From NCBI RefSeq assembly GCF_938074695.1, contig NZ_CALJEM010000060.1:1-38885 (forward strand): a stretch of DNA of 38,885 nucleotides. The letters are read 5' to 3'. Both the position numbers and the translations under genes were made by a program. The notes below the pieces were generated by a model, which made no database searches, was not told the origin of the DNA, and was given only the letters and a program-made list of their open reading frames with translations. How positions within the stretch are numbered: the stretch's first letter is position 1; each line of letters begins with the position of its first letter. Positions 1-38,885 of the stretch are shown here, piece by piece. This DNA is from an uncultured Thermosynechococcus sp. Lineage in GTDB: Bacteria > Cyanobacteriota > Cyanobacteriia > Thermosynechococcales > Thermosynechococcaceae.

Positions 1-141
1 GTTCTGGCGGGGGTGTCCTTTGGGGCACCTCTCCTAAGCGTCGAGGGAACCCTAGCCAAGACTCTGTGAACGGGGAATCTCCTGCTATACGCGTTGGCGT
101 GAGCCTGCCGTTAGGCATAGCGTTAGCGGGATGAGCGTCAA
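1..141 (+). mobile_element. Right end of an IS200/IS605 (IS1341-type) insertion sequence, truncated by the window edge
   Basis: A GGGGAATCTCC stretch (72-82) leads into an imperfect hairpin whose arms are 81-92 and 120-130 (11 pairs with one bulge). A smaller hairpin, GCCT/AGGC, sits inside it, and GCGGGATGAGCGTCAA (126-141) follows. This layout (GAATC, hairpin, GGG-AG-GTCAA) is the usual right end of tnpB-bearing IS200/IS605 elements, and the hairpin would form the 3' end of the omega-RNA. Two plus-strand frames are open from base 1, one stopping at 67-69 and one at 132-134. Either could be the tnpB C-terminus, so no CDS is called. Confidence 0.6.
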
Positions 142-179
142 AGTAATTCTAGGGTGCAGCCCGTCTGGACTAAATTAGA

Positions 180-1514
180 TTATCCTTTCCAGCGCAGAAT
201 TACCACTTCTTCTCGCAATTGCTCCTTAGTGGCACTGGCAAAGCGAGTTCGGAACAGATCTGTGCGGACAAATTCATAGCCCAGAGCTTGGGCAATCTCA
301 GCCAACAACTGCCCCGTGCGGATCATCACGCGCAAGTAGGACGCTTGATCCCCCACAACATAAGCCAGTTGGGCATTGGGGCGCAAAACCGAGCGCAGGG
401 CTGCCAAGTGACGTGCCATCCCCCCAAAGTAGAGTTTGGTCACTCTCCCATAGAGTTTCTCAAAGCCGGAGGTCTTGCCTAGGTCAATTCTGCGGCGTTC
501 AATTGTATTGGCAATGGACTGAATTTCAGGGTGATCTTGAATCCATTGATCGTCATCATCGGCTTTATACACATTGCGAGTGTTAGAACGGATCAAACCC
601 TTCTTAAAGGCTTGTAGATCGTCCTTGGTTTTGATGAAACCTAGGATGACAGACTCTAAACGGGTTGTTCTAGTGTAGTCCTTTTCATTGGGGTAAGGGG
701 GGGAGGTGATCACCGCATCCACAGACCGCGGGGGCAGAACGCTGTCAACCCCTCTGGCATCTGCAAAATAGACGTGGGCAGGGGCATGACTTTGACCTTT
801 TACTCGTCGCAAATCCTCAGCCATTTCGTTAATCTTGGCAACCCAAGGGCTAATCACCGCTGCATCCACTTTGGGTTTACCCACGCCAACTTCAGGCCCA
901 AAGCGCAGATTGCTCGCTCCAAACACAAGGACGTTGGCGATCGCCAATAATTGATGCCGATAGACCTTTTCTATCTTGTATTTCTCCAAACACTCAAGGA
1001 GTACCAGTACCTTGTGTAAGGGAATTGGACTCATCGACCCCGCAAGGATGAGTTTATTTTGCTCAGGCGAGAGTTGGCGCAAGGGGAGGTCAGCAATATT
1101 CCCCGCAAAAGGAACCGAGTCCTCTATTCCTTGCCGCCGCAGGAGGTCAAGGGCAAGTTCTGCTACTTCGCAGGAGTGACTGGAGAGTAAGTCAGGATCA
1201 ACGTCCCAATCGGTCTTTACCGATGTCGCAAAATGGGCGAACGGATTGGCTTCTGTACCCCATGAGGGAATTCCCCAGCGCTTCGACTCAACAAGCGTTG
1301 TGCCTGTGCCACAAAAGGGGTCTAGGATCACACTCTCTTCATTCAAGCCGAAGTCTTTTATATAGTCCCGCACAAGATGGGGCGGATAAGATAGCACAAA
1401 CCGATACCACCCATGAAAGGCGCGGTCTTGCTCATCTATTTTGTTGATGTTGCCGTTGTCTTTGGCTACTTTTCTATCCTTGCAATTTTTAAGCAATTTA
1501 GCTCCTGTGGCCAT
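180..1514 (-). CDS. Site-specific DNA methyltransferase (N4-cytosine/N6-adenine type)
   Basis: Likely S-adenosylmethionine-dependent DNA methylase of 444 residues. DPFCGTGTT (about residues 65-73) is the SAM-binding motif I, and TSPPY (about 270-274) is the catalytic motif IV typical of amino-methyltransferases. The order, motif I before motif IV with about 200 residues between, differs from the common beta-class order (IV then I). The ATG at 1514 is preceded by AGGAG only 2 nt away. The frame remains open to a TTG at 1628, so a longer protein of 482 residues is possible. No restriction endonuclease lies on its right side, and an IS end sits immediately downstream, so it may be an orphan methylase or one half of a system continuing outside the window. 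The recognition sequence cannot be told from the protein. Confidence 0.8.
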   Translation of the reverse strand: MATGAKLLKNCKDRKVAKDNGNINKIDEQDRAFHGWYRFVLSYPPHLVRDYIKDFGLNEESVILDPFCGTGTTLVESKRWGIPSWGTEANPFAHFATSVKTDWDVDPDLLSSHSCEVAELALDLLRRQGIEDSVPFAGNIADLPLRQLSPEQNKLILAGSMSPIPLHKVLVLLECLEKYKIEKVYRHQLLAIANVLVFGASNLRFGPEVGVGKPKVDAAVISPWVAKINEMAEDLRRVKGQSHAPAHVYFADARGVDSVLPPRSVDAVITSPPYPNEKDYTRTTRLESVILGFIKTKDDLQAFKKGLIRSNTRNVYKADDDDQWIQDHPEIQSIANTIERRRIDLGKTSGFEKLYGRVTKLYFGGMARHLAALRSVLRPNAQLAYVVGDQASYLRVMIRTGQLLAEIAQALGYEFVRTDLFRTRFASATKEQLREEVVILRWKG

Positions 1515-1643
1515 TGCTCCTAACTTTCCAAGCGTATGAAAAATTGACTGTTCTAGCAGGGGGTTCACTTTCTTGACGGGAGGAGGCGTCAGGAATATAA
1601 CCTTTAGCCCCCTTCGCGATATTCCCAATTGGCCTAGAGGACT

Positions 1644-2174
1644 TTAGGGGAGACGTTGAATTTCAGCGCGGAAGCCATTGACCTCCATAAAGGCGCGCAT
1701 TTTGCTGGCATTGGTCTCGTTTTGGAAACTGCCCACTTGCAGAGCACGGCGTTGGCCGAGGGTAACGGGTATCACGTCGGGGACGAGCGATCGCAGGCGC
1801 TCTTGGTTGGCCAGATCGTCCTCTCGCAAATCAAGTACAATTACCCGAAATCGCGTTCTGGGGGTGACAGGTGCCGGCGTTCCCCCCTCTGCTTCAAAAA
1901 CCTGCGGCGGTGGCGGCAGTTGGTTCACGGCTGGGTTATTGCCCACAAATCCCATTGGAATGGGTATGCCTGGAACCGGCAATCGTTCGAGGGAGTTGTC
2001 AAGTCGCTGAGGCCGCGGGCTGGGAATTGGCGCGGTACTCACCTCTGGCGGGGGTACGGGGATGGGAGTCGGTTCTGCCGCCAATACGGGCGTCCCCCAA
2101 CCCATTAGGATCAAACATAGGGGATTCAACCACGGCTGGCAGTGAATGCGGAAACGACTCATCAGGGACTTCAT
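1644..2174 (-). CDS. Secreted proline-rich protein with SPOR-like C-terminus
   Basis: A 176-residue protein from the ATG at 2174. Residues 1-33 look like a signal peptide (basic start, hydrophobic core, cleavage near VLAA). A proline-rich, low-complexity linker follows. The last 35 or so residues (LQVGSFQNETNASKMRAF onwards) have the pattern of a SPOR domain, which binds denuded peptidoglycan glycan strands. Only the second half of a SPOR domain is obvious, so binding is inferred. A periplasmic or envelope location is likely. The frame continues upstream to a TTG at 2201, but the signal peptide fits best from 2174. It is transcribed divergently from thiE. Confidence 0.65.
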   Translation of the reverse strand: MKSLMSRFRIHCQPWLNPLCLILMGWGTPVLAAEPTPIPVPPPEVSTAPIPSPRPQRLDNSLERLPVPGIPIPMGFVGNNPAVNQLPPPPQVFEAEGGTPAPVTPRTRFRVIVLDLREDDLANQERLRSLVPDVIPVTLGQRRALQVGSFQNETNASKMRAFMEVNGFRAEIQRLP

Positions 2175-2246
2175 TGCTCTATCAACAATGCCGATGAACA
2201 ATAAACAAAACTATGCTGATTTTTTTCTGGGGAGATCGGACGTCCT

Positions 2247-3302
2247 ATGCAAAATTTAGCTCCCGGCTTTGAGGGGCAACGCATTCGGCGAATTCTGGAT
2301 GCCAACCTTGACCGTGCCCGCGAAGGTCTGCGGGTGATCGAGGAATGGTGCCGCTTTGGCTGCGAAGAGGTTGCCCTGAGTGCCGAATGTAAAGATCTGC
2401 GCCAAACCCTCAGCCGCTACCATACCCCAGAGTTGCGGGCGGCACGACAAACGGATCAGGATCCGGGGACGGCTTTGAGTCATCCGCAGGAGCGCGATCG
2501 CCAGACCCTCAGCGAGGTGCTCACCGCTAATTTTGCCCGCGTCCAAGAAGCGCTGCGGGTAATTGAGGAATACGCTAAATTAACCAATACTGAGCTGAGT
2601 GAAACCGCCAAGGCGCTGCGCTATCGCGTTTATATTCTGGAGCAAGCTCTGAGGCTCAGCCCGCGCCATGCTCGGCTGCGGCAACTACAGCAGGCAAAAC
2701 TTTACCTTGTCACTTCCCCCGGCGATCGCCTGTTGGCAGTGGTTGAAGCAGCTCTCAAGGGTGGATTGCCCCTTGTGCAGTATCGGGACAAGACCAGCGA
2801 TGATGCCACTCGCTTGACTACGGCTCGTCAATTGCAGGCCCTCTGCCAGCGTTATGGGGCGCTGTTTTTAGTAAACGATCGCGTGGACATTGCCGTCGGT
2901 GCCAATGCCGATGGGGTGCACCTCGGACAGACAGATATTCCCATGGAACTCGCTCGGCAAATTTTAGGGCGCGATCGCCTGGTGGGACGCTCGACCACCA
3001 ATCCCCAAGAACTGGAGCGGGCGATTGCCGAAGGCGCTGACTACGTCGGTGTAGGACCGATTTTTGCCACTCCCACCAAACCCGGCAAAGCGGCTGTTGG
3101 CTTTGACTATCTCCAGTACGCCCGCAAACACGCGCCGATGCCCCAGTTTGCCATTGGGGGAATTGACCTGAGTAACATTGATGACGTTATTCAAGCAGGG
3201 GCAACTCAGGTGGCCGTTGTCCGCGCCATTATGGAAGCGGCTGACCCAGAAGCCACCACCCGCGAGTTCTTACGACGCTTATCTCAAAGGGAGCAATCAT
3301 GA
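2247..3302 (+). CDS. thiE: Thiamine-phosphate synthase with N-terminal ThiD2-like domain
   Basis: A 351-residue cyanobacterial two-domain protein. Residues 1 to about 135 (starting near RILDANLDRAREGLRVIEEW) match the ThiD2-type domain, which is thought to phosphorylate the pyrimidine HMP-P. Residues about 145-345 form the TIM-barrel thiamine-phosphate synthase that joins the pyrimidine and thiazole halves of thiamin. Visible signatures are VQYRDK, NDRVDIA, GADGVHLGQ-type residues and GVGPIFATPTK. The ATG follows a GGGGAGA ribosome site. It is the first gene of a three-gene run: its TGA overlaps the next ATG by 4 nt. The fused domain implies that one polypeptide carries two successive steps of thiamin synthesis. 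Confidence 0.93.
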   Translation: MQNLAPGFEGQRIRRILDANLDRAREGLRVIEEWCRFGCEEVALSAECKDLRQTLSRYHTPELRAARQTDQDPGTALSHPQERDRQTLSEVLTANFARVQEALRVIEEYAKLTNTELSETAKALRYRVYILEQALRLSPRHARLRQLQQAKLYLVTSPGDRLLAVVEAALKGGLPLVQYRDKTSDDATRLTTARQLQALCQRYGALFLVNDRVDIAVGANADGVHLGQTDIPMELARQILGRDRLVGRSTTNPQELERAIAEGADYVGVGPIFATPTKPGKAAVGFDYLQYARKHAPMPQFAIGGIDLSNIDDVIQAGATQVAVVRAIMEAADPEATTREFLRRLSQREQS

Positions 3303-4489
3303 CCTCGGCGGCTGAAATTACCGCTGCTGTGCGGCAACTGTACAATACCTACCCCTTTCCCCCAGCACCCCTGCTCGATGAACCGCCACCGGGGTACAAC
3401 TGGCGCTGGTCTTGGCCGGCAGCCTATAGCTTTTGCACAGGACGCTATCCCTCCCGATTGGACGTGGCCATCCTCGATGCCGGCTGCGGCACCGGTGTGG
3501 GAACAGAGTACCTAGCCCACTTGAATCCGCAGGCAAGGATTACTGCTTTAGATGTCAGTGAAGGTGCTTTGGAAATTGCCCAGGAACGCTGCCGCCGCTC
3601 CGGCGCTACCAACGTGCAATTTCACCACCTGAGTTTAGAGGATGTGGCTCAATTGGGGCAGGCGTTTCAGATGATTAACTGCGTCGGCGTACTGCACCAC
3701 CTGCCAGACCCCCAGCGGGGGATTCAAGCGCTGGCCAATGTTCTTGCCCCCGGTGGTATTTTGCATATCTTTGTCTATGGGGAACGCGGTCGCTGGGAAA
3801 TTAAGCTGATGCAGCAGGCTATTGCCCTCCTTTTGGGGCGCGATCGCCACAACTATCGCCAAGGGGTGGCCATTGGTCGGCAGCTCTTTGCTGCATTGCC
3901 CGCGAATAATCGTCTGAAAAAGCGCGAGCAGGAACGCTGGAGCCTTGACAATCAGCGGGATGAATGCTTTGCCGATATGTATGTGCACCCCCAAGAAATT
4001 GACTACACGATCGCCAGCCTCTTTGAGCTGATTGCTGCCTCTGGCTTGGAGTTTGTTGGCTTTTCCAATCCCCAAGTCTGGCGGCTGGAGCGATTGTTGG
4101 GCACTCAGCCGGAACTGTTGCAACGGGCACAGCAATTGACCCCCATTCAGCAGTATCAGCTCATTGAATGCCTTGACCCTGAGGCAATGACTCACTTTGA
4201 GTTCTTCTTGGCCAAGCCGCCGCTGCCCCGTCACGATTGGTCCGACGATGCCGGACTCTTGGCTGCCCTGCCGTGGCGCCACCCCTGCTTGGAGGGTTGG
4301 CCGGGAGCCTGCGTCTTCAACTGCCACTATGAGGTGATTCACCTCACGCCTGCTGAGCAGCAATTTCTAACCGATGCGACGGGTCAAAAAACCGTGGCTG
4401 AGTTATTAGCTGAGCAACCGGAGTTGAATCTTGCGGCGGTGCGATCGCTCCTTGAGCGGGACTTACTTCTTTTGGGAGTAAAAGAATGA
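3299..4489 (+). CDS. Class I SAM-dependent methyltransferase
   Basis: A 396-residue protein. The Rossmann methyltransferase core starts near residue 55 with the SAM loop DAGCGTG (60-66), followed by an acidic strand end (TALDVSEGAL) and a conserved VLHHLPDP segment. A tryptophan- and proline-rich head precedes the core. The 150-residue C-terminal part has no motif I recognise and may bind the substrate. The start overlaps the thiE stop (ATGA) and the stop overlaps the ygfZ start (ATGA), so translation is coupled. The substrate is unknown; being between thiE and ygfZ does not settle it. Confidence 0.85.
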   Translation: MTSAAEITAAVRQLYNTYPFPPAPLLDEPPPGYNWRWSWPAAYSFCTGRYPSRLDVAILDAGCGTGVGTEYLAHLNPQARITALDVSEGALEIAQERCRRSGATNVQFHHLSLEDVAQLGQAFQMINCVGVLHHLPDPQRGIQALANVLAPGGILHIFVYGERGRWEIKLMQQAIALLLGRDRHNYRQGVAIGRQLFAALPANNRLKKREQERWSLDNQRDECFADMYVHPQEIDYTIASLFELIAASGLEFVGFSNPQVWRLERLLGTQPELLQRAQQLTPIQQYQLIECLDPEAMTHFEFFLAKPPLPRHDWSDDAGLLAALPWRHPCLEGWPGACVFNCHYEVIHLTPAEQQFLTDATGQKTVAELLAEQPELNLAAVRSLLERDLLLLGVKE

Positions 4490-5427
4490 CAGATCTTCTG
4501 GAAACAGTCTCTACAGGTGGTGCAGTCTATGATTGCAGTCATTGGGGACGCCTACGCCTCACGGGGCGCGATCGCCTGAAGTTTTTGCACAATCAAAGCT
4601 CCAATAACTGCCTTGTCTTGCAACCCGGCCAAGGGGCTGACACCGTTTTCCTGACCTCGACCGCTCGCACCCTTGATCTTGCCACCCTCCTTGTTCATCA
4701 AGAGTGGGTGGATCTCTTGGTATCTCCGCAGCGCCGCGAGTTTCTCCTGAAATGGTTTGATAAGTACATCTTCTTTGGCGACGATGTTCAGGTGAGCGAT
4801 CGCACCGCTGAGAGCCACTGCTATCGGGTTTTTGGGGATGCTGCTGAAAAAATTACTGCCCAGTTTGGCCTAGGCGCATTGGCCAATGCCTATGATCACG
4901 TCACTATTAGCCACGAAGGTGCTCCCCTAACCCTTGCGGCCACCAGTGGCCTCGTCATTCCCGGTTTGACCCTTTGGAGCGATCGCCCCCTTGCCAATTT
5001 ACTCGATCCCTATCCCCAACTTACTGATGCCGACTGGGAGCACCTGCGCATTCGTCAGGGTCGCCCCGCTGCCGATGCCGAACTGACAGAAGAGTACAAC
5101 CCCCTCGAAGCGCGGCTGGGGCACACCATTTCTTTTAACAAGGGCTGTTATATTGGCCAGGAAACAATTGCTCGCCTAAAGACCTATCAAGGCGTCAAAC
5201 AATATCTTTGGGGTCTGGAATTAAGTGCGGCAGTCACCCCACCTACCCCCCTACTCTTGGAGGGTGAAAAAGTGGGGCTGCTCACGAGTTGTACCTCCCT
5301 CAAGCGGGGAGCTTTTGGCCTCGGCTATGTGCGCACCAAAGTGGGCGGTGTGGGGTTAACGCTGCATACGCCAGAGAAGGTCGCTGCCCAAGTCGTGGAG
5401 GTGCCATTCTTAAAAAGTGTTGCCTAA
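4486..5427 (+). CDS. ygfZ: Folate-binding YgfZ/GcvT-like protein
   Basis: A 313-residue member of the YgfZ family, relatives of the T-protein of glycine cleavage. The family signature KGCYIGQE is at residues 219-226; its cysteine (C221) is the conserved residue of YgfZ proteins, which support repair or assembly of certain iron-sulfur enzymes with a folate cofactor. The full length matches the family. It overlaps the preceding methyltransferase by 4 nt and closes the thiE operon. A new promoter for the next gene lies just after its stop codon. Confidence 0.88.
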   Translation: MTDLLETVSTGGAVYDCSHWGRLRLTGRDRLKFLHNQSSNNCLVLQPGQGADTVFLTSTARTLDLATLLVHQEWVDLLVSPQRREFLLKWFDKYIFFGDDVQVSDRTAESHCYRVFGDAAEKITAQFGLGALANAYDHVTISHEGAPLTLAATSGLVIPGLTLWSDRPLANLLDPYPQLTDADWEHLRIRQGRPAADAELTEEYNPLEARLGHTISFNKGCYIGQETIARLKTYQGVKQYLWGLELSAAVTPPTPLLLEGEKVGLLTSCTSLKRGAFGLGYVRTKVGGVGLTLHTPEKVAAQVVEVPFLKSVA

Positions 5428-5446
5428 AAATGCTCTCGCCAGAGAA

Positions 5447-5455
5447 TGCTATAAT
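5447..5455 (+). promoter_or_regulatory. Extended -10 promoter for the nif11-like/yvcK pair
   Basis: A perfect TATAAT (5450-5455) preceded by TGC (5447-5449) forms an extended -10 element. No convincing -35 box stands 16-18 bp upstream, which is common for extended -10 promoters. Transcription would start near 5462, leaving a leader of about 40 nt before the ATG at 5501. Confidence 0.55.
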
Positions 5456-5500
5456 CCAATCGGTTTGTGCAGACATCAACTGAGCAGGGGAAGGAGGCCT

Positions 5501-5911
5501 ATGGCCACGGCACAGGTGCTAGCATTCATGCAAAAGACCGCGGAGGATGCCAAACTGCGGGACGAATTGGAAAACCTTCTGGGGGTAGGCGATGGCAACA
5601 TTAGTGGGGCTGCCGAACTGGATGCCGAAGAATTAGCAGCGCTGCGGGGAGAAATGGCGCCGAAAGTGGTGGATTTTGCCAGTCAGCATGGCTTTGAATT
5701 TTCCACTGAGGAACTAGTGCAGGTGATAGACTCCTTTGCTCAACATCAGGCAGGGGAAATGAGTGATGATGAATTTTCAGAAATTCTAGGCGTTCCTGTC
5801 AATAGGGAGCACGCTGAACACAAAAAACGGATAGCTAACCCCCTCCGGCGTCTTGCTCGCTATCTCAGCAAAACCTATTTGGGTATCGATCCGGATGAGG
5901 AGAGCGAATAA
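5501..5911 (+). CDS. Nif11-domain-like protein
   Basis: A 136-residue acidic protein from the ATG at 5501, which has a near-perfect AAGGAGG ribosome site at 5491-5497; this decides the start over longer readings. Residues 1 to about 90 resemble the Nif11 family: a helical [18 protein letters not shown]-like opening, a GFEFSTEEL segment and a closing [11 protein letters not shown]. Nif11 domains occur as leaders of ribosomally made peptides and as free proteins of unknown role. Here the segment after the domain is basic ([17 protein letters not shown]) with no Gly-Gly cleavage site, and no peptide-modifying enzyme is adjacent, so a free protein is more likely. It overlaps the following yvcK-like gene by 17 nt. 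Confidence 0.7.
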
Positions 5912-7244
5912 GGCTCAACAACTCTCAGCAAAGCTGCGTCCGGCACGTCGGAAAATCCGTCTGTGGTCTCAATGGCTTCTCCCTGGGCTACTGGTCAAAC
6001 GATGGCTGCTCATCAGTGCGGTGGGTGTCTTGCTAGCCAGCCTTGGCTTTGCCATTAGCATTAACCTCACCCCGATTTTCTACTTTTTGCAATTTCTGGA
6101 GCAGTTTCTCCAGAGTGTGGCTCGTTTTGTACCGAGTTATGTCAGTGGCCCCTTGCTCCTCTTTGGGGGCTTAGCACTTATTGCTTGGGGGTATGCCCGT
6201 ACTCTGGGTTCGATTACAGAAGTCCTCCTGCCAGAGGACGATAAGACCCTTGTGGAGCGACTCCTTATCCATCGGCGCTTGGGGCGAGGACCGAAAATTG
6301 TTGCCATTGGTGGTGGGACGGGGCTGTCAACGCTCCTACGCGGACTGAAGCTCTATAGTTCCAATATCACTGCCATTGTAACAATGGCCGACGATGGCGG
6401 CTCCTCTGGACGACTGCGGCGGGAAATTGGGGTGCTGCCGCCGGGGGATATTCGCAACTGCTTGGCAGCCCTAGCAGATGAAGAGAAAATCGTCACCGAG
6501 CTTTTTCAGTACCGCTTTGAAGCCGGAGACGGCTTGGCCGGGCACAGCTTTGGCAATTTATTCCTGACGGCCATGACGAATATCACAGGTGATCTGGAGC
6601 AGGCGATCGCCACCAGTTCAGCGGTCTTGGCTATTCGCGGTCAGGTGCTACCAGCCACGCTGACGGATATGACCCTGTGGGCACGCCTAGCCGATGGTCG
6701 CTTGATTCACGGGGAATCAAACATTACGGCCGCCCGCGGCAAAATTGTAGAAATTGGCTGCTCGCCCCCTGCCCCCAAAGCTTTGCCGCGAGCCATTCAA
6801 GCCCTGCGCGAAGCCGACTACATTATCCTTGGCCCTGGTAGCCTCTACACCAGTATTATTCCCAATCTCTTGGTGCCTGAAATTGCCCAAGCCCTGGCGG
6901 AGCGCCAATGCCCCTGTGTCTATGTCTGCAACATTATGACGCAGCCGGGGGAGACCGAGGGCTATACCGTCAGTGATCATGTGCGCGCTCTCGATGCTGT
7001 GACGGGCGATCGCCTGTTTGATGCGGTGCTGGTGCAAAAATATCCCCCCAGTGCTGCTCACCTTGAACGCTATGCGCAGCAGGGCAGTGCACCTGTGGCC
7101 ATTGATCGCGAGGAACTTGCCCGCCAAAACTGCCGCCTAATCCTAGCCGATGTAATGGATGAATCCACACCCACAGTGCGCCATGATTCCCGAAAGTTAG
7201 CGGCCATTCTCATGCGTTGGTATGAGCGGGTGCGATCCCTTTAG
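5895..7244 (+). CDS. Membrane-anchored YvcK/CofD-like gluconeogenesis factor
   Basis: A 449-residue protein from the ATG at 5895. A basic head is followed by two predicted membrane helices (about residues 38-59 and 84-101). The soluble YvcK/CofD-like domain begins with IVAIGGGTG (about 135-143) and has MADDGGSSG (about 164-172) and the [13 protein letters not shown] motif. In Bacillus, YvcK binds UDP-sugars and is needed for growth on gluconeogenic carbon sources and for cell shape. The N-terminal membrane anchor is typical of the cyanobacterial form. The start lies inside the Nif11-like gene, suggesting coupled translation. An in-frame start at 5853 seems less likely. Confidence 0.85.
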
Positions 7245-7309
7245 TGCCTTGTGCCCTGTGAAGGCAATCCCTAATAATAGAACCGTTGCCCTTGGGTGAG
7301 TGGCCTGTC

Positions 7310-7900
7310 ATGTCCTTGGAACTTTTGCGATCGCTGGTGTGGATGGACTACCGCCTTGCAGTCCTCTTTACGGTGGTCATTCCCTTGATCCTGCTCCTGT
7401 GGTCAACGGCTAAAAACGTGCCGGCCATTACTCAACTGCTGATTATCTACTGGCGGGTGTCCAGCCTCTTGGCGATTACGGTGTATTTGATGATGCCGCA
7501 GTGGCCAGTAGCCTATGTCACAGGATTCATGGCTTTGGTCCTGATTCCCATTAGCCTCTGGTTTTGGGTCGATCTCAATGAGGAAATTAGCGATCGCCAA
7601 GACCTCCTAGGTCAAGTCTTTAGTAGTTGGCGCTGGGCAATCACGCTCTACTGTGTCCTTGCCGCCCTAGGTCAGACCTTTTATCTACACTGTGCGTTTG
7701 TGGCGGGTGCCGTTCAGACCCCCAGTTGCCAAGTCTGGCTAGAGCCACCCCTGATGTTCAAGGAGATTTTTCACCCCCAAGCCCGCGCCGGTACCCTTGG
7801 CTTCTTTGCAGCGGTTGGCCTTGTAATTTACATGCTCTATTTGAGCTACTTTGTCTTTGTGCGCTTACCCAAGCAGGGGCGATCGGCCACAGGTCTATAG
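7310..7900 (+). CDS. DUF3177 family integral membrane protein
   Basis: A 196-residue protein with about five hydrophobic segments (near residues 14-32, 40-60, 66-86, 110-130 and 165-187). The sequence SLELLRSLVWMDYRLAVLFT and the following helices match what I remember of DUF3177, a cyanobacteria-specific family of unknown function. The ATG at 7310 follows GGGTGAG and is preferred over a TTG at 7286. It is followed closely by a methyltransferase gene 9 nt downstream, so the two are probably co-transcribed. Confidence 0.75.
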   Translation: MSLELLRSLVWMDYRLAVLFTVVIPLILLLWSTAKNVPAITQLLIIYWRVSSLLAITVYLMMPQWPVAYVTGFMALVLIPISLWFWVDLNEEISDRQDLLGQVFSSWRWAITLYCVLAALGQTFYLHCAFVAGAVQTPSCQVWLEPPLMFKEIFHPQARAGTLGFFAAVGLVIYMLYLSYFVFVRLPKQGRSATGL

Positions 7901-7909
7901 GCACTCTCT

Positions 7910-8566
7910 ATGACTCTGCAACGTATCTTAGAACCGGAAGTCATGGAGACGCCAGAAACGGCTGCTGCCTACGACGCAATGGATTTTACTGCTGTCAATA
8001 TCGCCTTCTGTGAAGATCTAGCCGCCGTTTTACCCAATGTTGAGCAACCCCTCCAGGTTTTGGATGTGGGAACGGGGACAGGGCGGATTCTACAAGTGTT
8101 GCACCAACGCTATCCCCATTGGCAACTGACGGGAATTGATCTCAGTCCGGCTATGCTGGCGATCGCGCGGCACCATAGTCCCCAATTGCGCTTTATTCAA
8201 GGGGATGCCAAAGCCCTGCCCTTTGCTGCCGCAAGTTTTGATGTGGTGATCAGCAATAGCCTTATCCATCACTTAGCCAATCCTCAACCTGCCTTGGCAG
8301 AAATGCTGCGGGTGCTGCGTCCCCAAGGAACCCTCTTTATCCGTGATCTGTGTCGTCCAAACACAGGGGCTGACCTGCAAGCCCTCGTTGACCAGTATGC
8401 TGGTCAGGACACCCCTGAACAGCGGCAACTCTTTGCCGCTTCCCTCCATGCGGCGCTAACTTTGATGGAAATGAGTAATGTTGTGAGAACATTGCCGCAA
8501 CTGCCGCGGCAGTGGCAAGTGACGCTCACCTCCGATCGCCATTGGACAATGGTGGCTCAACGCTAA
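7910..8566 (+). CDS. Class I SAM-dependent methyltransferase (UbiE-like fold)
   Basis: A 218-residue protein. The SAM-binding loop LDVGTGTGRI lies at about residues 49-58, the acidic residue of motif II in GIDLSPAML at about 74-82, and the post-motif segment SNSLIHHLANP at about 112-122. The size and motifs suit a small-molecule methyltransferase. The substrate is unknown. Its TAA overlaps the start of the next gene (TAATG), which suggests translational coupling. Confidence 0.82.
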   Translation: MTLQRILEPEVMETPETAAAYDAMDFTAVNIAFCEDLAAVLPNVEQPLQVLDVGTGTGRILQVLHQRYPHWQLTGIDLSPAMLAIARHHSPQLRFIQGDAKALPFAAASFDVVISNSLIHHLANPQPALAEMLRVLRPQGTLFIRDLCRPNTGADLQALVDQYAGQDTPEQRQLFAASLHAALTLMEMSNVVRTLPQLPRQWQVTLTSDRHWTMVAQR

Positions 8567-9126
8567 TGAACCGGCGGCATTACTTTATTGCTTTGTTGCC
8601 CGATGCCAAAATTCAGGAGCAGGTGACCCGTCTCAAGCAGTATTGTTGCGATCGCTACCAGAGCCAAGCGGCACTGCGCTCTCCCCCCCATGTCACCCTC
8701 TATCCCCCCTTTTGGTGGCCAGATGCAGGGGTAGGAGATCTTGAGCAAGCCCTAGAAGCCTTTTCCCATCAAGCCGCTCCGGTGGAATTGATCCTTGACG
8801 GCTTTGCCGCCTTTCCTCCCCGCGTCATTTATATTCACGTGGCACCGACTCCGGCGCTCAAGACCCTACAAGCGGATCTCGTCAAAGCAGTAGCGCAGCC
8901 CCTGAACCTTCCCCCCACGCAACGGCACCCCTTTACCCCCCACATGACAATTGCCTTTCGGGACTTAACCAAGGAAAACTTTCACCATGCTTGGGCAGAC
9001 TTTCAAGAACAATCCTTTGCTGCCCGCTGTTGGGTATCTCACCTAACACTGCTGGTGCACAATGGCCGACGCTGGCAGATTCATCGTGAATTTTTGTTAA
9101 GAAATCTTGCTCACGATTGCCCTTAA
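8566..9126 (+). CDS. 2H phosphoesterase (2'-5' RNA ligase family)
   Basis: A 186-residue protein with the two His-x-Thr motifs that define the 2H superfamily: H42-V-T44 in PPHVTLYPP and H126-M-T128 in TPHMTIAF. Members hydrolyse cyclic phosphodiester bonds in RNA or nucleotides; the precise substrate cannot be read from the sequence. The ATG overlaps the stop of the upstream methyltransferase (TAATG). A short hairpin with a T run lies just after the stop and probably ends the transcript. Confidence 0.82.
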   Translation: MNRRHYFIALLPDAKIQEQVTRLKQYCCDRYQSQAALRSPPHVTLYPPFWWPDAGVGDLEQALEAFSHQAAPVELILDGFAAFPPRVIYIHVAPTPALKTLQADLVKAVAQPLNLPPTQRHPFTPHMTIAFRDLTKENFHHAWADFQEQSFAARCWVSHLTLLVHNGRRWQIHREFLLRNLAHDCP

Positions 9127-9139
9127 GATCAATCTGCAA

Positions 9140-9160
9140 CAAGTCCATGACTTGATTTTT
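9140..9160 (+). terminator. Putative intrinsic terminator after the 2H phosphoesterase gene
   Basis: CAAGTC (9140-9145), a 3-nt loop and GACTTG (9149-9154) are followed directly by ATTTTT. The stem is only 6 bp and AT-containing, so termination may be incomplete. Confidence 0.5.
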
Positions 9161-9223
9161 GCTAACTGCGGACTCTATGATGCAAAGAACACTTTTCTCT
9201 CAAACTTCCTAAAATCAGAAGTA

Positions 9224-9323
9224 CAGCCCTTTTCACAAAAATGACACACGCTCAACATCGTGAAAGCCCATAGGGGAGAGAATTCTCTTTCCTTTATCTA
9301 CCCGATATTTAAGAAAAGGGCTG
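9224..9323 (+). other. 100-nt inverted-repeat element in the padR upstream region, possible structured RNA
   Basis: The 391-nt gap 9127-9517 holds no gene I can support. It contains a perfect 11-bp inverted repeat, CAGCCCTTTTC (9224-9234) and GAAAAGGGCTG (9313-9323). Inside is a second hairpin, GGGGAGAG (9273-9280), AATT loop, CTCTTTCC (9285-9292). Its core CGTGAAAGCC-CA-TAGGGGA (9259-9277) recurs near ffh at 21181. It could be a structured leader, a small RNA or a miniature inverted-repeat element; no target duplication was seen at its edges. The strand shown is that of padR. Confidence 0.4.
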
Positions 9324-9517
9324 CAAGACAAGATTGGAGTCTTGGTAGCGATAAATACTTAGTGACTTTCATGCGCAATATGAGGCCAGAGGAAAGTACT
9401 GACATTAAGGGGGGAGTCCTTGTGTTTCCCAGCGTTTGGAGCAACAGAGCTGCATCCAAATCCTCTGATAATCTGAAGAGCTTTCGGGGACAGTAGTCCA
9501 TTGCTGAGGATAAGGTT

Positions 9518-9877
9518 ATGAAACTAGAAGATATCTACACCTTTTTCCGCCAGCCACCGCCAGTTTACCTGAGCAAGGAAGTTGCCGTGTGCTATGTGCT
9601 CTATACCCTTGTGGAAAAGGGGGATTCCTATGGCACGGCGCTGATCCAAGCCATTGAAAACGAGTATCCCCTGTATCGCCTTTCCGATACAGTTCTTTAC
9701 AGTGCCCTCAAATTCCTAGAGGATGAGGGGATTATTGGCGGTTATTGGAAGAAGGTGGAAGGTCGCGGTCGGCCGCGGCGAATGTACCACATTATTAATG
9801 AGAAGGAGCAGCAGGCGCGGGAACTTTCGGAACTTTGGCTGCGCTATCTACAGGAACATCCCCCCCGTCAGGAGTAA
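9518..9877 (+). CDS. PadR-family winged-helix transcriptional regulator
   Basis: A 119-residue protein with a PadR-type winged helix: VAVCYVLYTLVEKGDSYGTALIQAI, then YRLSDTVLYSALKFLEDEGII (recognition helix region), then the wing with GRGRPRRMYHI. PadR proteins repress genes by binding palindromic DNA and usually respond to small ligands. The cyanobacterial circadian modifier Pex is also PadR-like, but I cannot show that this is Pex. The ATG has an AGGATAAGG ribosome site. It converges on the uracil-DNA glycosylase gene, with a single base between the stop codons. Confidence 0.85.
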   Translation: MKLEDIYTFFRQPPPVYLSKEVAVCYVLYTLVEKGDSYGTALIQAIENEYPLYRLSDTVLYSALKFLEDEGIIGGYWKKVEGRGRPRRMYHIINEKEQQARELSELWLRYLQEHPPRQE

Positions 9878-9878
9878 T

Positions 9879-10586
9879 CTAAGAATCGAGTTGGCGGAGG
9901 CGATCGCGCACCGCTTGGATATCCTGCCAGGTTAACCACTTAGGGCTGCCCGGCTCCCGTGAGTTATTGCGCAATAGATACGCCGGGTGGAAAATGGGCA
10001 TACACCAGCGTCCTTGCCATTCAATCCACTGGCCCCGAATTTTAGTAATTCCCCGATTATCTTTCAGTAAGCCAGATACAGCCGTGGCCCCCGCCAGCAG
10101 AATAATGCGGGGATTCACCAAGCGAATCTGCTCCAGTAAATAGGGCAAACAGGCTGCTGCTTCAACTGGTGTTGGGACGCGGTTGCCGGGGGGACGGCAC
10201 TTCACAATGTTGCAAATATAGGCATCCCGTTCACTGTCCAGATTGACCGAAGCAAGGATTTTATCGAGGAGTTGCCCCGCCTTGCCCACAAAGGGGCGGC
10301 CGGTTTCGTCCTCTGACTGGCCAGGGCCTTCACCAATAATCATCAGCTTGGCGGTAGGATTGCCACGGCTAATCACCACATGGGTACGGGTGGTTGCTAG
10401 GCCACAGCGCTGACACTGCTGACAATGCGCCGCCAGTGCTTCCAAGTCACGGTAGGTCCCGGCAGGGATAGGCACCTCGGCCCGCAGGGGAATTTGATCG
10501 TAGGTGGCAGCATCGAGGGGCGTTGCTGGCGCAGATTCTGCCTCTGGGGGAGTGTCAAATAAGCTAAATTGCAACGGTTCACTCAT
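9879..10586 (-). CDS. Family 4 uracil-DNA glycosylase (iron-sulfur)
   Basis: A 235-residue enzyme that removes uracil from DNA. The signature GEGPGQSEDETGRPFVGKAG lies at about 85-104 and the second motif HPAYLLRN near the C-terminus. Cys55, Cys58, Cys130 and Cys146 have the spacing of the 4Fe-4S ligands in thermophile family-4 enzymes (C-x2-C ... C-x15-C). Such thermostable glycosylases suit a hot habitat with fast cytosine deamination. The ATG at 10586 is chosen over a GTG at 10598 because AGGAAG lies at a usable distance. It is divergent from the phycocyanin operon. Confidence 0.92.
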   Translation of the reverse strand: MSEPLQFSLFDTPPEAESAPATPLDAATYDQIPLRAEVPIPAGTYRDLEALAAHCQQCQRCGLATTRTHVVISRGNPTAKLMIIGEGPGQSEDETGRPFVGKAGQLLDKILASVNLDSERDAYICNIVKCRPPGNRVPTPVEAAACLPYLLEQIRLVNPRIILLAGATAVSGLLKDNRGITKIRGQWIEWQGRWCMPIFHPAYLLRNNSREPGSPKWLTWQDIQAVRDRLRQLDS

Positions 10587-10628
10587 GGGGATCGTCACTT
10601 CCTGAGAACAATGTTAAAGAAACTTCAC

Positions 10629-10650
10629 AAAACTTAGGAAAAACTTAGGA
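10629..10650 (+). repeat. Exact 11-bp tandem repeat upstream of cpcB
   Basis: AAAACTTAGGA occurs twice without a gap (10629-10639 and 10640-10650). Each unit carries CTTAGGA, giving direct repeats on an 11-bp period, close to one helical turn. This is the geometry used by OmpR/PhoB-class response regulators. It lies about 105 bp upstream of the candidate cpc -10 box. Confidence 0.6.
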
Positions 10651-10752
10651 TAAATCGCACTAATTTTATGGCGATCGCCAGAACCTTAATTTATCTCACA
10701 AAAGTATTTTACAAATTAATAACTACGGCGAAACAGGTTTCCCACCGCATTG

Positions 10753-10758
10753 TATAAG
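10753..10758 (+). promoter_or_regulatory. Candidate -10 box of the cpc operon promoter
   Basis: TATAAG lies in an AT-rich stretch about 275 nt before cpcB. The hexamer 17 bp upstream (GAAACA) is a poor -35 match, so a regulator may be needed. Placement is inferred from base composition and motif only. Confidence 0.35.
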
Positions 10759-10764
10759 AAATAG

Positions 10765-11027
10765 CGGAAGGGTTTAACAACACTGCTGTTGTTTCCTAGA
10801 CTCCTTTGCGGAACAACCCATCAGTGACCGTTAGACCTTTCCGGCACGCCCAAGAGCGTTGCGCGTCTGTTAAAAACACACCAAGGATCAGCTTGGTCGC
10901 TCTCAGGTTGCTTGGCACAGCCTTTAGGGAGTTGCCGATCAGCCCCCTAAGAATCCTGCCTCATCTCTGGGGTTAGGAATGTCAAGAAGGTCTCACTTCT
11001 TTAACAAACTTTAAGGAGAATTGATCC
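10765..11027 (+). promoter_or_regulatory. Long structured 5' leader of the cpc operon
   Basis: The region 10587-11027 has no gene. If transcription starts near 10765, the leader is about 260 nt. It contains three short hairpins of 18 nt each: AACAACA/TGTTGTT (10776-10793), ACCAAG/CTTGGT (10880-10897) and AAGAAG/CTTCTT (10984-11001). The last sits 11 nt before the ribosome site AAGGAG (11013-11018). A HIP1 octamer lies upstream at 10671-10678. Long leaders that stabilise the message are known for cpc operons; the role of these hairpins is inferred. Confidence 0.5.
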
Positions 11028-11546
11028 ATGCTAGATGCATTTGCCAAAGTTGTCGCTCAGGCCGATGCCCGCGGTGAATTCCTCACCAACGCCCAGTTCG
11101 ATGCCCTGTCCAACTTGGTGAAAGAAGGCAATAAGCGTCTGGATGCCGTTAACCGCATCACCAGCAATGCCTCCACAATTGTTACCAACGCTGCTCGTGC
11201 CCTGTTTGCAGAGCAACCCCAACTGATCCAACCCGGTGGGAACGCTTACACCAACCGTCGCATGGCTGCTTGCTTGCGCGATATGGAAATCATCTTGCGC
11301 TATGTGACCTACGCCATTTTGGCGGGTGACTCCAGCGTGCTCGATGATCGCTGCTTGAACGGTCTGCGCGAAACCTACCAAGCCCTCGGTACGCCCGGTT
11401 CCTCCGTGGCGGTGGCCATTCAAAAAATGAAAGAGGCGGCGATCGCGATCGCCAATGATCCCAACGGCATCACCCCTGGCGATTGCAGCGCCCTAATGTC
11501 CGAAATTGCTGGCTACTTTGACCGTGCCGCTGCCGCTGTTGCCTAA
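11028..11546 (+). CDS. cpcB: C-phycocyanin beta subunit
   Basis: A 172-residue globin-like light-harvesting subunit of phycobilisome rods. It carries two phycocyanobilins through Cys82 (MAACLRDME) and Cys153 (PGDCSAL). Asn72 (GGNAYTN) is the asparagine normally methylated. It pairs with CpcA into (alpha-beta) units that form trimers and hexamers. It is the first gene of the operon, after a strong AAGGAG site. The sequence differs at only a few positions from what I recall for T. elongatus and T. vulcanus. The reading contains two overlapping HIP1 octamers at 11440-11453. Confidence 0.99.
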
Positions 11547-11614
11547 CACACCTTTGACATTCTTTAACTTTGACCGTTCTGAACACGCACACTTTTTAGG
11601 GAGATACTTTATCC

Positions 11615-12103
11615 ATGAGAACGCCGATTACTGAAGCCATTGCCGCCGCCGATACCCAAGGTCGTTTCCTGAGCAACACCGAACTGCAAGCGGTTGACGG
11701 CCGCTTCAAGCGCGCTATGGCCAGCCTGGAAGCCGCTCGCGCCCTGACCAACAATGCTCAGAGCCTGATTGACGGCGCAGCTCAAGCGGTGTACCAAAAA
11801 TTCCCCTACACCACCACTATGCAAGGCCCTCAGTATGCCTCGACCCCCGAAGGCAAAGCCAAGTGCGCCCGCGACATTGGCTACTACCTGCGGATGGTGA
11901 CCTACTGCCTCGTTGCGGGGGGCACCGGTCCGATGGATGAGTACCTCATTGCTGGCTTGTCGGAAATCAACAGCGCGTTTGATCTTTCCCCAAGCTGGTA
12001 CATCGAGGCTCTGAAATACATCAAAGCCAATCATGGCTTGACCGGCCAAGCTGCGGTGGAAGCCAACGCCTACATCGACTACGCCATTAACGCCCTCAGC
12101 TAA
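11615..12103 (+). CDS. cpcA: C-phycocyanin alpha subunit
   Basis: A 162-residue partner of CpcB, carrying one phycocyanobilin on Cys84 ([13 protein letters not shown]). The CpcE/CpcF lyase encoded downstream attaches this chromophore. It lies 68 nt after cpcB and follows GGGAG. The start MRTPITEAI and some internal residues differ from the BP-1 protein as I remember it. A stem-loop follows it before the linker gene, likely marking the boundary between highly and less abundant segments of the message. Confidence 0.99.
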
Positions 12104-12121
12104 TAGGCGTTTCCTTTTGTT

Positions 12122-12182
12122 GCCCGGTGAGGTAAGCAGATGTTGTCGGCGTTGGGCTGACCCTTTGTTTACAACACCGGGC
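12122..12182 (+). promoter_or_regulatory. cpcA-cpcC intercistronic stem-loop
   Basis: A perfect 8-bp stem, GCCCGGTG (12122-12129) with CACCGGGC (12175-12182), is continued across a 2x2 internal loop by GTAA/TTAC. It fills the gap between the subunit genes and the linker genes and has no T run. Its likely role is partial attenuation, or protection of the cpcBA message from 3' decay. Such an arrangement is known in other cyanobacterial cpc operons. Confidence 0.6.
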
Positions 12183-12216
12183 TTGTTTGTACCCTTGATA
12201 TTTAGGAGTTTGTACC

Positions 12217-13080
12217 GTGGCTATTACTGCTGCTGCTTCGCGCTTGGGTACCTCCGCCTTCAGTGATGCTCCGCGAGTGGAGCTGCGTGCCAACTGGAGC
12301 GAGGAAGATCTAGAGACGGTCATCCGTGCCGTTTACCGTCAGGTCTTAGGCAATGACTACATCATGGCATCGGAGCGTTTGGTGAGTGCGGAGTCACTGT
12401 TGCGCAATGGCAAAATTACCGTGCGGGAATTTGTGCGCGCAGTGGCCAAGTCGGAACTCTACAAAGAGAAGTTTCTCTACGGCAATTTTCAAACCCGTGT
12501 CATTGAACTGAACTATAAGCATTTGTTGGGGCGGGCACCCTACGATGAGTCGGAAGTGATCTTTCACCTAGATCTATATGAAAATGAGGGTTTTGATGCC
12601 GACATCGACTCCTACATTGATTCCCCTGAGTACACCAATAGCTTTGGGGATTGGGTAGTGCCCTACTATCGTGGCTTTAATACCCAGCCGGGGCAAAAAA
12701 CCGTTGGCTTTAACCGCATGTTTCGTCTCTATCGCGGCTATGCCAATAGCGATCGCGCCCAAGCAGAAGGCAGGATGTCCCGCCTAGCACGGGATTTGGC
12801 CACCAACCGTCCCAATACAGTGGTGCCGCCTTCGAGTAGCGATACTGCCTTTGCCTACTACACCCCCAGTGCCGATGTTCCCCCACGGGCTTGCTTGGGT
12901 GGTTCCTTTGGTGAAAGTGGCCGCGTCTATCGCATTGAAGTGGCGGGCATTCGCCAACCGGGCTATCCGGGGGTGCGCCGCAGCAGTACCGCTTTCTTGG
13001 TGCCCTATGAGCAACTGTCGAGCAAAATGCAGCAGCTTCAGCGCACAGGTGCTCGCATTATCAGTGTCAATCCTGCCTAG
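12217..13080 (+). CDS. cpcC: Phycocyanin rod linker polypeptide
   Basis: A 287-residue linker that joins phycocyanin hexamers inside the rods. Residues about 18-185 form the phycobilisome linker domain ([63 protein letters not shown]). The last 60 or so residues form a CpcD-like domain that fills the central hole of the next hexamer ([10 protein letters not shown]-like [23 protein letters not shown]). The start codon is GTG at 12217 after TTTAGGAG. It lies downstream of the intercistronic stem-loop, consistent with lower output than cpcBA. Confidence 0.97.
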
Positions 13081-13122
13081 AAATTTTGCTTAGCGTTCTT
13101 TTGAGATTGGGAGTCAGGTGTC

Positions 13123-13359
13123 ATGTTTGGTCAAACTGCGTCTGGAAGTGCTGCCCTTAGTCCCTCCGGCGCTCGCGTTTTCCGCTACGAGGTTGTGGGT
13201 CTGCGTCAAAACGAAGAAACCGACAAAATGGGGTTTCCAATTCGCCGCAGCGGTAGTACTTTTATTACGGTGCCCTACAACCGCATGAATGAAGAGATGC
13301 AGCGCATTACCCGCATGGGGGGCAAAATCGTTTCCATTACCCCAGTGGTTGCCTCGTAA
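13123..13359 (+). CDS. cpcD: Rod-capping linker polypeptide
   Basis: A 78-residue protein made almost entirely of one CpcD-like domain (FRYEVVGLRQNEETDKMGF, FITVPYNRMNEEMQRITRMGGKI). It closes the distal end of phycocyanin rods and limits their length. It resembles the C-terminal domain of the preceding cpcC product. Length and position in the operon are typical. Confidence 0.97.
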   Translation: MFGQTASGSAALSPSGARVFRYEVVGLRQNEETDKMGFPIRRSGSTFITVPYNRMNEEMQRITRMGGKIVSITPVVAS

Positions 13360-13380
13360 GTATTGATGTCGGGAGAGGGA

Positions 13381-14196
13381 ATGACGGCGGTCTCCGAACC
13401 GGTACAGCTTACAGTGCCCCAAATGCTGGCGCAGCTTCAGGGGACAGATCCCGGTCTCCGCTACTACGCGGCATGGTGGTTGGGAAAGTTTGGTTTGGAA
13501 ACGGCAACGGCAGCAGAGCGGCAGGCCATTGTCAATGCCTTGATTGGGGCTTTGGCCGATGAGGCCGATCGCACGGAATTGGGGGGATACCCCCTGCGGC
13601 GAAATGCAGCCCGTGCCTTGGGCAGGTTGGGCGATCGCCAAGCCGTCCCTGCCTTAATTGAGTGCTTGCACTGCGAGGATTTTTATGTCCGTGAAGCCGC
13701 GGCCATTGCTCTTGGTCAACTGGGAGATCCCCGAGCGATCGCGCCCCTGCAAGCGCTCCTAGAAGGTGGTGTAGCCATGGCGCGGCCAGTGCCCGGTCGC
13801 CCTCATCTGGTGCAGCCGGTGGAAGCTGTGATGGAAAGCTTGGGTCACCTCGGTGCCACCGAAGCAATTCCCCTGATCGAGCCGTTCCTGACCCATGAGA
13901 TGCCGCGAGTGCAATTGGCCACTGCACGGGCACTTTTTCAACTGACGGGAGCAGCGGAATATGGCGATCGCCTCTTGGCAGCGCTCGAAAGTGAGGATGT
14001 GCAACTGCGGCGGACAGCGCTTCTCGATCTGGGAGCAATGGGGTATCTGCCCGCAGCAGAGGCCATTTTGCAGGCGGGTGTTGAGGCCAGCTTTAAGCTC
14101 ATTGCCCTCCACGGCATCCTCAGCAAGCAACTACATCAGGCTGCCCCGGCGGAACAGACCCTCTCCCTTTTTCAAGGATTGGATCAACTGCTGTGA
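13381..14196 (+). CDS. cpcE: Phycocyanobilin lyase subunit E (CpcA-specific)
   Basis: A 271-residue HEAT-repeat protein. With CpcF it attaches phycocyanobilin to Cys84 of CpcA. Repeats of the form RRNAARALGRLGDRQAVPALIE, VREAAAIALGQLGDPRAIAPL and RRTALLDLGAMG are visible. The ATG at 13381 has GGGAGAGGGA directly upstream and is chosen over an ATG at 13366 and a TTG at 13363. The stop codon overlaps the GTG start of cpcF by 4 nt, so the two lyase subunits are translated together. Confidence 0.95.
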   Translation: MTAVSEPVQLTVPQMLAQLQGTDPGLRYYAAWWLGKFGLETATAAERQAIVNALIGALADEADRTELGGYPLRRNAARALGRLGDRQAVPALIECLHCEDFYVREAAAIALGQLGDPRAIAPLQALLEGGVAMARPVPGRPHLVQPVEAVMESLGHLGATEAIPLIEPFLTHEMPRVQLATARALFQLTGAAEYGDRLLAALESEDVQLRRTALLDLGAMGYLPAAEAILQAGVEASFKLIALHGILSKQLHQAAPAEQTLSLFQGLDQLL

Positions 14197-14834
14197 GTAA
14201 TCTCCTTGCCTATATCCATGCCGTTGAGACGGCCTCCTCTGCCTCGGCGCTTCGCGAGGCTGTGATTCAGCTTGCCCAACAGAAAGACACCGCTGCCATT
14301 CCGACGCTGATTGCCGTTTTGGGGTACAACAACCCCGCCGCTGCCCAAGCTGCTGTGGAAGGCCTCATTGCCCTTGGGGATGCCGTGGTCGAGCCACTGC
14401 TGGCCCAGTTGGATGGCTACAACTACGGTGCCCGTGCCTATGGGGTGCGTGTCTTGGGAAGTATTGGTCATCCCGCCGCCCTGCGGGTCTTATTGGCTGC
14501 TGCGCAGTCGGATTTTGCCCCCAGTGTTCGCCGTGCGGCGACCAAGGCCCTGGGAACGCTGCGCTGGCAGTTAATTCCTGAGGAGACGGCAAGAGAGGCT
14601 CAATTAAGGGAAGCACTCACGGTTCTTCAGCGCAACAGTGAAGCAGCGGATTGGGCAGTTCGCTATGCTGTGGGCGTTGCCCTTGACCACTTATATCAGC
14701 AGGCGGCTGCCCGTGCTCTTCGGGAGGCTGTGTGTTCACTCCTGAAGCACTTGGGCGATCGCGACCCCGACATTGTGGTGCGTTCCCGTTGTCAGCTTGC
14801 CCTCCAGAGGGACTATCTGTCCATGCACATCTAA
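14193..14834 (+). CDS. cpcF: Phycocyanobilin lyase subunit F (CpcA-specific)
   Basis: A 213-residue HEAT/armadillo-repeat partner of CpcE. Repeats such as TAAIPTLIAVLGYNNPAAAQ, RAYGVRVLGSIGHPAALRV and VRRAATKALGTLR are evident. It begins with GTG overlapping the cpcE stop (GTGA). The CpcE/F heterodimer is both the lyase and, in reverse, able to remove the bilin. It is followed 15 nt later by the first of three cpcG genes. Confidence 0.95.
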   Translation: MSNLLAYIHAVETASSASALREAVIQLAQQKDTAAIPTLIAVLGYNNPAAAQAAVEGLIALGDAVVEPLLAQLDGYNYGARAYGVRVLGSIGHPAALRVLLAAAQSDFAPSVRRAATKALGTLRWQLIPEETAREAQLREALTVLQRNSEAADWAVRYAVGVALDHLYQQAAARALREAVCSLLKHLGDRDPDIVVRSRCQLALQRDYLSMHI

Positions 14835-14849
14835 AAGGATTGGAAAGTT

Positions 14850-15683
14850 ATGTCGTTACCCTTGCTGGCTGTGAAGCCCAGAACCCTTGACCAGCGGGTG
14901 GTCAGTTATGAAGTCCCCGCCGAGGATGATCCGGTCATCTACCGCCTCACCGATGCCACCGATGCCGCAGACGTGGATGCCTTAATTTGGGCAGCCTATC
15001 GCCAAATTTTTAGTGAGCACCTGATTTTGGCCTCCTACCGCCAGCCTTTCCTAGAATCCCAACTGCGCAACCGTGCCATTTCCGTTCGGGATTTCATCCG
15101 TGGCTTGGGTAAGTCAGCGGTCTATCGAGAGCAAGTAGCGGCAGTCAATTCCAACTACCGCCTTGTGGATCTCTCCTTTAAGCGCTTCCTTGGCCGCCCC
15201 ACCTATGGTCGGCAAGAGCAGATTGCGTGGTCAATTATTTTAGCCACCCGTGGCCTAGAAGGATTTATTGATGCCCTTGTGGACAGCGAAGAGTACCAGC
15301 AAAACTTTGGTGCCGACATTGTCCCCTACCAACGGCGGCGGCGCATGGCGCGTCCTTTTAACCTTGTTAATCCCCGCTACAGCGACTACTGGCGCAACAA
15401 GGAAATGTCCCTCAGTGGCCGTTCTTACTATCAGGTGCGCTACTACGCCACAGGGCCACTCGACAAGCAAATTATCCGAGGGGCGATTCCGGCCAATTTC
15501 CTCTCTATGGCGCGTTCAATTGTGGTGCCGACACTTGAGACTCAACGCTATGTGGCACGGGCTACCTCAAGCTTGGTGAAGGTGCCTAACACAGCCCAAG
15601 AGCGGGATTTGCCACCTACCCCCGTCAAACCTGTGCCTGTTGCCTTGCCCTACCGTTATTTACCCTCTCAACCAAAGGTGTAA
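14850..15683 (+). CDS. cpcG1: Phycobilisome rod-core linker, copy 1
   Basis: A 277-residue rod-core linker that attaches a phycocyanin rod to the allophycocyanin core. Residues about 20-185 form the linker domain ([69 protein letters not shown]). The C-terminal 90 residues are proline-rich and soluble, with no membrane helix, so this is not the CpcL-type linker of photosystem I supercomplexes. Naming follows the order I recall for T. elongatus (cpcG1, cpcG2, cpcG4). Confidence 0.93.
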   Translation: MSLPLLAVKPRTLDQRVVSYEVPAEDDPVIYRLTDATDAADVDALIWAAYRQIFSEHLILASYRQPFLESQLRNRAISVRDFIRGLGKSAVYREQVAAVNSNYRLVDLSFKRFLGRPTYGRQEQIAWSIILATRGLEGFIDALVDSEEYQQNFGADIVPYQRRRRMARPFNLVNPRYSDYWRNKEMSLSGRSYYQVRYYATGPLDKQIIRGAIPANFLSMARSIVVPTLETQRYVARATSSLVKVPNTAQERDLPPTPVKPVPVALPYRYLPSQPKV

Positions 15684-15686
15684 GCC

Positions 15687-16427
15687 ATGACGATTCCCTT
15701 GCTGAGCTATCCCCCCAGTTCCCAAAATCAACGGGTACCGGGCTATGAGGTTCCCAATGAAGAAACCCCTTGGCGCTATTCCTTAGAGGATGCAGTGGAT
15801 CAGTCGGATATTGATGAACTGATTTGGGCTGCCTATCGCCAAGTGTTCAGCGAACATGTTGTCCTCAAAAGTACCCGCCAGCCCCATTTGGAGTCACAAC
15901 TGGCCAACCGTACTATTTCGGTGCGGGATTTTATTCGCGGCTTGGCCAAATCGGAGACGTTCCGCCGCTTGGTGGTGGAGACCAACTCCAACTATCGCCT
16001 CGTGGAAATCGCCCTGAAGCGGCTCCTTGGGCGGGCGCCCTACAATAAACAAGAAGAACTGGCGTGGTCTATTCGCATTGCCACCGATGGTTGGCAGAAA
16101 TTTGTGGATACCCTTGTGGACAGTGACGAATATACGCAAAATTTTGGCGATAACACCGTGCCCTACCAGCGGCGCCGGTATAAGGATCGCCCCTTTAACC
16201 TAGTGACGCCTCGCTATAGTGACTACTGGCGCGATAAGTTAGAAAGCAGCCGCTACAAGTGGGGCGACATTCGCAATTTCTTGGAGATGGCACGGTCGGT
16301 CAAGGTGACACCGCTGCAATTCAAGCCGGTGTCCACCGCCAATGTGCAAATCCCCGATATGACTCGGCGCGATCGCCCGCAGGTGCCCGTTTCAATTAAC
16401 CCCACAGCCCCCTTTCCGCTGCGCTAG
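15687..16427 (+). CDS. cpcG2: Phycobilisome rod-core linker, copy 2
   Basis: A 246-residue paralogue of the preceding gene, starting 3 nt after its stop codon. The linker domain is strongly conserved ([69 protein letters not shown]). It is shorter than copy 1 in the tail after the domain. No C-terminal hydrophobic helix is present. Despite the shared name it therefore differs from Synechocystis CpcG2/CpcL. It probably serves rods at a different core position. Confidence 0.92.
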   Translation: MTIPLLSYPPSSQNQRVPGYEVPNEETPWRYSLEDAVDQSDIDELIWAAYRQVFSEHVVLKSTRQPHLESQLANRTISVRDFIRGLAKSETFRRLVVETNSNYRLVEIALKRLLGRAPYNKQEELAWSIRIATDGWQKFVDTLVDSDEYTQNFGDNTVPYQRRRYKDRPFNLVTPRYSDYWRDKLESSRYKWGDIRNFLEMARSVKVTPLQFKPVSTANVQIPDMTRRDRPQVPVSINPTAPFPLR

Positions 16428-16436
16428 CTATTCTAG

Positions 16437-17225
<789 letters not shown>

Positions 17226-17254
17226 GGTGTCTTAAAATCAGGGGCTAGTGGTAC

Positions 17255-17286
17255 AGCCGTCGGCAAATTGACTGGCGGCTTTCTTA
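17255..17286 (+). terminator. Possible terminator of the cpc operon
   Basis: AGCCGTC (17255-17261) pairs with GGCGGCT (17274-17280), with one G-U pair and a 12-nt loop, followed by TTCTT. The T tract is weak, so this is only a plausible operon end. Confidence 0.4.
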
Positions 17287-17342
17287 AGTGAACTTCTTGG
17301 AACACTGCCCCCTATTCTTGGGTCTCATTGGCTGCTAAAACT

Positions 17343-18197
17343 ATGCGCGATCGCCTCCTGCCTTGGCTGGTACCCGCCATCGTCACCCTCACTGTTGTGC
17401 CCGCCAGTAGTCAGGTCACTATTCCCCTCACGGTTACTGTGAGTCCCGATCGCGCTACTTTGGGAGATACGCTCGCCATTGTGGTCAACGCTGCAGAGCA
17501 GCCGACTGTCGAGGTAGCCGGCAAAGCCCTGCCGGTATTTTCCATTGGCCCACAGCAATGGCGGGCTTTTGTGGCCACAACACCGCTCCAGCCAGCGGGT
17601 CGCCGTTCATTGGTGGTTCGGGCAGGAAATGAAACCCGCAATATGTTCCTGTGGGTGGGCGATCGCTCGTTTCCTGTGCAACGCATTTGGCTGCCGCCGG
17701 GCAAAGATTCCTCAGGAACCGATTTTGAATTTGATCGGGTGGAGGCCTTTAAGGCTTTGGTTACGCCTGAAAAACTCTGGCGAGGTGCCTTTCGTCGCCC
17801 CAACAGTGGGCCTGTGACCACACCCTACGGCGTGCGGCGCTATTACAACGGCGTTTTTGCCAGGGATTACTTCCACCGCGGCGTTGACTATGCAGGGCCA
17901 AAGGGATCACCTGTAGTGGCCGCTCAGCGAGGACGTGTAGCCTTAGTGGGGCGAGAATCCCAAGGGTTTCTCATCCACGGCAACACCGTGGGTATTGATC
18001 ACGGACAAGGGGTGCTGACGATTTACCTGCACCTTGATCAAATTCGCGTTCAAGAGGGACAGATGGTGGAGGCAGGGCAAGTCATTGGCACTGTGGGCAA
18101 TACGGGTGCCTCCACAGGGCCGCATCTCCACTGGGGACTCTATGTCAATGGCGAGTGCGTCGATCCGCGATCGTGGCTAGATCAGGGCTGGCAGTAG
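17343..18197 (+). CDS. Secreted M23 (LytM) family metallopeptidase
   Basis: A 284-residue protein from the ATG at 17343 (a TTG at 17328 is also possible). It has a signal peptide (about residues 1-24) and a middle region without a motif I recognise. The M23 domain follows, with zinc-site residues His178 and Asp182 (HRGVD), His230 (YLHLD) and His261/His263 (GPHLHWG). All catalytic positions are present, so it should be an active endopeptidase cutting peptidoglycan cross-links in the periplasm. It may be needed for septum or wall turnover. It stands between the cpc operon and psbZ, apparently as a single gene. Confidence 0.9.
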   Translation: MRDRLLPWLVPAIVTLTVVPASSQVTIPLTVTVSPDRATLGDTLAIVVNAAEQPTVEVAGKALPVFSIGPQQWRAFVATTPLQPAGRRSLVVRAGNETRNMFLWVGDRSFPVQRIWLPPGKDSSGTDFEFDRVEAFKALVTPEKLWRGAFRRPNSGPVTTPYGVRRYYNGVFARDYFHRGVDYAGPKGSPVVAAQRGRVALVGRESQGFLIHGNTVGIDHGQGVLTIYLHLDQIRVQEGQMVEAGQVIGTVGNTGASTGPHLHWGLYVNGECVDPRSWLDQGWQ

Positions 18198-18223
18198 TTT
18201 AGGGTCAAGAAATGGGAGATAAT

Positions 18224-18251
18224 GCTACTTCAGAGGTAGCCACTTCGCTAC
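18224..18251 (+). promoter_or_regulatory. Alternating GCTAC/GTAGC arms in the psbZ upstream region
   Basis: GCTAC (18224-18228), GTAGC (18236-18240) and GCTAC (18247-18251) can form either of two hairpins sharing the middle arm. A GATAAT at 18218-18223 resembles a -10 box; if it is used, only the second hairpin would be in the message, near its 5' end. Confidence 0.35.
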
Positions 18252-18285
18252 TATTGCCGCTGATAAGATTTGGGAGTTAGCAACA

Positions 18286-18474
18286 ATGACGATTCTGTTT
18301 CAACTGGCTCTTGCTGCCCTTGTCATCCTGTCCTTTGTGATGGTGGTGGGTGTGCCAGTGGCCTTTGCCTCGCCCCAAGACTGGGATCGCTCAAAGCAGT
18401 TAATTTTCCTTGGCTCCGGGCTATGGATTGCCCTGGTGCTGGTGGTGGGCGTTCTCAACTTCTTTGTGGTTTAG
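18286..18474 (+). CDS. psbZ: Photosystem II protein PsbZ (Ycf9)
   Basis: A 62-residue protein with two membrane helices (about residues 5-27 and 38-60) joined by a short polar loop, [11 protein letters not shown]. Length and sequence match PsbZ, a small subunit at the edge of the photosystem II core that stabilises PsbK and Ycf12 and the antenna contact. The ATG follows TTTGGGAG. The 3' end overlaps the converging rRNA methyltransferase gene by 4 nt. Confidence 0.97.
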
Positions 18475-19250
18475 TCCAACCAGCGTTGACGATAGACTTC
18501 GTACAAGAGCACTGCTGTAGCGATCGCTACATTCAGGGATTCGACGTTTGGTTTCTGAGGAATCCGCACCGCAGTAAATGTAGTGTCATGGTAGGCCGGG
18601 GGCAGCCCTTGGCCCTCATTTCCCATGACGAGCAACGTGGGTTGACGAAAATCCGCTTGCCAGTAGATCAGCGGTGCGGTTGGGAGTGTGACGACAACTT
18701 GCCATCCTTGGGCTTGGTAGGCCTTGAGAGTTGCCAAGCCATCGGTAACGGTTTGCATGGGTAGGCGAAACCATTGGCCAGCACTGGCACGTAACACTTT
18801 TGGATGGGTGATGTCCACACAATCGGGAGTCAGCAATAGTCCCTCAACCCCCACTGCGGCAGCAGTACGAATAATCGTTCCCAAGTTACCGGGATCCTGA
18901 AGTGTCACTAAACACAGGCCTAACCCCTTTAGGGGCAATGTAGAGGAAGGAACATAGTTGACTACAGCTATCACGCCGTCGGGGGTTATTGTTGTACAAA
19001 GGGCGGCAAGCACTTCATCACTGACTTCAACGGCGCGATCGCTCCTGTGGAGAACCTGTTGCCAAAATGCTGAGGATTGCTTCGCTTGCCAAGACGCCGT
19101 GTAGCAAACCACTGAAAAACGGTAGCCGGCGGCTAGGGCTTCCTGTAGCAGGTGAGTGCCCTCCAAAAGCAAGTGCCCTTGGCGATATTTACGGTGGTGC
19201 AGCTTGCGGATCGAGCGCACCAAGGGATTCTGCCGACTAGTAATGATCAC
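18471..19250 (-). CDS. TrmH/SpoU family RNA 2'-O-methyltransferase
   Basis: A 259-residue SPOUT-class enzyme. The three family motifs are visible: [12 protein letters not shown] (119-130), [12 protein letters not shown] (about 206-217) and [15 protein letters not shown] (about 237-251), which form the knotted SAM site. An N-terminal RNA-binding segment ([21 protein letters not shown]) is also typical. It probably methylates a ribose in 23S rRNA or tRNA. Its start overlaps the end of a decayed amidotransferase gene by 4 nt, indicating an old operon with that gene and the CAAD gene upstream. Confidence 0.9.
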
Positions 19251-19719
19251 TGCCCAATCCAGCGGTCAAGTAAACGTTCCAGATAGGGGGTTAAAAGGGC
19301 TGTTTGTGGCGCTTGGGCTTCAATTGCTGTCGCTGATTGAATGTAGGGACTAAGCACCAGCTCGTGCTGACAGTGCTGAATTAACTCCCCAAGGCCGGCG
19401 GGGATCACTTCTAGGTGAATTGAAGACCAATAACGCGATCGCCCCAACGGAATCCCTGCTGCGGACAGGTAGCACTTTTGGCAAGGGGAATTGCCTTCGG
19501 GGGGAGGCTAAACACATTGCTGTGCCAATGGAGCACCTTGACATCCTCCCCGGCCTGTTAGCTTGTGCCCACGCAGCGGTAGAGCGAGGCTTGCCGCGCA
19601 CTAAGTCAAAGCTGGTAGCGACTCGTCCGCATCGAGATAACTAAACCACGGGCGATCGCCCACTGTGCAATGTACGCGGGAGTCTTAAAGGGCACGTGCT
19701 GGAGGTAGTGCAGCCGCAT
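19247..19719 (-). pseudogene. Decayed type 1 glutamine amidotransferase, interrupted by an IS relic
   Basis: The 5' piece reads MRLHYLQHVPFKTPAYIAQW from the ATG at 19719, which matches the start of GMP-synthase-like class I amidotransferases. The 3' pieces read VLHWHSNVFSLPPKAIPLAK, then GFRWGDRVIGLQF, then LEVIPAGLGELIQHCQHELV to a stop at 19247. The last two are in different frames: CAATTCACC appears to have lost one T of the expected QFHLE codons. About 75-80 residues are missing, including the catalytic cysteine segment (GICLGAQ in relatives), and an IS-like end replaces them. The intact family is about 230-240 residues. The remnant lies 8 nt after the CAAD gene and overlaps the SpoU gene, so it was once part of that operon. 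Confidence 0.8.
19538..19606 (-). mobile_element. Relic of an IS200/IS605-type element inside the amidotransferase remnant
   Basis: On the minus strand AGGCCGGGGAGGATGTCAA ends exactly where amidotransferase homology resumes. This is a very common right-end sequence of IS1341-type elements. The matching left hairpin arm (a CCCCGGCCT) is absent, and about 50 further bases unlike the amidotransferase precede it, so a deletion has removed most of the element. The outer boundary at 19606 is approximate. Confidence 0.55.
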
Positions 19720-19727
19720 GAATTCCC

Positions 19728-20195
19728 TTAGGAAGAACTGCCGCTTTCACTTCCCAGGATGCGAGCTTTATACTCGTTGATCTTTTGACCCAATTCGCGG
19801 CGGCCTGACTCAAAGAGGACATAGCGATAGAGAAACCAGCACGTATAGCCAAAGCCCACCAGTTCACAGGTTGGTTCCAAGAGGGGAATAGCGTTCACCA
19901 CCTCTAGAATAGCAACCGCCAGTGCCACAAAGGGAATGGTGGCAAGAATAATCAGCAGGGTGCGCAGGGGTTGCTTGTATTCCCCTAGAAATGCACTGAC
20001 CTGATCGGGGAAGACGGTGAGGAGCCAGTAGAGTTTTTCCCGTGCCTGTTGCCACTGTTCATCCGTGAGACCACCTGCCTGGGGGGTTGTGGTCTGCTCC
20101 CGTTCCGCTAGGGGTGCTGGCGCCGGCGTTGGTTCAAAAATAGGCTTTTCCGTATGGGTGGTTTCTGTGGGGGGGGATGTCTCAAATTCATTCAT
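19728..20195 (-). CDS. CAAD-domain thylakoid membrane protein
   Basis: A 155-residue protein from the ATG at 20195. The N-terminal 50 residues are Pro/Thr-rich and disordered. The remainder is a CAAD domain (cyanobacterial aminoacyl-tRNA synthetase appended domain): an amphipathic WLLTVFPDQVSAFLGEYKQPL, two membrane helices (about residues 83-105 and 112-130) and a final basic helix (RRELGQKINEYKARILG). Free-standing CAAD proteins such as CurT shape thylakoid curvature; others anchor tRNA synthetases. This one carries no synthetase. It appears to lead the operon now containing the amidotransferase remnant and the SpoU gene. Confidence 0.85.
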   Translation of the reverse strand: MNEFETSPPTETTHTEKPIFEPTPAPAPLAEREQTTTPQAGGLTDEQWQQAREKLYWLLTVFPDQVSAFLGEYKQPLRTLLIILATIPFVALAVAILEVVNAIPLLEPTCELVGFGYTCWFLYRYVLFESGRRELGQKINEYKARILGSESGSSS

Positions 20196-20272
20196 GCGCT
20201 TAAATTCCTTCAATACCTCAGCAAGTTTAGGCTAAGTTCACCGATCAGCGTTGGCTAATAGCTAATAATTGT

Positions 20273-20849
20273 TTAACATAGGTGGTGCGTTACCGCTAGC
20301 ATCCTATGTTTCCACAAGACAGCTCTACTCATTGAGTAACCAACTCTCCTTGCTCCCTCCCCTTGGGACGAATTCACCACCAATGAGCCACGCTACATTG
20401 CCATCCCCATCAGGCCACCAGGAGGGACATCAATCTCCTTGCCGTCCGGAATATATGTAAGTCCATATGGCAGCCCACGATTTCATCTCCCAGAAGGGTA
20501 GGCACGCGCGACAGCGAAAGGGTGGGCTAGGCAATAGGGATGTGGGTACAGTGGGCATTTGATCGCCATAGACATCGGCAATAAATGTATTCAGCGCCGC
20601 AATGCGTTACCTGAGACCCCGTTCAAGCGCTTGCCACTCTTGGGCTGGAATGACACGCGGCAGAATATCGAAGGGCATGACCCGCGCGGTACCTTCAGCG
20701 GCACCATAGACGGTAAATGTGGCGCCAATGTTAAATATCAACTGTTGAGGGGTTTTTGGCGGTATTGTAGCTCTCCCGCTAGGAGCAATCGCACCCCTTG
20801 TAAGAAGGGTTGAATAAAGGGTCATGGCCGTCCCTTGGCCAGAAACCAT
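20273..20849 (-). pseudogene. Internally deleted circularly permuted ATP-grasp (DUF404/DUF407) gene
   Basis: The 5' part reads [40 protein letters not shown], then a TAA in place of the expected Gln codon, then RIAALNTFIADVYGDQ. This is the hallmark N-terminal block of the circularly permuted ATP-grasp type 2 family. The 3' part reads GKEIDVPPGGLMGMAM, a TAG, then RGSLVVNSSQG, the hallmark C-terminal block. Relatives are about 480 residues; roughly 330 in between are gone. The ATG at 20849 still has an AGGAG site 13 nt after the preceding small gene. In other genomes the intact gene neighbours DUF403 and transglutaminase genes; neither is here. Confidence 0.8.
20275..20310. repeat. Inverted repeat at the 3' end of the ATP-grasp remnant
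   Basis: AACATAGG (20275-20282) and CCTATGTT (20303-20310) form a perfect 8-bp stem with a 20-nt centre that also contains TGC/GCA. It may be an old terminator or a small mobile repeat; no T run of note follows on either strand. Confidence 0.45.
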
Positions 20850-20862
20850 TCAGCGATCTCCT

Positions 20863-21090
20863 TCAGGGGTCTTGCTCTAGTGGAGTGGGCAACTCTGATA
20901 CCGCCACTAAGTGAAACCCCATTTGACAGCGAAAGTGCTGACATCCCGCTTCGGCAGTACTCCCTAGGGGTGCCCCGCATCGGAGCTGACCCGCTTGCCA
21001 GCGGGGTTGACCTTGGCGATCGGCAAACAAGCAGGATTGACACACAGACTGTGACGGTAAAATCTGATTTTGGGTGAGGATCACCAGCAT
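20863..21090 (-). CDS. Small conserved Cys-rich protein (possible zinc ribbon)
   Basis: A 75-residue protein with an ATG at 21090 and a strong GGGAGGTG ribosome site. The cysteines are CQSC (about residues 17-20), C38 in QLRCGAPL, C50 and C54 in CQHFRCQMGFHLV. The pattern suggests a metal-binding ribbon; the sequence QPRWQAGQLRCG resembles a small cyanobacterial protein family of unknown function that I recall only loosely. It stands 13 nt upstream of the ATP-grasp remnant and so was the first gene of a now broken pair. It looks intact itself. Confidence 0.6.
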   Translation of the reverse strand: MLVILTQNQILPSQSVCQSCLFADRQGQPRWQAGQLRCGAPLGSTAEAGCQHFRCQMGFHLVAVSELPTPLEQDP

Positions 21091-21180
21091 CGGACACCTC
21101 CCGCCGATCAGCGCCTTTAGTAGGCAGTCCCCATAGAACCTTATAGAAAAAAGCTTCTAGCCCTTATCTATTTATCTTAC

Positions 21181-21254
21181 CGTGAAAGCCTAGGGGATAC
21201 AGTTGACTTTCGGTGCTCACTTTGCCGGGGATTACAACTTACGGTTGTTTTCTT
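21181..21254 (+). other. Structured non-coding segment upstream of ffh, sharing a motif with the padR upstream element
   Basis: CGTGAAAGCCTAGGGGA (21181-21197) matches 9259-9277 apart from a 2-nt gap. It is followed by AGTTG (21201-21205)/CAACT (21235-21239) enclosing CGG/CCG. A small hairpin ACAAC-TTACG-GTTGT (21234-21248) then leads into TTTCTT, a weak terminator shape. It could be a short RNA or a leader element. Otherwise 21091-21354 shows no gene. Confidence 0.35.
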
Positions 21255-21354
21255 GAATCTGGTGCAAAGACTCTTTGTGAGGGACGGTTTGCTAGGATAG
21301 ATCCCCTAAGATCAATTAATTTAATTACTATTGTTGCCCCTTGAGCTGTAATCC

Positions 21355-22764
21355 ATGTTTGACGCCCTTGCTGAACGCCTTGAATCTGCTTGGAAAACCC
21401 TACGCGGTCAAGACAAAATTACGGAAAACAATATCCAAGAAGCTCTTAGGGAAGTGCGCCGTGCCCTATTGGAGGCCGATGTCAATCTCCAAGTTGCTAA
21501 AGACTTTATTGAAAATGTGCGTCAGCGGGCGATCGGCGCGGAGGTCATTGCCGGCGTTCGTCCAGATCAGCAATTTATCAAAATTGTTTACGATGCCCTC
21601 GTTGAGGTAATGGGGGAATCCCACAGTCCCCTTGCTCACGTAGAGCCGCCACCGACGATTATTCTTATGGCAGGTTTACAGGGAACGGGGAAGACCACAG
21701 CTACAGCAAAGCTCGCCCTGTACCTGCGCAAAGAACGGCGCAGCAGCCTTTTGGTGGCTACCGATGTTTATCGTCCCGCTGCCATTGACCAGTTGATCAC
21801 CCTCGGTAAACAAATTGACGTACCCGTGTTCGAGCTGGGCACAGGAGTTAGCCCGGTGGAAATTGCCCGCCAAGGAGTGGCCAAGGCCAAAGAACTCGGT
21901 GTGGATACCGTGATTATTGACACGGCGGGGCGCCTGCAAATTGATGCCGAGATGATGGCAGAACTGGTTGCCATCAAGGAAGCGGTGCAACCCCACGAAA
22001 TCCTCTTGGTGGTGGATGCAATGACCGGGCAAGAGGCAGCCAATCTCACCCGTGCCTTCCATGAGCAGGTGGGGATTACGGGCGCCATTCTTACCAAGCT
22101 AGACGGGGATACACGCGGCGGTGCCGCTCTTTCGGTGCGCCAAGTTTCCGGACAACCCATCAAGTTTATTGGGGTCGGTGAAAAAGTCGAGGCGCTCCAG
22201 CCTTTTTATCCGGATCGTTTGGCCTCTCGCATCTTAGGGATGGGGGATGTCCTTACCCTTGTGGAAAAAGCCCAAGAGGCAGTGGACTTGGCCGATGCCG
22301 AAAAAATGTCCCGCAAAATTCTCGAAGCCCAGTTTGACTTTGATGACTTTCTTAAACAACTGCGCCTACTTAAAAATATGGGTTCCCTTGCGGGAATTAT
22401 GAAGCTCATTCCCGGCATGAACAAAATCTCAACGGAGCAACTCCAGCAGGGGGAAGTGCAACTCAAGCGGGCGGAAGCCATGATTAACTCCATGACCCGT
22501 GAAGAACGCCGTAATCCTGAACTTCTCGCTAGCTCCCCCAGTCGCCGTGAACGGGTTGCCAAAGGTTCGGGTTACCAAGTGGCCGATGTCACAAAGTTGG
22601 TCAGTGATTTCCAACGCATGCGATCGCTGATGCAGCAGATGGGTCAAGGGGGCTTTCCGGGAATGGGGATGCCGGGCATGAACCCAATGGGTCGTGGGGG
22701 ACGCCCTCAGACGCCTAAAAAGGCCAAGAAACAAAAGAAACGCAAAGGCTTTGGCGTTCTTTAA
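21355..22764 (+). CDS. ffh: Signal recognition particle protein (SRP54)
   Basis: A 469-residue GTPase that binds signal sequences with SRP RNA and delivers nascent membrane proteins. The N domain is at about 1-90. The G domain carries GLQGTGKTT (107-115), DTAGRL (189-194) and TKLDGD (247-252). The methionine-rich M domain ends with a Met/Gly-rich stretch (QQMGQGGFPGMGMPGMNPMG) and a lysine-rich tail. The family length is normal. It converges on the branching-enzyme gene, with 12 nt between stops. The SRP RNA gene was not found in the window. Confidence 0.97.
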   Translation: MFDALAERLESAWKTLRGQDKITENNIQEALREVRRALLEADVNLQVAKDFIENVRQRAIGAEVIAGVRPDQQFIKIVYDALVEVMGESHSPLAHVEPPPTIILMAGLQGTGKTTATAKLALYLRKERRSSLLVATDVYRPAAIDQLITLGKQIDVPVFELGTGVSPVEIARQGVAKAKELGVDTVIIDTAGRLQIDAEMMAELVAIKEAVQPHEILLVVDAMTGQEAANLTRAFHEQVGITGAILTKLDGDTRGGAALSVRQVSGQPIKFIGVGEKVEALQPFYPDRLASRILGMGDVLTLVEKAQEAVDLADAEKMSRKILEAQFDFDDFLKQLRLLKNMGSLAGIMKLIPGMNKISTEQLQQGEVQLKRAEAMINSMTREERRNPELLASSPSRRERVAKGSGYQVADVTKLVSDFQRMRSLMQQMGQGGFPGMGMPGMNPMGRGGRPQTPKKAKKQKKRKGFGVL

Positions 22765-22776
22765 GTATTGCCCTGA

Positions 22777-24366
22777 CTACAAGGGGCGATAGACCCGATA
22801 GTTAATGTGCGGAAAGATATTGTCAATGGCTTCCACCTTTTCCAGCCAACCAGCATCAATCTTTCGTGCCTTGATGTCATCGTAGAGCTTGTGGAAGCGC
22901 ATCAGGTGGCTACGGGTGCGGCGAACTGCATAGGGCACCATGGTGCCAGTGCGCATAATAAACGCCCAGTCTGAGGATTGGGCAAGCAGTAATTCCCGCG
23001 CTGCTTGGTTGAGGGCACGCCAACTCAGCTCATCCCACGGCTCTCCCTTGGCCAGTTCAATCATCCGCTCGGCAGCTTTGTGAAGGTGGGGATAAATCCA
23101 AGCGTTGGTCTCGTTGAGCCAGTATTCATGGAAGCCCTTGTAACCCCAACTAGACTGGGAAGGACGGCACACCTGCTGCGTGGGATGGGCACGGAGATAG
23201 TCTGCCAGGTGGATCATGGCAAAGGTGTCTTGGTCAAACCAAACTTTGCGGAAGAGAAAGTCCAGAAACCAAGGCCCTTCATACCACCAGTGGCCGTAGA
23301 GTTCAGCATCGTAGGGAGAGACGACAATCGGCGGACGCTGCATTAGGTGGTACAGGTAACGAATTTGGTTTTCGCGGTTAAACATGAAGTTGGCCGCGTG
23401 TTCGGCGGCTTTTTCCCGCGCCCAATAGGGGTCATAGAGTTGCTTATCCCCTAAACCAAGACCGCGCCCGGTAATTTTGTGGTACTTAATCCCGGTATTT
23501 TTGCGCTGGCCATTGGGCATGATGTAGGGCTTGATGTATTCGTACTCTGCTTCCCAACCCAAGTCCTTGTAGAACTCGCGATAGACGGGATCCCCCGGAT
23601 AACCTACTTCCGAGGACCATACCTGCTGCGAGGATTCGTGATCGCGACCAAAGGCAGCAACCCCTGTCTCGGTAAAGATCGGGGCATAGGTGCCAAAGCG
23701 AGGGCGGGGACGGGCATGGAGAATACCGTGGCCATCGGTAATGAAATAGCGCAAACCAGCATCGGCAAGCATTCGCTCTAGGCCTTCGTAGTAGGCGCAT
23801 TCCGGTAGCCAGATGCCCTTGGGCGGACGCCCAAAGGTTTGTTCATAGTGTTCACAGGCCACCTGTAGTTGTGCCCACACCGCTTGAGGGTACATTTTCA
23901 TGAGGGGCAAGTAGCCGTGGGTGGCACCACAGGTAATGATTTCCAGGTTGTTGGTGTCTTGAAACTGCTTAAAGGCCTTGACAAGGTCGCGATCGTAGTT
24001 TTCCCACGTTTGCCGCACGCGGTTGAATTCTTGGGCATAGTGCTCGGCAAGGTAGCGGATGTGGCCATTGTGGGTATTGCGCTCTATCTCTAGCTCCGCC
24101 AGTTCCTCTAGTTTTGCCAAGTGCTGATCATAGCGTTCCTGCAGCAGGGGATCCCGCAGCATTGAAATCAACGGCGGTGTCATACTCATGGTGATTTTGA
24201 AGTCCACGCCGTCCCGCTTTAGCCCCTCGAACATCCAGATGAGGGGCACATAGGTTTCGGTAATCGCCTCAAACAGCCACTCTTCCTCTAAGACGTAGTC
24301 ACTCTCGGGATGGCGGACAAAGGGGAGGTGAGCATGCAAAACCAGTGCTAAATAACCAATTGCCAT
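22777..24366 (-). CDS. GH57 family 1,4-alpha-glucan branching enzyme
   Basis: A 529-residue glycoside hydrolase family 57 protein. Family motifs are HAHLP (11-15), GIWLPECAY with the nucleophile Glu189, and PYDAELYGHWW with the acid/base Asp353. Sequence and length resemble the branching enzyme of Thermus thermophilus, which makes alpha-1,6 branches in glycogen. An additional GH13 branching enzyme is usual in cyanobacteria, so this one may have a specialised role. It is transcribed alone from a recognisable promoter at 24435-24462. Confidence 0.88.
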   Translation of the reverse strand: MAIGYLALVLHAHLPFVRHPESDYVLEEEWLFEAITETYVPLIWMFEGLKRDGVDFKITMSMTPPLISMLRDPLLQERYDQHLAKLEELAELEIERNTHNGHIRYLAEHYAQEFNRVRQTWENYDRDLVKAFKQFQDTNNLEIITCGATHGYLPLMKMYPQAVWAQLQVACEHYEQTFGRPPKGIWLPECAYYEGLERMLADAGLRYFITDGHGILHARPRPRFGTYAPIFTETGVAAFGRDHESSQQVWSSEVGYPGDPVYREFYKDLGWEAEYEYIKPYIMPNGQRKNTGIKYHKITGRGLGLGDKQLYDPYWAREKAAEHAANFMFNRENQIRYLYHLMQRPPIVVSPYDAELYGHWWYEGPWFLDFLFRKVWFDQDTFAMIHLADYLRAHPTQQVCRPSQSSWGYKGFHEYWLNETNAWIYPHLHKAAERMIELAKGEPWDELSWRALNQAARELLLAQSSDWAFIMRTGTMVPYAVRRTRSHLMRFHKLYDDIKARKIDAGWLEKVEAIDNIFPHINYRVYRPL

Positions 24367-24434
24367 AGGAAGTTTGCCTATTGATGTATTCGGGACAACG
24401 GCAGGGGATCAATGAGATCAGTTGAGTTTCCCCC

Positions 24435-24462
24435 ATCTTAGGCGAAATAGCCAAATCTGCAA
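24435..24462 (-). promoter_or_regulatory. Promoter of the GH57 branching enzyme gene
   Basis: On the minus strand TTGCAG (24457-24462) and TAAGAT (24435-24440) are 16 bp apart, giving a start near 24428 and a leader of about 60 nt. Confidence 0.5.
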
Positions 24463-24506
24463 CGGTAAATTTTTATCTTTTCTTCAGATTTATTATTTTT
24501 GATGGG

Positions 24507-25438
24507 CTATCCTGCCACAGCTAGGGCGTATCGCTGCCAGCCAATGCCCTGAAACTTCAGTTCTTGAGGTGGGTGGAGAATTTCCACCAGAATTTCAAGG
24601 GAATCCACTAGGCGCGGGCCGGGGCGATTAAAGTAGGCATTGCCATCCACAATGTACAGTTGACCGCTTTGCAGGGCACGCAATTGTTGCCACCGGGGAG
24701 AGGTGTGCACTGCTTGGTGGAGTTCTTGGCGGGTGCGCTCGAGGTCAAAGCCACAGGGCATGACAATGATCACCTCTGGATCGATCGCCAGCAGTGTTGA
24801 CCAGTCAATATAGGGGGAATGTTTTCCCGCTGTCCCCAATACATTTTCACCCCCCGCTAGGGTAATCAATTCTGGAACCCAGTTGCCGCCGGTCATGAGG
24901 GGGTCAATCCATTCAATGGTGACCACCTGCCGCCGCGGGCGATCGCTCACCCATGCTTGACAGGCCTGAATTCTGGTGTGCAGTGACTCCAGGAGGGGGT
25001 CAGCAGAAACCCCAAGGGCAAGAGCAACTCGCCGAATATCCTGCCAAACATCCGCCAGGGAATGGGGTTGCAGTGAAATCAACTGGGGGGGTGGATCAAA
25101 GAGTTCGGCGATCGCCCGCTGTACATCCCCTAGGGTAACCGCACAGACATCGCATTGGTCTTGGGTAATGATATGGGTGGGCTGTAGGGATCGGAGAGTG
25201 GTCAGTTCCAACTCATAAATCCCCAGGGCTGATTGCAATAGGTCTTGCACCGCCTGTTCAATGGCCAAACTGGGCTGCTGTGCATCTAAGCGCGCTCGTG
25301 TACAAACCGGCAATGCCTTCACTTCGGGTGGATAGTCACATTCGTGGCTTCGCCCCACTAGAAACGGCAGGAGACCCAGAGCGGAAACAATTTCCGTGGC
25401 ACTTGGTAGTAGTGAAACAAGACGGGGCGAGCCTACAA

Positions 25439-25439
<1 letters not shown>
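24507..25439 (-). CDS. Cobalamin-type periplasmic-binding-fold protein (BtuF-like), directly behind tRNA-Phe
   Basis: About 310 residues of a BtuF/helical-backbone metal-receptor fold: RLVSLLPSATEIVSALG, VGRSHECDYP, THIITQDQCDVCAV, GGENVLG and DPEVIIVMPCGFD. Relatives bind cobalamin or other corrinoids. No signal peptide is visible, so it may be cytoplasmic. Upstream of the conserved block no ATG, GTG or TTG occurs in frame after the tRNA. The only candidates are ATT at 25437-25439, which overlaps the tRNA discriminator base, or a TTG inside the tRNA. The start given is therefore tentative. No btuC/btuD transporter genes are adjacent. Confidence 0.75.
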
Positions 25440-25511
<72 letters not shown>

Positions 25512-25527
25512 TTGAAAGGGCTTCATG

Positions 25528-25557
25528 ATCTTAGCAAGCGTCTAGGTGCTATGACAA
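25528..25557 (-). promoter_or_regulatory. Promoter of tRNA-Phe
   Basis: TTGTCA (25552-25557) and TAAGAT (25528-25533) on the minus strand are 18 bp apart, about 17 bp before the mature tRNA 5' end. The downstream binding-protein gene is probably read from the same promoter. Confidence 0.6.
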
Positions 25558-25685
25558 GTCTCTCAGCAAATCAATTGTGGCACCCATGATGGATGGAGGA
25601 ACTATTGACTAAGGCATAGGCAAAGACACAAGGCTGCAAAACTACGGTAATCTTATAGAGAAACCAGAGTATTGCTGGCAGTGCT

Positions 25686-26696
25686 ATGGGCATTACCATT
25701 GAAAACGTTTCTAAGTCCTTTGGCTCTTTTCAAGCGGTCAAGCAGGTGGATTTGGATATTGCCAGTGGCTCTTTGGTGGCGCTGTTGGGGCCTTCGGGGT
25801 CTGGCAAATCAACCCTACTGCGGCTGATTGCGGGTTTAGAAATGCCCGACACTGGCCGGATTCTGCTCACGGGTAAGGACGCTACCTATCAAAGTGTTCA
25901 AGAGCGTAATATTGGTTTCGTCTTTCAGCACTATGCCCTTTTCAAGCACATGACGGTGCGCCAAAATATCGCCTTTGGCCTAGAGCTGCGCAAGGTGCCC
26001 CGTGCCAAGATTAAAGCCCGAGTTGAAGAACTGTTAGAGTTGGTTCAGTTGACTGGTTTGGGCGATCGCTACCCCTCCCAGCTATCGGGAGGACAGCGCC
26101 AGCGGGTGGCTCTTGCCCGTGCCCTTGCCGTAGAACCGAAGGTGCTGTTACTGGATGAGCCTTTTAGCGCCCTCGATGCCAAGGTGCGCAAGGAACTGCG
26201 CGCATGGCTACGGCATCTCCACGACGATGTCCATGTCACAACGGTATTCGTCACCCACGACCAAGAGGAAGCCATGGAAGTTGCCGATCAGATTGTGGTC
26301 ATGAACAAAGGTCAGGTGGAGCAGGTGGGCACACCTGCTGAAATTTACGACCATCCCGCCAGCCCCTTTGTCATGAGCTTTATCGGTCCGGTGAACGTCC
26401 TGCGCTCCCGCGTCTTTCAAGAAACGGAAGGCACTCCCCCCCACTGCGATATCTTTCTGCGCCCCCGCGACATCATTATTGAGACCAGTCCCAATGGGAA
26501 TACCGTCTCAGCCCGCATTCACCGCATCATCCACCTCGGCTGGGAAATCCAAGTGGAACTGCGCCTAGACGATGGGCAGGAATTGATGGCCCACCTATCG
26601 CGGGAGCGATTTGAGGAGCTTCGCCTTGAACCCCAACAGCAGGTCTTTATTAAGCCACGGGAAGCAAAATCGTTTCCCCTGTACTACAGCATTTAG
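25686..26696 (+). CDS. cysA: Sulfate/thiosulfate ABC transporter ATP-binding protein
   Basis: A 336-residue ATPase of the CysA type. Walker [10 protein letters not shown] is at 35-43. The ABC signature [15 protein letters not shown], Walker [12 protein letters not shown] and the switch His in THDQEEA follow. The C-terminal 100 residues form the regulatory OB-like domain ([10 protein letters not shown]). It would energise sulfate uptake with CysT/CysW and a binding protein. None of these partners is next to it, so it is an orphan subunit. Other TOBE-type importers have similar ATPases, so the substrate is inferred from similarity. Confidence 0.85.
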
Positions 26697-26720
26697 GCAC
26701 GAAAAACATCAGCTCATCCC

Positions 26721-26750
26721 TTGAACAAAAGTCGCTAAACTTGCTATGCT
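26721..26750 (+). promoter_or_regulatory. Promoter of tRNA-Gln
   Basis: TTGAAC (26721-26726) and TATGCT (26745-26750) are separated by 18 bp, ending 15 bp before the tRNA. Confidence 0.6.
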
Positions 26751-26765
26751 AACAAAGCGAAGCAA

Positions 26766-26837
26766 TGGGGTGTCGCCAAGCGGTAAGGCAGCGGGTTTTG
26801 GTCCCGCCATTCGGGGGTTCGAATCCTCCCGCCCCAG
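26766..26837 (+). tRNA. tRNA-Gln (TTG)
   Basis: A 72-nt cloverleaf: acceptor TGGGGTG with CGCCCCA (one G-U pair), D arm, anticodon loop TTTTGGT (TTG), T arm GGGGGTTCGAATCCTCC and discriminator G. CCA is not encoded. The HAD hydrolase gene starts 17 nt downstream and is likely co-transcribed. Confidence 0.97.
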
Positions 26838-26854
26838 TTAAGGCCAAAAAATTA

Positions 26855-27637
26855 ATGACCCAGATTCTCCCCTCTCTACTGGCCCTAGATTTTGACGGCG
26901 TGCTCTGCAACGGCCTGCGGGAATATTTTCAAACCAGTTGGCGGGTGTATCAGCAGGTGTGGTCTGACCAGCCCCTGACCCTTTCCCTAGAGGCGCTAGA
27001 GCGCGAATTTTGTCAACTTCGGCCTGTGATTACAGTGGGTTGGGAGATGCCGCTCCTATTGCGGGCAATTCTTGAAGGCACCCCTGCTCAAGAGGTTCTC
27101 CAAGACTGGCCAAAGGTGCGCGATCGCCTACTTGCGGCCTACCATCTTACTGCCACCGATTTAGGAGAACGGGTAGATAGCCTGCGCGATCGCTGGATTC
27201 AAACAGACTGGCAAAACTGGCTAGCGCTCCATGACTTTTATGAGGGTGTTGTGGCCGCTCTCCAGCGCTGGCAAGCTCAGGGGCAGCCCTTGGCCATTGT
27301 CACCACCAAAGAGCAACGCTTTGTCACCTATTTGCTGGCGCAAGCGGGCATTTCCTTCCCCAGGGCGGCCATCTATGGCAAAGAGCAACAGCAGCCCAAG
27401 GCCGACATCCTGAAAGCCCTCCAGTCAGCCTATGGTGCTCCCCTATGGTTTGTTGAAGATCGCCTTGGAGCGCTTTTACAGGTGGCCGCTACCCCAGAGT
27501 TAGAGACAACGGAACTCTTTTTAGCTACTTGGGGCTATACCACCGCGGGCGATCGCGCCCAAGCCGAGGCACATCCACGTATTCATCTCCTCAATCTGGA
27601 AAAATTTTGCCAATTTCCCCACTGGCTTGCCCCCTAA
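26855..27637 (+). CDS. HAD-superfamily hydrolase (phosphoglycolate-phosphatase-like)
   Basis: A 260-residue protein from the ATG at 26855. Motif I is ALDFDGVL, with the nucleophile Asp12 and the acid/base Asp14. Motif II is probably LAIVTTKEQR, the motif III lysine is in YGKEQQQPKAD, and motif IV is WFVEDRLGAL. The size suits a cap-containing phosphatase of the Gph type. The substrate is unknown. The open frame runs back through tRNA-Gln, but that part is not coding. The gene sits between two tRNAs. Confidence 0.82.
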   Translation: MTQILPSLLALDFDGVLCNGLREYFQTSWRVYQQVWSDQPLTLSLEALEREFCQLRPVITVGWEMPLLLRAILEGTPAQEVLQDWPKVRDRLLAAYHLTATDLGERVDSLRDRWIQTDWQNWLALHDFYEGVVAALQRWQAQGQPLAIVTTKEQRFVTYLLAQAGISFPRAAIYGKEQQQPKADILKALQSAYGAPLWFVEDRLGALLQVAATPELETTELFLATWGYTTAGDRAQAEAHPRIHLLNLEKFCQFPHWLAP

Positions 27638-27642
27638 CCCCT

Positions 27643-27670
27643 TGTCTTTCAAGGTAGTTTTCTCTATACT
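27643..27670 (+). promoter_or_regulatory. Promoter of tRNA-Lys
   Basis: TTGTCT (27643-27648) and TATACT (27665-27670) are 16 bp apart. A small leader hairpin GCTGC-AAA-GCAGC (27677-27689) lies between the promoter and the mature tRNA. Confidence 0.65.
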
Positions 27671-27691
27671 GAAAAAGCTGCAAAGCAGCAC

Positions 27692-27763
27692 GGGTCGCTA
27701 GCTCAGCGGTAGAGCACTCGGCTTTTAACCGATTGGTCTTGGGTTCGAATCCCAGGCGACCCA
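27692..27763 (+). tRNA. tRNA-Lys (TTT)
   Basis: A 72-nt cloverleaf: acceptor GGGTCGC with GCGACCC, D arm AGCTCAGCGGTAGAGC, anticodon loop CTTTTAA (TTT), T loop TTCGAAT and discriminator A; no encoded CCA. It converges on vipp1, whose stop codon is 6 nt away. Confidence 0.97.
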
Positions 27764-27769
27764 TTCAGG

Positions 27770-28615
27770 TTAACTATCCAGTAAGCGGCGCAACTCTGCC
27801 ATGTCATCATCAATGGATTTGGCCGGAGATGATGAGCTGGTGCGTGGAGCGTCCTGAACTTCAGGGCTAGAGATGTTGATATTGATATTCAACTGACTAC
27901 TCCCACCGGCGCCCTGGGGCAACGTGCCAGCAGAGGGAGCATCGGACAGTAGCCCCATCTGCCGCTTCATTTCCAGCAGTTCAAATTCCACATCCTGCCT
28001 GTCGGCACTGCTTTGGAGAGACTGGAATTTACTTTCTAGGGTATCGCCACTCAATTCAGCAATTGCCTGCGAGCGAGCCTCCATTTGCAGGACTTTATCT
28101 TCCATGCGCTCAAATGCCGCCATTGCATTGGAGGTGCTCACCTTGCTAACGGCCTGATGAATCTGTTCAGAGGCCTTGGCTGCCCGGACGCGTGCCTTGA
28201 GCATTTCCTTCTTCGTTTTCGCCTCAGAAATTTTGCTTTCCAGCGCCGTCAAGTTGTCTTTGAGGGTTTTCACCTGTACCGCCATTTGATCCACTTGAGC
28301 TTTCAGGGCAGCAGCCGTATCTTCAGCGGTTTTCTTGCGGTTCAAGGCCTCCAATGCGAGGGCTTCATCCCCTTTACTGAGGGCAAGGCGCGCCCGCCCT
28401 TCCCACTGCTGAGCATCCTTGAGATTTTGGGCGTACTGCTGTTCGAGTCTTTTTTGGGCGGCAATCGCCTGAGCAACCGCTTGGCGTAACTTCACCAAGT
28501 CGGCATTCATGTCAATAATCGTTTGCTCAAGAATTTTTTCTGGATCTTCAGCAGCACTCACAAGGGCATTGAGGTTAGAGCGAATCACCATGCCCACGCG
28601 ATCAAGTAAACCCAT
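27770..28615 (-). CDS. vipp1: Thylakoid membrane protein VIPP1 (IM30, PspA family)
   Basis: A 281-residue ESCRT-III-like coiled-coil protein. It begins MGLLDRVGMVIRSNLNALVS, the amphipathic membrane-binding helix, with the following AEDPEKILEQTI typical of PspA/VIPP1. Long Ala/Lys/Glu coiled coils span about residues 25-215. A flexible linker and a final helix (IDDDMAELRRLLDS) form the C-terminal extension that separates VIPP1 from PspA. It forms rings and rods that protect and build thylakoid membranes. The ATG at 28615 follows GAGG; the start at 28630 would add five unlikely residues. Confidence 0.95.
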   Translation of the reverse strand: MGLLDRVGMVIRSNLNALVSAAEDPEKILEQTIIDMNADLVKLRQAVAQAIAAQKRLEQQYAQNLKDAQQWEGRARLALSKGDEALALEALNRKKTAEDTAAALKAQVDQMAVQVKTLKDNLTALESKISEAKTKKEMLKARVRAAKASEQIHQAVSKVSTSNAMAAFERMEDKVLQMEARSQAIAELSGDTLESKFQSLQSSADRQDVEFELLEMKRQMGLLSDAPSAGTLPQGAGGSSQLNININISSPEVQDAPRTSSSSPAKSIDDDMAELRRLLDS

Positions 28616-28672
28616 GTTTTGCCTCGTCAATAACCGTCAATAACTCGTTGACTCTACTCTAGCGCATGCCCC

Positions 28673-29452
28673 TCACATGCCCATGATGCAGTAGCCGGAA
28701 TCCACGTAAAGAATTTGACCAGTGATGCCACTGGCCAGATCACTGGCAAGAAAGGCGGCTGTGTTGCCCACTTCTATTTGGGTCACCGTGCGCCGCAGTG
28801 GAGCCGTAGCTTCCACATGGTGAATCATGTCGAGAATGCCCCCCACTGCCGAAGAGGCCAAGGTGCGAATAGGTCCAGCGGAGATGCCATTGACACGGAT
28901 ATTCTGAGGCCCCAGTTCTGCTGCTAGGTAGCGTACATTCATTTCGAGGGCTGCTTTGGCAATGCCCATGACATTGTAGTTCGGCACCACCCGCACCCCC
29001 CCCAAATAAGTAAGGGTAATGATTGAACCGCCGTTGGTCATCAGGGGTTTTGCTGCACGGCTGAGGGAAATCAGGGAGTAGGCACTAATGTCGAGGGCAA
29101 GATTAAAGCCCTCTAAGGAGACAGCGGAAAAATCACCGCTGAGATCCTCTTTTTGCGCAAAGGCTAAACAGTGAATCAAAATCTCTAAGCCCCCCCAAGT
29201 GGATTGAATCGCTGCAAAAGCCTCCTCAATTTGTTGCGGCTGCTGTACATCCAGAGGCAGGAGTAACTTGGGGGCAAGGGGAGCGGTGAGTTCCTCGACC
29301 TTTTGCTTGATCTTGCCTCGCTCATCGGGAAGATACGTCACTGCCAGTTCGGCACCTGCGGCATGGAGCTGCTGGGCAATCCCCCAAGCAATGGAGCGGT
29401 TATTGGCAATGCCTGTAACAAGGGCGCGTTTTCCCGATAGGTCTAGGAGCAT
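28673..29452 (-). CDS. fabI: Enoyl-[acyl-carrier-protein] reductase (NADH)
   Basis: A 259-residue short-chain dehydrogenase-like enzyme that reduces enoyl-ACP in the last step of each fatty-acid elongation cycle. The nucleotide site VTGIANNRSIAWGIA (about 12-26) is the FabI form. The catalytic pair is Tyr159-x6-Lys166 (YNVMGIAK), with Tyr149 also conserved. Length is normal. It lies 57 nt upstream of vipp1 on the same strand, so membrane-lipid synthesis and a thylakoid-building protein may share a transcript. A CCTCTG/CAGAGG hairpin (29479-29497) is in its leader. Confidence 0.96.
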   Translation of the reverse strand: MLLDLSGKRALVTGIANNRSIAWGIAQQLHAAGAELAVTYLPDERGKIKQKVEELTAPLAPKLLLPLDVQQPQQIEEAFAAIQSTWGGLEILIHCLAFAQKEDLSGDFSAVSLEGFNLALDISAYSLISLSRAAKPLMTNGGSIITLTYLGGVRVVPNYNVMGIAKAALEMNVRYLAAELGPQNIRVNGISAGPIRTLASSAVGGILDMIHHVEATAPLRRTVTQIEVGNTAAFLASDLASGITGQILYVDSGYCIMGM

Positions 29453-29508
29453 AGGTGCAGACGGTGTAATGATCTAATCCTCTGATCGTACCAGAGGGGC
29501 CGCTGCCT

Positions 29509-30582
29509 TTAGCGCCAGCGCAGGACTTGGGTTTTTAGGGGGTTGACGAATTCGCGTCCCTCTTGGGTAGCTTTTTCGTACTCCCGCTTGATCTGGTAGT
29601 ACCACTTGGCTTGGTAATCTGCTTCCTTAATCAGGGTCAACGGTGGCTTGTACTTTAAGCCTTCACTTTGCTTGGCAATGATGCGCAAATCTTGGTTAAG
29701 AAATTCCCGTGCCAAGGGAGCCAACAATGGCTTGAGGGGGGCAAGCCATGGAAATGTCCAGTAGTAGGTGGCCGTAAGTTCTGTTTCCTGGTCATTGATG
29801 GGGGTGAGGGTAATCAGAAAACAAAAGGTGTGGCGATCGCTATAATTCGTTTCGATGCGAATCCCCGGTAGCCGATAGATAATTTCCACCTCAGGGTGAC
29901 CGCCCAAAAGATGGTGCGCCCAAGATTTGCGCAGCAGGGGATGCCGCCGCATGGTAAACCCGTAGGGCGACGGATCAAAGGTTTTGGCCTTCTCAAAGAG
30001 TTTGCCCCGCTTGCGCCACCACCACGCCCTATGCACAAAGGGCGCATGGGAGGGATCCATAAAGTTAATAAACACTTGGTCAAGATGTCCCGGAAAAATA
30101 AATTTTTGCACCGCTTGGGGTTGGGTCTCGGCACTAAATCCGGGAACTAAGGGGACTTCTAAGGTGGGGTCGCCGACATTGCGCTCATTGGCGGGAAAAA
30201 AAATCCAGAGATTACCCTGCACCTCCCGCACCGGATAGCTCAACACCCCAAAGTGCTTGAGATCCACATCGCTATCACTCGTGAGGGAGGGAATCAACGT
30301 ACAGTGGCCGTGGGCATTAAAGCGCCAACCATGGTAGGGGCACTCCACCTCTTCCCCATCGAAGCGACCATAGTGCAGGGGAATCCCCCGGTGGGGGCAA
30401 AGATTGCGCAGGGCAAAGGGCTTCCCTGAAGTAGTCCGACAAAACAGGATGGGTTCCCCCAAGAGTACTTTGGCTTGACACTGACCCGGCTTGAGGTCAG
30501 CGGCTGGCAGGCCATAGTACCAGATATTACGTAGAAAGTTGCTCCCCTCATGGAGGGAGAATGAAGTGCTGCTGGAATTCAT
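29509..30582 (-). CDS. Rieske non-haem iron oxygenase (pheophorbide a oxygenase-like)
   Basis: A 357-residue protein from the ATG at 30582. The Rieske 2Fe-2S ligands are Cys62, His64, Cys81 and His84 (CPHRG ... CPYHGWRF). The mononuclear iron site is in NFMDPSHAPFVHRAW (Asn173, Asp176, His179, His184). The layout is that of the PAO/Tic55/chlorophyllide a oxygenase group. No C-terminal membrane helices are obvious, unlike plant members. The substrate is unknown; a tetrapyrrole is a reasonable guess. It follows ycf48 by 114 nt on the same strand. Confidence 0.85.
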   Translation of the reverse strand: MNSSSTSFSLHEGSNFLRNIWYYGLPAADLKPGQCQAKVLLGEPILFCRTTSGKPFALRNLCPHRGIPLHYGRFDGEEVECPYHGWRFNAHGHCTLIPSLTSDSDVDLKHFGVLSYPVREVQGNLWIFFPANERNVGDPTLEVPLVPGFSAETQPQAVQKFIFPGHLDQVFINFMDPSHAPFVHRAWWWRKRGKLFEKAKTFDPSPYGFTMRRHPLLRKSWAHHLLGGHPEVEIIYRLPGIRIETNYSDRHTFCFLITLTPINDQETELTATYYWTFPWLAPLKPLLAPLAREFLNQDLRIIAKQSEGLKYKPPLTLIKEADYQAKWYYQIKREYEKATQEGREFVNPLKTQVLRWR

Positions 30583-30696
30583 GGCGCCATCGTACCAGAT
30601 GCTGGGCAGAACATTCAAAAGGGGAAGGGGGCACACCGCTTGGGGTTTTAGCGATCGCCCCCGAAAGTTTGGATTCTAGATAACTTTTTCTCTGCT

Positions 30697-31701
30697 TCAC
30701 GTAGCCGCAGTCAAGTTAGTGACATACCGCAGCAAGATTCCCTTTTGACCAAGAATGAACCCTTGATCGGGACCAAAGAAGAGAATTTTATAAAAGTTGG
30801 AGGGGACTTTTTTCACATCCACATCCTGCTGCCACGTTTGCCCACCATCTTGGCTACACAACAGTACCCCGGCACCCCCCCCCAGCCATATTTCATTGGG
30901 TGTGCGATAGGCCAGATCAAGAAAGCCTACACTATTACGACGCAGCGGACTCAGGAGTTCTCCCCAGTTCTCCGAATTTTCTGGATCAGAGAAAGCAATT
31001 TTACCGCCATTGACAATCATCCAGAGGCGACCATCGGGGGTAAAGCCCATGTTGTGGACACGACGGGAGGTGGTGCGATTGTGGGGTTTCCACGCCCTTT
31101 GTCCCGGCTCCCAAGTGGAATAAAAGCTCCCCCGTGAGGAAACAGCCACATACTCACCAGAGGGCGAACGGTTGAGGTTGCGCATGACACCAATGGCTTC
31201 TTGGACTAATGCTTGCCAGTTTTTGCCGCTATCTTTGGTACGGTAAATGGCGCCCACATCGGTCATCATTTCCGCAGCGCCGTTACCCAACGCTTTAATA
31301 AAGCGGGGGGAGCCAGGGAGTTTAGGATTGAGGGGAATTTGGCGCCAAGATTGGCCACCATCCGTTGTGTGGAGCATAATTGGCGGCTCACCGACAATCC
31401 AACCCTCGTTTCCTTGAAAGCTAATGCTGTTGAAGCGGTAGTCTGGATTATCTAAAACCAGCGTGCGCGGTTCCCAAGTTTGACCACCGTCGTGTGTTTC
31501 CATCAGTGTGGCATTAGTCCCCACCAACCAACCGTGATTGCGGTCAATAAAGCTCATGTCGAGAACCGTTGCGGTCGTTGGCAGTTGGAGCGCTTCCCAA
31601 GGGTTGTAGTCCAAGGCTGGAATGGCGAGGGCAGAGGCACTGAGCTTTACCCAGAGGAGAACGGTCACCAGGAGCCAATGCAGGAACTTGAATCCTTTCA
31701 T
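30697..31701 (-). CDS. ycf48: Photosystem II assembly factor Ycf48 (HCF136)
   Basis: A 334-residue seven-bladed beta-propeller. Repeats carry the GWLVG...HDGGQTW, GWIVGEPP...TDGGQSW, IYRTKDSGKNW and CSQDGGQTW signatures. A lipoprotein-free signal segment (MKGFKFLHWLLVTVLLWVKLSASALA) directs it to the lumen. Ycf48 binds newly made D1 and guides formation of the reaction-centre complex. The ATG at 31701 is chosen; one at 31737 would overlap rubA. Its upstream partner is rubA, as in other cyanobacteria, but psbEFLJ does not follow it here. Confidence 0.96.
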   Translation of the reverse strand: MKGFKFLHWLLVTVLLWVKLSASALAIPALDYNPWEALQLPTTATVLDMSFIDRNHGWLVGTNATLMETHDGGQTWEPRTLVLDNPDYRFNSISFQGNEGWIVGEPPIMLHTTDGGQSWRQIPLNPKLPGSPRFIKALGNGAAEMMTDVGAIYRTKDSGKNWQALVQEAIGVMRNLNRSPSGEYVAVSSRGSFYSTWEPGQRAWKPHNRTTSRRVHNMGFTPDGRLWMIVNGGKIAFSDPENSENWGELLSPLRRNSVGFLDLAYRTPNEIWLGGGAGVLLCSQDGGQTWQQDVDVKKVPSNFYKILFFGPDQGFILGQKGILLRYVTNLTAAT

Positions 31702-31726
31702 TTTTTGCCAATAAATGTCAATTCGT

Positions 31727-32062
31727 TTAGCGAACATTATAGAAACTCAGTAGAAAAAGAACGGCAAGGGCAAGACCACCAAAGATGAGGATATTTTTCT
31801 GACCCGGAGTGAGGCGATTCACCCCGAAGCCATAGTTGAGATTTTCCTTGAAACCCGAGGGAGATCCTACAGGTCCAATGTTGCTAAATTGCTTTTTGGG
31901 AGCACTGCACACTGGACACCGCCAGTTTAGGGGGAGATCGGCAAAGGCAGTTCCCGGCGGAATCGAACGATTTTCATCGCCCTTTGAGGGTTCATAGATG
32001 TAGCCGCAGGCACGGCACTCAAACCGATCCAAAGGGGCAACATCAGGGGTTTCGGCGGTCAT
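31727..32062 (-). CDS. rubA: Membrane-anchored rubredoxin RubA
   Basis: A 111-residue protein. A rubredoxin domain binds one iron through Cys16 and Cys19 (CRACGYIY) and Cys49 and Cys52 (CPVCSAPKK). It is followed by a linker and one C-terminal membrane helix (about residues 91-107, ILIFGGLALAVLFLLSF). RubA is required for early photosystem II assembly and works with Ycf48, whose gene follows 25 nt later. Repeated motifs upstream (32177-32225) may be regulatory. Confidence 0.95.
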   Translation of the reverse strand: MTAETPDVAPLDRFECRACGYIYEPSKGDENRSIPPGTAFADLPLNWRCPVCSAPKKQFSNIGPVGSPSGFKENLNYGFGVNRLTPGQKNILIFGGLALAVLFLLSFYNVR

Positions 32063-32176
32063 ACCTCAGAAATTTTTAAGATTTGCGACATACATCTTAA
32101 TGTTACGGGATTTAGGGGCGTTTCTCGTGACAACGACAGGCGAGTTTTCAGGACAATACTGCGAAAGTCTAAGGCG

Positions 32177-32225
32177 TGTAACAAAAGATTAGACTACTGT
32201 AACAGAAATATAAAGAAAAGATTAG
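32177..32225. repeat. Repeated short motifs upstream of rubA
   Basis: AAAAGATTAG occurs at 32183-32192 and 32216-32225, and TGTAAC at 32177-32182 and 32198-32203 (21 bp apart, two helical turns). TGTAAC is the reverse of the GTTACA half-site bound by RpaB-type regulators. The region 32063-32398 otherwise has only a terminator-like hairpin. Confidence 0.35.
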
Positions 32226-32327
32226 GAAAGTAAGCCCCCTCAAAAAGAAACGCCATGATAGAAGTGTTCAATTGAGGTCAGCCTATACAGACCTTAACCA
32301 TAAATCTCCCTTAATACTTCGTAGAAT

Positions 32328-32363
32328 GCCGGCTTCCGCATGAGCAAGGGAGGCTGGCGTTTT
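32328..32363 (+). terminator. Strong intrinsic terminator without an obvious upstream gene; possible small RNA
   Basis: GCCGGCTTCC (32328-32337) pairs over 10 bp with GGAGGCTGGC (32349-32358), with two G-U pairs; the stem extends further outward and is followed by GTTTT. Directly upstream on the plus strand there is no gene, as rubA points the other way. It may end a short non-coding RNA beginning near 32290, or a leader attenuator of sfsA. Confidence 0.45.
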
Positions 32364-32398
32364 ACTATTAAAGGTAGAAAAAAGTTTGCGCTTTCCAT

Positions 32399-33133
32399 TT
32401 GTTGCCTGTGAGTTCTACTTTATGTTGGCACTATCCACCCCTACAGGAGGGGATTCTCTGTCGTCGCTATCAGCGATTTTTTGCCGAGATTGAGTTGACC
32501 TCTGGCGATCGCATTACGGCTCACTGTCCGAATACCGGGCCAATGACAGGGATTTGCCAAGTGGGTGCACCCGTGCAGGTCTCCTACCATGCTGATCCTA
32601 AACGCAAGCTGGCTTATACATGGGAGATGATTTTTGTCAATGGCACTTGGGTGGGGGTAAATACAAATTTGCCCAATCGGGTAATTGCCTCAGCTTTAGC
32701 AGCAGGAATTCTACCGGAACTGGCGGGCTACGGCACTCAGCAGCGAGAGGTGGCCTATGGTCAAGAGCGCAGCCGCATTGACTTTTACCTGACGGACCAT
32801 CCCCAGCAGCCTCCTGCCTATGTTGAGGTGAAAAATACCACTTGGGCACAAGGGGGCTTAGCCCTGTTTCCTGATACGGTGACGATTCGAGGCCAAAAGC
32901 ATCTGCGGGAACTGCAACGGCTACGGCAAACCGAGCCACAAACACGGGTGTGTGTGCTCTACTTTATTAATCGCGGCGATTGCGATCGCTTTGCACCGGG
33001 GGACAGTGCCGATCCTACCTATGGACAACTCCTACGTGCCGCTTACAACCAAGGGGTAGAAATTTTGCCCTATCGCTTTGCCGTTGAGCCAAGGGGCATT
33101 CAGTTTTTGGGCACTGCTAAGCTTGTCCTCTAG
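32399..33133 (+). CDS. sfsA: SfsA family protein (sugar fermentation stimulation homologue)
   Basis: About 240 residues, the family length. Features are RRYQRFFAEIEL near the N-terminus, HCPNTGPMTGIC, and a nuclease-like core with ERSRIDFYL ... YVEVKNTTW (Asp and Glu-x-Lys), typical of SfsA. SfsA was named for an effect on maltose metabolism in E. coli; its fold suggests a nucleic-acid-binding or nuclease function. The start is uncertain: TTG at 32399 or 32402, or GTG at 32408, with no good ribosome site. It overlaps the end of the converging VOC gene by 4 nt. Confidence 0.88.
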   Translation: MLPVSSTLCWHYPPLQEGILCRRYQRFFAEIELTSGDRITAHCPNTGPMTGICQVGAPVQVSYHADPKRKLAYTWEMIFVNGTWVGVNTNLPNRVIASALAAGILPELAGYGTQQREVAYGQERSRIDFYLTDHPQQPPAYVEVKNTTWAQGGLALFPDTVTIRGQKHLRELQRLRQTEPQTRVCVLYFINRGDCDRFAPGDSADPTYGQLLRAAYNQGVEILPYRFAVEPRGIQFLGTAKLVL

Positions 33134-33483
33134 GAGAGTTGACCGAATTCAATCAAGTTGCCGTCGGGATCTGCCACAAAAATGGCTGCTCGTCCTGAAG
33201 CACTGCGCTGAAAGGGAATCTGGGCTGCGGTTAAGCGTTGCTCAAGACCGGCTAAATCGCTTACGCCAAGGGCAAAGTGGGGATTGCGTCCCCACCGCTC
33301 ATCTTGACGGCTATCCACTACTTTCTCAGCTTGGATCAGATGAATTTGCGCGCTACCCACTTGATACCAACGGCCGGCAAATTTTAGGGAACGCTCAATT
33401 GGGGTAAGCCCCAGCACCCCCTCATAAAAGGCGGCAGCTCGCTCCAAATCCGTGACGTTGATGGCAACGTGCAGAAAGACCAT
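33130..33483 (-). CDS. VOC superfamily (glyoxalase-like) protein
   Basis: A 117-residue vicinal-oxygen-chelate protein. It has FLHVAINVTDLERAAAFYEGVLGL at the N-terminus, with a probable metal-binding His in the first strand, HFALGVSDL in the middle, and FVADPDGNLIEFGQ at the C-terminus with the metal-binding Glu. The substrate is not evident; it could be an isomerase, a dioxygenase or a resistance-type binding protein. The ATG overlaps the cpcS stop as TGATG, so it is translationally coupled to a phycobilin lyase, which is worth noting. Confidence 0.85.
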   Translation of the reverse strand: MVFLHVAINVTDLERAAAFYEGVLGLTPIERSLKFAGRWYQVGSAQIHLIQAEKVVDSRQDERWGRNPHFALGVSDLAGLEQRLTAAQIPFQRSASGRAAIFVADPDGNLIEFGQLS

Positions 33484-34019
33484 CAAGAATTAGCAGGTTG
33501 CGTCACCCCTAGGCGAATTTCGGAACAGAAGGAGGCCATACTAAAGCCCCCAAAGCGCTTGAGAATGCTGGTGCGCAGGCGTAGATTGGGGCTGGCAAAC
33601 CAGAGCCGCTCTTCGGAATACATGGTTTCGTATTCGGTAATCAGTGTGAGGGCACCATCACTGCCCATACTGAAGCGACCGGCAACCGGCGCCTTTTCGG
33701 CATAGCCCATTTCCCGCAGGAGCTTGCCTTCTGTCCGCGACCCCTGATCCATAATTGGCACCAGTACCGTTGAGCCTTCGTGCTTTTCGCTGTCCCATTC
33801 CATGGTGCCGTCCCAGCTGACCCGTGCGCCGCACACTGCCCAAGCCGGATCGATGTTGTATTGCTGACACAGGGCAATGACCGCAGGATCATCTACAGAC
33901 AGTAACTCAATGGTTAACTGAGACTTGCCTGACTCGGTTTGCTTAAAGGCCAAGTGATGACTCGTGCGCTGGGAGAACCAGCGGCCAGCACTTTGGGCAA
34001 AAAAGTCGCGGATGTCCAT
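33483..34019 (-). CDS. cpcS: Phycobiliprotein lyase of the CpcS/CpeS family
   Basis: A 178-residue lipocalin-like lyase from the ATG at 34019. Conserved features are [23 protein letters not shown] at the start, [26 protein letters not shown] and [16 protein letters not shown]. CpcS proteins bind phycocyanobilin and attach it to the Cys84-type site of beta subunits and allophycocyanin. It complements CpcE/F, which act on CpcA. It is transcribed away from the HLR1-containing spacer and is followed by the coupled VOC gene. Confidence 0.93.
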
Positions 34020-34138
34020 ACCTATGCACACTACGAATGGGGGCTAGATCGGTATTTTCTTAGTCTTTTTTTAGGGTACACCGTCTTTTTAATTCCTTCC
34101 AAACAATCGCGCCGAGGCAAGAGCGGTCGAAAATTAAC

Positions 34139-34156
34139 AATGTAACGATATGTAAA
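34139..34156 (-). promoter_or_regulatory. HLR1 motif, predicted RpaB binding site
   Basis: On the minus strand TTTACATA-TC-GTTACATT matches the HLR1 consensus (G/T)TTACA(T/A)(T/A)-NN-(G/T)TTACA(T/A)(T/A) at every defined position. It lies 47 bp before the DUF2605 ATG (plus strand), just upstream of two TAAGAT candidate -10 boxes (34163-34168, 34170-34175), and 120 bp before cpcS (minus strand). HLR1 is bound by the response regulator RpaB, which controls high-light-responsive and photosystem genes. Confidence 0.75.
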
Positions 34157-34202
34157 AGAGTTTAAGATTTAAGATAGAAGTAGGTTGCCCTTATCCACCC
34201 CT

Positions 34203-34526
34203 ATGCTGCACTCAAATTTACCTGAACCTCAACTGCTTAAGGTCTTGCTGGAGCCACTACTTGAAGACTTTCAGTACTGGTTCACGCGATCGCGCTCGCT
34301 ACTGAAGACAGAAGTGATTCCCTTTCTAGGGGTAGCAGAACAGCAGGCTCTCCTTGAACGAGTAGAGACCGCCCTTAATGATGTGATTGCTACCCAAAGC
34401 CTCTTTCGGGCAACGGACGGCCAAGTGGGGGTTGATACGCAGGTGTTAATGCAGTGGCATACGCTGTTGATGGAGTGCTGGCAGGTTGCCCACCACTATC
34501 GCTTATCGAAATCTTGTGACGCTTAA
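34203..34526 (+). CDS. DUF2605 family protein
   Basis: A 107-residue protein from the ATG at 34203. LLKVLLEPLLEDFQYWFTRS, EVIPFLGVAEQQALLERV and ATDGQVGVDTQVLMQWH match the cyanobacteria-specific DUF2605 family as I recall it. It is helical and soluble, with function unknown. The preceding HLR1 site suggests light control through RpaB. It is followed by a DUF2973 gene, a pairing seen in other cyanobacteria. Confidence 0.75.
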   Translation: MLHSNLPEPQLLKVLLEPLLEDFQYWFTRSRSLLKTEVIPFLGVAEQQALLERVETALNDVIATQSLFRATDGQVGVDTQVLMQWHTLLMECWQVAHHYRLSKSCDA

Positions 34527-34562
34527 ACCATTCTCGGCGCTTGGCTCGGAGGTGCTCTCTTC

Positions 34563-34844
34563 ATGTTGCAGTTGATTTATATTGTTACTTTTACGGTCTT
34601 GGCACTACTGGCTATGGCCAATCTAATTCGTAGTTTGTTGACTCTCGGTATTGAATCGCAACGGCAATTCTCACCGCAACGGGTGACCCATCCAGAACTC
34701 TTAGACAGCGAGGGTCACCTCATTGATGAACCCCTGTTGGTGATGCGCTCCCTGAGTGTGGAGGATGCCCGCGCCCAACTGGATGCAATCTACCGCGAAT
34801 CCCCTAGCTATGGCGACGACCAGCGTGGAGAAAGCCAAGCCTAG
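34563..34844 (+). CDS. DUF2973 family membrane protein
   Basis: A 93-residue protein with one N-terminal membrane helix (about residues 2-26, LQLIYIVTFTVLALLAMANLI), then a polar cytoplasmic or lumenal part, HPELLDSEGHLIDEPLLVMRSLS. It fits DUF2973, a family confined to cyanobacteria and of unknown function. It follows DUF2605 by 36 nt, so the two are likely co-transcribed and may form a light-regulated membrane unit. The end overlaps the start of a frameshifted small gene. Confidence 0.75.
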   Translation: MLQLIYIVTFTVLALLAMANLIRSLLTLGIESQRQFSPQRVTHPELLDSEGHLIDEPLLVMRSLSVEDARAQLDAIYRESPSYGDDQRGESQA

Positions 34845-35123
34845 GTTTTTAGGCCAATATGGGCAGCTCCTGAGCCGATGGTTTCAGGGGGATGCAGCGA
34901 CCCTAGCAGAGGTCTTGGCTAAGGCATGGCGGCAGTTGCCGGCAACGGAGGTCTTGCTGATTGGCAAACCCCCATCGGGGAAAACTTTGAAACTTTGATT
35001 GTACGGGCGATCGCGGGTGCCGAGGCCGGTATTGTCAGGGCAGGGTTTCGTCCCCTCCGGCAGCAACCACAGCGCTATGGCTACTCCACTATGCTTGTAT
35101 GCCTGCGGCACAGGGAGAGCTAA
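34810..35123 (+). pseudogene. Small hypothetical gene broken by a frameshift in a C run
   Basis: From the ATG at 34810 the frame reads KPRFLGQYGQLLSRWFQGDA ... TEVLLIGKPP and soon stops. The next frame continues GENFETLIVRAIAGAEAGIV and RAGFRPLRQQPQRYGYSTML to a stop at 35123. Adding one base to the five-C run (34969-34973) joins them into about 104 residues. This is either a recent mutation, a sequencing error or a slippage site. The family is not recognised. It overlaps the DUF2973 gene at its start and comEC at its end. Confidence 0.6.
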
Positions 35124-37405
35124 ATCAAGCCATCGTTTTGGGGGGCATTTGCCCGCAGGGAGCCATTGGCCTGCCAGCGCACTTCTCCTGTTTCTCCAAC
35201 CACAAAATAGGGAATTTGTTTCTGCTTGAGGTAGTTAGCGATCGCCGGCTCAAGGGCATTGCGACTGAGAATGACACTGCGGGGCTTGACAATCTCAAAG
35301 AGGCGTGGCGTTAATTTGCGCCCCCACCACCAGAGAACCTGGGGCGGCTCCACGGGTGTCACGGCCAGCCAATCGGTTTGTGCCGCATCACCACTGGGAT
35401 CAGTGACAAAGAGCCAACGACTACTACCCATCTGCAGCGCTAAGATTGCGGGATCTGAGCGCAAGACAGTGATTTTCACTTGACCCAGTTGAACGGGTTG
35501 CCGCAGGGGCAACGCTTGATAGGGCACCTTGAGGGTGGCCAACATTTCACGGTAGGCAGGATCACTCTTGGCCGTTGGCACATCTGTAAATTGGCGAATC
35601 GGGGCGATTCGATGAATGTCGCGCCAGCCCCGCTGTTGACGATACTGGCGATCGCTGGCCACTGCCCAATCAATACGGTTAATACCCTCTTGAGCCAAGA
35701 AAGCCGTTAGCCCCTGGGCATCGCCCCCATTGATCACCACTGTCCCTGCGGGTTGCTGAATTACAAGTGTCGGAACTTGTGTATTGGCAAGAACAGTGGC
35801 TTGAAAGAGGGTGTTTTGGCGCAGAACAAAGGGCACCAGAACAAGGGTGATGCCAAGAGTGAACAGCAAAAACCAGTGCCGCCGCCAGCGAGGACTCAGC
35901 CACACAAGAATAATCAGGCCATAGAGGACTACAACTTGGAGCCAGCTCAAGCTGCCAAGGGCAATTGTTGCTGCCGGCAACTGGCCAATAGCTTGGATAA
36001 GCCACAGGAGAAAGGCCGTGGGGTAGTAGAGGAGCCAGGCAAGGGCGGAGCCCACAGGAGGAACGAGGAGGCCAATCATTGCACTGATAAAGCCGCCAAC
36101 CGTCAACAGGACAAGGGGCAGATTGGCAACGACATTGGCCAGCAGACCATACACAGGAAAAATGCCAAAGATAGCCAGGGAGAGGGGGAGAACCCAGAGG
36201 GTGGCGGCTAAGGGCACAGCAATTAGATTACGCAGAGGCGTTGGCAACCAATCGAGGCGATCGCCGATGGGTTGGGCACTGACAATTAAGCCCAAGGTGG
36301 CCAAGAAGCTTAACTGAAAGCCAATGTCCTCAATCCACAGGGGGTTGTAAATCAGCATGACAGTGGCGATCGCCAGCAGGATTACAAGGGGTTGCCCCTT
36401 TTGACCATTCACTAGAGCCACTAACCCCGCCAAGCCCATGAGCACAGCCCGAACCGCTGAGGGGGCAAACCCACTTAAACAGGCAAAGAGCACCAAGACC
36501 CCAGCCCCCAAACCGTAGCGCCACTGCTGCGGCAAAGGACGTGTCAGCGCCAAGACAACCGCTAACAGAATAGCCGTATGAAACCCCGAGGCCGCCAGCG
36601 CATGGGATAGCCCCACTTGCCGAAAGCTATCGCGCACCTCAAAGGGAATCGCCACCGCCCGGCTGCCCAGCACCATTGCCGAGACCACAGCCCCATAGCG
36701 ATCGCCCAAACCTTGGGCATGGACTTGGACAATTCGCTGCCGCAGTGCCCACAGCCCCCACGGTGATCCCCGATCCAAAATCGTGACCCTATTGCCTGCT
36801 AAGCCGGCAAAGGTTTGCTGCAACTGAAGCTGCCGCCGAAAGTTAAAGGCACGAAAAAATTCATTGCCCCCGGCGCGGGGAAGATAGAGCCGCCCTGAGA
36901 TCTGAATCCGCTGGCTGGGATATAGCTTTGCCCCTTGCTCTGCTGGAAGCGTCACGTAAAGGCGGCCACTGGCTCTCCCCTGCAGAACCCCACTTTGGGC
37001 GGGTACCTCACTGAGATTTTGATAGCGCTCCACCCCTAGAAAAAAACGTTGTCGTCCGAGGCGATTAGGTAGTGGGGTGGTTTCAACCCAACCCTCGACA
37101 AGCACTGTTGGCGGTAGATTCAGAGCCTCAAGACGCGGCACTAAACGACTGATATCATTCACCCCCGGCTGGGGCGTGCGCAGCCACCCATAGGCCATCG
37201 CCAAGAGGGCAACCACAGTGGCGATCGCAAAACTTTGACTCGCAGGCAGTCGTAGCCAAACCTTGCCCCCCCAGCGGCGCCCCCCGTAGAGCACTCCCCC
37301 CAGCGCCAAGACTCCCAGCCAACCCCACTGAAAGAGACTGAAGACACACCCCACAATAAAGGCGATCGCCCAGAGAATGGCATCTGCTTTGGTAATCCTG
37401 AACAT
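35120..37405 (-). CDS. comEC: ComEC/Rec2 family DNA uptake channel
   Basis: A 761-residue membrane protein. It has N-terminal helices and a periplasmic OB-like domain (about 75-220). The competence core follows with about ten membrane helices (AASGFHTAIL, FAPSAVRAVLMGLAGLVALV and GFQLSFLATLGLIVS are typical). The C-terminal 200 residues correspond to the metallo-beta-lactamase-like domain. That domain lacks the HxHxDH metal motif: the place after VINGGDAQGLTAFL reads WAVASDRQYRQQ. ComEC passes single-stranded DNA across the inner membrane during natural transformation, which Thermosynechococcus shows. Confidence 0.92.
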   Translation of the reverse strand: MFRITKADAILWAIAFIVGCVFSLFQWGWLGVLALGGVLYGGRRWGGKVWLRLPASQSFAIATVVALLAMAYGWLRTPQPGVNDISRLVPRLEALNLPPTVLVEGWVETTPLPNRLGRQRFFLGVERYQNLSEVPAQSGVLQGRASGRLYVTLPAEQGAKLYPSQRIQISGRLYLPRAGGNEFFRAFNFRRQLQLQQTFAGLAGNRVTILDRGSPWGLWALRQRIVQVHAQGLGDRYGAVVSAMVLGSRAVAIPFEVRDSFRQVGLSHALAASGFHTAILLAVVLALTRPLPQQWRYGLGAGVLVLFACLSGFAPSAVRAVLMGLAGLVALVNGQKGQPLVILLAIATVMLIYNPLWIEDIGFQLSFLATLGLIVSAQPIGDRLDWLPTPLRNLIAVPLAATLWVLPLSLAIFGIFPVYGLLANVVANLPLVLLTVGGFISAMIGLLVPPVGSALAWLLYYPTAFLLWLIQAIGQLPAATIALGSLSWLQVVVLYGLIILVWLSPRWRRHWFLLFTLGITLVLVPFVLRQNTLFQATVLANTQVPTLVIQQPAGTVVINGGDAQGLTAFLAQEGINRIDWAVASDRQYRQQRGWRDIHRIAPIRQFTDVPTAKSDPAYREMLATLKVPYQALPLRQPVQLGQVKITVLRSDPAILALQMGSSRWLFVTDPSGDAAQTDWLAVTPVEPPQVLWWWGRKLTPRLFEIVKPRSVILSRNALEPAIANYLKQKQIPYFVVGETGEVRWQANGSLRANAPQNDGLI

Positions 37406-37480
37406 AGCCTAGGTGGGGTTGACGTTCAGTGGAAATATTTAGGACAACATTTAGGAGTTATGCCGCCAGTTTTTTACTCT

Positions 37481-37780
37481 TTAGATCACATTCGTCATGC
37501 CGACGCTAAGGGGCATCCGCGTCTTTTTTTCGGCATCAATGGTCAGTTCCTCAGGACGGCAGCGCACCACACTGACCTCGATTCCCTCTGCTCCCTCAGC
37601 CTTCAAGTCCTCAATGTAGCCATCCTTCTCTCTTTCTGCCTCCATGGGCGTCAGAAAAGGGCCAAAGTAGTAGGTGCAGGGGGGGGTTTTCGTCTCTATT
37701 TTGACCCACCATGCCAAACCTATCCCATTGACGAGATCCGCGAGCCAGCTTGTAAGACCCTTATTATTATCACCAAACAT
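37481..37780 (-). CDS. DUF1816 domain protein
   Basis: A 99-residue protein from the ATG at 37780, which has GGAGGA upstream. LAWWVKIETKTPPCTYYFGPFLTPMEAEREKDGYIEDLKAEGAEGI is the DUF1816 signature, found in cyanobacterial proteins, some of them fused to CpcD-like domains. The function is unknown. The basic tail ends KKTRMPLSVGMTNVI. The open frame extends upstream to 37906, but that part lacks a ribosome site. Confidence 0.75.
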   Translation of the reverse strand: MFGDNNKGLTSWLADLVNGIGLAWWVKIETKTPPCTYYFGPFLTPMEAEREKDGYIEDLKAEGAEGIEVSVVRCRPEELTIDAEKKTRMPLSVGMTNVI

Positions 37781-37965
37781 TGACAGTTTTCCTCCGAGAC
37801 TTGCCAAATTGCCCCAACCAATCAATTCAATGCGTGTCTTGGTTTGCTCTCTATTTGTGTATAACTGATCCCCCCTGAAATGTGTATGGCGAAAATTCCA
37901 AACCATTAATTGTCATATTTATTTACATCAAGACTCCCCCCGAGGACAAGTCATGAGGTGCGAAT

Positions 37966-38646
37966 TCAACCCTGACGCTGAATATAGATGCAGTGGCGCT
38001 GGGCACGGCTCAAGGGGGTCGTAAACGCCTGAACGTCCAGTCGTTGACTGCAATATCGCGGCAAGAGGGTTTCTAAATGCCGAGCCTCCTCATCGCTCCA
38101 CTGACCTCGGTACAGGACTAGAATGCCCCCCGACCGCAGTCGGGGCAGACCATAGGCACAACAACGCCTGACATCACCGACGGCGCGAATTAAGGCTAGA
38201 TCATAGCGATCCTGATGGGCTTCTGCCCGTCCCCATTCTGGATAAATGTTGACCAAACCAACCGCTGAATGGAGAGAGTGCAAAAACTTGACTTTCTTTT
38301 GGGTAGCTTCAAGGAGGGTCACTGACCAATCGGGGCGGGCGATCGCCACCGGTACTCCCGGAAAACCACCCCCACTGCCAATATCAATAACCCGTTGAAT
38401 CTTTGTTCCCCACGGCGTGCCTCCACCGGACTGTAGCCACGGCAAAATCCCCCGTAACGAATCCCAAAGGTGCTTTTCCCAGAAATCACTGACCGCAGTA
38501 ATGCGGGTGAGGTTGATCCGTTGGTTAGCGGCGAGGATGGCTCTATAAAAGCGTTGGAACTGTTCCTGCTGCTGGGGTGTGGGTTGCCACCGGAGGGTCT
38601 CCTGCCAAGGGAATTGCTCAAGCAATAGCGTGTTAAGACTCGCCAT
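37966..38646 (-). CDS. rsmG: 16S rRNA m7G methyltransferase
   Basis: A 226-residue enzyme (formerly GidB) that methylates N7 of the conserved G in the 530 loop of 16S rRNA. The family marks are NQRINLTRI (about 41-49), the SAM loop DIGSGGGFPGVPVA (88-101), LLEATQKKVKFL and RAVGDV. The ATG at 38646 is preferred over 38655. It overlaps the end of the next upstream minus-strand gene by 14 nt, so the two form an operon. Confidence 0.95.
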   Translation of the reverse strand: MASLNTLLLEQFPWQETLRWQPTPQQQEQFQRFYRAILAANQRINLTRITAVSDFWEKHLWDSLRGILPWLQSGGGTPWGTKIQRVIDIGSGGGFPGVPVAIARPDWSVTLLEATQKKVKFLHSLHSAVGLVNIYPEWGRAEAHQDRYDLALIRAVGDVRRCCAYGLPRLRSGGILVLYRGQWSDEEARHLETLLPRYCSQRLDVQAFTTPLSRAQRHCIYIQRQG

Positions 38647-38885
38647 CACCACCACTGGGCAACTCTTTCTTTGCCGTTAGCACCTCCCACGCCGCCTTGA
38701 GGCGTTCCTCAAAATCTTTTACATGGCTAGAGACGGTATCGGCATTCGACTTCAGCTCTGCGATCGCTGTTTCAAGGGCTTTTTGGACATCCGCTGGCAG
38801 GGCTTTGAGTTGAGCAGTTGCAAACCGTTGCAGAGCCGCAAGGAGAGCTTTTGCCGCTTCGGTGACTTCTTCTACACTAACGGTT
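38633..38885 (-). CDS. Hypothetical helical protein, 5' end outside the window
   Basis: The last 83 residues of a protein running off the right edge. It is Ala/Glu/Lys-rich with heptad-like patterns (VEEVTEAAKALLAALQRFAT, VQKALETAIAELKSNADTVS, VKDFEERLKAAWEVLTAKKE) and ends GGDGES. It is predicted to be mostly helical and probably coiled coil. It is not recognised as a family. The stop lies within the rsmG start region, indicating co-transcription. Confidence 0.7.
   Translation of the reverse strand, partial: TVSVEEVTEAAKALLAALQRFATAQLKALPADVQKALETAIAELKSNADTVSSHVKDFEERLKAAWEVLTAKKELPSGGDGES

Follow-up and report, generated by a model that had tools for sequence, protein, structure and literature searches.

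The closest described systems are cyanobacterial promoters controlled by RpaB through the HLR1 motif, whose consensus is printed as KTTACAWWNNKTTACAWW in the available excerpts of PMC13421787 and PMC11633204. In the excerpt of PMC13421787, HLR1 sites that repress fall between -38 and +23 and those that activate between -66 and -45, and ubiC is named among the RpaB-repressed targets; that of PMC6331805 lists sites on both strands and states that HLR1 in the core promoter represses under normal light. The word HLR1 is absent from the excerpted text of the eLife ChIP paper PMC5785211. The RpaB-repressed genes hliA/scp, nblA, sigD and ubiC/ycf21 carry the same 18-bp consensus as the site described here, at the core-promoter position that it too would occupy. 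The activated genes psaA, psaD, cpcB and psbA1 also share the motif, and their published sites, so far as excerpted, lie further upstream (-66 to -45) than the DUF2605 site. A comparable layout is found in PhoB box promoters, where tandem TGT-type direct repeats stand just before the -10 box and replace the -35 box, as at the DUF2605 site; the PhoB box has an 11-bp repeat and other half-site letters, whereas the DUF2605 HLR1 has a 10-bp repeat. The RpaB regulon is reportedly the subject of a study by Riediger et al. from 2019.

The HLR1 site and its surroundings

The DNA analyzed, here called the window, is a contig of 38,885 nucleotides from an uncultured Thermosynechococcus sp. Its plus strand reads AATGTAACGATATGTAAA at 34139-34156; the reverse complement, TTTACATATCGTTACATT, fits 16 of the 16 defined positions of the HLR1 consensus with 0 mismatches, so the first-pass annotation, which had all defined positions matched, was confirmed on the minus strand. 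The site is thus oriented opposite to transcription of DUF2605. It lies just upstream of that gene, as had also been said, at a distance of 46 bp from the ATG at 34203 rather than the 47 bp given earlier. The locus is made up as follows.

33483 to 34019, minus strand: gene for a CpeS/CpcS-type bilin lyase (cpcS), divergent (PF09367, 2.4e-76); probably not the target of the site.
34139 to 34156, minus strand: candidate HLR1 (RpaB-type) site, perfect 18-bp consensus, half-sites 34139-34146 and 34149-34156; conserved in relatives.
34149 to 34166, minus strand: weaker overlapping HLR1 match with 3 mismatches, tentative; it would place a third half-site on the -10 box.
34163 to 34168, plus strand: predicted -10 box TAAGAT, 6 bp after HLR1, from the sequence and its spacing in relatives.
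34170 to 34175, plus strand: second possible -10 box TAAGAT, present also in genera g1 and g2 of family f1.
34174 to 34177, plus strand: predicted transcription start, 6 to 9 nt past the first -10 box, deduced from the position of that box.
34203 to 34526, plus strand: DUF2605 gene, 107 aa, predicted three-helix bundle (PF10792, 6.5e-41, 138.7 bits against a cut-off of 25).
34563 to 34844, plus strand: DUF2973 gene, 93 aa (PF11189, 1.8e-25, 89.2 bits against a cut-off of 22.2).

Under a first-order Markov model fitted to the window, a perfect HLR1 is expected 0.0005 times in the window and 0.027 times in the genome; with a model fitted to the AT-richer 183-bp spacer, the expectation within that spacer is 2.8e-5. 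The draft genome (2.13 Mb, 90.76% complete) contains 2 perfect sites. With up to 2 mismatches it gave 56 matches against 39 for the reversed control pattern, and the weaker genome-wide matches are therefore largely noise; with up to 3 mismatches the window gave 10, against a shuffle mean of 4.7. A 1-mismatch HLR1 occurs at a gene of the same genome that was named psbA by eye (L012).

The other perfect site of the genome lies at 1501-1518 of locus L001 (G000:C44:39582-39599). No ORF of at least 40 aa that starts within 300 bp on either side and is directed away from this site was found, nor any Rfam match. This site may control a small RNA or a very short gene.

Conservation upstream of DUF2605

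Of 386 genomes of the phylum, 153 had a DUF2605 gene, as did all 11 of the genus. The 163 loci collected came from 134 of the 153, from 7 additional genomes of the genus and from 22 named entries, and DUF2605 was located in each. Since some named loci duplicate others, conservation statistics were limited to the other 141, with a single locus taken for each of 70 genera from 29 families. HLR1 in the same orientation was found upstream of DUF2605 with at most 0, 1, 2 and 3 mismatches in 8, 18, 43 and 57 of the 70 genera, respectively, and in the opposite orientation in 0, 1, 1 and 10; the corresponding means from 30 dinucleotide shuffles were 0, 0.1, 1.0 and 10.0 (maxima 0, 1, 4 and 17). The reversed pattern on the same strand matched in 0, 8, 23 and 44 genera, and is a poor and non-independent control, HLR1 being in part similar to its own mirror image; for this reason the controls used were shuffles, the background within the loci, the opposite strand and a leave-one-family-out test. 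At up to 2 mismatches and in both orientations, matches occupied 46 of 35,000 positions upstream of DUF2605 versus 19 of 507,042 elsewhere in the same loci, where their density is 35 times lower.

For the leave-one-family-out test a 34-column matrix was trained without the family under examination, so that sites picked there by consensus were avoided, with a threshold of at least 10 bits and with family f19, which we take to be Cyanobiaceae, left out. Conservation of the site before DUF2605 orthologues, for which the first-pass annotation had suggested a search, was borne out: in the same orientation 56 of 64 genera passed, as did 22 of 28 families, against 0 of 64 genera on the reverse strand, while the site was found in none of the 6 genera (19 loci) of f19. 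With the same matrix, 59 of the 64 genera outscored all 20 shuffles of their own sequence, compared with 11 on the reverse strand. The eight genera below 10 bits belong to f1 (g3), f6 (g8), f10, f14, f21, f23, f25 and f26; other loci of f6 g8 and of f14 do carry an HLR1 with 1 or 2 mismatches. In genus g23 of f7, three of five loci have an HLR1 with 0 or 1 mismatch at another place and in the other orientation.

Judged from these sequences, the site is real and well conserved, far above chance, ancient and selective for the DUF2605-DUF2973 operon, which becomes a candidate member of the already known RpaB/HLR1 regulon. As its place and direction are kept in most of the examined families that have DUF2605, the two genes are strong candidates for a role in light stress.

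The f19 loci (among L170-L193) keep DUF2605 and have lost both the HLR1 footprint and the adjacent DUF2973. A thrS-like gene stands beside DUF2605 in 5 of the 6 f19 genera inspected, and in the two f19 genomes that were searched DUF2973 is located elsewhere than DUF2605.

An effect of the site on the divergent cpcS gene, which had also been put forward, found no support. The site does lie in the shared spacer about 120 bp upstream of the cpcS start, and it could in principle serve mainly that gene. Among the 163 loci, however, cpcS is a neighbor of DUF2605 only in the genus of the window, in 10 of the 13 loci of f1, two of which appear to be duplicated by 2 named loci with cpcS. In genomes G007 and G287 a perfect HLR1 precedes DUF2605 and no cpcS occurs in the stretch examined. 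The commonest neighbor found is a divergent thrS-like gene, for a threonyl-tRNA synthetase (one cluster), present in at least 39 of the 70 genera and in 14 families, a lower bound because the flanks were short; the one cluster member checked has class II synthetase, HGTP anticodon and threonyl/alanyl SAD domains. The site thus follows DUF2605, being kept without cpcS and often beside a different divergent gene, and that cpcS is its main client is hardly credible.

Promoter layout and sign of control

Alignment of 56 sequences on the site gave the footprint WWTGTWAM-NN-WWYGTAAM-N4-GTTAAKATTA. The distal half-site of the relatives is TGTTA rather than the consensus TGTAA in 70% of these sites, and columns 22-26 (GTTAA), which cover the would-be third half-site, are conserved as well. 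A -10-like box, TANNNT, begins exactly 6 bp after HLR1 in 51 of 57 sites. Relative to the start deduced from the first -10 box, the site of the window would span about -36 to -19; if the second -10 box is used instead, it would fall at about -43 to -26. The former position would lie within the published repressing zone, from which repression by RpaB in low light is predicted.

Other promoters were compared with this layout. HLR1 with at most 2 mismatches was found at 3 of 30 psaD loci and 6 of 29 nblA loci (one more was skipped); the site is far commoner at DUF2605, although the genome samples were drawn differently, psaD and nblA from the class, and 350 bp were scanned there and at ubiC against 250 bp at DUF2605, so that the figures are not like for like. 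At ubiC, sampled from 40 genomes picked for having DUF2605, such matches occurred in 11 of 30 loci in the minus orientation and 1 of 30 in the plus orientation. An 18-column DUF2605 matrix at 10 bits or more gave, forward and reverse, 11 and 1 of 30 at ubiC, 6 and 1 of 29 at psaD, 4 and 7 of 27 at nblA, and 0 and 5 of 21 at hli, where the truncated loci L244, L271 and L272, included in the mismatch counts for psaD and nblA, were left out, and where 22 of the 30 hli-type loci found were taken and one of these was skipped. From these matches we conclude that the same motif family occurs at known RpaB targets. By mismatch count (at most 2), the orientation opposite to that of the DUF2605 site was seen at 8 of the 21 hli-type loci and the DUF2605 orientation at 2, one locus having both. 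Sequence variants of HLR1 are shared between ubiC and DUF2605, and at ubiC a TATAGT- or TAAGAT-like box often directly precedes the motif, consistent with a site lying over the start point. Unlike in the repressed hli/nblA/ubiC class, the gap to the -10 box hardly varies from 6 bp at the DUF2605 sites. In the genome of the window, ubiC (L312) has no HLR1 site; of the two hli loci, L223 has one with 2 mismatches and L203 none.

In ubiC/ycf21 loci of several families (L316, L332, L341 and others), a DUF2605-like HLR1 variant was observed at a similar distance. Orientation was also weighed as a clue to activation or repression and was discarded: the matrix matches of psaD and ubiC share one orientation, hli genes mostly have the other, nblA has both, and PMC6331805 lists sites on both strands.

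RpaB is encoded in the genome of the window (NF045944, 400.5 bits against a cut-off of 330), and 20 further matches to the model below the cut-off represent other response regulators. We consider it somewhat better than even (probability about 0.55) that HLR1 is a genuine RpaB site in the core promoter of DUF2605-DUF2973, with repression in low light and derepression in high light. Phosphorylated RpaB would then, in low light, occupy HLR1 from about -36 to -19, in the interval that separates the -35 and -10 positions, and block RNA polymerase at the promoter; in high light RpaB would be dephosphorylated and released, and the operon derepressed, like the hli genes. We infer RpaB occupancy, the start site and the sign of control at the DUF2605 promoter. 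That RpaB is the owner of the site seems likely. Counter to this reading, none of the 6 genera of f19 has the site, 8 of the 64 others score under 10 bits, and ubiC of the same genome has no such site. To our knowledge RpaB is nearly universal, which is at odds with the gaps among the genera.

The near-fixed 6-bp spacing and the PhoB-box-like direction would also suit an activator. RpaB would then be class-II-like at the same site, replacing the -35 contact, and the operon would be on in low light and fall in high light. Such an arrangement would account for a gap to the -10-like box that is stricter than plain blocking requires, and no separate -35 box is conserved upstream of HLR1; psaD, from the RpaB-activated class, also has its matrix matches mostly in the same orientation (6 forward versus 1 reverse of 29 loci). 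The activating sites published in the excerpt of PMC13421787 lie at -66 to -45, however, and orientation is no argument for activation, because the repressed gene ubiC has the same one. We regard activation as rather unlikely; repression would be the likelier sign by a factor of two to three. Alternatively, the owner of the site might be RpaA or some other regulator of the OmpR family that binds direct repeats, the HLR1 match being a family resemblance. The prevalent TGTTA distal half-site, the rarity of HLR1 (at most 2 mismatches) before the known RpaB targets psaD and nblA, and the 20 sub-cut-off response regulators of this genome would agree with such an owner, which is nevertheless improbable given the perfect HLR1 of the window and of 8 of the 70 genera and the identical 18 letters found in one ubiC site (L316) and one DUF2605 site (L106).

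Footprint columns 1-6 stand 17 bp before the -10 box, and a conserved core promoter, with WTGTWA as a -35-like element and no regulator, would have this appearance. Sigma makes no base contacts in the spacer between -35 and -10. The proximal half-site (columns 13-17) lies inside that spacer and yet is conserved as strongly as the -10 box; these columns were partly picked by consensus, and the leave-one-family-out matrix tests them on the left-out families. A plain promoter would also be expected to recur, whereas 29 of 30 matches to a composite promoter pattern (at most 1 mismatch, 40 genomes), which was built from the DUF2605 promoters themselves, are DUF2605 promoters. We consider a core promoter without a regulator very improbable. 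The composite pattern gave, in the 40 DUF2605-bearing genomes, 60 matches, 36 at DUF2605 and 24 elsewhere, and 17 control matches; it was not found at DUF2605 in G049, G130, G142 and G361. Given 24 matches elsewhere against 17 in the control, the 20 of them that were examined are leads only; these include a sigma factor, a TPM protein, a phycobilisome linker, ArsA, DnaJ and ubiC.

The two proteins and their cyanophage relatives

The DUF2605 protein of the window is 97-98% identical to those of Thermosynechococcus MAGs, its nearest named relatives, and is predicted to form a three-helix bundle (mean pLDDT 88.3). For DUF2973 the prediction, of modest confidence (pLDDT 70.8, pTM 0.31), has an N-terminal helix at residues 2-34, hydrophobic by eye, followed by a tail with the short conserved motif HPELLD..G....EPLLVMRS. 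The predicted structures thus fit the earlier description of a soluble and a membrane protein. DUF2973 lies directly downstream of DUF2605 in 135 of the 163 loci (114 of 141 without the named ones). Sequence searches gave no convincing relative in the PDB (best E value 0.48), a fold search with DUF2605 returned nothing with E below 1 (best 1.3, generic helical proteins), and our literature search found no text naming DUF2605 or DUF2973. Psb35 (ssl2148) and APE1 (slr0575) were considered as names for DUF2973 and rejected, as the excerpts of PMC11449106, PMC9145668, PMC9458560 and PMC12164590 contain no such link. Our guess is that the soluble three-helix DUF2605 and the one-helix membrane protein DUF2973 may act in light-stress maintenance of the photosynthetic membrane.

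Both genes had been called exclusive to cyanobacteria. For DUF2605, searches of phage records and viral contigs brought up no relative. For DUF2973 the description is not quite right: by profile comparison it occurs in T4-like cyanophages, a new observation. It matches PHROG phrog_275 (all 21 aligned members), corresponding to the T4-GC 312 cyanophage proteins; HHalign gave a probability of 97.2 when the host profile was compared with a mixed one built from 3 phage proteins and 2 picocyanobacterial ones. The phrog_275 profile matched in all five genomes searched (cyanophages S-PM2 and P-SSM2, two f19 genomes, and the genome of the window), and the Pfam DUF2973 model scored above its cut-off of 22.2 in G116 (63.3 bits), G385 (70.2 bits) and S-PM2p184 (27.1 bits). 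S-PM2p184 is shorter than DUF2973 of the window (78 versus 93 aa) and bears the signature HPE..D..G....E.L..R, as in the host protein; its relatives occur in 80 of 50,697 phage records. Only two queries, the PHROG profile and the protein of the phage itself, detected phage relatives: tblastn with DUF2973 from the window and from L050 found none in phages, and scans of viral contigs for DUF2605 and DUF2973 yielded no confirmed relative.

In S-PM2 the gene follows psbD at a distance of about 1 kb and is separated by one small ORF from a glutaredoxin gene; in P-SSM2 one copy overlaps the end of a glutaredoxin gene and a weaker copy is near petE (phage loci L344, L345 and L346). HLR1 was not above chance at the picocyanobacterial DUF2973 loci, L347 and L348. 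The divergent neighbor of the host gene in G116 codes for a trypsin/PDZ (HtrA-like) protease. The phage copies and this neighbor are hints, not proof, of a photosynthetic role for DUF2973.

A wider picture, possible but doubtful, would make DUF2605-DUF2973 an ancient and widespread member of the RpaB high-light regulon, a better conserved target than psaD or nblA and a membrane-maintenance pair, of which T4-like cyanophages took up the membrane half, in S-PM2 near psbD and psbA, to sustain photosystems during infection. If the operon is indeed controlled by RpaB, two families annotated without function would be tied to the photosynthetic redox signal, and cyanophage DUF2973 is a second, independent hint at a photosynthetic role; the promoter would have an unusually strict spacing between regulator site and -10 box; and the plain prediction would be induction in high light, with the response lost in an HLR1 mutant.

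A GTPase-like gene (named by eye) has left a remnant at 34849-35133, downstream of DUF2973; it contains an internal stop and shares 34% identity with an ORF that lies beyond DUF2605 in L142. At 30697-32062, some 2 kb away from the spacer between cpcS and DUF2605, a Ycf48 gene (PSII_BNR, 480 bits) adjoins a rubredoxin gene; both kinds of gene are known in photosystem II assembly.
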